Origin: Pegea sp. RAD2-039
Lineage: Eukaryota; Chordata; Thaliacea; Salpida; Salpidae
Length of the DNA stretch: 64,000 bases
Direction: 5' to 3'
Assembly: GCA_034620365.1 (NCBI GenBank)
Contig: JAQGEQ010000270.1
Span: forward strand, 558,001-622,000
Of this stretch, positions 1-64,000 are shown in pieces. Every line of letters starts with the position of its first letter. The stretch's first letter is position 1. The position numbers and the translations under genes are program-made. Below the pieces are notes generated by a model that was given only the letters and a program-made list of their open reading frames with translations, had not been told where the DNA came from and did no database searches.

Positions 1-76
1 ATGGGTGCCAGCAGCATTTCTAATGATGGAAGATGTCAATTCTTCAAATGTTTCAATGGTCACTTCTGATATGTAA
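1..76 (+). CDS. possible terminal coding exon of a gene entering from the left
   Basis: From base 2 a frame runs 24 codons to a TAA at 74-76, and its codon use and base composition look like the exons elsewhere in the window. After the stop the sequence drops at once into very AT-rich DNA. A second frame from base 1 is also open to a TGA at 67-69, so the frame is not settled. No family is recognisable from so few residues. It could equally be a chance open stretch. Confidence 0.25.
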   Translation, partial: WVPAAFLMMEDVNSSNVSMVTSDM

Positions 77-1954
77 TATCAACTTTTTCATTACTGAACT
101 TCTCATTTCCTTTCTTTTTGCTTGAAACTGTTTATTTTTATGCAGTGTCTTCATTTTTTGACTGAGAATATTTAGTTTTTCAATTTCTCTATAATTTCAA
201 ATTACTTTAAACAATTAGTTTAGTGAGAGTCACATAGAACTTAAATATATTGTTTAGAATTTATCAACCTTTCAATTTTTCTGTTCATGGATTTCTTCTA
301 CATATTTTTATTTTTTGATGTTAACCTAATGTACTTCTTGCTATATCATTGTCACCTTTCAAAATGTTTTGTTGAAATTGCTTAAAAGAAGCAGGAACAA
401 AAATTCTATGACTTGGTCATCTATTTGCCGTCGTAAGTTGTAATGTTTTTATTATACTTGTTTTTATTATTTATCGCTATATCTCTTAACGACTTCCTTG
501 AAAAATAAAGTCGTTAAAAAATAATAAAGCATTTCTTTTAGCTTACGACTAAAATTCATAATAATCATAATATCTAATGATAGTAATCAAAAAGTTTTTA
601 GTTGGTCGAATCATTAAGTTAGTTGAACTCTGTTCGGCCGTAAAAAATATGACGCAAAATAAAAGTAAAACTACTTGTAAATTACAGAGCAATCTTTATA
701 TATGTTATTCATGTAAATGTTGCTTAATATAGAGAAATGTTTCAATTATATAATTATGGTATCAAACTGTAAATATAATAATAATTTAGACATAAAAGTT
801 ATTAAAAATGTTGGAAGAAATACAGCTTTTCATGAAAAATAAATTCAATTTATAAAAATATGCATTAATCAAATGCTTATACAAATTTGATCATTTGATT
901 TTTGTTTTATTTCGTTTGAAAAGATAATTTTTATTTACTAATTCAATTTTTAAACGTTATAAGTTGTTTAAGTTTTGTTTACTAAAAAATTATAAATTTA
1001 TAATTTTTTTTATTATTTTCTACGTTCTATAACGTTTATTATATTCTAAAGCAATTATAAGTAAAACAACAAATTTTAAGAACCTACAAAACAAACCTTT
1101 TAAAAGCTGTCTAATTTTTTTAGTAAACCGATATAAAAAAGAAAGGTTATGATTGATATTTCACCTAACTATTACCATATATATATAAACTTGAAAAAAT
1201 AATTTAGTATTGCAAAAATATAGGGTTAAGAATTATAATTTATTTAATATCAGCATATTTTCTGTGAATAGCATATTTTATTAGTAGTGAATTGTTAGAT
1301 TATATTTCTTAAATATTTTAGAAGCCACAAACAACAATTTTTTATGGTTTTACTTTTTATAATTATATTTATGTTAAATAGTTATCGGAGAGATTCTTGT
1401 TTTGTAGTAATAGAAAAATATTTTCATGAAATTGTTTTGGTAAATATTAATGATTTTTACTTGATTAAAATATTTAGTTTGCGTAACAAACAACAGCTTA
1501 TTAGATTTAGGTAGTATACTACATTTTCAAAGTTTTGTTTGTTTATACTTTTACCATATTTATGGTGTTATGTCAAAAAGTATTATTTTGGTAAACAAAC
1601 CTTTAAATTTTAATGAAGATTTACGAAATGTATTTTCTATGTAAGTACATTTCGTTAATCTGCGTAAAACTAGATACGTTTCTAGATTTAATATTATTTA
1701 GTTATCAACTCAATTATATTATATATTTGAAAATATAAGTATTTATTGAAGCAGTTTTGTTAATAAAAAGCTGCCTCAGGCGAGCAAAAAATAAAACTGT
1801 AAATATTTTTTCTTTTGAAGAAGAGGAGTAGGAAAAGTTTTATTTTAATGCCGCAAACTATGGGTTGAGATTTTGTGATCTTTAAACAAAGTTTTTTTCT
1901 AAATTTATTCTCAAAGGTTATACAGAGTAGAGTAGATAACAACAATCAACAACA
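77..1954. other. AT-rich intergenic DNA
   Basis: This stretch is extremely AT-rich, with stops in every frame. I see no RNA gene, repeat array or recognisable element. Its right end should include the promoter of the secreted trefoil/TSP1 gene, but no motif stands out. Confidence 0.6.
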
Positions 1955-4900
1955 ATGAATTTTAGTTGTTATTTATTAATTTGTAAGTTAATTTTGTTAA
2001 ATTTTTCTCGTTATTCAAGGCAGCTATGCTCTACAAAGAATATAGAAGTAGCTCAAAGAGGAATTTGTCCTGAAGGTAAAAATATTTTGCAGTTTATATT
2101 TCAAACTTAATTGTTATTTTAACAAATGTTGAGGAGGAATAATTCTTAAACCCTTTTATTTTTCTTTTAAACATATATCCAATAAATTACAATAACTTGT
2201 AATAACTTATTTTTTTTGCAATTTTACCTTTCTCATCACGTTTCTATATACATTTTTGGGGCTTCCCCGCTCATTATAGAATTATAATTTTAAATGTCAC
2301 TAGAAAGAAAATTTATTTCCTTGAAGTTAAAAACTTATTTATATTTGTTTAAACTGGTGGTTTTATAAGTGCTGTTACATTCTTTGATATACTTCTAAAA
2401 TATTTACATGTTTTATAGATACAAATTAGAATTAAGAATAATGTGCGTAAGTTTGAAGTTTCTTTGACCGCAGTATGCGCTTTCATATAAAAATGATTTA
2501 TTTCTGGGCAACCTCAAAAACTTTGTTATAATTTTGTTTGATTTATTTTTATATTTGTAGTAAGCTCGTGATTTGGTTCAATCTCATAAAAAATGACCTT
2601 TTAGCACTCCACATCTACTACATGTCTGTCACCTAAACCCTGAATTTTTGTGACCACTTTGTTAAATACAAATCTAGTAATGGAAGATTTTAATACAATT
2701 TTAAATAAAGTTATGGACAGATAATTTAATTAAAGGATAAGAAGAACTCAATAATTAATAAAATAATTTAAATGCCATGTGTTACATCTTTAACTTTCTA
2801 TATTTTTGACTAAATAGATGTTATTTGTGAGAATGTGTGTTAGCGAGAGGTGCTCTCTTCAGGCACTCTCCTTCGCATTTATTGTAATAAATAAAAAATA
2901 TTTTAAATCGATGGAATTACTTTTTCAAATAAGTTTCTTTCTTTTAAGTAAAAGTTAAACTAAATGTTTTTTATATTTAAGTATTGCTCGTTTATTAGTT
3001 GAACTAACATAATTCTTTACCAATGTCATCTTCATAAGTAAATACTTCATGCCTTAAGCTATGAGAAGTGTTTTAAATATTTTTATCAAGAGTGTAAATT
3101 ATTAAGCTGCATCAGTTTTATGCAATCATTTAGTGAAAATACTAAAAGTGTTGCATAAACGTCTGCTAGTGTGATATAAAGTTACATTTGTAGTAACAGC
3201 AGCACTAGTTGACATACAATGTACAAATTGTTGTAGCTGTAAAACTTATCAACCCCAAAAAGAAGATATAAACCGAAATGTTGCAAGTAAATCACTTGTC
3301 TGGTGGCCGGCAATGCTAGAAAGATACACATTCGCGCGTATTTTTATTTCTAACGTTATTTCTGAGTTCATATTCTTTTAGAATAACTTATTCAACTGTA
3401 AATATTCATTTTTGTTAATATTTATTAGAATTTTTTCATTGAGTTTTAACCTACTAAAAAAATAGATTAGAAGTTATTAGAGCTTTTTATTTAGATATCT
3501 GGATTTATAACTTATCAAATTTTATTTTTTTAGTTGTTATGAGTCCTTGTCGCGACCTTTGTAGCGGTCAATTGATTATAGATAAAAAGGTTTGCGCTGA
3601 GTCGTCTCACTGTTGCATGGTAAAAGGAATATGTACACTGAAATTACTTCGTAAGTTTAACTTCATTAGATTTAAAAATAAATAGTATAAAAAATTAAAG
3701 CTTAAAATCAATTAATTCAAAATATTTGCAGCAATCAGTAATTCTGATCTCAATACTATGAAACAAGAAGATTTGGCATTATCTTTCTCATCTACTGCTT
3801 TACAGCTTGTACATCAAAGTGATGGTTTCTACAGTAATAATGATGTCAATTTAGAGACACTTGAAGGTTCCTGCTGTTCTTTGATAAAAAATTATTTATT
3901 GTCTGGTCGCATGGCAACAGGGGACGAATTATAGAGAGCACGAAACAATATAAGCAGAAAGATAATTAAAAGGTCCCAAGTATCACATTTAAATTATCGT
4001 AGAACAGAAAATAGGATACTTCAAAAGTATATCAGATGTAAGTTGTAAATCAAATACAAAGTAATAGCATCAGTAACTCCCTTGTTGACGAAATTACTTA
4101 GCTCACATTTTTTAAACAAGATTTTAAAGAGCCGACAGAATCTTCTTACCGATTCCATCACTCTATCAAAGATTCCAATCGTAATTAGCTTATTGAAAAA
4201 GCTGCTAGAGTCCATTGCGTGTTATTAAAGTTGTTTAGAAAGATCATTTTGAATGGTCTCTGAGATTGAGATCTTAAAAGAAGTCATCGAAGTTAAGATG
4301 ACAAAATGTCATTGATAATATTGAAAGAATTTGTTTGAAGAAAGAGGGTAGATATTACAATGATCTCATATTGTTTTGTCGGTTTAGTTGTTCACCCTTT
4401 ACCCTCGTCATCAATGATGAGAGGAGGATCAGAGTCAAGTCCTGAATCTTGCTTCAACTTTCCATTGGATTGTGATCTTTCATCAAATCCAAACTCCATG
4501 GAAGACATTCAACCACCTATTAACATACCTTACTGTAGAAGGTGAAATGAATTACAACAAATCTAAATCAAATCTTCAGCTGATAATTCTTCCTAGAATT
4601 CCGTGTTCTTCAAGTAATGATCTTGAACGCAATCAAGCTATGTGTCTTTCAACTCCTGGATGTAGCTTTGATATAAATCTTTATTATTATCGAATCTTCT
4701 TTGGCCATGCTCTTATGCCAAATATTCCAGTTTGTCATCAAGCAATCAGAAACAAAGTTTTTAGAGAAGCTGCCGTTGGATTTATTTTATCGGTTTGAAA
4801 ATAAAATTTTTTCAATAAATTTCTTTTCGTAATTTTTTTCAAAAAATGAAAAAGTTTTTTGCAAGAATTCAATTTCTATTATGAAAAAAAAAACAGAATG

Positions 4901-6342
4901 AATTTTCGTCTTGGAATCCCAAATTTAACAAATGTTTGCTGAAGTACAAAGCAAAAGAGATCTACACAAATCCACCTGGATGTGAGATGATTCTTCTTCT
5001 AGAAAACTTTGGATACAAAGCAAAGCTTTCAGGATGGAAAAGTAAATTTTCAAATAAAACCATTTCTTATTTTGAACATATTCAACATGAGCTGTTTGCA
5101 GGTATCACTGAAAAAGAATGCCATTTGATTGGAAGCTGCTGGATGCAAGACAAATGTTACTATCCAATGAAAAGTGATGGAAACAAAACTGTGGAATCTG
5201 CAAAAGACTTTCAGCAAAACATTTACAACGATTTTTCTGTTTTCCGTAACCACGGAGATCAACAATGTCTTTCATCTAACCTTGAAGAAGGACTTCTCGA
5301 GCAACATCACAAATGTTTAGTAGCTGGATGCATCAGTAATTTAGATGATGCGCTCATCCAGCAAGTGATTCTAGACTCTGCATCAAAACTTCTTCCAGAT
5401 CATGTGCAGAGTGAGTTTGAATGTATGGTGAAATCAGGTCATGTTCAAGCTGACAACTGGAAGGTAGTAGTTAACAAGCTACGAGTGGCTAGTCTGTTGA
5501 ATCCACAAGAAGTCCTTGGAAGTCTTCCTCTCGTTCATCTCGATAAAGACTACAAAGGGGTGAAGATTCAGTTGATCAGATCTCCAAATTGGAAAAGAAA
5601 AATGACATTAGGATTGGGCGAAGTGAGTCTTTCTAATCGTTTTGAGAACAAGAACATCTGTGAAATGAATAATTTCTACGATTTAATCTTTCCTGGATCC
5701 AATGAGAACATTGAATCTCTTGTACAGTGCCCTTATACTTATATCAACCTCCCAGGACTTCCACCTTTGATTGGAAGTTTTGAAGGATGTTGTGATTTTC
5801 CTTCTTGCTATCTTCCACGATATCTCACAAACTCCCCCAGTTTTATCAAATCTGGAGTTGCTTCTTATGTTACTCCTTGGATGGCTTGGAGTTCATGTTC
5901 AAAGACTTGTGATGGAGGAGAACGGAAGAGAAGAAGAAGATGTGTTGGAAAGAATTGCAAATTACAACTAGAGGAAGTTGAGCAGTGCAAAATAAGTAGT
6001 TGTCCAGAGGTGGGTGAATGGAGTGAATACTCTTCATGTTCTGCATCGTGTGGATGGGGAACAAAACGACGAATTCGAGAATGTGTCGCAAGAAGCTGTG
6101 ATCTACCACTTGAAGAAATAGTTCCTTGTCATCTACGGGTCTGTCTTGCTGCAGGCAGTGATTGGCAAATGTGGTCAAGTTGTTTTTGTGAGAAAGGAAA
6201 AGGAGTTCAAACAAGGAAGCGATCTTGCTCTTTATCACTTCCTGTGTTTTGTTCTAAGAACAATCTTCAAAAAAGAAAGTGTAAAGCTAACTGTACGTTG
6301 AAGAAAAACAAAAGAAACTCAAAATCCAAATCAAAGGCGTAG
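1955..6342 (+). CDS. secreted cysteine-rich protein with trefoil-like and thrombospondin type-1 modules
   Basis: Seven exons close in phase into about 755 residues: 1955-2075, 3534-3650, 3732-3866, 3939-4037, 4388-4541, 4597-4792 and 4897-6342. The first exon gives a hydrophobic N terminus like a signal peptide. A small cysteine-rich module follows (residues about 40-80, with a CC pair). Next come cysteine segments that resemble P-type trefoil domains: near 210-260 (IPCSS...CLSTPGCSF), near 343-363 (ITEKEC...GSCW...CYYP) and near 560-585 (EGCCDFPSCYLP). Two good thrombospondin type-1 repeats lie at about 599-686 (WSSCSKTCDGG, then YSSCSASCGWGTKRRIREC), with a degenerate third at 690-735 and a lysine-rich tail. 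TSP1 repeats usually bind matrix or glycans, so an extracellular matrix, mucus or defence role is inferred. The trefoils lack some canonical cysteines. The junction into the exon at 3939 is the weakest part of the model. No named orthologue is recognised. Confidence 0.7.
2824..2900. repeat. dispersed repeat, copy A
   Basis: This segment begins TTTGTGAGAATGTGTGTTAG and continues through CTCTCTTCAGGCAC and CTCCTTCGCATTTATTG to an A-rich end. It nearly matches a segment at 50542-50618 in the same orientation. The A-rich end after a conserved block suggests the 3' tail of a non-LTR retrotransposon or SINE. It lies in intron 1 of the trefoil/TSP1 gene. Confidence 0.7.
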
Positions 6343-7559
6343 AGATTGAAATAAATATTTTTTTAACTTGTTACAAAATTAGTTTTTATGCTTTTATAGT
6401 TATAAATATAATTTTTTGAAGCTAATTTAGCTAAAAATAAAAAACAAAGAAAAGATTAAAATGTTTTCAACATAAAAGTATTTTTCATTTCATAAACTTT
6501 CTGCTTCAAATGATTTTATTATGGCCAACTTCATAAAAGTACGAGAGAATTGTTTAAAACGAATCTTTAAGCAGATATTTATGTTCAAACAATGTTCAAA
6601 CAGACTACTACAGTTTGAAAGCAACTGATTTGAACAAAATTAAATTTAGAAAAAGTTTTCTCCTAATTATAATCGTCATAATATCGCCTGAGGGTGTAAT
6701 TGCTATTGATATAAAAGAATTTTAAAATATCCAATTTACGGCCAAATTAAAGCAAGATCAGATCATTTTTAGATGAAGGGGACTTTCATGATGCTTAAAA
6801 ATAACTTTTCAAATAATATTTTAGAAGAACACTTGATATAAATTAGCAATACTAGTTATGACAAATCAAAATTCTATAGAAGCAACTATGATCCAATAAT
6901 AATATGTTGTCTTGAAAAAAGGAGAAAGACTGGAAACTTGTTTTAATTTTTACTCTATCAACCAATATTTGTTTTATCTAATGCATCCTAACAAATAACA
7001 AACTATACAGCTCTTATAACAAACACAGATGAATGCAAAGTATCATAGCTCAACATTATGAGTGTAGAGAAAAAGGTATATTGAAGTTAGTAATGAAATT
7101 AGGTACAAAATAATTAGTGAAAATGTGGGGTATTATATATAATTTGTCACTGCTTCATCATAAACTTAAAAAGGGTAATAGAATTTGATGTAGTGATAAA
7201 GTCAAGAAGGAGGCTTCAAACTTTAGTTACCTTATTGAAAAAGCTGTTACTACTGGTTGTTATTAGAGTCATTAGTTAAAAAGCTTTAAATGACAAGCCC
7301 CTGAAGAGGTATAGAAGATTATGATCCTTAAAATAATAATTTATAATTAAGATGAAAGAAATCATTGACGGTTCTAGACAATAGTATGAAGTCAGAGACA
7401 AAACATCGATATTGTCAGGTTTTAGTATTAATATTTACAAGATGGTCTTTGTATGAAGAAAAGAGTATGACATGTCTCAAGAAAGCTTTCTCAGTAAGTG
7501 ATTTTTGAAGCAAGGACTCCAAACGGAGAAGTTGAACTTAAATTTAGGACGGATGTAGA
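6343..7559. other. AT-rich intergenic DNA, possibly decayed element
   Basis: There is no gene. The right part (from about 7000) has slightly more complex sequence and shares short words with intron sequence near 4180. This would fit the eroded 5' part of the retroelement that follows, but no protein motif can be read here. Confidence 0.4.
6349..6354 (+). promoter_or_regulatory. polyadenylation signal AATAAA of the trefoil/TSP1 gene
   Basis: A canonical AATAAA starts seven bases after the stop codon. It is the first candidate cleavage signal for this transcript and would give an unusually short 3' UTR. Other AT-rich variants follow. Confidence 0.4.
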
Positions 7560-8140
7560 TGATGTTTAAATTAGCCTTTTTACTCCTTTTTTACTTTTTA
7601 TTGAAGACTTTATCAGAAGACTTGTAGCAATAGATGATACTAGCGTGTTTATGTATGCAGATGACATTAAACTATTATTTTGCAATCCTTTAAAACTGCA
7701 AACTGCGCTACACACTGAAAAAACTGGTTTATGAACTGACAGCTTAGAATCTAGTCCACAAAGTTATAACTTTCTTTTATCAATCAGCTGCAAATTTCTT
7801 GAACCAATATTCCATCAATGGATTTGTCATTCCACAAATATCTTTCGTCCAAGACTTTGACATTGGGCTATCATCTGACTCTCACTTTGTCTACCTTATT
7901 AAAAAGACCTTTAATTCTAGGGATTAATACTTCTTCATAAATCATTTCAAATTGTACGTACATCTAGTTCTTGAATACAATGTCAATGCATGGATGCCAT
8001 ATCAAGTTAGTGATATCAAAAAAATCGAATCTGTTCAGGCCACATTTACAAGATTAGTATGCAGAAAACTTAATAATAAATGTGGTAGTTAAAAACATCG
8101 TCTTAGCTTCTTAGATTTCAAATACTTTCGAAATTCGATG
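7560..8140 (+). mobile_element. degenerate non-LTR retrotransposon reverse transcriptase fragment
   Basis: Read across several frames and stops, the plus strand gives a reverse transcriptase signature. A stretch ending MYADDIKLLF has the YADD active-site motif at about 7654-7680. Further on comes LEYNVNAWMPYQVSDI...ESVQ, as in the C-terminal part of jockey/CR1-like LINE polymerases. Many stops and frameshifts show it is dead. The 5' portion and endonuclease cannot be recognised. The tail repeats at 8287-8572 probably belong to it. Confidence 0.7.
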
Positions 8141-8286
8141 GATTAAATACAAATTAATTCTTATTTTTTAAATTATCCACAATTTAATTGACTTTAAACT
8201 CGATACTTTTTGAACCGTTATGCCTCAATTGTCATTTCTAAACTGTGATTTTTTTTAATATTATTAACATTCACTAGTATATTGTA

Positions 8287-8572
8287 TAAGGACTACTGAA
8301 ATGCCATGTGTAGTTCTTTATATATCTGTACCATCTTCTCAGGCCCCCTCCTTCACGTGCTATGTAATAGATAAATGTATCTGAATATTTCTGGTTATTA
8401 GATAAATGAACTGACTGATTTATTGGGAAGGGAAAAGTTTGTATATTGGGCTACTGAATGCCAAGTTCTTTATATATCTGTACTCTTCTCAGGCCTCCTT
8501 CACGTGCTAGAATAGATAAATGTATCTAATATTTCTGGTTATTAGAGACTGACTGATTTATTGGGAAGGGAA
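8287..8572 (+). repeat. two tandem copies of a retroelement 3' tail, the second with small deletions
   Basis: The block at 8287-8434 runs from CTACTGAAATGCCATGTG through CTTCTCAGGCCCCCTCCTTC to ATTTATTGGGAAGGG. It recurs at about 8448-8572, where the same words follow in the same order but small pieces of one to five bases are missing at six or more places. The CAGGC-CTCCTTC core resembles the dispersed repeat at 2824 and 50542. This may be a real tandem duplication that then decayed, or an assembly join of two haplotypes or of uncorrected reads. Confidence 0.75.
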
Positions 8573-9104
8573 AAGTTTGTTGGTAGCTAGAGAAAGTTGA
8601 AAAGGGAATTATGGACGATGAACTTGTTGCCTATCTTTAAGAAATAGCTCAACCCAAGAGATAATGTCTGAGGGATTTTACCTTCCAGGAAAGAACTCAA
8701 ATTGAAATTTAGAAAGTTGTTGCGGAGAAGATGATTTAGATCTTTTTGTAAATCAATTTATACGAACTTCTGCAGGTGCTTATAGTAAGAAGAATCGTAA
8801 CAAGTAAACCAGTGCAGCCAACAGATCAAATCTGTTTTAACAAGATTTCTTCAAGCACAATAAAATCGACCCAACTTAATCGGGAATTAGCTTCAACGTA
8901 AAGACTTTTTTCATCAACCAATTACAAACCGTTGGGTTGGGAAGACTAACTACTACTGACTAGTAACACCAAAAAACTGATCACAGCAAATATCAAATCT
9001 CGATTTAATCTGATAAACATCTTTAACCTGATGAATTTGAAAAAAGATTTCTATAAAAATAAGCGAGAAAGCAAGAAAGATACGAAAAGTTATCAGAAAG
9101 AAGA
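8573..9104. other. intergenic DNA downstream of SMARCAL1
   Basis: Less AT-rich than most spacers, but every frame is broken by stops. The part next to 9105 is expected to be the 3' UTR of SMARCAL1. No repeat or RNA gene is seen. Confidence 0.4.
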
Positions 9105-12100
9105 CTATTTGTAAGGAGGTCTCCACGAAGATTTGATCTTTTTAAGTCTTGAAAGATTGGAGGAAGATTGAGGCTGAAAATCTTCATCTTCAACCAAATT
9201 ATCTGCAAAAGTCTTCTGGAGATCAACAGCAGATTGTTCCTCGCTTCTAATAGATGAAGAGTAGAATCAGATCATAAAGAGGAGTCAAACCCGATTACTT
9301 TGTTTGCTCCGCAGAGTCATCTAGTGTTAAAAATATTGACTCTAACTCATCTTCATCAAGATCCTCATCCAAGTCTTTCAGTTGTAAAGATTTTTCGGTT
9401 TTCTGTAGATGAAAAAGAATTACAAATCTGAATAAAAAATCAAGATTGGGAAATACTTTAAAATAGCTGAAGATGTTCTTCTGCTGAGAAGCTGGCATCT
9501 GACAACTAGGTGTCGCTGTCTCGTTTTCAATATCATTGAAATTAGTTGCATTTAAACCAGTCTTACCCAAAATATCTAATTTATTTTTTACCATCTGAAA
9601 AAGAACATCATACTAATGATTGCTTCGTGAAACTTAAACAAACTCTTGAACAACCTGCCAGACGTAGTCGTCTGAAGTTCCCTTGGCAACCAAATAGTTG
9701 ACAACGACAGCATTTTTTTGACCGATTCGGTGACAGCGATCTTCAGCTTGCAGTAAAATCTGAAGTAAAAATCATTTGAATATAGCTTCAACCATCTAAA
9801 CACAATTTAAAGATGGCTTCAACCATCTAAACACAATTTAAAGATGGCTTCAACCATCTAAACACCATCTGAAGATGGCTTCAACCATCTAAACACCATT
9901 TAAAGATGGCTTCAACCATCTAAACACCATCTGAAGATGGCTTTCTACGATGGCTTCAAACTTACTCCTGGATTCCAGAACAGTTCAGCAAACACAACAA
10001 GCTGAGCCGCATGCAATGTGATGCCCATGTTAGAAGATGTGATGCTCAAGAGAGCGACCTTGCAAGAAAGAGTCTTCTGGAATCTGTTCACTTCTACTTG
10101 ACGCTGTTCCGAGTTAGTTTTTCCATCAATCCGAATAAAGTCGACATTCTGAAGAAGACAGATGAATAAAGAAGAATGGAGGTAGCTGTTGGAGTACTTG
10201 TTGTTGTAACTGCATCTCAATTGCGTTCATCATCGACTGATGATGTACAAAAACAAGAAACTTTTTATCACTTTCCAATAAATCACTGATGTAGGTGAGA
10301 ACAGCTGGTGCTTTGATGAGAGCTGTATCGTGAAAGAGCTCGAGAAGTCGATAGTGTCTATCAAAACCCTGTGACGTCACACTAAACGCTGGATTCCATC
10401 AATTAGATTCCACTTACCGACAAACCAGTCGCAGCGACCGCCTTCTTCGACTGTTTTATGTTTTCTTTCTGATTCTCAGTCAACTTGATTCCACTAATAT
10501 CCAACTGAACTGAAGTTCTTAGTTTGGGGGGGAGCTGAGAGAGAACAGAGTCTTTAACACGACGGATCATCAGTGTCTTCTTGAGGATCAAACGTAACTC
10601 CTCTGAGTTGGATGATCCCGCAAAGTCCCATCCCCATGGTGTCTGTTACAAGAGTTGTAAAGAAGATTCGTTTGAAATCAAACTGACTTTTTTAGCGTTG
10701 CAATAACGGATTCCAAATTCTTGTGAGTTACTAAAGAGATCTGGGCGAAGTAGGGCCAGTTGTGGATACAGTTCAAATGGTCGGGATAGGGCAGGGGTCC
10801 CAGATAGAAGAATCAAGTGCTCACATCGGTTCAGGATTGAAAATACAGCTTTGGTTCTCACAGATTTGAAGTTTTTGATGAAATGGGATTCATCCTACAA
10901 GATCAGATGATCAACGAATCACATGTGAGCTAAAAGCTTACTAAAATCGCGATTCGAAACTTGACAGCTTTAAATCTGTCAATCATCTTATTGAGTAGCC
11001 CGTAACTAGTGATGATGACGCGGTAGTGACGTGATGAGACAGAATCTGCTCCTTTCAAAACAACGTTGATGTCATCTTCACCAAGTTGCGATGGCAACCA
11101 TTTCAGCAGCTCCTGAAAACAACTCGGAATTGATTAGAAGAGTGAAAAATAACAAAATGATCAACCTCTTTCCACATGAGACGAACTGAAGAAGGGCAGA
11201 TAATCAGTAGGGGCCATTTGTCTCGATAATAGGAAGCTATACAGATGGCTTGTATGGTCTTGCCCAGTCCCATGTCATCGGCCAGGAGTACTCGTCCCTT
11301 CTTCGAAATTGAGAAGCTGAAAACCCGTGATAGAATAGAAGCTGTGAGAAAAATGAATCAATTACTTGACTCCGTCTTTCTGGAACGGAAATAGTGAGTT
11401 GACGAGATGGAGATCCACATTTGAAAGATCATTTACAGATGAAGAGGTAGAGGGTTCTCCGGAAATAATATCTTGGAAAGATCGGCATATAACAGAAGGA
11501 AGAGGTACCAACCGAACATCTTTTGCATCCGACTTGAAAGATGAGACTGATGAAAACAAAGTTTAGATGTTGAAAGATGCAAAAAAAGATCTTTTTACTT
11601 AGGTTTTTGTGATCAGAAAGATGAAAACTCCATCGGCGAGTCTGTGCATCATATGCTTTTGTAGGAAGACTCTTGAAAATAGAAATAGAATTTGCATGAT
11701 AAGAGATTTGTACTTCAAATCGGGTTTCACTAATCAAGTAACATCTGTTTAAAAAATTGAAGGTAAATAAAGATCAGAAGATGAGGGAAGATCAGGAGAT
11801 GAGGGCAGATCAGAAGATGAGGGCAGATCAGAAGATGAGGGAGATCAGAAAACGAGGGAAGATCAGAAGATGAAAGCAGATCAGAAAATGAGGGAAGATC
11901 AGAAGATGAGAGAAGATCAGAAGATGAGGGAAGATCAGAAGATGAGGGAAGATCAGAAGATCAGATCAGATGAGAGAAGAGAAGATCAAATGAGGGAAGA
12001 TCAGAAGATGAGAGAAGATATGACAAAAAGTAAGATAAACTCACTTACGTAGCTACAATTTTTTTCTGTGATTGATCTTTCTGTTTATCATCTTCAAATA

Positions 12101-12598
12101 TACTTTTATTTATCTGATGAACAGGAACTGAGGTGTTTGGTGGTAAATTTTCAGGAGTAAAAGCAGATAACTGATAAGACAAACATTGTATTTTCGATGC
12201 TACAGACAAATAAAAAAACATTTCAAATAAGAAAACATCTTGGAAATTAACTTACCTAACAAGTCATAATGACTAATTGCAAATGACCAAGACTTGTCTT
12301 CTGGATGATAAGATTTTGAAGAGATCTTTTTAAAAACATTGATTAACTTTTTATCATATTTGCAGTTGACTACAAATCGATTGTTGTCCCGTTGCTTACA
12401 AGTCAGTGTAGTAATTGTGCTAGGTGTTAGGTGATCAACTTTCTTTAAAAATGGTTCAACACTCTGTCTTTGGTAAGGATTATTTGATTGAATCAAATTA
12501 TTTGATGTCTTCGTTTTCCTTTGTTTTAATTCGAGAGCTTTCTTGCGATTTTCTTCAATTAATTTCAGCTGTTCTTCACTTAATTTAGACATCTTCAA
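9105..12598 (-). CDS. SMARCAL1: SMARCAL1 (HARP) annealing helicase
   Basis: Fourteen minus-strand exons close in phase into about 805 residues: 12598-12256, 12199-12049, 11744-11599, 11546-11366, 11316-11166, 11112-10942, 10894-10688, 10642-10418, 10368-10198, 10148-9966, 9759-9655, 9594-9457, 9402-9299 and 9246-9105. SMARCAL1 rewinds RPA-coated DNA and remodels stalled replication forks. The N terminus [19 protein letters not shown] matches the family's RPA-binding helix. Two HARP domains follow (about residues 72-114 and 175-213). The SNF2 ATPase shows DDMGLGKT (Lys293), DESH (382-385), [11 protein letters not shown] and the late motif HRIGQ (653-657). Most introns are near 50 bases; two carry minisatellites. 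The last exon (ending SSWRPPYK) rests on splice signals alone; without that splice the protein would stop at 9295. Length is close to, slightly below, the vertebrate protein. Confidence 0.93.
9786..9946. repeat. 31-base minisatellite in a SMARCAL1 intron
   Basis: About five units of a 31-base repeat (core AGATGGCTTCAACCATCT, then AAACACAATTTAA or AAACACCATCTGA) fill the intron between exons 9966 and 9759. Each unit contains the inverted repeat AGATGG...CCATCT and could form a small hairpin. The array makes this intron several times longer than its neighbours. Confidence 0.9.
11771..12020. repeat. 17-base purine-rich minisatellite in a SMARCAL1 intron
   Basis: About fourteen imperfect units of AGATCAGAAGATGAGGG (17 bases, some shortened) fill the intron between exons 12049 and 11744. 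The plus strand is nearly all purine. The open plus-strand frame across it (repeating MREDQK) is a by-product of a repeat whose length lacks stops, not a gene. Confidence 0.9.
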
Positions 12599-12631
12599 AT
12601 TATTAATAGCAACTAACTGAAATTTTCTCTG

Positions 12632-12633
12632 CT
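12632..12633 (-). promoter_or_regulatory. 3' splice acceptor in the SMARCAL1 5' leader (possible trans-splice site)
   Basis: Reading the minus strand, TATCTATTTTCAG ends about 34 bases before the SMARCAL1 start codon and only about 130 bases after the stop of the upstream gene. No upstream coding exon is needed. It fits either a leader intron or a spliced-leader addition site inside a polycistronic unit. Confidence 0.45.
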
Positions 12634-12764
12634 GAAAATAGATATCAAGTTAGCATCTAAAAGTTGAACAATAAAATTTCGAAATAATTCAAATATCAAA
12701 CAAATATTTCAACTTGAAAGAAACATCAATAATTTTTGTAAATTTGTCGACCTAGTAAAGTTTA

Positions 12765-13745
12765 TTAGATGAGTAGAATTGGTTCGCCATTTCTAGCACC
12801 ATCAGTTAGAATGTCTGTATGAGCCTTTCTTGCACTTGTTAATGATATTTTAGATGATATCAATGGAGTCACCCAACCTTTACTTACACCAGACTCAACA
12901 GCAGCTTTCATCTCTAAAATATCTTCTTTTGAACAATCAGCAAAGCTGATACCATAAACATGACTCTCTTTAGCCATCAGTAGCCGAGGATTGATCTCAA
13001 CACAACCTCGGCAGCCAATCACACAAATAGAACCTCCATAAGAAATCATCTCAAGATCTTTATTAAGATTAACATTAGACTGTAGCTCTAAAATGATGTC
13101 TGGTCCTTTACAGTTGGTTATATCCATGATCTTTTTAGTGTAACCTTGTTCGCAATGATCAACAACAAAATCCATCGCCTTGTTTTTCACTAACTTAGGA
13201 TCACTAGTAGTTCCAATCACTTTCAAACCGCGCACAGAAGCCAATTGACAGGCAGCTGAACCAATACCTCCTGAAACACCATGTATAAGGACAGTCTGAC
13301 CAGGTTTGGCATTAGCTCGTTGAAACAAAGCTCTATAAGCAATCATATAAGATGACCCGATACCAGCTGCCTGAATCAGATTGTAATTATGTGGTAACTT
13401 GATTAGCCAATCAGTGTGAACAGCACAATATTCAGCATAAGCACCACTTCGGACATTAATAAACGAAGCTACTAAATCCCCAACCACAAAACCTTGAACT
13501 TTTTCTCCAATTTTAGTAATAGTTCCAGAAACATCATTACCAGGTATATATGGTAATGGCGGAAGTTTAGAGTACATACCTGATCGTATGTAAGTGTCAA
13601 CTAACGCAACACCAACAGCAGAAACTTTCACTAACACCTCATGAACTCTTAGTTGTGGGATTGGAACATCTCTGTGAACTTCTAACACACTAGGATCACC
13701 AAATCGTTTTACAACTATAGCTCTCATTTTGGAGCCTAACATCAT
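12765..13745 (-). CDS. CRYZ: zeta-crystallin-type NADPH:quinone oxidoreductase, intact paralogue
   Basis: A single uninterrupted exon of 326 residues, the usual size for the zinc-free MDR family. Zeta-crystallins reduce ortho-quinones with NADPH by single-electron transfer and can bind AU-rich RNA. Family landmarks are in order: MRAIVVKRFGDPSVLEV start, PYIPGNDVSG (about 65-74), the intact nucleotide-binding loop HGVSGGIG (155-162), NVNLNKDL (about 225) and a C terminus ending GEPILLI. No zinc ligands are seen, as expected. Methionine 7 (13727) aligns better with family starts than the first ATG. It is the tandem neighbour and duplicate of the gene at 13998-14996. The lack of introns in both suggests the parent copy was already intronless or retroposed before duplication. 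Confidence 0.9.
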   Translation of the reverse strand: MMLGSKMRAIVVKRFGDPSVLEVHRDVPIPQLRVHEVLVKVSAVGVALVDTYIRSGMYSKLPPLPYIPGNDVSGTITKIGEKVQGFVVGDLVASFINVRSGAYAEYCAVHTDWLIKLPHNYNLIQAAGIGSSYMIAYRALFQRANAKPGQTVLIHGVSGGIGSAACQLASVRGLKVIGTTSDPKLVKNKAMDFVVDHCEQGYTKKIMDITNCKGPDIILELQSNVNLNKDLEMISYGGSICVIGCRGCVEINPRLLMAKESHVYGISFADCSKEDILEMKAAVESGVSKGWVTPLISSKISLTSARKAHTDILTDGARNGEPILLI

Positions 13746-13997
13746 TTTAGGTTGATCTTATCAAAAAAGCCTGCTTCATTCAACAGCTAGTTTAGTGAAT
13801 ATATTCTTCAAAAGTTGATAATCTTTGTACTAAATGGGAAATAAACTGAAATAAATGTACAATCTACAAATATAAAAAATCTTGAAAAAAAATTATAAAA
13901 AATTGAAAAATAAACACAAAATTTATATTCCAAGAAAATAATTGTTTAGTAAAATATAAAATTTCATAATATTAAAGGAATATAGTTTAAAATAATA

Positions 13998-14996
13998 TTA
14001 TAAAATGACAACAACACTCCCAGCTAGCTCATGAGTGTCTGAAGCTGCTCTATGAGCTTCTCTAATATCTTTAAATGCATACTCTCTACCTATAACTGGA
14101 TCAATGATAGATGCTTTCAATGCTGCTTCAATACTGGCTTTCATTTCAACTACTTCTTCAGATGATAAATACTTTAATGTCACACCAACAATATGTAGTT
14201 CTTTACTTGCAACTTCAAATGCTTCAACTTCTACCTGACCTCTATTTTCAATAATACAAATTGTACCTCCATGAGCACATATTTCGATATCTAGAGCTAA
14301 GTTTACATTTGCCAACATATCTAAGATGATATCAGGTCCTCTGTAACCACAAACTTCAATAACTTTCTCTTTAAAATCTGGTAATGATGAATTAAATGCA
14401 TGATGAAAGCCCTGGTGTTTGAGCTGTCCAACCAGAGTTTCATTACTAGCACTACCAATCACAACCAAGCCATTAGCAGAAGCTAACTGTAAAGCAGCGA
14501 TTGGTACAGCTTCAAAGACACCATGTACCAACAAAAAGCTACCAGGTTTTACTTTTGTAGCTTGAAACAAAGCTCGATATGCAAGCATATAAGAGTCACC
14601 AACACAAGCAGCTTTCCTAAAAGGAAATGTTGATGGTAACTTTACAATCCATTTGGTATTAGCTACACAGTAATCAGCAGTTACACCAGTTCGCACATTT
14701 ACAAAAGTAGCAACTCGGTCACCAACTTGAAAATCGTCCACTTTCCACCCAGTTTTTACAATAGTACCAGATGAGTTGTTACCAGGAATGTAGGGAAACA
14801 ATGGCTGGTGTAGTGACTTACCACTTCTTACTAACACATCAATAATATTAACTGAAACAGCAGCTACTTTGATTAAAACTTCATTAGGAAGCAAATGAGG
14901 TATCTGTACATCTTTATAAATCTCAATTACATTCTCATCACCGTGTTTAAGAACACAAGCCGCTCTCATTATAGTAGAAGATAGACATAGAGCCAT
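13998..14996 (-). CDS. zeta-crystallin-like paralogue with a broken cofactor-binding motif
   Basis: A single-exon protein of 332 residues, colinear with its neighbour and with zeta-crystallin: MRAACVLKHGDENVIEIYKD start, PYIPGNNSSGTI, GDRVATFVNVRTG, YMLAYRALFQ, GPDIILDMLANVNL and GREYAFKDIREAHRAA. The glycine loop that grips the NADPH pyrophosphate reads HGVFEAVP (158-165) where the neighbour has HGVSGGIG, so two glycines needed for the tight turn are gone. The frame is otherwise intact and full length, which argues for selection rather than decay. It may bind cofactor weakly or serve as a pseudoenzyme, for example in RNA binding. The divergent loop was re-read on the nucleotide sequence and no frameshift explains it. 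Confidence 0.88.
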   Translation of the reverse strand: MALCLSSTIMRAACVLKHGDENVIEIYKDVQIPHLLPNEVLIKVAAVSVNIIDVLVRSGKSLHQPLFPYIPGNNSSGTIVKTGWKVDDFQVGDRVATFVNVRTGVTADYCVANTKWIVKLPSTFPFRKAACVGDSYMLAYRALFQATKVKPGSFLLVHGVFEAVPIAALQLASANGLVVIGSASNETLVGQLKHQGFHHAFNSSLPDFKEKVIEVCGYRGPDIILDMLANVNLALDIEICAHGGTICIIENRGQVEVEAFEVASKELHIVGVTLKYLSSEEVVEMKASIEAALKASIIDPVIGREYAFKDIREAHRAASDTHELAGSVVVIL

Positions 14997-15042
14997 CTTG
15001 TAAATACAATTTGTAATTTATATCTATCAACTAGCTTTAAAC

Positions 15043-15044
15043 CT
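15043..15044 (-). promoter_or_regulatory. 3' splice acceptor in the leader of the second CRYZ-like gene (possible trans-splice site)
   Basis: On the minus strand GTGTTTTTCAG ends about 46 bases before the start codon, inside the 236-base gap to the SMAP-like gene. The coding region itself has no introns, so this strong acceptor needs another explanation: a leader intron or a spliced leader. Confidence 0.45.
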
Positions 15045-15232
15045 GAAAAACACAAAACTCAGCAACTAAAACATGTCTAAGCTGTAAAGCATCTTAACTG
15101 CTCTGGTTAAAGTTTTAAAATCGTCAAAAATAGTTTACAAAATAAAATGAGTAAAAAATAAAAGTTATTAGTAGCTTAAATTTTAATAAAAAAATTCAAT
15201 GAGGCGATTATCATATAAAGTATAAATTTGGA

Positions 15233-16107
15233 TTATTGTGAAGACTTTTTAAACTGTGAATAGAAATTCTTTTTATCCTTTTTCATTTGCTCATAATAAT
15301 TAGTCTTTTTACAATCACCGTGAGAAAGGCCAGAGGTTTTAGAAACACAATCAGCACTTCCACTAACATCAACCTTTTTACATAAAGGTGAGCGGCTACG
15401 AGACCGTGCTCTAGATCCAGTTCCAACATCAGAAGATTGGGATTTGGGAGTAGAGCCTTCCTTATCCAACTAGTAAAAATATTACAATTATTTTGATATA
15501 TAAAAATTTTTTCAGCTTGTACTAATAACATAGATTCTTGCTTATAAACCTAAAAGATATGTTTGAATAATCAATCTAATTAGATATTACATACATTAAC
15601 AAATCCAAGACCCTGCTTCCTTCTTGTGTCCCCATTTAACTTTTTATCAAGTGAGTGATGAAATTGACTTTCAATATTCTTAGAAAGAGTCTTTTCATCT
15701 TGATAACTTCGTGTATTTGACAACCATTCATCTGCTTTGCTTTTATTCTTTTCCTACAAAATGAATGATAAATTAAAACTTGTAACATTAACAGTTTTTT
15801 AAATTTTTTTTAAAGTTATTTGCTTACAAATTATAAATGAAATTTATAGTGAGACTAAAATATGAAACAGTGTTGAAAATATAAATCATTTATTAAAATA
15901 TTTCAAAAAGTAATCAACTTATAATATACAAATAATAAAGTAGATTTAAGTTTTTTAAATAATGTTAAATCAACAATTAAACATGTGAGAACTAACTTTT
16001 TTTCCTCCCATAAGCTTTAATAGTTTATTTTTTCTTTCTTCATCCTGTAAAAGAAATTCATCCTGTGAACTTTCAATTTCAGAAATGTTATTTTCTTTTT
16101 TTTCCAT
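15233..16107 (-). CDS. SMAP: small acidic protein (SMAP/C11orf58 family)
   Basis: Three exons, 16107-15997, about 15756-15594 and about 15470-15233, give roughly 170 residues. The order of conserved blocks follows the SMAP family: DEERKNKLLKLMGGKK, then NIESQFHHSLDKKLNG...RRKQGLGF, then a charged Ser/Arg-rich linker, and the C-terminal block KKDKKNFYSQFKKSS. The function of this small, probably nuclear, family is poorly known. The middle linker is arginine-serine rich here rather than strongly acidic as in vertebrates. It is the first gene of the same-strand cluster that continues into the two CRYZ-like genes and SMARCAL1. Confidence 0.8.
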
Positions 16108-19100
16108 TCCCTATTTCTAGCTACAACTTTAAAAAATCTTCAATAACTCTAACAACAAAGAGTTTATAAAATAGTGTAATAGAATTTAATTTTACTGATG
16201 GTAATCTCTATTTAGTCTTTAAAAAGAAATATTTAATTTCAAAACATATATAAAATTTGATTTGACTAAAGTAGGTAAAATCAGTCACTTATTTAATTAA
16301 CTAGTTACTAAAAGTTTTCAAAAATACAATGAATACATTTTTATTTTACAATATATAGATGTATTTCTAAATTATTATTATTAAAATAAACAAGCAAAAT
16401 GAGTCTAGCATTCAAAACTAATCAAATGATGATAAGGACTATAAATAATTTATTTGTAGTTATCATACAGTTAAGTTTTATATTATTCTAAAAACTAAAA
16501 TGACTATCTAATATAAGCAATTAAAAATATTGGGATAAGAAAATATCATTTTCTCAGTTACTTGATTTCATTAATAAATTTCATAAATGCATTGGAGAAA
16601 AATATAAAAATTACAAGCAAATAAATAAAAATAAACAATTATAAAAAAAGCTTAAGTCATAAAATAAACAACAAAATTCAAGATATTATTATCCTAATCT
16701 AATAATGTTGACACATTAATCATCCTAAGGTTATTATTATATATTGATCTTAGTAAGGCTGTTGAATCAAAAGTGAAAATCTTGATTATATATTTTAAAC
16801 TTTCAATTTTACTACCAATTTGTAAAAGTTTGGTCTAATTTGGTCATATTTAAAAAATATCTTTTAGAAAACTTTTTGAAATTTTTAAGTATATGGAAAA
16901 TAAAAATAACCATGATATCTTATTAAAAAGATCTGCTTGATATATATATTGCCATACTTTGGCAGAGAACTATTATTCTGATTGTGCTGTCAGAAGTTTT
17001 GTCAAAAACAAGCTAAAACACTATGAAGTCCAAAAGAACTTTGTAGGTTTTAAAGTTTCTTCCATTTCTTTGATGTTGATTTTTCTTCTCTGACTTTTAG
17101 TTGTTTTTAGAGTAGAGAACGTCATTTGGAGCAACCTACTGCAAAATCTCCCTACTTGCTGTTAACGATGTTAAGTGATTTTATATCACCCTTTATGTTT
17201 TAATAATATATATAATAAATAATGATATAAGAGATAATAATATAAATAATAATGTCTCAGTACATATCTATGATATAGTCTATAATGATAACATCTTATC
17301 AGCTTAAACATCGTTCTTTTAAAAGTAATTTACAGCGCTTAATCTACAAAGAATTATTTATATTAGCAATTGATATTTTAACTACAAAATTCAATTAAAT
17401 AATAAAAAGTTTTGCATTTTCATCAGAATGTCATAAAAGTTAAACTTAAAATAAATTGTATCAAACCAAATATATTGTTAAAAGTTCTGAGAGCTCACTT
17501 AATTTAGTATATGCAGTAAAGAACTTGCCTAATTGGCTAGACCGTGACCTTACTAAAAGTTGAATTATTTTAATTGACAAAAAATAAGTTATTGTAACAA
17601 CTTAGACTTCTGAAAACTCCAAACTTCTCAATTTCCCTCCATTCGATCAATTCTTTTTATACATGTGTATTAAAATTAATTAAGAAATATACTTTTAAAA
17701 CAGTTTTCACAAAATAGTTTACATGGATAGCAGGTTACACTGATGGTGTTTATGTGATTATTTATTTATAGTTGCAGTAGTTCTCATCTTTTAAAGTTGA
17801 GATAACTTACAGCAACCAATTTTAGTCCTTTTGTACAATTATGAAATTCATAATAGTTTTCAATTTAGTTTTGAAAATCTGTTCATAAAGTTTGTGATAA
17901 TTATTAAAGAGCTAAAAGTGCTTTGAAAGTTATGTTAAAATTTAAAAAAGATCTTATATTTTTTATTAAAAAATCCTTACAAATAAACATCTCTTTTTAA
18001 GCTGCAATTTATTTAGAATTTTTACTAGTTTGCTAATTTTATAGGAATGAACAAGTTTATTTAGTCATGTGATTTTAAGATTTATAACCAAATGCAAATT
18101 GCATAAAAGTTTTTAATCGGTACCCTTAAAATTGTAACATGATGATTTTAATAATGTCTCGTTTATCCAAAGAAGTTCAACAATTTCGTAATTAGAAACT
18201 AAACAATAAAAAAAGTGTTTTTTATATTTATAATAGATATATAAATTTCAATAAGTATTTTTAATAACAAAAGTTATCATCCTTAATTAATCTATTAACG
18301 CAGACCATCAATAATTTATAATAACTAGTTTTAAATACTTTATCTTGGCTGCATTATTACCTAATATTCAATCCTTATGATAAATTGCAGAATAGGTATT
18401 TTGCAAAAAAACTTCGGCCAAAAAATTTGTTATAATATATTTACATAAAATTCATCATTTTATTTTTACAAGTAGATCTACATTCAGAGTTGTTTGAGGT
18501 GTAATTGGAACTTGACGAAACATTTTGGTTTGTAAAAGATCTTTTTTATTATCAAAAGTTTGACTGAGCATTTAATCAATATCTATAATTATGTTATAAT
18601 AAAAGTTATAATGAAAAATCTAATCCATAGTTTATGGTCTACCTATGCTACTTCAATGTTTGTATTCTTTCTGTATAAGTCTTAAATTTTGATACCTAAG
18701 ACCTTCCAATTACCTCTTTGCTCGTAATATTTGATTTATGTTCGCTATTAGAGTTGTTGAATTTGTCACTCGCAGTCATTTGTTAAATAAAACAATAAAT
18801 AATAAATTAAGAAATTAGGAAAAATAAAGTTAACAAAATTTGGCAAATATATATTTGATAATTATTGTGATGGTTTAATCGTTTTTAAAGCTCTCAATTC
18901 AATATATCGTAAATATGTATTTGTGAGGTAGCTTGTTATCATTTGCTAATATTCAACAAAATCATTTAACTCTTTTTAATAACTAAGATTAAAAATTTAG
19001 TAATGAATAAGTTTTATTTTTATGATCTGAATAAAGGTTCTATTGTAAAAATTTTATCAACAGCTAAAAATTTACTCAGTAATTAATCTGCAAAATCAAA

Positions 19101-22100
19101 CTATATAAAGAGTATCAAAACTCACTATAAATATTTACTATTTTCATGAAATAATCCTTTAATAGTTACCAATGAAATAAAAAATAAAACTTGCACTGAA
19201 AATAGTTTTATATAAAACTAATCTTCCAGTTAAGTCAAAACTTTATTTGAGTTATGTTTTTAGTTTGTAAAAGTGCTTGGAATTAAAAGAACAATTTTTT
19301 TAATGTTTAGATTTCTCATTTAAGTTAAAACCTTTGTGTTTAATGAAGTCGCATATAAAAATATTTTATTATAAAACAAAATTTATAATAGTTTTTATTT
19401 GATTTTTAAATCTTGAAAAACTATGGATAATATTGTTCAATAATAAATTCAATTTTTTTTATATATTTACAAAACAGTTGTTTAATGTTACACTAAATGA
19501 ATTTGTTTGTACTACAATTGCGCAATAGTAATTAAAGGATATTAACGTTAATACCACAAGTATAAAAAAAAATAATTTTTTTAAAATAACCTTGAATAAA
19601 GCAATATAAAATAGATTATAGAAATAGATACATAGAATTTAAAGATTTACATAATTATTTTCTAATGAAGTTATTCAAGTATGTGTAATTAGATAATGAG
19701 GAAAAAGTTAAGATCAAAATAACATGATTCACAAAAATGTTAAACATTTCACTAAAATTTTTCTCTGAAATCATAAAAAGCTTTTAATTATCATTTGCTC
19801 AGAAAGATAATATAATTGTTTTTTTAAATCTCTAATTTAGCGTAAAAATATTTTAATTTTGATTTACAGCTTCAAAAGCGTTAAGTTTCTCGAAATGAAA
19901 TCATACCTTACTACTCACCTTAAAATTCGTTTTTAAATTATTTTTTTCAACTTATAAAAGTTTTGTGCAAAAGTTAATTTAAACAAATATGAAAATTTAA
20001 CTATTTTTTGCTACTCCAAATAATGAATTTAAAATTACTAGACTTTAAAAGCTTTATGTACACCGCAACAGTATTTATTGCAACTAAACCTTGTGATAAA
20101 AATCAAGCTTTGAAGCTTAATACTTTAAGCTGAAAATAATTTTTGACGTTGATACAGCAAAGTAGTAAATGATATTTTAAAGGTTTTTATACGAAATAAA
20201 AGGAGCACATAACTTGTTTTCCAAAATCAAAATATTTCTAATTTTAAAGAAACGTTTTGTGAGGGCTTTTAGAAAGGTTCTTTTGAATAAAAACTTTGTT
20301 TGTTTTTTATTGTCAGACAATTTTACAGACTACTTTTATAGATAGAAAACTTCTTTAGATATAATTCTGCTGATATTGTTTATATTTTATTAACTTTTAA
20401 AGTTTATCTTAATTGATTTAAGTAGTCATGATCAGGTCTGCTATTTAATATCAACAATTTATCTGTCAATGAGTACAAAATATCCGTAAATCAAAAATTG
20501 GTAATCTAATAAACTTTCTGGTTACAAAAAGTTAATTTCTAAAACATTCTACAGAATATTTATAATTCTTTTGAAAACCATTTGAGTGATATCGATTTTT
20601 TGTACAGATTTTGTTTTGATTATCTTATCAGCAGAAGAAAACTTTTATGTCTGTTATTTGTATTAAAGAAAACATATTTTCAAATTCTAAGAATCTCTTA
20701 TACAATGCAGATTTGAAAATATTCCATTAGGCCTTGAATTGAGACAAAAATGTCAATATCTACAACTGCTCATACTTACAGACCGTTCTATCTTCACGTA
20801 AATTAGCCACTTTCGCTGGTATGACGTAACAAGAAAGGAATTAACGACAGCCGGTAACAAAACGTTATCAACTGTTTATTGGTTTGCTTGCTAGCATTGC
20901 CTTCTGCTAAAAACTCGAAATTTGTTTGATGCAAATAAGTTTTTATAACCTTCTGTACTATCAATTGATGTTATCAAATTGAAAACATTTTAGCTCAAGC
21001 TATACTTCTTTTCAATCATTTTAGCGTCATTTAATCGACGTCATAATGGCTTGTATCGTGATAAGGGCCACACATTGCTCAAGAAAATATGGTCCAAATC
21101 TTACATAAATAAAAAATCTGCTGAGCTGTTTAAATTCGCGAGGAACAGTGCTACAGACTCAGAAGACATTGTTATGTCTTTAAATTCAGATTAGAATTGA
21201 TTCGATATTTCAATTAGTAACTATATAAAGAGGTTTCAGGTATTTGTTGGTAATGAAACAGAACGAATTAAAGATTCAACAATTATTTTCTACATTTATA
21301 TGTACTTTGATGAGATAATGTTGAATTATCTAGTAGGTTTAGAAGGCATTTACTAAGAAGTTTTTTGGAGCTTTTCAGCACGTAGTTGAATAGAGTTTTG
21401 AAATATTTTTAATCCATTTGTTTTTATGAAAAACAGATTTAAATCAATCTTCATGTTACAGAGATTAAAACGTTTTCTCGTTGTGGTAATGAAAGCGAAT
21501 AATATCAAAACTTCAAGCTCGTAAAACTATAGTGGTTACATTTCATAGCCGAAATAATATTCAATAATTTCTGCGTTACATAAAGTTTATACAAATTACA
21601 GCTACGAAACCGTTCTAAAATTTAACAAGCTTAAACAATTTAGTTGCTGATTGCATTTGTAAGTTGAAATATCGGTTAATGTACAGTTAAATATGAAAAA
21701 TAAAATAGAAATGATTTTACGACCATTTTTTTTTTCATTAGATTTCATTTTCCATTACAGACTGGCACAGAAACATAAAACCCAAAAATTGCAAAAAAGT
21801 TCAGTTTCTAAACTTGTTTTTCATTAAAGTTTTTAAAAGAAGAAATTTTAATGAAATTAATATACAAAACTACTTTCCTATATATTAACAGCTAACTTAA
21901 TATATTTAAGTAACTTCTAAACATATTAATGATACTTCTTAAAAATGTTTTAAATAAAGTTTTGAGTAAAGTATAAAGTTATTTTTTTATTTTTAAGTCA
22001 AATTGTTAAATTTCAATGAATTAAAACTTAAAAATCATTTTTAATTATATGCTTTGTAAATAGCATTTTCATCAAATGCAAACGATAAAGAGGTGTTTAT

Positions 22101-25100
22101 TAAACACTGCGTCCTGGTTTCTGATTTTAAGTTAGAACCGCACGTGTATACAAATACTAGATGCATGTACATCAATTTAGTTGCGGCTGACAAAGTTTTT
22201 ATTATTTGCTTTATGAATGGAACAAAAGAGCCGTTAGCATCTGCCTTTTAACCCTCATTAAAAGAGCGATGGTGGTAGAAGCTATAAATTGAAATTAAAT
22301 GACTGTAGTTGAAATTCAGAAAAAGAGAATTCTGTCAAAACAAATGTGAGCTACTTTTAGGGTGTAAAACAAAATATGTCTAGAAGTTTTATTGTTAGTT
22401 ATATCATAGTAATTGAATATTTACTTTAGTTATAGGAGTTTATCTACTACTAGTCCACTAAATACAAGTAAAATTCTAAATCATATTGTTAGCAGTATCA
22501 TTTAATAATAGAAATAAATTTCTATTTTGAAAGCTTTTTGTATTATTTTTTGGCAGTTTTTGAGTGCTGTAATTAGACATTAAACAGAAAATAAATTATT
22601 TTGGAACAAAAGATGAAGAGGTTCAAACATTTTTTGCAAGTTCAGCTTTTGAAAAAGTAATATAATTGCACTAGCTTTAGATAAGATTTCATAAAAAACT
22701 TGTTTCAATTTAATTTATTATTAATGAAAAAGTTTAAACAGAAAGGTGATGATTTATAAATTACCGTTGATAGATGCAAATTAATCTAATCAAATTGTTG
22801 AAATCACTTTTGAAGCTAAATTTAAAGATTTTATTTTATCATTAGTGGATAGTTACCTTGTTCTGTAAAACAAGTAAAGTACTAATTAGTTGGAATTTTA
22901 AAATTTAAGACTTAATTCACCATATCAATGAAGCCTAACATTGATTAAATGCCAAACTAACTTTAAAAAGTTGAAATATATATGAAAGTGGTAATTAATA
23001 AGAGTCAGTATCGAGCTGAAATTCAAACTTTTAAAATCATTTTTTATAAAAAAGAAAAGTACTTTAAACGTCATGAAATTCTTTTACAGATATATTGTTC
23101 TACAATCCAACCTTTATATCATTCTAAAATATTATACCTTTCCGTTAATATTTCAATCGTTGTTGCGTATAGTTTTATAAAATGAAAATAGAAAAAGATG
23201 AAATCAAAAATTTTCATATTTTTAAAAAAAATCTTAACTTCTTAACATAAGATCTTTCAGTTAAAAATTTTCAGTTCTTGAAATATTTGAAAGTTGTTGT
23301 GTTTTTTATCCTCAGATTTATTCTCATTAAATTTCAATTATATAAAAAGATTGTAAAGCACTTAATTGAACAGTTTTCTATGAAACCGTATAATTAGGCT
23401 TTTGTGTTGAAAAGTTTATATGCTGTAAAGTATATCTCAATAAAAATTCAATCAATTGAAGCTACTTAAAAATTGTTCTAATCATTTAGTAATCTTCTAT
23501 ATGTTAAAGTATTCTTTAGTTTCAACCAAAAAACGTGTTTTATAATGAAGAGATATAGTTACTTAAGACTAAGGTGGCATCACATTGAAATCAATTTACA
23601 TTTAAGTTTTAAGCAAAGCTCTAAAAATTTAAAGATGATCATTAGAATATATATATAAATGTTATTTTCTATAAAAAAAACATTAAATTACTAATTCTGT
23701 ATGCGTCATACAGAAATAGTTTAAGTTTTACGAGGCGTTTTGTGGTATTTTTAGTAAAACTTTCTATTAAAATTATTTAATATGAAATTAATCATTAATT
23801 AAAATGTTGCTTTAGAGTTTTAAAAATCAATTTCTGTATAAATTATTTAGGATAAAAGTAACTTTTATACAACACAGCTTCCTATTTTATATTGATGAAG
23901 ATTTTAAACTCTTTAAAAATATATTCATAAGTCTTGTGCAAATTTTTCAACTTTTTAATTTTTCAATAACTCTCAGAGGTTGATGATTTTCAAAACTTGA
24001 ATTTTATTTGAAAGCATATTTTAATGGTCTTGGGCGTTGTGTCAATTTCATTACAATCATCGTCGTATTGGATATCATTAAATTATACCCGTTTTACAAG
24101 GCGCCTTAACGTCTCGAACAACTCAGTTTTATGACTAGTGGAAATTTCATCAGCATTTGCAGTCTCCTACAACCACTAAATATTCTTCAGTCCCTGTTCT
24201 AAGCTTGTGAATAAGTATTTGCCATGCTTTTGCCTTTTCTATAATTTTATGACCAGACTTTAGCTTATTTGTTCCAATAAAATATACAAAAGTATTTTTT
24301 TTCAAAAGTAATACCCTTTAAGGTTTCTACTTTTATTATTTGCCTTGACAAACCTCTAAAATAATTTGTTAGTAAAAGAAGTTGACTATCATATATAGTT
24401 TACTTTGAGGAAGTAGGAAGCATTACCTTGTTTAACTTCGTGTTTTTTTATAATTTGAAATTATAGGACTTCCTAGTGACAAGCCTTGGAAAAGGACGTC
24501 ACTTGGCTTAAACCACAAAGTTTTATTCAGTTATTAGTTATTGACGGAATTTCCAAAATAGTCTTTTGGGTTTATTTATATACAGTTATTGTATTTAAAG
24601 TAAAATGTTAAATTTAATTCATGTTCAATAAATTTAATGTAAATATTAGTTCAAGTCATATGACACATACCAGTGTTTTATACAAACGAGAATGTTTCAT
24701 TGTTAAGTTTCTTTTGTTACATCTTTGAAAATTAATTTCATTGAAATTCTTAAATTTAAAATTCAAATTTTTCAACTAACTAGGAATTATCCGATACTTA
24801 GCATATGTAAGCTGTTTTAGAATATCTTTGAAATAGATGACTGACACTGCATTTTGCAAACTGATAAATTTAGTGGCACATAAGTAAAATAGTTTTTAGC
24901 ATATGTCAATTATAATAGTTCTATTGCACATCTACTAATCGAAAAATAATATCTCTACTTTCTTTTAATTACAATTGTACTATTTTAGTGATGTTATATG
25001 GAGTTGTATTAGAAATTGTAATTAAACATTACTCTGAATATCCTATTATTAGCAAAGCTGTATTAAGTATTTTATGTTAACTTTTGTTGACTTATAGTTA

Positions 25101-25930
25101 TGAGATTATCATAAAGAACAACTTTTTGTGCTTTTCAAATTCTTTTAGTAACTGTAAGACAAAAATGATTGACTGGAGACTCTTATACAAGCAGAACTTA
25201 TCGTCATTTGGGAGTTTACTACCTTACAAACTATCTATAAAACTATCGACAATAAGGCTGTTCTTCTATAAAAAGAAATTGAGTTGCTAAAGCAAGAAAC
25301 AAACCCTAGAATTTGGTTGTCATAAAAACTATGTCTGTGAGTCGATTAACAAGCTTGGACTAGACACTCTGTCGCCAGTCAGGCGAGAAAGTGGCAAAAA
25401 TATAATAAACCGAATTAAGTTAAACCATGAACAAATACTTGTTCACTAAAAATACATCATTCTGTAATAGGCGTTCAGAAGACAACTCTTATGATAGAAA
25501 AGTTTGAGGTTGTTCTAATATTCATGTTCAGATAGTATGGAAGTATTTAGAAAAAGAGAATTATAAAACTGAAGTTTTTTATATATAAGGTCAGTCGTAT
25601 ATAAATCTGAGTTATTACATTTGATTCGATTAGAAAAATTTCAATTTAATAACTCAATTTTAAAATTAAGTTTTCAAATTAAACTTTTTGATCCCTATTT
25701 ATTTGTAGTTTAGTTTCTTTCAAATTGATAATTATTTATACATCTAGAAAAACTAAATTTTTAATTTACTTAAACTAAAATAAAATATTTATTTTATAAT
25801 AGTAACTTAATTCAATTTAATAATTTAATAATAACTTTACTTTTTTTAGATAGTTTACTTGAACTGATAATTAAGATTTAAACAAATTTATTTGTGGCGT
25901 TTATAAAAGCTTCTCACACATCTTAACAGA
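16108..25930. other. gene desert upstream of Evx
   Basis: About 9.8 kb without a supportable coding exon, RNA gene or transposon protein. Most is extremely AT-rich. A few islands are less AT-rich and look more constrained: about 20740-21200, 22080-22300, 24030-24260 and 25290-25500. Their position next to a developmental homeobox gene makes them candidate enhancers, but no specific binding-site grammar can be claimed by eye. Confidence 0.5.
25928..25929 (+). promoter_or_regulatory. 3' splice acceptor one base before the Evx start codon
   Basis: The sequence TCTCACACATCTTAACAG ends immediately before A-ATG of Evx. It could be the end of a leader intron or a trans-splice acceptor. Adjacency this close to the ATG is typical of some spliced-leader users. 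Confidence 0.4.
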
Positions 25931-28900
25931 ATGAATTATCCTAACAACTTAAGATTTTCTCAATCATCCTCTCCAACATCCATTAACACTTCCAACCAGT
26001 CAGTATTTTGCAATATGGCAAATTTTGTCTTCAATCAACAACTGGCCACGCAATTGGATTCCACAGCTTCAAATCATCACTGCACATCGACTGAAGTAGA
26101 CTCTTCCGAAGCTGAAGATCTTAGCATCAAATCAACAAACAATCAAAGAAACTCGATGAATAAAAAATCCAGTTTTGCTTCTAAAGAGCGATCTTCAAGT
26201 ATCAACTCTTCTGTGTGTACTGGAAATCTTGATACTAATTCTGCAAATAGATATTGCTCAAGTGATGAAGAAGTCGATATTGAATCTAACAGCTCTCAGA
26301 AACTCACCAGCCCGCTATTTTTTCCGAAAACTGCGTACTTATCTTCCGATACTTTCAGCTCCGCCATTTTGAGTAAATGCTCGCTGGCGGAAAAGTTTAA
26401 TGTGAGTTGGTTATCTAAACATATCAGCAATTCAAATATTTCAGTTTAAATTATTCAATGAAACTAAAACATTTTCAAATTAAATTTTCAGTTTTAAACC
26501 TTTTTTTTCCTTTACTTTGTTTATTTTTTATTTCTGAGTTATAAAATTGATTCTTTTTCTAAATAATTATTAGAAAGTTCTTTTTTTTCATTGATGAATT
26601 GAAAGTTTTACTTTGATGACTTATTATAATATTATTATTATTTAAATCATATTTCAATTACATGCCAGTTAATACTTTTATAATTTTATTGTTCTTTTTT
26701 TATTTGAATAATTATTATTAGATGAAACCACAGTTTTTAAACTTATAAAAATTTATAAATTTTGTTTCAATACAGACTAATTTAAGAGGAACATCAAACT
26801 ACAAATCTGAAGCAAGTACATCTTCTATTTGCTCCAAAAGAGAACTTGAAGATAATTGTAGCGAAACTAACATGAAACAAGACCCAGGAGAAGCTCTTAA
26901 TAAAAACCTATCTTCTAATAACTCATTGCCGTCCATCAAACGATACCGCACAGCATTCACACGAGATCAAATCAGATCTTTAGAGTGTGAATATCAGCGA
27001 GAAAATTACGTTTCTAGGCCCAGAAGATGTGAACTAGCAAATGAGTTGGGACTACCTGAATCAACAATAAAAGTAAAATTTATTTATAAATTACAATTTC
27101 ATTAAATATTTAAACTAATTAACTAGAAGTTGCTGATCACAAATGATTTGTATAACCGAGAATATTTGAAATCTTATTTGAGTAAATTTGGTTTTATATA
27201 TAAAACAAACAAATTTTAAATTATTTTTATAAACTGTAACAGTAACAAATGGCTGAGCAAGAAAGAGTTGAAAAAGTTATCTTCAAAACTACTTTAATTA
27301 GAAAACTCTTAAATTATAGAATTTATGCAAAAAAATTAAACGATTTTTAAACTCAAGGTTTGGTTTCAAAATCGACGAATGAAAGACAAGCGGCAAAGAC
27401 AAAGATGGCCATTCATTGAGGACCCAATGATTTATGCCATGCTTCTATCTCAGCTCTCTTATTACTGTCAACGTCAACAACGACAAACAAGCTCTTCATC
27501 TTTCTTGAATCTTCCAGCTCAATCCAACTTTCCATCAGTCATTGAAAGTGAGATTTACAATCATCGATGTCTTTAAAATTTGATAATTTTTATTTTTTTT
27601 ATATAATCTTTTTCATTTTTGCATTAGCAAACAAACTTAGTTGTTATCTTCATAATTCGATGGTAAGAATTATACTGAGATAAGACAAAATATCAAATTT
27701 TATTAAAAGTTGTTTATTTTGAAGTTTTGATTCATTTTGTCAAAACCAAATTTTTGTTTGTCGAAAAAATCGATTGTATTGCTTTACTAAATGATTAAGA
27801 AAATGTAATTCTTAAGTCTTATTGGTTTGTTAATTGATTCTTCTAATTAATAATATTTATTATTTAAAACTTAATTAGATTGGAATTTAACAGCCGTTTA
27901 ATTTACTGAATTGAAACCTTAATTTTTAATACAAAATCTTAAAATAAATTATTTATGTAAAAACTGGAATTAGTATTTTCCTTTCTTTTTTCGCTTTCAT
28001 TAAATTCATTAAAAATATATATTGATCGTTTTTATATCTTAATTCTGATAATATTATAAATTTATAAATTATTTTTGATAAAATTTATTAATCTATTTTG
28101 GAATTACATTTTAAAGAAAAGAAATAAATATATATTTGTATTGTTCTTTTGATTCTTATAAATTGAATAAATTGAAAAGTTTATTCTTTTCAAAAATGTT
28201 TTTTAGGCTTTGTATAAAATTTCTTAAATATTCAAGCAACACGAATTTGTTGTTAAAAGACGTAACTGTTCAAAACATATTTTGAGATTTATTCGTCTTT
28301 ATAATAAAAATATTCCTACTAAATTTATTTAATAAGAAAAGTAGTTTATTTTAACAATTGAATTTTCAACTTAACTTTTAAATCTCTAAATTTAAGGTGT
28401 TAATAAAACAAATTATAAACGAATGGATGTTTTTCGAGATAATAAAAATTACATTTTGAGTAAACAACTAAATTTAAAATTTATTGATTTATAGCAGTTA
28501 AAATTTCAATAGATATTGAACAAATAATTTCAGTTTTTAAAGTATGACGAAGAATTGTTTGAGGAAATATTGTTGCTATTTTTTACAAAAGCTCTACTTG
28601 CTTGTAGTAAATATCCATAAATATACAATTTAAGAACCGATTTTCGAATATAAAATAATTGTAGATAATTTCTGAATCAAAAACTTTTGCAGATAATGAA
28701 AAACGTTTATTGGCTGCATCAACACAATCATTTCCACTACTAAACCCCTTTCATCCTTACACACAAATCGAAAAAAAGTTCTCTTTGAGAGATGAAGTCA
28801 AGAATAATGACAATAAAGATCAAAATGATATAAATCTTCATCAAACAAACAAACAATCTTCAAATTTAAGTAGTTTTACTGCTTGCAAAGATGATAAGAA

Positions 28901-29279
28901 GAATTTTTCTGCTAATCCATTACTAACAAGCAGACAAATGAAAGATTTTGGAACAAGTCTTCTGCAACCAGATATGAGTAAGATATTAATGCAAGGACAG
29001 AATATACAAATGATGCAGTCTCATCTTCAAGCTGGAAATGTTTTTTTACCTAGAAATGAATCACAACCAATGCTGCAATCTACAAGTCTTGGGGTTGCTC
29101 CTATGTTTAATAATACTATGATTAGTCCGTTTTTGCAAACAGCTTCTAGACCTGGTGTTAGACTCCCATCAATGTTGGCTGATACTTATTCAAGTAGATA
29201 CTCACTTTTAAATCAACCCAACACCACGTTATGCAGTGCAAGTTTTACTGAAAAAAAAGACTTGGACAATTCTTTGTAA
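25931..29279 (+). CDS. Evx: even-skipped/Evx homeodomain transcription factor
   Basis: Four exons, 25931-26401, 26776-27072, 27358-27547 and 28693-29279, close in phase into 514 residues. Evx proteins are nuclear transcription factors, mostly repressors, acting in posterior patterning and neuronal identity. The homeodomain (about 211-270) reads [16 protein letters not shown], then [20 protein letters not shown], then [15 protein letters not shown]. The [11 protein letters not shown] block and MKDKRQR tail are diagnostic for Evx, with Gln50 and Asn51 present. An intron splits the homeobox between residues 46 and 47 (IK/VWF), the position typical of this family. The segment after it, [20 protein letters not shown], also fits Evx. 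The long flanks are Ser/Asn/Gln-rich and low complexity. No other Hox-class gene lies in the window, so the ancestral Hox linkage is not visible here. Confidence 0.95.
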
Positions 29280-32200
29280 TTTTATTTATACAAATTCTTT
29301 TTCTACGTCTCTTGAATACTTTCGTATTTAAACTGTCAGATAAGTGACAATTTTTGAGATTTATATTACTTACGCTTGTTATTTGTAACATTTAGGTTGT
29401 TTAAGTACTTTACTGTTTTACTTTTGTTTGTATATATTGAGTGTATTTGTAGGAACCAGCTACTGGAAGCATCTTTGTATCATACAGTTTAAATAAGAGA
29501 CTTAATTAAATAAATATGTAGCTGGTAGTCCATATTGAAAATTCTTATTAAAATTAGTAAAACAATAAAAAAAATTTCCTAAAGATATTTGCAGAAAATT
29601 TAAAGTAAATATTTCTATTTTATGACTAAAATTATAAAAAACTTGAATGGCAGAAACAATAAAGTAAAGGATTGTTTGTTCAATATCAAAAATGCGCTAA
29701 TAGATTTCAAAAAATGAATAATTCAATGGATGTTTACGATATAAAACTATTTTGACAGTTATTAAAGGATTTTTGTGTTGATTTTCTGTTTAAAATGTTA
29801 TTGTCATCGAAAATTATGAAGTTTGTCTTACTTATAAAATTTTACTGTAATCGTAAAAAGTATCAAAATAGTGTTACTAAATAAATCTTATATTTTAAGA
29901 CCGCAACTACTTAAAAGTTGTGAAAATATTTTGTTATTTATCAACCGAATACTGATGGACAGAAATAAAACAATTGTAAATCACATTTTTGTTACTGAAA
30001 AGAAATAAACACTACTAAGACTAATGGCCTGTTTCGGCCAAGAATGGTCCAATAAACACTACTGCTCAATAAACAAATGTAGAGAAATATATGTTTTTCC
30101 ACAATAAATAAAATATGTTTATGACGATCATAATTGTAAGTAATGTTGATGGAATTATACATTACACAAAAGTATCTTTAAAAAAACCTTATATTCTTTG
30201 TTCAAATGTTTTTAAAATCTATCCTGAAAACTGATGTTAGTTTTATAAAATGGCTTTCACATAAAAAGTAACTTAGGAGAATAGATACAAAGTTCACGCT
30301 GACAAATATTTCCCAAATGTATTAAATATTTTGTGATCATAATAATATCACAAATAGTACAATAGGATATTAAACTAAAAACTCAATCATAAAATGTTTG
30401 AAAACACTTTGAAGAAATTAAAAAGTCATTAAACACATGTATCGTTAAAAACATTTTAAAATATTGTTTACAGTGCTTTCACTTTTATGTCAATCTAATA
30501 ATTTATATTTTTGCAAATAATTAATCAATAATTAAAATGTTAATAAAAAGTTTGTTAATTTCTACTAAATATCAATCTCTTTTTAAGCAACTTGGAAATA
30601 AATGTAAAAGATTAAAAATTGTTAAATAACTGTATCGAAAATATTCTTTTAATAAAAAGATTATCTTAGTTGATATAACTATAAGTTAACAATTAATTCA
30701 AATTTTATCAAGATTGTTATTAAGAACGTATGCACTGTATCTTTTATTGCATATGCTTGTTTAACATAATGAATATTCGTCTAATGATCTTGAAAGTTAT
30801 AGTATATTTAAGCAACTATCCTAAATGACTTAATTCTTAATACATGACTATATAGCAAGAAATGTATTTTAAGTATTGTGACTAGCAAAAAATATTTGCC
30901 TTAAAAATACTTCTGCTTTTTACATAATCGAGTTTAAGTACAAGTCTTAAAGCTTAAATCAAATCAGACATTAAGAACGTTTCAGTATTCGTCATTTCGA
31001 ATAAAATCTAGAATTTCTACACTAACAGTCTACAATCAATAAATCAAGTAAAAAAGAACTATAAACTCTTTGGTTTTTGAAAATATATGTGGTATTCTAA
31101 TCTTCTTTTAGTCAAATATGAAATAAAATGTTTTTGCATCTTTAATCGTTTTAATGTCATTTAGTTCAAAAAATTAGTTTAAAAAAAAATACTCAGAGTT
31201 TTTTCGACAAACTCACTGTCAATGATACTAGCTAAAGTACAACAACAAAAGCTAATAAATTGTTTAAAGAGCTTTCTGTCAATCTACATCTAACAACTTC
31301 TGTTTTTTTAATTTCAACATTTGATTAAGTATACTACACCTATACATTAATTGGCAAAACAAGTCTGTCTGTTTGTGATTTTATCACAAAGTTTTCATGA
31401 TAGAAATTGTAGTTAATTTTATAAGAAGTAATTTAATTATATTAAATGCAGATAAAAGAAGAAAGGGCAAGAAAGATAAAGGTTCTAGGGTCGCCCAGCA
31501 ATCGTGTTTTTCACATTCCTGTAAAAAATGTGGTCAGGTATATTTTTCGCTCATTGACCTTAGAAACGAACATCCAAAATGATAATAACTCTGATTCCAT
31601 CTTTCTAACGCCTTTCTTTTTCTTCATGTATCATTTCTTCATACTTTTTTTCGCTGTATGAATCCATAGGAACAATAAAGACTCAGAATCATTGCCAATA
31701 AATTCTGGTAAGCACGATAGAAAAACTTTTAACATAGCCTCTAAAAATACATAGAATTTAAAATTTACACATACCTATATCAGATTATTCCGCAAGTTTA
31801 CATCAAACTCCATTTTATTTGTGCATTACCTATTATTCTAGAAATATACTAAAATACTTTCACTAAAGTACGTTCACAATACTAGTTTTTGATAGTCAAG
31901 TGTCTAGAACTAAAGTGGATTTAGTTCGTATGAAGTTTTTGTGGAGAAATGTGGATAAGCTTTTTTCATTTGCTGGCGGTAGACGACAAAAATTGAGACG
32001 TTTAGAATAAGTAAAATTGAATTGAAATGTGTAATTTTAGTCAAAATTTACAGAAGAAATTTTTTAAGTAAAAATCAATTTATGCAGCAAAGTACGAAAC
32101 ATTACCTAAGTTGAATGTTTTAGAAAATTTTACTGTATAAAAAATCAATATAAAATTATAACGTTGCTGAATAAAATCAATAAAATGAAACTGAATAAAT

Positions 32201-32694
32201 GTATAATGTGAATAAATATCTAAAACTAATGTGAAACACGAGCCTTTAATTCTATTTACAAATAAAATAATGTTTACAAGCTATAAACCATCTAAAGTTT
32301 GAAATGGTCGATCGAGTTTTAGAATAATGAAAACTTTTTTATCAAATAACATAATAGTTTCTAACTAAACTAATTTTTTAATTTTAAATATTAATTTGTT
32401 AATATAAAATATCAATTTTTCTCACATTAGTGTAAACTATTTTAAAAAGTTTTTAAAATGTATTTTTTTATTCATACTTATTCATCTTTTTAATGAAATT
32501 TTTAAACTTTTTTTTAAATCTAACAAATTTCTACGATTTTCATTTCATGAAAGTTATTTTAATGAACTATATAATCATTAAAAGTCATTTTTGCCGTTAT
32601 CATAATTGGTTCAAATTTTATTTTCAGATTTTCAATTATTCTTAATAAGTCAAATATATATTTTATAATCTACATTTTAATATAAACCAACAGA
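29280..32694. other. AT-rich intergenic DNA
   Basis: The first part is presumably the Evx 3' UTR. The rest is AT-rich with no gene. A short frame near 31446-31582 resembles one C2H2 finger half (CKKCGQVYFSLIDLRNEH) but is isolated and unsupported. Confidence 0.5.
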
Positions 32695-33698
32695 ATGGTA
32701 AATTTTTTGGTTAAATTTGTGCTAGAAAAAAATTGTTTTAAAATATATAACTAATAGATTAATCTAAATTAAATAATTTTTCTTGATTAAACATTTTTTT
32801 TAATAACAAATAAAATATTATTTTTTAGTCCCGTTTTATGGAAGAGGAAGAAATTTCAGGTTAGTCATATCAGCTGTTTTATTATAATAGTAATTTTCTA
32901 TATAGCAAATTGATATAGAGTCTGAATCTTCATTTTAACTTTGTATTATCACAGATTATTAATATTCTAATGATTTTTTTCATTAAAAGAATATAGAGAT
33001 TGTTTCAATCTTTATGACAAATCTCGTACTGGTAAGCTGCCTTGTAAAGATGCAGTTTTTGTTATGAGATCTTTAGGAGTGACACCTACTGTCATGGAAG
33101 TTCAAAAAGGATTAACAAAAATTGGAAAAGGTTTTTGACTTTTAAATAATCTTAAAATATAAATTATTTAATTTTTTAACTAAAATTTGTTTTATTTATA
33201 GAACTTACTGACACTATTGACTTTTCCCAATTTTTGGAGTTGATGTATTCACATAAATCAACTGATGAGCCAAAAGTTGAAATCTTAAAAGCATTTGAGG
33301 TAATCTTTCATTCTTTTCTCAAAATTTCATATTGTAAGTTTGCAGAAAATTCTTATTTTATTGGTTTGCTGATTAATTGTTAAATAAAAACAGTTAAAGA
33401 TTTATTATATTAATTTATGTAGAAATCAGTTTTGATTTTTTGATAAATTTCTTAAATAGGTGATGGATACAGCAAAGACTGGAACTGTTAATTCCAATGA
33501 TTTGAGAAGATTTTTGATGAATTGTGGAGAAAGATTTTCTTCCAAAGAAGGTTTCACTGAAAAATCTGAATAATTGATTTTGTCATGACTATTTTAACAG
33601 TGGACAAGATGTTTCGGGCTGCAAGGGTGGTACCTAACCAGCAGATCAAGTATAAGGACTTCGTCAGAGTCATTACAATTCCAGTTCCAAACTATTAA
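32695..33698 (+). CDS. CALML4: calmodulin-like protein 4 (EF-hand light-chain type)
   Basis: Six exons: a start-codon exon ending 32697, then 32829-32859, 32990-33130, 33202-33299, 33460-33550 and 33601-33698, giving about 153 residues, as in CALML4. Blocks matching that family rather than calmodulin include EYRDCFNLYDKSRTGKL, the spacing of VMRSLGVTPTVMEV, and the C terminus IKYKDFVRVITIPVPNY. All four EF-hand loops depart from the calcium-binding consensus (loop 1 DKSRTGKLPCKD, loop 3 DTAKTGTVNSND lacking the final Glu). It therefore probably acts as a calcium-independent light chain; vertebrate CALML4 serves myosin-7b in brush-border intermicrovillar adhesion. The start is inferred: exon 2 begins SRFMEEEEISEY in frame, and CAGAATG|GTAAAT at 32691 supplies a one-codon first exon like calmodulin genes. 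Otherwise translation begins at 32838. Confidence 0.82.
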
Positions 33699-34782
33699 AT
33701 CAATCTTAGTGAAAATGCAATTACTAAATATCCGAGCTGACTTTAATTTATCATGTGCAATTTTAATGTAATTTTATTGATTTTTATAATTCGTTTTTCA
33801 TATACTTCATGTAATTTCTCATCCTAGCCAAATTTGCACAACAATTTTCAGCCGGCTTTTAATGTTTGTTGTACTTAATTCTATTATTTTGTTGCCAACT
33901 AATCAGTGTAATAATCAATCACTTTATAAATATTATTTGTAGTTATTTAAATTTGCAAAATTTTGAAGTAAAAACTAGTTTATCTGAATATATCAAATAA
34001 CTCAAGATAGATTTACAATCTTTAGAAACAATTAAATAAAAAACAGTTCAAGTCATAAACTACATCAAAAGTGACAACAATTTATTGTAAAAGTTGATTT
34101 TCATGTCTATATGCAAAGAAATAAACTGTTTGTAGTATATTTGATTTTAATTTCAAACAAGTATATCTTGAAAGAAACCTGTTTAGATTTACATAAAGTG
34201 AAGTTTTTCTGTCGACTAGAAGACTGATTTCAATCAAGTTGACCTTTTCGTAAAATTTTCAAAAATTTTTTTAGATGTAAATTATAAAAAATAATTTCTA
34301 TATTCAGTTTGTATCCTAAGATTTGTGTCTTCTACAAATAAAAACTTGCAGCAAATAGAAGATGCTGAAAATATCTCGAATTTATTGTATCCACAGTTTC
34401 GAAGTCGATACATTTATAAAAATTTTATAAAAATAATTTTCCTTCAACATTTCTTCATTCGGTTCTAAAAGAAAATTTCAAATTCTTGAATATGATTTGA
34501 TAGATGCGTAAAATCAATCATGTTTTTGAGATTTTAAAGACACTTTAAAGTAAAAAATAGGCTCAAAACGAAAGATTTGTAAAAAAATGATGAATAAATG
34601 TGTAAGAATTGATGAACAATATTGATAAGTGCAATAGATAATTAAAAAAATCAGTTTCAAGTATTAGATTGTTAACAAATTTCAACTAATTCTAACAAGT
34701 AACTTGTTCACTAATATTTAATGTATTAATATTGTGAGCATCATATTTGGAAATATTTAAAGTTAGTTGAATCATCCATATA
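33699..34782. other. convergent intergenic spacer between CALML4 and IKK
   Basis: AT-rich DNA without open frames. It must hold the 3' ends of two converging genes. No distinct terminator, repeat or RNA gene is seen. Confidence 0.5.
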
Positions 34783-37700
34783 TCAGTCGTTGGTGTTTTG
34801 ATCATTCAAATTGAATCCGTTATCATCAAAACCATTAAGAAAAGACCAATCCAAATCCATAATATTGTCTTCAGAATTCAACTTCATATCTTCAACAATT
34901 GAAGATACCCTACATCGAGTGTCAAACTTAATCGAAGATAAAAGATGTTTGATGTTTGATTCTCACTTTTGAAGATTCAATCCCATTTCTTTAGTAAGTT
35001 TTTCAGCTCTCCTCTCAACTCCAGCATTCAGATCTCTCTGAGCTCTCACGTTCTCTCGGCTAATCAAATTGCCGTAAATTTGACTAAAACGTTGTAGCTC
35101 CTCAAACAAGCTCATGTGTGTCCTCTAAAGATCACAGGATCATTTAAAGATCAATTAGAGATGAGCAAGCTCACATGTAAGTATCGAAGCAGATCAAGAG
35201 AGCAATCGAATCGGTTATTTTGTTGATCCAGCATCTTTTCAGTTTGAACTTTGATACTTTCATCTACGATCTGAATATCAGTTCCAAAAAGAACAAATGA
35301 GATCCGACGATGAGCTTGAACGAGGAAACTGAGAAGATAGGAAGATCAGATCTTTTATCTTCATCACTTTACGACTTACTCCATCGACTTGACAGCTTCA
35401 TTCAACATTTCACTCGCGAATTCATTTAGAGGAAGAACAACTTGAAGAATAAGATCCTTCAGCCTCATAAACGCCTCTGCATCAACAAATCAACATCAAT
35501 TCAAAGATCACTACGAAGATCAGACTGACGTTGGATGAGAGTATCAACATCTGCTTTGTTCTTCTCACTTAGATCGCGTAAAGGTCTCGCGAAAGCGCGA
35601 AAAGGCTTAGCGACAGAAATCCAACTTTTTCTCCTGAAAGATCAACATCCAGTTGAAGTCACGTGATGATCTTATCTCTTACCTCTCCAGGATTTTCTCG
35701 ATATTTGTGTCAACAAAGTTGGAGTTTTTGTGAAGAGTGTCATTGATCCTGGGAACTGGATCAGCGGCACTTTGAACTAGTTGACATAAATTGGGAAGTT
35801 CATTCAAGCGGAACTTCTCCAAATCATCTTTATGACTCTTGCACTTAACTCTAAGAGGTCCTTCAACTACCAGATGTAGATTTGAGATCAAATCATCTTC
35901 TACATCTTACTTACCATCATTAGGATTGAGGGAACACTTCTTACATTCATTTGTCACATTCTGAACCATCATTCGCAACATTCCACGAAACTCATTGAAG
36001 CGTGACGTCAACTCTGTATCAACACTTTGATCAACCAATCATATCACAGTGAAGCGCGCGAACTCGCTTACTTTCGCCCTGATCGCGACAGTTTATCGAT
36101 AACTTCTTGACACTTTCATTTAAGGTCGAGAGCGATTTAAGAGTGTCCGTACATTGATTAAGTTGTTGGTTGATGTAGAAGATAATTAGATTGAAGATCT
36201 GAAGAGGATTACCAGATTGCTGCGTCTAAAAATCAGTGTCACGTGACTTGTTTGGTTTCAGGGAGGGGAAATACCCGCTGCTGATCAGATACATCTGAGA
36301 TTTCTTTCGGGATCGGGATTGGCTTGACATTAAAAGGTCTATCAGTAGTAAAGACATAGAGAACTCTAGGAGGCTGCAAAGAACTTTAAAGAGGTTGAAG
36401 ATCTAATCTTACACTCACCCCGTGATGACGTATGCACTGATTCTCAATTAGTTGTCTCGGATCGGGTACATCCCCTTTTTCAAACAAACAAATCAGCTGA
36501 TCATCATAAAAAACCGACATCAGCTGAGCAAGTCGCTGCTTGAGAGGTCTCCGAGAGTTTTGAGCCCCAAAAGGAAATTTGACCATTTTGCACTCTTGAG
36601 TGTTAAAGACATAAATCATCTGCAAAAACAAACAAGATGAAGATCGTGAGAACAATATTCACGTGATACCTGGGTTTCTGTGAGGACCGAACAAAGTTCT
36701 TTGTACCAGTCACTACCTCCTCGCTTCTTGGCATCCAATATCAACATACTTTGAAGCCAAGGAACTATTTTCTCACTGCTAGATTCATGTAACCAGTTCG
36801 GATGTGGAACTGTTGATGAAAACCGATAACCAGACTCTGAGATCAAAAGTCAATTGTTGAGATGTAAATGAGATGAAGATACAAACCCATAGAGTAGATG
36901 GTACAGATGTGAGAGTCTGATTTATTTGCTTGAATTTCTCGAGTGACTCTGACAGGTTCTACAAAAGGATAGAAAGGTCTTCTGCCTGTGATACACTCAA
37001 AAGCTACGAGTCCAAAACTCCAGAAGTCGACTTTCACTGTATGATAAAGATTCCCTTGTTGATTCCAAAACTCCGGAGCCTTCATATAAGAAGTATTTGG
37101 AATTGTTGAAAGACATTCAAGTAAAGCTTACGATGTAGTGCCACGTCCCGACCAAGCTGTAAGCGTGGTTCTGACCACTTATATCTTTTGCATAACCCAA
37201 GTCAATGATTTTGAAGACTATATTATGTTTTGCATCTTTTTTCATTACAATATTTTCTGGTTTCAAATCTCTTCAATAACAAATTACAAGTGAAACTGAA
37301 ATCAGATGAAAAAGAATATCTCACCTGTGGATGATACTGTTCCTGTGAAGATAGTGAAGAGCATCACTGATACCTTTCATGAAATCACGGAATAGATATT
37401 CAGGAAGACCACAGTTGTAATCAATTTTACTTAACATCTAGTAGTCAGAGATAACATCAATACATGAATGATGATAAATGAAAGTTTGAAACATACAGAG
37501 CGGAGATCTCCTTCATCACAATATTCCATTCCCAGCGCTTGATAATCTTTCACAAATCCGTAAAGAATGCATTCAGGAATCTCTTTGTATTTCACAATAT
37601 TTGGATGATCTATCTCTTTAGTTTGTGCAATCTATATCGTTATTAGGAGACAAAATTTGGATTTTTAGTTGTTAAATTGTTTTATTTAATTTTAATGATT

Positions 37701-38148
37701 AGCTTAAAATCATTTTAAAATTAATTTTTTTTCTTGAAATAGAAAGTGGCAAGCTGAATTTGAGATATAAACTTCTTTGACCAAAACATAAAGTTGAAAA
37801 TTTACAAGATCGTAAAAGAATTGACAATTTCAAATAGAAATTTCAGCAATTTTTGAGAAGAAAAATGTTAAAAATTAGATAAAGTTTGAATATATGAGGC
37901 TAATTTTTTGTAAATCTTAAGATAAAAATATATTTTTATTTAATTACCTCCTGTCTCCACCTAACAGCTTGTCGTGAATGTATAGAACTTTGAGATTCTA
38001 AAGCTTCACACATTTTTATTGCAATTTTTTCATTACTTTTTGTGTTTTTCCACAAAGTAACTTTACCAAATTGGCCGCTTCCTAAATGACGAATCAAGTC
38101 CCAGTCTGCGCATGAAGTCAGAGTTCTACTCATTTTATTCACATTCAA
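34783..38148 (-). CDS. IKBKB: IkappaB kinase, IKK alpha/beta type, full length with NEMO-binding tail
   Basis: Sixteen minus-strand exons close in phase into 768 residues, close to human IKK alpha (745) and beta (756). Exon ends: 38148-37948, 37631-37497, 37437-37325, 37270-37132, 37079-36887, 36836-36670, 36619-36419, 36373-36275, 36225-36072, 36013-35915, 35848-35683, 35633-35530, 35476-35380, 35328-35175, 35124-34967 and 34909-34783. IKK phosphorylates IkappaB to release NF-kappaB in the cytoplasm. The kinase domain shows GSGQFGKV, Lys45, HRDLKPEN (Asp151), DLG (173-175), APE and DFWSFGLVAFECITG. A ubiquitin-like domain (about 317-400) and a long helical dimerisation region follow. The extreme C terminus has LDWSFL (746-751), equivalent to the NEMO-binding motif LDWSWL. 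The activation loop keeps only the second of the two canonical serines (Ser188; the first is Asn184). It predates or cannot be assigned to the alpha/beta split. Fifteen introns, most about 45-60 bases. Confidence 0.95.
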
Positions 38149-41100
38149 AGTAAAAAGCTAAAATTTCATATTTTCAGCAGTATTTGAGAAATAAATGGTT
38201 AATAGCGAGATTTCTGATAAAAATAAATAAGAATTATTTTAATAATTTGAAATTATTTAAATATATAAATAAATACCCATTGAATGAGTCAGACATCGTT
38301 TTATATAACTGTTTTGTTTATAAATCCTAATGTTTTAATGAACCATTATCAAATATTAATATAGTAAATTCAGATTATTTAACATAAAAAGATTAATATT
38401 TTTAAAATAACAAATAATTAAGAGCTAATCAACTACTTTAAGCTTTTATAGTTCTGTTAATAAACAATTCTCCAAATATTTTCTAAATAATTTATCAAAA
38501 ACTTATTGTTTTATCTTTAACTTTTTGAGAAGATACTTCAAGCTAATAAATGCATCTAAGAAGACATAAATACTCAACTTGAGGGGATTTAAAATCATAG
38601 TTTCATCTTTAGATATAAGATTTCAACTAGATGAAAAAACTGATCTTAAAATTGATCCTTTAAAATTCTAAAGACTTTTTTATTTATAGAAAGATAATTT
38701 TAGTTTTATGAAAAACTATTGTGAAAGTAAATATAAAATTTATAAACTGAAATATTTTGTTAATGTAGAGATAACTGTTTTTAAAATATAATTTTCTAGC
38801 TTAAAATAGCGATGCATCTAATAAATTATTGTTTAATAATTAAATATGATTGGAATTATTCATAACAGTTAGGAATTAAAAGGAAACAGTTTTAACTCAA
38901 CAATGCATATCTTATATTCTTTGACAGCTAACTAAGCAAAGCGAAGTTAATAGTGAGATTACGAAATTCCCCTGTGCAGAAATTAAAACTTAAATAATTA
39001 CCTTTTAGTAATTGTGTTTATTAATTAAAGTAATTAATTAACTACAATCTGAATTTAAGAAATAATTTTGAACAAAAAACAATTTTTAAATTTCCTAATT
39101 TATAATAAATATGTTAGTCAACCAATTTATTTCCAAATACCTAAAGCCAGCATTACAAAAGACAACTAATAAGGATATTTTTAATGAGTAACTTACTTTA
39201 TTGTCACATTGCTGTCTATATTTGAACAAAATTTATCAGGAAAATTTGAGCAAGCTGATGAGAACTCGTTGGTAAACAAAATTTCAAGCTTGTTGAAGTC
39301 TTTTTACACTAGCATCATCCTTGCATCGGTGTACAAAGTTTTGTAAAAGCACTGGTCTTGGCTTTCAAGGCCAATCTGGTAAATTGCGTCTTCCAGATGA
39401 TATATATCTTAGGTCCTCTTACTGCAACATTAGAGCATATTATTTCTCAAATTCTTTTATCACAAGAGATAATTCCACCTAAGGTAGGATGTAATACTAT
39501 GGCTCTCTATACCGGGCATGTCAACTGAAACAAACATGAAAGTTTTTAAAATTTATATTAGCCGCGATCTAGGGTAGAGCAAGTTACGAAGCGAATGATC
39601 TGAAAAGATTTATCAACAGATTTCAAAAAGAAAAAGCAATTTCTATGAGCAATCAATCTTTTTGGAAATCTCTGAATTCATAAGGAATGCAAATTGTATT
39701 CTTAGAACTACTGGGCCTCTGAAATCAACTTTGACCTTTACTTGGGCTGCATGACTTTTTGTTATTTATCCTTTAAAACTTTGGGCGAACCTCTTTGCGT
39801 TCGCTACAATAGTCATTTCTAAAATAGCACGCTTTGTTTACCATACAAGGGTAAGTTTTTAAATCACATGCTGCCACAGCGCACCCAGGCAACACAAAGT
39901 TGAATTTTTAAATTTAAATCTGTCCTCGATACAGCTCATGTCTGGCAGCTAATAAAGTTGGTCTTACACAATTAAGTGAACTTTTTTATCAGCCACATTT
40001 GACGGCTTTCTTCTAGGAAGTCACTTAAAGTTTTCTTCCAGTGAACTGATTGGCTGCAAACGAACTATTATGGTGTAAAGCACTTTCAGCTTTAGGAGTT
40101 TATTATTTGTTAAATTACAATATATATAAAAATTCTAAAATTTTGACGAACTCTTTTATTTGGTTATGGAAGCTGAAAAACATGTAGAATATATATATTG
40201 ATTATATAAAACAAAATAAATATACAAAAACTTCTCTGCTATCGATAAGACTAAACTTTTATAACTCGTGAAATTAACTTGGTAACTGTCTTCCAAAAAA
40301 TGATGTTAAAATAAATTGAAATGATCTCTTTAACATCTAACATCTTTTTAATAAGCTTTAATATATAGATAAGATTGAGTACAACGCTATTCACCAACAA
40401 ATACTAACTACACAAGACTTGACAACTTAATGATGACGATTGTGAATTTACTTATGCAATGCAGTACTTCTTGTCATCTCATTCAAAACATTGCAACAAT
40501 TTCAAATAAAAAATGTTAAAAAAAATTTTGAAAAAAAAAACGTTGTTTTCATATCTAAAAAATTAGTTTAAATTCTCGGTAAATAGAAAGTTTTTAATTT
40601 ACAAGATGCTAAAACCTAGTTTTAATTATATCACAAATGTAATAAAATTAGTAAAAGTTAGCTATAGATAAATTATAACAAAATATTTTCTTTTCTATTT
40701 TGAAATCATTTGGACAACAAATATTGAGAAAGAAATAAAATATTTTGTAGCTTATTACATCCGGGTTTGAGAACTTTTTTTTTGGGTTAAATTTATTATT
40801 ATTATAATAAAAACTATTTTTTCCTAATTTTAGCTGTCTATCAAATATAAGTCTTAAACTGACATTTAAAGAGTAAACGGTAAAGTTTTTGCTTTTTTAC
40901 TTTTGAATTGTATCAAACACATTTATTTCAAAATGATTTCAAAAATCCGAAATTTGTGTTGATCAATATCGAGCTTCAAATTTATTTAAAATTTTATTTA
41001 AATTTGATAAAGGTTTAAAAGTTGTACAAATGAAATATTTTACTGATTACGAAAAGATATTTTTGGATATAAATTTCCTAAGAATTCTTTTAATATTATG

Positions 41101-41696
41101 ACTGAAAAAATCAATAAACCAAAAAGTATATTGAAAAAATATCTATCATCTTTATTAGTTTTGGCATTTTGATTGTCAAAAAAAATAGGCTTCAAAATAA
41201 AACTGCAAACAAAATCATTATGTCAAGTCACGTGATTAAAACCGTTACTAATCGAAACAAAGACCGAAATAAAAGTTTTCACAAAATAAGAAGTCTCTAA
41301 TTAGAAACTGCTTTCAAAGACACTTCAAAGTTGTGTTGAAAGTTGTTACATTATTCATGGAAGTTTTTTGTGCTAGAGACACAGGTCTCTCTCTACTGAC
41401 AAACATCAGGAAGTTATTTATCGAGTGAAGAAAAAATTTTTTTTTTTACTTTTAGTAAACTGTTGGAATGAGAAGAAGAAGAAAGTGTTTCGGTATTTGA
41501 ATAGTTTCTCTGTAGGTCGCTTCAGTCTGCAAACGTTCACATCTGCATCGATCTGCTTTATGTAGTTATATGTTTGATAATTCATTTTACTATCAAAAAA
41601 TTGGCTTGTTTTGGAGAAAGGAGTAAAAAGAGTTTTTTTTTTCTTTTAGACATTTTCTAGCTTATAAGTGAGTGTACAAGTAGTTTGTTGGTAAAA
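38149..41696. other. divergent intergenic region between IKK and the CAT transporter
   Basis: This holds the promoters of two divergently transcribed genes. Most is AT-rich, but about 39200-40070 is clearly more complex and less AT-rich, with stops in all frames. That island could be a regulatory element, a decayed transposon or an unrecognised noncoding RNA. Confidence 0.45.
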
Positions 41697-44600
41697 ATGA
41701 TGAAGAAAATCAGACCCGAAGTAATGAAGATGGCTTTTAGAAATATCAAAAAAGGATTTAATCGTAAAAAAGATGTTTCAGAAGATATGATGAGGACAGG
41801 TACAAGCTTCTAAACTTTTGTGACAAATCGTAATTTAACATTTAAACTGAATTTTATATTTCTTTCATTCAAATGCTTGAAGAAAACAACTAAACTTTTA
41901 AAAAACATTTTTTGCAATATTTGCCAAACTTCAATAAAACTAACTTTAGCCTAAAGCGTTAGTAAGCTGATTTTTATAAAAAGTTCTAATCTAACTTTAA
42001 ACTGTAAACAAATATTTTCTGTAATATTTAAATACCAAAAACGTCGATTTCCACATTTAGTACGATTTAAGCTTTTGTTGTTTGAATTAATTAACTTTTT
42101 TAATAAATAAGAAAATGGTAAGTAAAAAGATTTGACTTCAAAGAAACTAATTATTTGCTTTTTATGATCTCTACTTGCTTCTCTGAATATAAAATGTAAA
42201 TTTTAAACCGATTAAAGTGTTAAAACTTTGCTAGTAGGTATAATACTAACATCTAATTCTATGTAATCTCATTAAAGCTTTTTATTTTATTATATCTTCA
42301 TGAATCAAAAAATGTTGTTATTATTATTCGAAAATCTAAACGAGTGAAAAGCACAAAAATTACAATTTCCTGATACTTCATCATCATTTTCTACCTTCTA
42401 AACAGCGCAATGTAATAACCTTTTTTATTATTCTAAATTTGATTATAGACTATTTATTCATTAACAAATGACAACAACGTTTTTGCTATCAAAATAAAGA
42501 CTCACTAAATTGTTAGTTAAGCCAATAAAGTCATTTTACATTTCTCTATTTCGATGTTTTCTGGAAATGTTTTATGTTGATGTTATTGCAAAAACATTTA
42601 AGCAACCTAAACTTAAAAAATTACTTTAAAGAAGTAGTTTGATTGTCAACCAAAATTTGATCAGTTGCTTTTAATGTATACTATTTTTCCAAACTGATTT
42701 TTGGTGACTTTAATATTATGAATTTGGTACTTTCCATAAACTCTTAAAATTTGGAATTAATAAAGCTACTTAAAAAATGATGCAGCATTATAATAAACAA
42801 CCCAATAATCACAAACCTTTTTTTACATAGTAATTCACAAAGTTTGTTTAACAATAAGTTGGAGCTATAAAAGAAGATTATTGTAGATATCTTGAAAAGT
42901 GGAAACTTAAATATTTTAACTTTTAATTTTGTCTTATACTAAATACTTAGTTGTTGCTGATTGTCAACCTCAAATTCTAGATCTTAAAAGATGTTTTGGT
43001 TTGGTGGACTTGACGTTTTTGGCAATTAGTGGCATGGTTGGTTCTGGATTATATGTACTTGCAGGAACAGTAGCTCATAGCATGAGTGGTCCATCGATTG
43101 TGATTTCTTACATACTTGCTGCAATCGCATCAGCCTTGTCGGCAACATGTTATGCTGGTGAGTAAACTCAACTATTTGTATTCTACCAGATACATTTTTT
43201 ATACACGAAATATTTAATCATATATCATCTTGCTCTTTTGATCATAAAATGAATGATTATTAATAACTTCAATTTCAAAACATAAAAAATTTGCAAAAAT
43301 ATGTTGTAACTAGTTTTTAAATATTTTATACAATGTACTAACAACTTTATAATGATGAGAATTAGTTTGGTTTAAACCGAAAACAATATCTTTAATAGAC
43401 TAAAGTGTAAAAAAAGGTTGAACTAATAATAACTTGATTTGCGCTAATTAGCATAACTCATAATCTAAATCAGCAGTGTTCTCAATCTGTAAATCTAAAC
43501 TTAACATTACTTTCAAATACATTGATCTTTATTCTGTGCTCGAAAACAATTCAGTTTTAAACTTTCTAATATTATTAAACGATACCACCTTTGGATTTAA
43601 AGTTTAATTTCAACTCTGCAAACAAAAAACTTAATTTGCCAAAGAAGTTTCTTTGATAAACTATAAACAATCGAATAATATAAAAAATTGTTAGTATTCG
43701 GTTTTTTATCGAACTCTATTAAAGTTAACACTTTACAATTACTGCACAACTGATTTTCGTTTTAATTGTAAAAAATAGAATTTGCATCGCGCGTTCCCGT
43801 TGCTGGATCAGCCTACCAATTTACTTACTTGAGTATAGGTGAGTTATGGGCTTTCATAATCGGTTGGAATGTTGCAATCGAGCACGCTATCTACCTGGCA
43901 GCAACAGCAAAATCTTGTGCAGGGTAAAGACTTGCTTCTTCTTTATTAATAAACAGATTATATATTTTTAAATACTCACGTAATGTTATTATTGAAATAT
44001 TTCAATTATATATCATAAAATATTTATCCATTATTCATGTATTTGATCATAAATTTTAAAAGTTATTTTACTCAAATGCGACTTTAAATTATTTGAATTA
44101 TGAATTTTTTGTAAGATTCAAAAATGCTACAAAACCTTAAATGTTGTTAGGTGAAGAAGCCTGAAAGTAAGCTTAGAATAAAATCCACAACAAATTTAAA
44201 AGTAAGAAAAGCTTAGAACAGGTTTCTTGTAACTCATTAATTATTAAAAGCAACGGCGGTGCTGCTAACGTTAGTGTTACCGGTTGAGCTGGAAACTTTA
44301 GACTTTTAGGTTAAACCAAAACAAACTTACTTGACAACATCTAGAAGAAATCCTCTAATGTACTAATCTTTCCATTACTGTAATAAGTCATCAGATTTTA
44401 CAGTTTTAATGCGAGAATTAAGAACGTATTTAAGCAATTTCTAATTTCTAAACTAATGTTTAATGTTCTTTTAGATATATCAATCAACTAACAAATGGTG
44501 CTATTGGAACATACTTGGATAAATATATGCATTTAGGATCCAACTTTTTCGCGCCTTACCCAGATTTTATGGCAGCAATATTAATCCTAATCTTTGCAGT

Positions 44601-47600
44601 CACTCTTTTGCTAGGAGTAAAAATATCTTCCAAAATTAATATTGGAATTACAATCATAAACCTTCTTGTTCTTATATTTATTATGGGTTAGTTTTTGATG
44701 ATTTTTTTTTGTGAAATCGGTACTTTATAGCTTCATTTGGTCAGGAATCGATAAATGCTTAATGGGTTTCCTTCTTTCATTTGAATTATTAATTGATAAT
44801 AAAAAGTGTTTTTTTCACTCACCTAAAATGAAGTAAACATCAGAATTAAAGTTTAATCAAAGAATTATTTCTGAAAAAGTACAAATTATTTGTCAATATT
44901 CTTGTTCAGTATTAACAAAAAATATTTTAAAGTTATTTGTATTTTACTAATTACAAAAAAAAAGATTTATTTCATGTTGGTGACAAAGAAATTATTATTT
45001 TCAAATTAAATATTACAGTTTGTGTTATTTAAAATGTTAATTCTATTTAAAACTTTCGTGATATTTTATAAATTTCTGTTAAATTAATTTTCAATTATTT
45101 CTTATGATATGAATAAAATGTTTTTATGTTTATATTGAAGATTGCAATTTACTACAACAAAAAATATTCAACTTTTTATTACTAATGTGTCAACAACAAA
45201 ATAACCTCATTCTTTTTGTAATATTTTGTGATGATTAGCGACAGGTTTCTCGATGGCGAAAATTGAAAATTGGACATCAGGCAAAGGATTTTTTGCTTTT
45301 GGCTGGTCAGGTACTTTAAAAGGGGCATCTACTTTGGTTTTTAGTTACGTTGGTTACGAAATGATTGCATCAGCAACTGAAGAAGCTGTGAATGCCGCAA
45401 GGTTAGTTTGATTGAAATATATAACGTATTTTAGATCATTTTTTAATAAAGGTTTAGCTAAGCTATATCTTTTTCAAAATTTATTTTTTTAGTATTTAGA
45501 ATATTCACCTTAAAACGGAATGAATTAAGAATTGTATTTTTGAAAATGTTGCAAAATTATCGATTTAATATCTCTTTTGTGAACTACAAGTCTCTTCAAT
45601 TGGTTTTTGATGCAATCACTAACAGTAGCAATATTCAAAAAAAGTTTAAGACATTGTTGTGTTTGAAAGTTTAACTTCATGAAATTATTTTCTTTATGTA
45701 AATAACCAGTTTCAAATTTCATTTAAGTATTTCTTCGAAAAGATAATAGAATCAACCAATTTCCGCTTTTCACAAAATTACAATTTTTTTTTATTAAATG
45801 TTTGAAAATATTTTCTCATTTTCACTTAAAATTATATTCTGTTCTTATTTTTGGCAAATTTCAATTTACTTAAGCGTCTTAAAATTGAATTAATTTTGAT
45901 GTTTACACTAATCTAAATACATAAGTATGATTCATAGCAATTAATTTCATGACTGAATTAGCAATAAAAACTCGTTTTAGTGAGAATTAATTGTGTCTGT
46001 ATCTTATATTATTTGCTTTTAGCAAACGATTTTTTAACAGAAATTAGTTCAAATAATTACTTTTAGCTTATATTAGACAAACGTAAAACTTTAACAGTCT
46101 GTTCATCTCACAAGTACCTTGATAAATTTATCAAAATTAACTTGAAGAGATTGAAAATACCATTTTTGTCACTACAAATTATTGTTAATTTAGCCATTAA
46201 ATTAGTTACAATATTTTCCAAGTTAAGGTGATTTTTTCTTCTTTTTTTTTAGCTTAAAACTTTTAAATTTGGATTTATTGTCCACTGAATGTTAACTGTG
46301 AGCCATCAATTTGAACTGTTGCCATCATCAAAGATTTTAGATTATTTTCTATTACTTTTTAGCTGGAAACTTCAACTTGATCAAACAGTTTTCTCAATTT
46401 TGTAAATAAATTTTAGACTTCTTGTAAGAAACTTGCTGAAGTTTTCAACAGATCAGGACTTTATTTGTTTGGAAAATTAAGAATAAAGAAATGTAAACCT
46501 GTTTGCAATTACATGCCCCAACCGTTTCTACTTCCAAAATCGATTTTTCTTTTTAGAGTCGATAACTTTGTCTTTTCAGCAACATTATAAAATTTTTATT
46601 ATGAATTATTAAAGAAGTTTTTAAATTGTGAAGTACGTTGAAGGATAGAAATTAATTTAATTTAACTAAATGAAAAAGGTTGTCAAAATTTATGGAAAAT
46701 AAATTGCCGATTGCAGAGACATTCCTATATCTCTCGGAATCGCTGTCTTTGTTGTGATGTTTGCTTATGTTGGTGGCTCTGCTGCTTTGACTCTAATGGT
46801 TCCCTACACGACGATTTCGGTCACAGCTCCCTTTCCAACTGCATATGCTGACTGTGGATTAAACTGGGCCAAGTATATCGTCACTATAGGAGCTTTAGCG
46901 GCAATGTTGGCTTGCTTACTGGCAATTTTGTTTGTGGTTCCTCGTTATCTACTTGCAATGTCACGTGATGGGTTGTTATGGAAATTTTTAGGAAAGGTTC
47001 ACCCCTTAACACAGGTACTTGAAAAATTGTAGATGCAAGAGGTAATAATAATCTTGTAATTTATTTGAAGGTCCCACATGTGGCGACTATCACAGTAGCT
47101 ATTGTCAGCATGATCATGGCGACTTTGATCAGTTTGGAAACTTTAGTAGAGTTTATTGCTATAGGACAGCTACTTGCTTGTACTTTCGTGGCTCTTTGTG
47201 TCGTTAAATTAAGATACTTGCCCAATGATTTATCAAGGTTTGAGAAAATATGGTCACTTTTTTATAAGCCCGTAAACTAACTACTTCATAGCTTTTATTT
47301 TTTAATCAAGAACCTTTTCTTACTGAAATGTATAACATTTATGATTAAGTAGACATCCAACTAATGCATAAAATTGAAGTTATATTTAATTTTTTTAGTT
47401 ATTCTCGTTCTGATTTGATTGAATCTGGAGAGACGTCAACGTTGGCCATGCGTCAAATTGGTCATTCAATTTCGTTTAAAAGCGACCAAAGCTTAACAAA
47501 AACAGATTCTAATACCGATGAAATAGTATATGAACAATCACTAATTAACAATAAAGTTGAAAATAGTAGAGAAAAAGAAGAAAAAATTCCCGAATCAAAC

Positions 47601-48850
47601 AGAGAAAATCCCGAATCAATGTTGTTATTCGGACAATGTAGTTGTGGAACACTAAAGAAAAATGTTCTAAATTCTTCTTTCGGCTTCGCTTTTGCTTGGG
47701 CTACATCGTTTGCTCCTGGAGTAGTAGTCTTTCGCAGTCTTTTGTTATCAGTTTTCTGTGGTGGGATCAGCTGTGCAATGTTTCTTTTTATCCCAACAAG
47801 TTCACTCACACAACCATATGTGGTGCTACCTTTGATTATATTGATAACAACAGCAGTTTTGTCTTTAGCATTAATTGCAGCATTCAACCCGGACCGAAAC
47901 ATTACCACGTTTAAAGTAAGTGTTTAGCGAAATTCCACAAGTTCAAACTAATTTATTCAGAACCTTTAAAAATTCAATTACTTTTAGGTCCCTTTAGTGC
48001 CGCTGATTCCATATTTGAGCATAATAATTAACATCACGTTAATACTAAAACTTCAACCGGCTACCTGGCTCAGACTCGCAGTTTGGATTATTATTGGTGA
48101 GATTTTATAAATTTATTGCAACTGTAAAACTCAGTTCATCGATTTGCATTAGCAGAGGTCTTAAACAATTTGCAGAATTTTGTATTTGCTGTTTTCATTC
48201 ATAGTTTTCTTCAAGATAATGTGTAAAAGCTAAAAGACTCATTCATAATCGGGTAATTTTTAAGTTTTTAAAAGCAAATGGACCATTAACAATAACTTGC
48301 GTCTACTTTTAACAACATTCATATACAGAAAAATGTTTTAAAACTCGATTATATACTATTGTGGTTTTATGAAGAACTTAAAATTTAAAAATAACTGATA
48401 ATTAAGCAAATAATTGTAGAAATAAGATAAAAACATTTCTATTTAGTTGCCGTTGTTTATCATACAGTTACTATCTGATTTCAATTATTTCAACTAATTT
48501 TCAATTAGATAAAATATCTTCCGGCTTGCTTAAAAACTAATAAATTACACCAAACTGGCGTTAAAACAAAAATGTTTTTAAAAAACTTATCTTTGGAGCT
48601 TCTATAATTGAGGATATTTGAGTAAAGTATCAGTGAGCAGCTCTTTTCAAATTAAATAAAGTTCCTCTTTATTAAAAATTCAAAATACGATTTTATATAA
48701 TTTTCAACCAATCATTAAGATTATTCTAATATCAACAAACTTAAATTCTTTTAAAATGTTTTACCCCATTATTTAGGTCTAATAATCTATGGAACATACG
48801 GCTTTAAAAACAGCAAGTTGGCATCCAGAGTTGATTCTGAGAATGATTGA
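41697..48850 (+). CDS. SLC7A: cationic amino acid transporter (SLC7 CAT subfamily)
   Basis: Ten exons close in phase into 664 residues: 41697-41799, 42951-43157, 43779-43923, 44475-44686, 45239-45401, 46717-47014, 47071-47237, 47399-47915, 47988-48096 and 48777-48850. CAT proteins carry arginine, lysine and ornithine across the plasma membrane. Family signatures include SGMVGSGLYVLAGTVA in TM1, SRVPVAGSAYQFTY, GELWAFIIGWN, SYVGYEMIASATEEA, the segment ending LTLMVPY, and VVPRYLLAMSRDGLLWKFL. After a hydrophilic loop rich in Ser, Glu and Lys (residues about 440-500), further membrane segments and the C-terminal YGTYGFKNSK block (CAT C-terminal domain) confirm about 14 membrane helices. Unlike the light subunits of heteromeric transporters, CATs act without 4F2hc. 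Which of SLC7A1-4 or A14 it corresponds to cannot be told here. The first exon (34 basic residues) is less certain. Confidence 0.9.
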
Positions 48851-49067
48851 TGACCATATGAACAGTCTCAAGTAAACTTGAAACTGAAAACTGCCGCTGG
48901 ATGATCATTTAACAGCTTATCATACTTTCATATTTTCTTCAATACGTTTTTTTCTTAAAATCTATAATTTTTGTAAAACAGTTTTAACATTAACTTAATC
49001 ACTATAAGTAAAAACTGTGTATTTGCATGCATATAGTCTTTTATTATAAAAGGATTTTTGTATTTCA

Positions 49068-49073
49068 AATAAA
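49068..49073 (+). promoter_or_regulatory. polyadenylation signal AATAAA of the CAT gene
   Basis: A canonical AATAAA lies about 220 bases after the CAT stop codon, a plausible 3' UTR length. Other AT-rich variants nearby make this only the best candidate. Confidence 0.35.
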
Positions 49074-50541
49074 AATATATGTACCATCGTTATAAATGAC
49101 TTGTTTATGTTCAAGTAGTTGACAATTACATTCAATATCAAAATCGTTAACTACAAAATTCAAAATAGATTCGTTATACCTTAAAATATTTAGAAAAAAA
49201 GAAAGAAATTATTTTCAAAGTCTATTTATGAAAGTATGTTTTAGCTCTAAATAATTCATGACGATAAGGAATAAGTTAAAAAATATAAGTATTCGAAAGC
49301 AATAAAATTGATTTTAATAAATTTTCGAAAGTTCAGTATTTATTAAGCTTTTTTAAAACTAGTTGAATTTTTTTTGTTCTTTATCAAAAAATATGATAAG
49401 TATTAACAATTAGAAATTATCGATTTTTTCTTAGTCAGATCTATACAAGTTTGGCAATTTGTCGTTAAAGTGTCTTTAATCAATAAAAGTGATTTTTATT
49501 TTTTGAACTCAAAATTTGATTTTCTTTTATTAATATTTTATGTTTACTGTTAAACTTGCTTTTTATTACCATTGCTCTTGCTAATTACCAGTCTTGTTCT
49601 CTATAAAGTTTTATTCGAAACCAATACATTCTCGTCTTGTATCTACTACCTTATGTGAGAATTATATTCTAAACGAAGACTTTTGTACAAACAGATTGAT
49701 ATGTTACATAGAAAGTTTATCAATATTCTGTATTATCCTTTAACATTTTCATTACAATTGTAAACTAATTGCGTCTTAAATATCAAATATTTTTGTCAAT
49801 GTCATAAATATATTTCACCAAAACTCATTATCTTTAGAGTAGATTAGTTATCATATTCAATTTATCGTGCAATATCTATGAGTTAAGAACAAAACATTTT
49901 TCAAAAATTGTAAAATATCAGTAACCCTCCAATAAATGTGTAGTAATGTAAATATAACCTAAATTTAAAAGTTGAAAAATTAACACATGATAAAGAGACG
50001 AATCAGACAAACTTGATAATTTCCCAAAACTATTTTTATCAAAAATCCACTAAATCAGTTTTAATCTTTTGAGAAGTTTTACTATAAAGAATCGTTATTA
50101 CAGCAAGCTTCCTAACTTAAAATAATTGCAAAAAAAAATTAAAATTGCAAAAATTTAATGGTTGAGCTGTTCAAAAATACTTTTGCTATATAAAGCAAGC
50201 GACCCACATTTCATAATAATACTGCTATCAATTTGTATACATATCTATCATATTGTATACGAATTAAGAATAACACTTTTAGGACAGTTTTTAATGTAAG
50301 TAAAGTCAACATAGTAAGTATTCATTGAGTTATGTTATTTTGATGACTTATATCGTAAAATTTGTGAAATGAATTTTTAAAGTTTTGGTTTTTAAGCATA
50401 AATTATAGATTTACTATTTATATATGTTAGACTTTGCATTAAAATGATTGTCAGCTTTTATTAGTTTGTTTATAACTTTCAAAAAACATAGGATTGTATA
50501 TTTAATAATGTTTTTTAAAGTTATTTAGTCGCAACTGTGTG

Positions 50542-50618
50542 TTTGTGAGAATGTGTGTTAGTGGGAGGTACTCTCTTCAGGCACCCTCCTTCGCATTTAT
50601 TGAAATAAAAAAATAAAA
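50542..50618. repeat. dispersed repeat, copy B
   Basis: Near match to the segment at 2824-2900 in the same orientation: same start, the word CTCTCTTCAGGCACCCTCC, and an A-rich end. The two copies are 48 kb apart and show only a handful of differences, so the family was active fairly recently or is conserved. Confidence 0.7.
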
Positions 50619-52142
50619 AAACAGAGAATAAATCTTATGTCAACTGACTTATTTGCGTAAGATGATTTCGAGTAGATCCTGTCAAAAGCTACTCAATTAA
50701 ATCTTATTTAGACCAAGGATCAAAGTTCGACATACATGTACAAAAAAAGTTTTTTATCATGAGAATATAAGCAGTATTTTCTAAACAAATTATTTTAAAA
50801 ATAAGACTTGTAAGCTTTTATGGCACATAGCAAATCCGCCTGAAAGTGCAACATAGTATTAATTTAAATCTAGTTAACTTACAAAGATAATTAAATACAG
50901 CTTGCTTATGGCAGTATAAAAATGAATAACTTCCATGACTAAACTTTGATGGGATTGATAAAAAATCAATTTTGCAATTTTTTTACTATCAATTAAAATA
51001 CCTCTCAATAAGAAGTTATTTGTTTTACCGCCAAATTGTCGTACCCGGGAAATATTAAAATAAATACGTTTTAGTGACCCATGTGGTTTTTTTTTATTAA
51101 TAGTATTATATAATGTTGAAATTACTAGTTAATTAGTTGGTTTTTTAATTAAATTAAATCTGCTTTTGTTAGTAAAAATTATAAGCTCATTATGTTAGTT
51201 AGATTATGTTAAACTTTATTTTCTACTTGTATTAAAAGTACAGTAAAATTCTACCCATACTTTTCTATCCATCAAATTTATATTTTTGAAAGATATAAAT
51301 TTCAACTTATGCAAAAGTAAGAAATTTATCAAAAAATTATAAATGAGGTTTTTTCAGTTTATTTTGTTGAAATTGTAAAGTTATTCTGCAGAAGTGCTTT
51401 AATGATATGATGATTTTCAAGTATTATTTATATGGTTAATTTTTATTGAAAGTACTTCGTTTTATGTTATTATAAATTATTCATAAATTAAGTGAATGGA
51501 GTATTTTATAATTAGCACTAATTAAATTCTATCTAATAGTTTGACTTTAGTTGTATAAAATGATTATTTGGATAGTTTAGATCTAAAACTTATTATCAAA
51601 ATTAATAAACATTTGTTCATTTTTTTGATAATATCTAATTATTTTAGTTGTAATTGTTTCTATTAAAAAATAGTTAACTGATATCTTTTTAAACAACATT
51701 TTTGAAAATGATAAAAAACTTGTATAATTTTCTAGATTTTATTAATATTTGAATTTTGTTAGATGTATAGTCATATAGTATACAATCAAAGTTTCATTTC
51801 AAAATAATAGCTGACATCTTTTATATCTTTTATTTGGTTTTTGATTTCAGTATTCTTAATTATAATTTGGTTAATCAATCAGTTTTAAATTTATTAATTT
51901 TTTAAGTTATTTGAATTGTGAAATTTTTTGAATTAAACTAAAATTGTTTTGAAATTTTATTATATTTGTCGTTAAATTATATATAATTAAAAAATTACTT
52001 TTATTATTGTTTATATCGCATATTTATTGTTTAAAAAGAATGATTTTATTAATTACTACAATTTTGTTATTTATTTTTATAATATTATCAATTAAACTAA
52101 TTTTGGCTTTTAGGTACCAAGCTGCAATTTAGTTTATTTATA

Positions 52143-55100
52143 ATGGCATTGAAAAAGCAGATAGAATTAATTAATAAACTTATTACTGAGGTTGTGAAGA
52201 AAGGTGACAATGACTTGGTGAAATTCCATGTTATTTTAAGTAATATCACCAAATTGTTAGATCTTATGTAAGTTTTTGATTATTTTATGGCTCTACAAAT
52301 ATTTTATCTATGAATAAGAAGTTTTAATTAAAAAATTATGTATAGAAAAACAGATAAACAAATTCAAATTGATAAAATTATGGATTTTCTTGTGACTTCA
52401 TATAGTGAAAAGAAATATGAGAATTTAGCAGAAAAGTAAGCTCATTTTTCATATATTTTACATACTGAGTTTTATTGATTGTTTTTATTTTCAGTATTAT
52501 TTCAATCATATCGAATAAAAAACTGAAGAATTCTCATCTAAGCTCATTGTCTTATTTAAACCCAACTTTTACGAGCAAAGATTTACATTTGGTTATTTAT
52601 CTTAAAAGGTAGTAGTTTTTTTGTTGTGACTTTTTTGTTTATAAACTTTTTATTATATTTTTCAGCGTATGTCAAACAGAGATCTCTAAAACTGAATGCA
52701 TTCGTGTCTTTCTTCTTTTAACTACTCACCATGACAAGAAAGTCAGAGGACCTTCAATTGTCCAACTAAGTAAAATGAAATCCATTGATGCTAAAAGCCA
52801 GTTTGATATTATTAACAAGATTGCCGATGTTTGTATTCTCAGATGAACCTTATTGATAAACTAACATTTGATCTTAACTAACTTTCAGACAATGACGAAG
52901 AAAATAGATTATATGCTGGACAATCAATTTATTACTTTGAAAAATATGTTGCAAAAGTTGTTTCCAGCTTATTTAGCAAAATTAAATGAAGTTTTTACAA
53001 CAAATCACTCTATCACCACTAAATTATTGACTTATTATAAAAAGGTATTTTGTTTTTGTTCGACTCAAACATTCAATTAACATTAATTTGAATTAGGGTT
53101 TTGAAGAACCTGACGAAGCTGTACAATTAGCAGCTATTTGTGGCTGGAAACAGTTTATTTGCTCACATTCAGGTTAGATTAGGCATATAAACCAGTTGTT
53201 ACAACTGATTGTGTTAAATAACAGCGGAACAAGTTGAAAAAAGACTCACAACCATCACAAGACCTCTTAGTGGTACAGTCTTCAACCATAAAAGTACATT
53301 TGTTGCTTGGTTGTCAGCTTATTGGAATCTTATTAAAAACCTCGACCCGAAATTATTACTTCCAAATTTATTAAAGAAAGTTTGTTGCTATTTACTTCTT
53401 AATTTGATGAAATTTGAAACTTTTTCATTTGTCAGATTTTACTGCCAGTTTTAGGAGTTTGTGTGAATATAAAACCCTGTAAATCAAAGTAACTGATTCT
53501 TTTACTAAAGTGAATTTCAAATATTTAAATTAGTCACGTGCTTTCAGGAAAAAGCCAGCAGCATCGTTTCCGTCTCTACTGGAAAAAGCTAAACTGGGTG
53601 CTGAGATGATCGGACATTTAACCATGTACCCTCTACCTCCAGAGATCACTCTTTGTTTTGGTGGTTTTACTTCAGTTTGATTTTATTACTAACTTTTAAT
53701 TGTATCTGTTTGCTTCTAGAATCTCTGCAGAATCCAATCCTTCATAATTTGAGTAACAATGAAGTCAGTATTAAAGCTCTTCAACCTTACCTTTGTGCCA
53801 TTTTAAGAATCATTTACAGCGGATCTCCGAATCATAGTATGCTCATCAACGATTCCACTCTTCATTCCTAATTTCAATCTTTTCAGTTTCTTTCATCTCT
53901 AATGCATGGGATCAAACAGTAAAATCTCTTTGCCCCGGAAAGATTAAGGACAAGGTCATATTTAATGGCATGCTAACAACTGTGGAGTCTTTAGCTCTGA
54001 AAAATACAAAACAATCTCCAATAATTATGGTTTGTTCCTCAATAGTTATTGAAACATCTGTTGTTAGAAAGAAATCTGTTTTCTACTTTTTATTGATATT
54101 AATTCATTGAATGAAACTTACAGCAACTTATATACTCATTGTGGGGTTGTCAGACTGGGATGTTCACTAACGAAGATAAATTATCGACCTATCCTCTTTG
54201 GGATCAGTTTATTGCAATTCTTTTTCATCCAAGAATTGTGAATGTTGCAAAGCAAGATAAACATAAGTCGGAATTCTATTTAATTGATTTGTTTTATATG
54301 AAGTTGTATCTTTAGCTTTGTCAAGTTGATCAAAGAATGGCCGAAACCTGATATGACTTTCGATAACAACGTCATCTACTTCGCTAATTCAATACTTGAC
54401 TCTTTAAGAGTTACTGATGAGATTTATTTGGATATATGGGCAGTTTTGGTTTCTAGAACCATCGATTTATTTACTCATAGCAAGGTTGATATCTAATAAC
54501 CAAAGAATTAATTTTGAAAATTCATTTGTTTTGTAGCCAGATGAAAATTCGATGAATGATGTTTATAGGTATTTGGAAAAATTGGTTCTATACCCAATAA
54601 ACTTTTTCGACTTGAATTCCGAAGGTGATTAAATCTAAACTTTGTTAAATACTAAAATGTTTCAAACATTTCTTGATACAATTACAGTGAACAACTCCGT
54701 ATGGGAAGATTTATATTTTCTTTTTCTTTCACTTCTAAAAGAAGAAGACTTCCCAAAACTCGTTGAAGTATTTGTCAAGTCCTTAGTTGGATGCTTAAGT
54801 AACTTTAAAACTGTGGTTAGCATCTACATCCTCTCACTGCGGGACTCTATTTTATTTTGGATTTATTTCAGGAGCATAACGAGAAGTTTACAGTTCTTGA
54901 AAACTTTCTTGGCAAGATTATGAACCATAAACCAAAAGTCATTTATATGGTTATGGATAATTTCTTAGAGATAGTTGTATGTCTTATGCTACGTTTAGTA
55001 ACAATTGTTAACTTTTGATGAATTGATTTCAGTCAAATCAAGAAAGTCTTTTTAAAAATCCCAAGTTCAGTCTTTACTGTTTTGAAGAAAGTCTAAAGAG

Positions 55101-56587
55101 TTTTAAATCAAAAGAAGATTATGATAAAATGTTGAAGAAGTATTTCAAAATCTTGCTTTCAGCAACCAAGTATGTACCAATTAGTTTTGAGACAAAGTAT
55201 TTGATATTTTACAATTTTAAGGAATGGAAGTAAGACTGTTAGCCAAATTTGGGCTTCTATCTCGGATAAAATAACTCCTCTTCATGAGGTAGATGAAAAT
55301 AAGTTCAATAAAAATGATCTGAAAAGCTGGAAGCTCTTCTGTCGTCATCGTTCCTTCAAATTTTCAAGGTCACTTTTTATCTCTTTTGTAAATTAGTTGA
55401 AATTCATTTTTAATAATTGCAAACTGAAGTCAGTGGGTTTATAATGTCCGTTGAAATTTTTCAGATATTCTGCGAAAACTGCAAAAAAACTGCGTAAGAA
55501 ACACTGATTCTTAAATTATAAATTCTTATATTTGAAGTCATAGAAATTAGCTATTTTGTTATTTTTTTTAAGTTGATAAAGATGGGAGGTCAAATATCTC
55601 TTCAAAAAACAAGAAAGGAATAAAGAAGTCTTTGAGTTTAGTTGATGAAAGCGACGATTTAGATGATAAACCTCTTTCACAACTAGCTAGCCTGATTCTT
55701 TTGGAGCATTCAAATTACCAAGATCCTGACATCACAGCTGACCAGGGAATCAAATATCAAAATATGAATAGTGAAAAACAGAAGGATGTCTGTGAAGTAG
55801 TGAAAAATCAATCAGAATTGAAAGAAGAACATGAAGGAACGAAAAATGGTCAAACTGTCGACTTTGAAAATATAATTGAAGAAGGTGTAGATAATGAAGA
55901 GATGGTTTTCTTACCCGCAAACTCAGGTGCGTCTTTTTCTCAGTTTGAACCTTCACTAAAATATTCAGCTATAGATTTTCTGCTTCCGACCACACAACAA
56001 AAACCGGCCAAGGGTTTGTTAAAGTCTTCATGTAACAAACCAATCACCAAGGTTTGCTTCTTACTAGTTACAATTACTTAAATGTCAACAAATATTTACT
56101 GATTTTGAAGAACCATCGAGTTAAGTTCAATGTGGAGTTGAATCAATGTCAGGAGTATAATGTGGATACACCAATGAAGCGAACCCCTCCAAGGTATGTT
56201 TCTACTTCTATTTATTCATCTTCTAATTCACATTTCATTGTTAGAAAGCGAAAACGTTGGCCGAGGTCGCATTTATTAGTCGATGGATCCCCACCTGCTA
56301 AAAAGTTAAACTTTCCTGCTTCGAGAGGCTTGATGCTCCTTAAAATGTCCCAAGCTAAGATTACTAAAGCTGACACTACTGTTGAAATTGCTGAAACTTC
56401 TAAAACATCTGGCTTTGAGATTGCTAGTGTTTTACAGCAAGCTCAAAATTTAAAATCTCGGGTAAAATGCTTGAACCAAACAGAAGTTGAAAAGTTAAGT
56501 ACAAATGAGTTAGCTGAGTTGCTTCATATAATCAACCCTCAATGTATTATTACAAAAACTTTGCATACAAGACTTTCAAAGAAATGA
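52143..56587 (+). CDS. RIF1: RIF1 homologue, compact, with PP1 docking motifs
   Basis: Twenty-two short exons close in phase into about 1051 residues (first 52143-52267, last 56245-56587), under half of the roughly 2470 of human RIF1. RIF1 recruits protein phosphatase 1 to oppose DDK at late replication origins and promotes end joining at breaks. The N-terminal 800 residues are an alpha-helical HEAT-like solenoid. RIF1-like blocks include VAWLSAYWNLI, the segment near AAICGWKQFI, and EMVFLPANSG, comparable to FVFIPPEG of vertebrate RIF1. Near the C terminus GLLK (898-901), a SILK-type motif, and RVKF (913-916), an RVxF motif, are spaced like the PP1-binding pair of RIF1. TP and SP sites follow within 40 residues. 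A C-terminal helical block ends the protein. The long disordered middle and the conserved DNA-binding CII region of vertebrates are not recognisable. A splice acceptor lies about 30 bases before the ATG. Confidence 0.8.
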
Positions 56588-58347
56588 AACTTTTTATATA
56601 TAAAATTTAGGACATAAAAAATCTTGTTCTTACATCTGATCTAAAAATGGTAGGTAATTCTAACTTCTTTCTAATTTACAAATAAACTCATATTTTACTA
56701 TACCAAGTTTTATCTCGTTTCACGTATCTCTGCATCTCGAATTTTTATTGGCGGTGAGCGATTTACTCCTTTTTATAATTTTTTTTATCATGTTTTATTT
56801 ACATGATAAATTCGTTTGAGTCAACAGCTCACAAATTACGAAATATTTTCAAAAGTTAATTTGTGTACATTTTCAATTTTATGTGAATAAAATATCCTTT
56901 TATAATTTTTTATTTTATTAAGATAGTGAAGTTTTTTACAAAAGTAAATTTAAAACAACTATATATCTATATTCACCCAAGATATAATTTTTGATATCTT
57001 AAATCTTTTGTACGAAGAAGATGATAATCAAGAAATAAAACTAATAATTTGATGAATCTTTTATTCAAGTTAAAGGTATAAAATTCCAAGTAACCGTAAT
57101 AGATAGGAAGATAAGAGGAGTATTTTGTTATAAAAATACAAATTATAAAGTCTTAATTTAACAAATTTCAAGCGCATACTTTCGTAAAATAAAGTTTTTT
57201 TTTAATTTTTATATTTTCTAATTTTGTACTACATCTGATAAAAGTTGGTTTATAAGTTAAACTAGAAAATAGATTTATCAATCATAATTCATGATGGCTA
57301 AACCAGGATCCTTAAAATGTTTATTAGGATAAAAGCATACATCGGTTTTGAAGCTTTTTAACTCAGTGTATCGCTGTTATAACCAAACAATTCACTAAAT
57401 AGAATGTACTTAAAAAATTGATTACTTTTAGATGACATATTTTGTAACAATTTTTACAAGTTACGCAACAGTGAAACAGTAGCAGTTATTAAACTTTAAA
57501 AAAATATCTTTGATCTAATGTTTGTTCGCATCTAAACCAATCAACAGAAATCCTATGAAAGATTTTACTGATTTAAAACGATATTTTTACCGATGTTTGT
57601 AAACTTAGCTATAAAGTGTTCATAGCTTTTACTAAACTAATTTTAATAACTAAATAATTTACATCATTTTTACTCTAATGTTTATTAAACTTTTTCTTTG
57701 ATAAAAATTATTGAAGCATAAGCCAAATACTATATAATATAATGATATAATTAAAATTTTTAAGTAGATTGTTTTTGATAATATAAAGTTATTATTAGAA
57801 AAATTCTTAATGTATCTGTCGAAAAAAGTGGATAAAGATGTCAAATAAAATAAATTATTGCAAATTAAGCTTTCTTAGTTTTTAGAGATAACAAAATAAA
57901 TAAAAATTAAAACTGATTTATCGAATATCGTAAAAATATTTTCTTATAGTTTAAACAATCTAAGTTGTAAAAATAGTTATTAGTAAGTTTTAAAAAATTA
58001 TTTTTAAGTTCAGACGTTAAAAAAAATAACTTGACTGTTAGAGGTCATTCATGTTTTCACACTTTTATTCACGTTGTAAAGTTTGATTTTAGCTATCAAT
58101 CTATTTGTAATAATAAGGTATTACCAGTACACAATTTTTAACGGCTTTTGTAGTATATTTTTCATTTTATGGCTAATTTGTTATGATAATTAAGTTTAAA
58201 AGATCTGACTAGCTGTTGACCGTTCAGAACTTTTAACCACTTGAGGCAGTATACTGGTAGTGAGGGTGTGGGCTAGTATGATGACGTAGTTCGTAAAGTA
58301 AGTCACTGTATTTTCGCATTCCTTGCAAACTAGCTAGCTACCTCGAG
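56588..58347. other. intergenic DNA between RIF1 and MYPT
   Basis: AT-rich spacer. The last 150 bases before the MYPT start are less AT-rich, include a TGATGACGTAG site near 58280 resembling half a CRE, and a palindromic CTAGCTAGCTA word, and probably form the core promoter region. Nothing else is recognised. Confidence 0.5.
56681..56686 (+). promoter_or_regulatory. polyadenylation signal AATAAA of RIF1
   Basis: A canonical AATAAA lies about 95 bases after the RIF1 stop codon in otherwise unremarkable sequence, a typical spacing for a short 3' UTR. Confidence 0.45.
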
Positions 58348-61300
58348 ATGGACGCTGACCATGCAAAGACAACTTGGACGGCTCGGGAGAAAAGAGAAGA
58401 ACAATTAAAAACTTGGCGAAACTCACAGACTGATGTTCAACCCGCTGTATTAAAAAATAAAAGTCCTAAAGTGAAATTTAATGAGGGTGCTGTGTTTTTA
58501 GCTGCTTGTTCAAGTGGAGATTTGCAAGAAGTTGATTATTTACTTAAAACAGGTTCTGATATTAATTGTGCTAACGTTGATGGATTGACAGCTCTCCATC
58601 AAGTGAGTCATTTTGATTGGTAGATTGCCACTAAAAAGATTATGAATGATTATTGCAAGATTTAGAGAGTTAATTTTCATCCTTATTTGTTTGTTTTTTA
58701 TTTGTTCCAACTTTTTATAGAAGTCCTAGCTTATCAAACTTTAGTGTATAACTATTTTAGAATATTTTGAAATCTAAATATGATATTTTATAAAGACTTA
58801 ACATGTTTTGATATTGAAAAGATTTGTTTTCAAAATTCAACTTTTGTGAGGATATTTTTTTTAATTTAATTTGTTTTAAGAATATTTTTTAGAATCAAAC
58901 TAAGGCTTAAAGTAATTGAATACAAAGACAAGCTAAAAATAAAATATCCTAAAAGTAAATTCATATTAACCATTCATATTTTTCTCTTTAATTTGTGTTT
59001 TTGATTTGATTATTATTCAATAAATACTTGGGATTTTATTTCTTGTTATTAGTGTAACTTTTGAATTAGTTTTTGTTTGATAAATGTTTTAAAATAAATT
59101 GAATAATTTATAAAGATAGGTTAAAAAATAGAAATAAATTCCTTACTATAAAAGTTTAAAGTTCTAAGTTTATAAAATAGTTTAATTTATACCCTTTTAA
59201 TTAATCACTAAAAAAATTAGATAGTTATTATAATATTTTCATTTGTTATTAAAGTACAACTAAATGACTTGCTAATTGAGTAGAATTTTTGTTATTTAGA
59301 AAATAATCATATAGTGTTTTGAATTTATTTCTTAGAGTAGATTTAGAGCAAAGTCAAGTTTATATTTTCATTTTTGAGTTAATTCATTACTTTACCTTTA
59401 TAGTGGTTAATTTCATCAAAAGTACTTTATAGCTTGTTAAATTGAATTATTCTGATTGTAATTAAAAATTTTTCTCATTCATATGCAAAGTTTGTAATTA
59501 TAGAAGTGATTAATGTTTAGTTATTAGTGATACAATATCTTACTTAAAATATTTATAATTCATTTTATTATTTAAGATTTTCTTATCATTTACTATTTTA
59601 GATTGAATTTTTTTTCTATAAATAAAAATTATTTTTATTAATATTAAAAGTTTATTATTAATATTTATTGATAAACTTTGTCAACAAATGATGATGTCAT
59701 AACTATTTTATTTCAAAAGCCAGATAAAAGAAATAAAATTTATTTTATGAGTGATTTTATTTATACAATTTATTTATTTTTTCATAAATTACTTAACTGT
59801 ATAAATAATTTATAAATTACAATTGAGTTGATCAAATTAAAAGTTTGGTTTTTCAACCATAAACATATTTTGTTTTTATTATAATAGTTGAATAAAACTG
59901 AAATAAAATATGGAATTTGTAAATTTTTATATAATGTTTTTTTCATATAACTTCATATGATTATGTCAAAAGAAATATGAATTCAATTGTCATCATTTGT
60001 GGTGATTTTTAGTGATAGTCTCTGTTTGTATTGTTAAAACTTCTTTTCCAAAATCAATTTTGAATTATATTTTTTATTTTCATAATTGACTTCTGTAATT
60101 TGTTATGATATTCTGTTAAAATGTTTATTTATTTTAATAATTGGGATTTTGTTTTGGTATCTGTTTTTATACTGATTATTTACCTAAAACTTATTATTTC
60201 ATTTAACTTTGTACTCATCAAAGCTTAAGTAAATATTTTAATAATTTTTTTTGGCTTTTATGTTCCCTAATGTTTAGCTAAATATAAAAGTGTCACCATT
60301 TCATAACCTGCTATAAATTAGAATATTCATTGCATAAGGTTCATCTCATTTTTGTTTTTAATTTTATATAACAAAATGAATACTACTTAATAAATATATA
60401 TTTAGAAATATCATTAATATCTATTTAGCTGAAGTTTTTGTAAAGCTTACCCAGATAATTAGCTTTGAAAATACTCTTTATACTATCTGAGTATTTTACA
60501 AAAGCAGAAAAAATCATTTCTTCAAAAATATTTCAGACTCTATTTATGTGTCTTCATCATATTTGATGTATGATAATATAAATTTCATAAAAATGTTATA
60601 AACTTAACTTTTTATTTACGAAAAATTTTAACATTCAAATAATTTATCTTCTTAAATTGCATATCTCTTTATCTACAATTATTTTAGGATAAAAACAATT
60701 TTATTTTTAATGATTCACTTCAAATTTTGAAATCATTTATTAGTGCTTTAAGGGGGCAATACAATGAGGTCATTTTTAAAAACAAAAAAGCACTTAATTC
60801 TTTTAAATTTATATTTGGAGATTTAATAAAATTGAAAAAGTAATAAATCAAAAAATTGCCACTATAACGCAGTTGACATTGTGTACTAATATTTACATAA
60901 AATAACTTTTGTTGAAAAAAGATACTTTTACTTTAGGCATGCATTGATGAAAAACTTGATGTCGTCAAATTTCTTGTAAATAAAGGAATAGTGGTTGACC
61001 AGCAGGACAATGAGGGCTGGACACCTTTGCATGCCGCCGCTTCTTGCGGATTTCTTGATATTGCCAGGTTTTTACTCATTCCTACATCTATTTGCAATTT
61101 TATTTTTTTTGCTATTCAAGTTATTGTAACTTTTGTTTGAATTAAAACAGATTTTTGGTGAAGAATAAAGCAAATGTTGCTGCTGTGAATAGTGAGGGTG
61201 ATATACCTGCAGACATCACAGAAGATGATGACATGAAAGATTACTTGGAAGATGAAATTGCTTCACAAGGTGAGTTTTTATGAAACTTTCTAGTTTTACT

Positions 61301-64000
61301 ACAACTCTGTAATAACGAGATCTAATCCGATTTTGTTTTATCAGATTGATTAAATTTAAATATTCTTCAGAATTTCTTGTTTTATTTGAATATCTTAAAT
61401 ATATAATTTCTAAATAAAGAAACTTATCTCATAAGTATCAAACTTATCGAAATATATTTGTTATATTTTTATGTTTAAAAGTGATTATATAACATTAAAG
61501 CTCATCTTAGGGTTAGATGTTGAAGAAGCGAAAAACAAAGAAAGGCGTTTGATGCTTGCTGATGCAAAAGATATTTATGATTGTGTTTCAAACGGAGGAA
61601 AGCTGAAAATTCCAAAACATCCCAAATCTGGAGCAACTCCACTGCATGTTGCAGCTGCTAAAGGTTATAATGAAGTACTCAAGTAAGTAATAACTAGTAA
61701 CTTAGATTGGTTGAATGGTTGGTAAATTTGTGAGACATCTTAGCAACTTGCTTTTGCAGAATCCTAATTCAAGCAGGACTTGACATAAATGCTTATGATA
61801 ATGATAAATGGACTCCTCTGCATGCTGCATCACATTGGGGTCAAGAAGAAGCTGCAAAGATTCTCTCTGACAAGGGAGCTAACTTCACAGCGCGAAGTAA
61901 ACTTGGACAAACTCCTTTAGATGTAGCAGATGATGATATGATCAAATACATGGAACGACTTGAAATTCAACAATCTCTTAATGTACTTTTCATCTTCTTC
62001 TTCATTTGATCCTCATCTTCATCTTCACAGAATAACAAGAAAGATCTCAACGCCAAATTTCACATAAGCTCGTTGAGCGCGAATGATGACGTCACATCGT
62101 CGTCTTCCTCAGCAGCTGAAGATGAGTCTTCATCAGAAGAAGAAGTCGCAGAGACGCGCGTCCTCGCCAAACCTCCTCTTGCATCCCACTTGGTGACTAC
62201 GCAACCGCCCTTGTCTCTCTCGACTTCCGGTAGCGATCTGCATGTGACGTCAGCACTACCCTACGTCAGTCGACGTCACAACCGACCCGCGTCTATCCAT
62301 GTAACCACACCAGTCCAGATAAAGACCAGCGACCACGAGACGCCGTCATCAATGGCAACCAAGAAGACACACGAGAAACCAACAGTGATGGTAAGCAGCG
62401 CGACTCATAACAACCGTAACCAGTTAACACCGCGTCCACTAGGTGACGCCAAATGAACGAAACTTGGGAATGAAGGAGAATGCCCCGTCTACTTGGCGGT
62501 CAGGTAATCCCCTCCCATCTTTACCCGTCCATTTGTGGCCCTTTTCAATCTTGTCCACTTCAGGTCTTCGTAAAACGGGAAGCTTTGAAGAGAAGCAGCA
62601 GGCAACGCCGCGCATCTCGTCAGGGATCAACAATCGCCACGTCTTCACGCCCAAACGACCCACAGATATCGTCAAGGTTTGTGGTTGCCATGTGCTGACG
62701 TCACGTGGTAGTTGTTGATGATGACGTCACTACAGCAACAGCAACAGGAAGCTAGCAACGAAGCAGCTGGAAGTAAGATTCGAACAGCGCGAGTAGCTCC
62801 TCTTTTGGACACAGCGAAGAACTTCTCGAGAAGGGAGGAACCTTTTACTTGGTAACTTCCTTCCCTTTTTCTCACGCACCATTTCTAAACCCTTCTTCTG
62901 TTTGCAGTCAACCACCAACCAACAACATCATCATCGACAACAAAAAGTTTGTTTCAATTTCTTCTCTTTTCTTATTTCTTTCATCTTCATCTTAAGCTCT
63001 GACGTCATTTCGCGTTCACCGCGCTTCTTGCGTCTCGAGTCTTCTGAACGGTTGCAAATGCGACGAATGAACAGCTTTACATCGTCGATGATGATGTTCG
63101 GGCGGTTAGAAGAAGCAAGCGCGATTCCGCGATCGCACTCGTCGTCACTCCTCGCCATCAACGATAGGTTTGAAGCTTCTGGAAGCTTCCACGAGTCGCT
63201 AATTCGACTGCTGCTGCTTCAAACCGGGGCACAATTTCCCCATTTTTAATTCCCCAAATTCAGTCGTCGCGAAACTAATCGGCTAATCAGCTTCTTTCAA
63301 CCAACCAATCAGTTTTCTTCATTCTTTGTTTTTTGTAGCAGCATCGCGACCGTTGGAGAAGACTCGAAAGATGAGGACAGTTTGTAAGTTACCACTCTTC
63401 TCATTTTAGTATATTTTGCTCATCATGCTCTTGTGACGTCATAGAGAGCAGAAGCAAGATAAACGAAGGTCTCATCTACAACCGGTTCGCGACGAAGAAG
63501 CAGAAGCGCAGCGGAAAGCGCGATCGCGTCGCGAACGACAAACGCGTCGATCCACACAGGGAGTCACACTCGGTAAGATCCTCATCACCGCTCTCTAGTA
63601 ATTACAAGTACTAACGATGACGTCATAGATGTGTACGAGGAAGCGAAGCGTCACATTAGTACGATGCAACGAAAACGCGATGAGTCGAATTCGGCGGGAG
63701 CGCGCTCTTCGGGTATCTTCGACTCGGATCTAGACGGCAAAGGATCAAATGTTAGTACCTTAAATCTTACGAACGCTCGTTACTCATCTTTGACGTCATC
63801 AGGGATCGTTGTCACGGCGACGTCAGCTGGATGGAAACGCTATTTCCAACTCGTCGTCATCACAACAGCAGCAAGCTTCCACGACCGCGCTTCCGGCTGG
63901 TTACATCCCTCAAGACAAACGGATCAAAGCCGGAAGTGATGTCAGGCCCACCTGCTATCTGCATCCCGCCCATGGTACCCCTAAACTCCTTATGACGTCA
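58348..64000 (+). CDS. PPP1R12A: myosin phosphatase targeting subunit (MYPT/PPP1R12), 3' end beyond the window
   Basis: Fifteen exons are visible: 58348-58602, 60937-61067, 61151-61269, 61511-61682, 61760-61982, 62031-62390, 62443-62503, 62564-62676, 62736-62851, 62908-62946, 62997-63167, 63339-63383, 63445-63572, 63629-63750 and 63803 to about 63972. MYPT holds the PP1 catalytic subunit on myosin II and controls contractility. The KVKF docking motif (41-44) is followed at once by ankyrin repeats with strong family identity (GAVFLAACSSGDLQEV, NVDGLTALHQ, DNEGWTPLHAAASCGFLDI, PLHVAAAKGYNEVLK). Downstream are a Ser/Glu-rich linker, STWRSGLRKTGSF, and PVRDEEAEAQRKARSR leading into RRSTQGVTL, where Thr639 matches the Rho-kinase inhibitory site. 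The C-terminal coiled coil lies beyond the window. Intron 1 is 2.3 kb; from exon 6 on, introns shrink to 48-61 bases (one of 171) and the sequence turns GC-rich. Exons 10-12 are supported only by phase and splice sites. Confidence 0.93.
62087..64000. repeat. cluster of TGACGTCA octamers
   Basis: Exact copies of the palindrome TGACGTCA occur at 62087, 62245, 62696, 62722, 63000, 63434, 63618, 63791 and 63993. Four of them sit 3-6 bases before the AG acceptors at 62735, 63444, 63628 and 63802. Others lie in exons. Elsewhere in the window I found only 10372, also against an acceptor, and 36003, in an exon just after one. The octamer is the cyclic-AMP response element consensus, but the link with splice sites suggests a different role or origin. 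Confidence 0.85.

Follow-up and report, generated by a model that had tools for sequence, protein, structure and literature searches.

Several introns at this locus end in an exact copy of the palindrome TGACGTCA a few bases before the terminal AG, which raises the question of whether the octamer is a splice signal, a mark of how the introns arose or a DNA-level site that splice sites happen to adjoin. The window, the whole stretch of 64,000 nt that was analysed, contains 11 exact copies, against a mean of 0.45 and a maximum of 3 in 100 dinucleotide shuffles; nine of the 11 fall within 62087-64000, the number and positions given in a first-pass annotation being correct by direct count. The octamer is probably the core of a CREB/ATF-type site, RTGACGTCAY, which is kept exact in CpG-rich gene patches and for which contact with splice acceptors is secondary.

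Octamers in the MYPT and SMARCAL1 genes

The MYPT octamers are located in the 3' portion of the gene, in a GC- and CpG-rich patch with a sharp edge (GC 0.38 and CpG observed/expected 0.34 at 61501-62000; 0.51 and 1.21 at 62001-62500) that extends about 0.6 kb into the next contig stretch (L029:1-617). The acceptors at 62735, 63444, 63628 and 63802 were read from the sequence and the introns were then modelled; gene models were built by homology and manual reading. The features of the window are as follows.

62007..64000, no strand, MYPT GC- and CpG-rich patch (GC 0.49, CpG observed/expected 1.29) with nine of the 11 octamers
62087..62094, no strand, octamer in a coding exon (DDVTS)
62245..62252, no strand, octamer in a coding exon (HVTSA)
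62677..62735, plus strand, MYPT intron of 59 bp with two octamers (62696, mid-intron, and 62722)
63000..63007, no strand, octamer a few bases into a probable exon (putative boundary)
63384..63444, plus strand, MYPT intron of 61 bp with the 3' end TGACGTCA TAG
63573..63628, plus strand, MYPT intron of 56 bp with a branch-like word TACTAAC, then GA, TGACGTCA and TAG
63751..63802, plus strand, MYPT intron of 52 bp with the 3' end TGACGTCA TCAG
63975..64000, plus strand, 5' half of a MYPT intron of 50 bp, with an octamer in mid-intron at 63993 and a modelled acceptor at L029:24
10369..10417, minus strand, SMARCAL1 intron of 49 bp ending in TGACGTCA CAG (octamer 10372-10379)
36003..36010, no strand, isolated octamer, with a protein-kinase gene on the minus strand no more than about 1 kb away

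The octamer at 62722 stands 6 nt from the end of its intron (TGACGTCA CTACAG, acceptor 62735). The exon that follows the 63384..63444 intron reads REQKQDKRRSHLQPVRDEE..., which we take to resemble human MYPT1, and the 63573-63628 intron separates RRSTQGVTL upstream from DVYEEA downstream, a junction that presumably corresponds to the phosphosite region of human MYPT1. The gene containing the minus-strand intron is presumably SMARCAL1; a Helicase_C match lies in the exon stretch next to this intron, and by manual reading of 10417-10369 only CAG|GGT keeps the frame, two nearer AGs leading to a stop. Around the isolated octamer, a Pkinase match was found at 36846-37127 on the minus strand, and manual reading of the flanks gave a frame that runs open through 36003..36010, which is putatively coding. 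A scan of the window against Rfam at gathering scores returned zero matches.

The observation that four introns of MYPT and one of SMARCAL1 terminate in TGACGTCA and a few bases up to AG was thus borne out. The octamer at 63993-64000 had also been placed beside an acceptor, but the modelled acceptor CACTTACAG ends 24 nt beyond it (L029:24). The wider claim that the octamers sit directly on 3' splice sites holds for four of the nine copies at 62087-64000, the other five being elsewhere. A further octamer-abutting MYPT acceptor, absent from that annotation, was found at L029:3121-3132 (modelled intron M14), and three more occur outside the window in the tankyrase gene, at T6, T9 and T12, the first of which was fetched for its TGACGTCATAG.

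Genome-wide abundance and a probable CREB/ATF site

In this genome of 106 million bases, TGACGTCA occurs 27,792 times and its mirror word 969 times (28.7-fold). Its 24 one-mismatch words, 37,125 sites in total, are near background, with 3,063 sites against 5,199 for the mirror at position 1 (0.59-fold), 9,103 against 8,117 at position 2 (1.12-fold), 3,680 against 3,379 at position 3 (1.09-fold) and 21,279 against 11,004 at position 4, the CpG (1.93-fold); since the last group includes the CpG-transition word, it may contain some decayed octamer copies. The base after the octamer is a pyrimidine in 50,553 of 55,584 contexts (90.9%), compared with 955 of 1,938 (about half) for the mirror control, which defines the extended site RTGACGTCAY. 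A TCA-type extension is also present, and is weaker than the R/Y flank. At 108 sites the flanking information was limited to positions +1 to +3, and within 90 bp of the octamer no other conserved signal turned up.

CREB/ATF proteins prefer RTGACGTCAY. As expected of that class, the exact core is favoured over its single-base variants (28.7-fold against 0.59-1.93), and a purine precedes and a pyrimidine follows it. The cAMP response element shares with the octamer site the core TGACGTCA, the R/Y flanks, the twofold symmetry and a footprint of up to about 14 bp, but the sites described there were studied upstream of genes, whereas here many exact copies lie in introns and coding exons of gene bodies, with one-mismatch words near background. 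In the passages concerned, TGACGTCA is identified as the known CREB site in a set of upstream words conserved in flies and mammals (PMC551538) and GTGACGTCAC is termed the CRE motif (PMC4555227); the literal string RTGACGTCAY was not found in the CRE-motif literature searched, in which GTGACGTCAC and ATGACGTCAT do occur. The genome contains 12 exon-level matches to bZIP genes, and a bZIP dimer is the predicted binder of the octamer; the purpose of binding at 28,000 sites is putative.

The copies cluster in short introns, and even in exons, of some genes. In 23 ORFs, 11 octamers were counted against 0.93 expected (maximum 5 in 2,000 shuffles), an excess beyond codon usage, although one ORF holds six of the 11. 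Without the window and tandem-repeat ORFs, the 12 unselected ORFs that are left hold 10 against 0.88, and in the strictest subset, from which the richest ORF was also removed, 4 against 0.34, neither count being reached in any of 2,000 shuffles. Octamer-rich genes carry 18 coding octamers against 1.02 expected. As for introns, 28 were modelled (2,196 bp) in three genes, one picked for octamer density, one fetched with TGACGTCATAG and MYPT for the finding itself; they hold 26 octamers, about 12 per kb, distributed over 19 of the 28. By manual reading, 15 of the 17 tankyrase octamers are intronic. Introns in octamer patches are mostly 45-60 nt long.

The proposal that dense CREB/ATF sites happen to adjoin splice sites, one of three made in the first-pass annotation, is supported, and far more strongly than could be told from the window alone. 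A CREB/ATF-class dimer would bind the octamer sites in the germ line and hold short stretches of the genes in an open, CpG-rich state, and binding would be preserved by selection or by a conversion bias for bound over unbound alleles. In introns of 45-60 nt the slot between branch point and AG would be one of the few free places; several introns would end in the octamer because short introns are full of octamers and offer few free slots. On this reading the octamer is dispensable as a splice signal, and the splice sites that touch it mostly look like incidental neighbours in a phenomenon that concerns DNA across the genome. About 28,000 exact copies, in coding and intronic DNA, ask for strong selection on very many intragenic sites or for a copying bias towards bound sites, and either would be a surprise. 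Among the matches listed from the open-access literature, in the parts of those sources concerned, no report of a comparable genome was recognised.

The GC halo and a possible link to meiotic recombination

From 0-50 bp to 1.2-2.5 kb from the octamer, GC falls from 0.429 to 0.265 and CpG observed/expected from 1.23 to 0.62, a halo of about 1 kb that exceeds that of composition-matched words. It could be the trace of recombination drive, an explanation that we consider unlikely. The octamers would be meiotic hotspots like M26/CRE of fission yeast (ATGACGTCAT, Atf1-Pcr1-dependent), where breaks beside the bound site and GC-biased repair would generate the halo, and bound alleles copied over unbound ones would let exact sites build up without fitness benefit. 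The octamer site RTGACGTCAY matches the 10-bp form of M26, the word ATGACGT(CAT) being present by sequence alone. In passages of PMC3534124 and PMC9775316 this form is given as ATGACGTCAT, is active within a coding region, has an ATF-class binder and is situated within about 70 bp that show no visible breaks, flanked by breaks on either side. The sharp GC/CpG mosaic within MYPT and a 199-bp ectopic duplicate in tankyrase, 93% identical and with one octamer in each copy, point the same way, but the single duplicate is an anecdote, and the halo is indirect evidence, since unmethylated CpG or exon content could also produce it. The passages on M26 do not describe it as hugely over-represented, unlike the octamer here, and a passage of PMC3534124 reports for budding yeast that the M26 word in its short form has no significant association with breaks and is under-represented in intergenic DNA.

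The build-up of sites is a further difficulty. Hotspot motifs are expected to erode rather than accumulate, an active one normally being lost through conversion, so that drive needs a bias opposite to the usual loss, and such a bias is hypothetical. It is similarly improbable that the site drives its own spread in this animal genome, with gene patches active in recombination marked by the bound octamer and the bound allele overwriting the unbound one; exact RTGACGTCAY would then accrue in introns and at synonymous exon positions while the surrounding kilobase turned GC- and CpG-rich, as would be expected of an M26-like hotspot with reversed bias.

Splice acceptors and intron structure

The first-pass annotation had also proposed a lineage-specific splice-acceptor element in place of the polypyrimidine tract. 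On this view UGACGUCA in the pre-mRNA would be read by an RNA-binding protein. The octamer does stand at most 6 nt from the intron end at five modelled MYPT acceptors and one of SMARCAL1, and seven of 21 short-intron octamers are no more than 4 nt from the end (1.12 under uniform placement, P = 0.00005) in a set that includes the chosen introns; among short introns not chosen for the octamer the figure is three of 15 (0.84, P = 0.049). The 3' skew in short introns not chosen for it is weak, and the octamer may make some contribution to splicing. The pyrimidine stretch has a mean Y of 0.72 in nine introns without the octamer and 0.54 in 11 with a 3'-near octamer, the latter value being largely fixed by the letters of the octamer itself.

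Genome-wide, the octamer followed by N{0,4}YAG occurs 10,544 times and by N{0,4}YAC 12,617 times, an imperfect control in that YAC reads as the donor-like GTR on the opposite strand, and a ten-class sampled comparison was added. In 219 sampled contexts at offsets 0-4, observed/expected counts were 53/24.4 for YAG, 48/23.8 for YAC and 54/34.1 for YAT, all three being raised in line with the octamer's own TCA extension. Neither the genome-wide pattern counts nor the 219 contexts, with controls that are imperfect, revealed an acceptor-specific excess. Two grounds for abandoning the acceptor claim had been named at the outset, the lack of an excess near acceptors and an excess explained by abundance in GC-rich DNA; acceptor excess beyond abundance is indeed near-absent, but GC content by itself does not account for the abundance, the neighbouring words being near background. 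The octamers also occur in exons, at donors and in mid-intron, and their exonic excess shows that they are not confined to spliced-out sequence; the palindrome and its R..Y flanks point to recognition of double-stranded DNA. An acceptor element is quite unlikely, and as a general explanation it is not supported. In a swapped-order test, CTAAC was rarer before the octamer than after it (368 against 707), which also speaks against such an element, but the word is a poor proxy for the branch point and gapless TGACGTCACTAAC accounts for a large part of the 100 listed places with CTAAC after the octamer, and the test was discarded. A motif logo built from the short introns of a genome like this one could display a false 'splice element'.

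Self-complementary octamers, two per pre-mRNA, might instead pair and bring splice sites together. At least two copies occur in four of the 28 modelled introns (M3, T10, T14 and F2), near both ends in T10 and T14, but 15 of the 19 octamer-bearing introns have a single copy, and pairing, which is very unlikely, leaves the exonic copies and the flank preference unexplained.

Composition and other iterated words

That the octamer is merely common in CpG-rich DNA, or stems from long-read consensus errors, is highly improbable. In the random sample, which lies on one contig, 65 of 100 octamer strand-counts fall in the 8.8% with GC > 0.40; moreover, a passage of PMC8973881 describes extreme polymerase kinetics at TGACGTCA when amplified DNA of C. 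elegans was sequenced by a single-molecule method. However, words with a similar base composition show no enrichment of that order: in 71 CpG-rich 500-bp bins the octamer reaches 82 strand-counts against 1.4 expected and its neighbours 0-6-fold. Two observations speak against the CREB/ATF reading: in CpG-poor bins the octamer is just 8.1-fold, with the neighbour TGACGTCG at 10.2-fold on four counts, and under a third-order model other words in the sample surpass it. The listed exonic octamers preserve reading frames, and the flank preference likewise argues against an artefact. A plain compositional cause is ruled out by the one-mismatch neighbour counts.

Intron gain through a short mobile element that ends in a palindrome, also offered in the first-pass annotation, is scarcely credible; many short introns do carry the octamer, but similarity stops at +3 on each side at the 108 sites, the introns otherwise differing and sharing no sequence past the terminal word as introners would, and octamers occupy varied intron positions as well as exons.

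Two other iterated words invite comparison with the CREB/ATF-type site. The Ruby motif of C. elegans piRNA genes consists of thousands of clustered, near-exact 8-mers; it resembles the octamer in this clustering, but it is non-palindromic, and a second conserved signal is lacking here within 90 bp at the 108 sites. HIP1 of cyanobacteria, highly iterated in coding and non-coding DNA, is likewise an exact palindrome of eight letters with a very large number of copies, and differs in being another word, bacterial and unrelated to introns or CpG-rich patches.

Abundance and exactness of the octamer

The palindrome TGACGTCA occurs in 11 copies in the window, against 0.45 expected from dinucleotide shuffles, and the crowding near the window end noticed in the first-pass annotation was confirmed, nine of these copies lying at 62087-64000. 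The window represents 64 kb of a 105.7-Mb genome in 387 contigs, in which 27,792 sites were counted, compared with 969 for the mirror word ACTGCAGT, a control that over-expects rather than under-expects, since it carries GC in place of the CG of the octamer and CpG is depleted in the genome (observed/expected 0.72 across the sample). The sequence inspected amounted to 224 kb and further selected loci. In a k-mer sample made up of the window and 20 segments of 10 kb each, taken at even spacing along contig C1, the octamer was the top over-represented 8-mer under a first-order model (29-fold); under a third-order model it was 12-fold over-represented and several words outranked it, including GTCACGTG (18-fold) and GATCCTGT (16-fold). 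The sites are clustered, with 23 of 99 intervals among the first 100 C1 sites being ≤200 bp against 1.3 by Poisson, and 65 of 100 strand-counts fall within the 8.8% of sampled sequence with GC above 0.40.

At the sampled loci ACAGGATC and TATGATCC are likewise strongly over-represented, possibly owing to a repeat family. Ungapped TGACGTCACTAAC accounts for a large part of the first 100 places genome-wide, where it could point to a repeat or a favoured flank. At L021:6422-7952 and L025:943-2367 (stretches elsewhere in the genome), self-matches and ORFs reveal long tandem repeats whose frames are open; these distorted the k-mer tables and were masked or dropped from later counts.

Neutral decay of copies should yield many near misses. 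The 24 single-mismatch words were counted genome-wide in four groups.

Genome-wide counts of single-mismatch words and of their mirror controls, by position of the mismatch
Position 1: 3,063; mirror 5,199
Position 2: 9,103; mirror 8,117
Position 3: 3,680; mirror 3,379
Position 4, including the CpG-transition word TGATGTCA: 21,279; mirror 11,004

These words total 37,125, exceeding the exact-word count, and only the exact word is far above its mirror control (28.7-fold). No near-miss halo was evident in these counts at positions 1-3, where the true excess may be somewhat above the ratios because the words retain CG and their mirrors GC; at position 4 it reached up to about twofold. Under the first-order model the exact word is enriched 57-fold across the 71 CpG-rich 500-bp bins (35.5 kb), its neighbours 0-6-fold; the corresponding values in the remaining 466 bins are 8.1-fold for the exact word and 10.2-fold, on 4 counts only, for the neighbour TGACGTCG. 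According to an excerpt of PMC8973881, TGACGTCA in amplified C. elegans DNA shows extreme polymerase kinetics, which its authors tie to possible cruciform structure; such kinetics could confound the calling of modified bases from long reads at octamer sites.

A probable CREB/ATF-type site in CpG-rich patches

CREB/ATF sites follow a purine/pyrimidine flank rule. A pyrimidine directly follows the octamer in 50,553 of 55,584 contexts, compared with about half (955 of 1,938) for the mirror pattern. Among 108 sites only +1 (Y), +2 (C/A) and +3 (A) carry flank information, each flank varying irrespective of the other (TCA on both at 11 sites, 8.9 expected). Judged from sequence, the symmetric core and its flanks look like a DNA site bound by a protein dimer, with RTGACGTCAY the CREB/ATF form of such a site. 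The core of the CREB site is given in an excerpt of PMC551538; RTGACGTCAY as a literal string was not found in eight open-access papers on the CRE-type site. The genome contains 12 exon-level bZIP_1 matches.

A second palindrome, TCACGTGA, which we take to be of bHLH-zip/E-box type, is 18-fold over-represented in CpG-rich bins (first-order model; 26 strand-counts, sampled loci and window). A comes next after CACGTG in 83 of 130 contexts, and coding exons hold one TCACGTGA against 0.19 expected, no clear rise.

The octamer is probably a CREB/ATF-type DNA site held exact in open, CpG-rich gene patches, within which such sites would be maintained; contact with acceptors would be a by-product, octamers abutting them because they are dense in introns of mostly 45-60 nt. 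Among the readings proposed earlier, dense CREB/ATF sites that happen to abut splice sites is the best supported, by the RTGACGTCAY flanks and by exonic, donor and mid-intron copies.

The patches that hold octamers are rich in GC and CpG and sharply bounded. Within MYPT, positions 61501-62000 have GC 0.38 and CpG observed/expected 0.34, and positions 62001-62500 have 0.51 and 1.21, both segments being mostly exon by our reading. With growing distance from the nearest octamer, to 2.5 kb, GC runs through 0.429, 0.405, 0.369, 0.340, 0.308 and 0.265, and CpG observed/expected drops from 1.23 to 0.62, without such a drop for GpC. GC and CpG are 0.42 and 1.16 near the octamer, compared with 0.34 and 0.87 near composition-matched central-CG words, clustering and exon content confounding part of this halo.

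The kilobase-scale halo, the mosaic patches and one 199-bp ectopic tankyrase duplicate with the octamer in both copies would also fit a recombination process of the CRE/M26 kind in which conversion favours the bound allele, as would the identity of the M26 word with the octamer site, a likeness at the level of sequence. Recombination hotspot motifs normally erode, however, which runs contrary to this process, and we regard it as improbable. In excerpts of PMC3534124 and PMC9775316, M26 in its 10-bp form, ATGACGTCAT, requires Atf1-Pcr1 and falls in a stretch of some 70 bp that lacks breaks but has them on either side; against the process, the former excerpt describes the short M26 word as without significant break association in budding yeast.

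Octamers in coding DNA exceed what codon use accounts for. A set of 23 ORFs running from stop to stop, each 150 aa or longer and drawn from the window and the random loci, held 11 octamers against 0.93 expected when synonymous codons are shuffled within each ORF (maximum of 2,000 shuffles, 5); the octamers were spread over five ORFs, with six in L021:379-1839. This set includes two tandem-repeat ORFs and an octamer-bearing window ORF that is partly non-coding and belongs to the finding itself. Without window and tandem-repeat ORFs there were 10 against 0.88 (12 ORFs; 0 of 2,000 shuffles reached 10) and, with the six-octamer ORF also dropped, 4 against 0.34 (11 ORFs; 0 of 2,000 reached 4). Octamer-rich coding sequence (9,237 bp: tankyrase, MYPT and formin exons, one MYPT peptide that could not be located being left out, and ORFs of L021 and L012) holds 18 against 1.02.

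Introns and splice sites

Within 28 manually modelled introns of tankyrase (T), MYPT (M) and formin (F), totalling 2,196 bp, 19 contain 26 octamers; the count omits a tankyrase intron for which the boundary strings were not located, a second one with the same sequence as T2, and those introns of MYPT and formin whose ends are uncertain. Octamers are denser in introns than in coding DNA (15 of 17 in tankyrase are intronic by our reading), and their intronic positions include donors (F1, T10), the middle of the intron and acceptors. Joined tankyrase exons match PDB tankyrase chains (E 1.7e-136 and 1.5e-95), gapless over joins T9, T10, T14, T15 and T16, and joined formin exons match FH2 over the F1 and F2 joins (3.2e-49). 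The MYPT PRKG1_interact match (1.1e-15) covers the last 28 residues only and, with ankyrin matches, backs the identity of MYPT and not its joins. The other joins rest on what we take to be the human protein sequences.

Four MYPT introns do end in the octamer, 3, 3, 4 and 6 nt before the last intron base, and a 49-bp SMARCAL1 intron is closed in the same way by TGACGTCACAG, whose end is, by our reading, its sole in-frame acceptor. Another abutting MYPT acceptor lies at L029:3132 (modelled intron), past the window end. The octamer at 63993, which the first-pass annotation saw as placed for a further acceptor, abuts none, the modelled acceptor lying 24 nt further on.

A general splice-acceptor element, as first suggested, is not supported: genome-wide, octamer+N{0,4}YAG numbers 10,544 against 12,617 for octamer+N{0,4}YAC (TGACGTCATAG, 893). 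Since YAC may be a donor on the opposite strand, more classes were compared in 219 sampled contexts, which include five stretches chosen via TGACGTCATAG and three via octamer density. Observed/expected values at offsets 0-4 were 53/24.4 for YAG, 48/23.8 for YAC, 54/34.1 for YAT, 61/49.2 for YAA and 34/39.9 for RAG; the YAG ratio is the highest, with a rise common to other classes. TCA opens 64 of the 219 contexts (next base T 21, G 17, C 14, A 12), and this extension explains the shared YAG, YAC and YAT rise. Some 3' skew within short introns is possible, 7 of 21 octamers ending ≤4 nt from the intron end against a uniform 1.12 (P=0.00005), or 3 of 15 against 0.84 (P=0.049) without introns picked for the feature.

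In tankyrase (C1:2124080-2128245, L007 and L008) two ankyrin clusters share a 199-bp stretch at 93% identity (positions 289-486 and 1806-2003 of the reverse strand), in which a 49-bp intron, octamer included, is identical in both copies, apparently by internal gene conversion or duplication. Three tandem tRNA-Gln(TTG) genes lie immediately downstream of MYPT (L029:5026-5484). On the minus strand of the window, 12768-13757 and 14001-15017 are neighbouring uninterrupted quinone-oxidoreductase-like ORFs, the first matching PDB chain 1yb5 (E 1.5e-81) and the second similar to it by eye.
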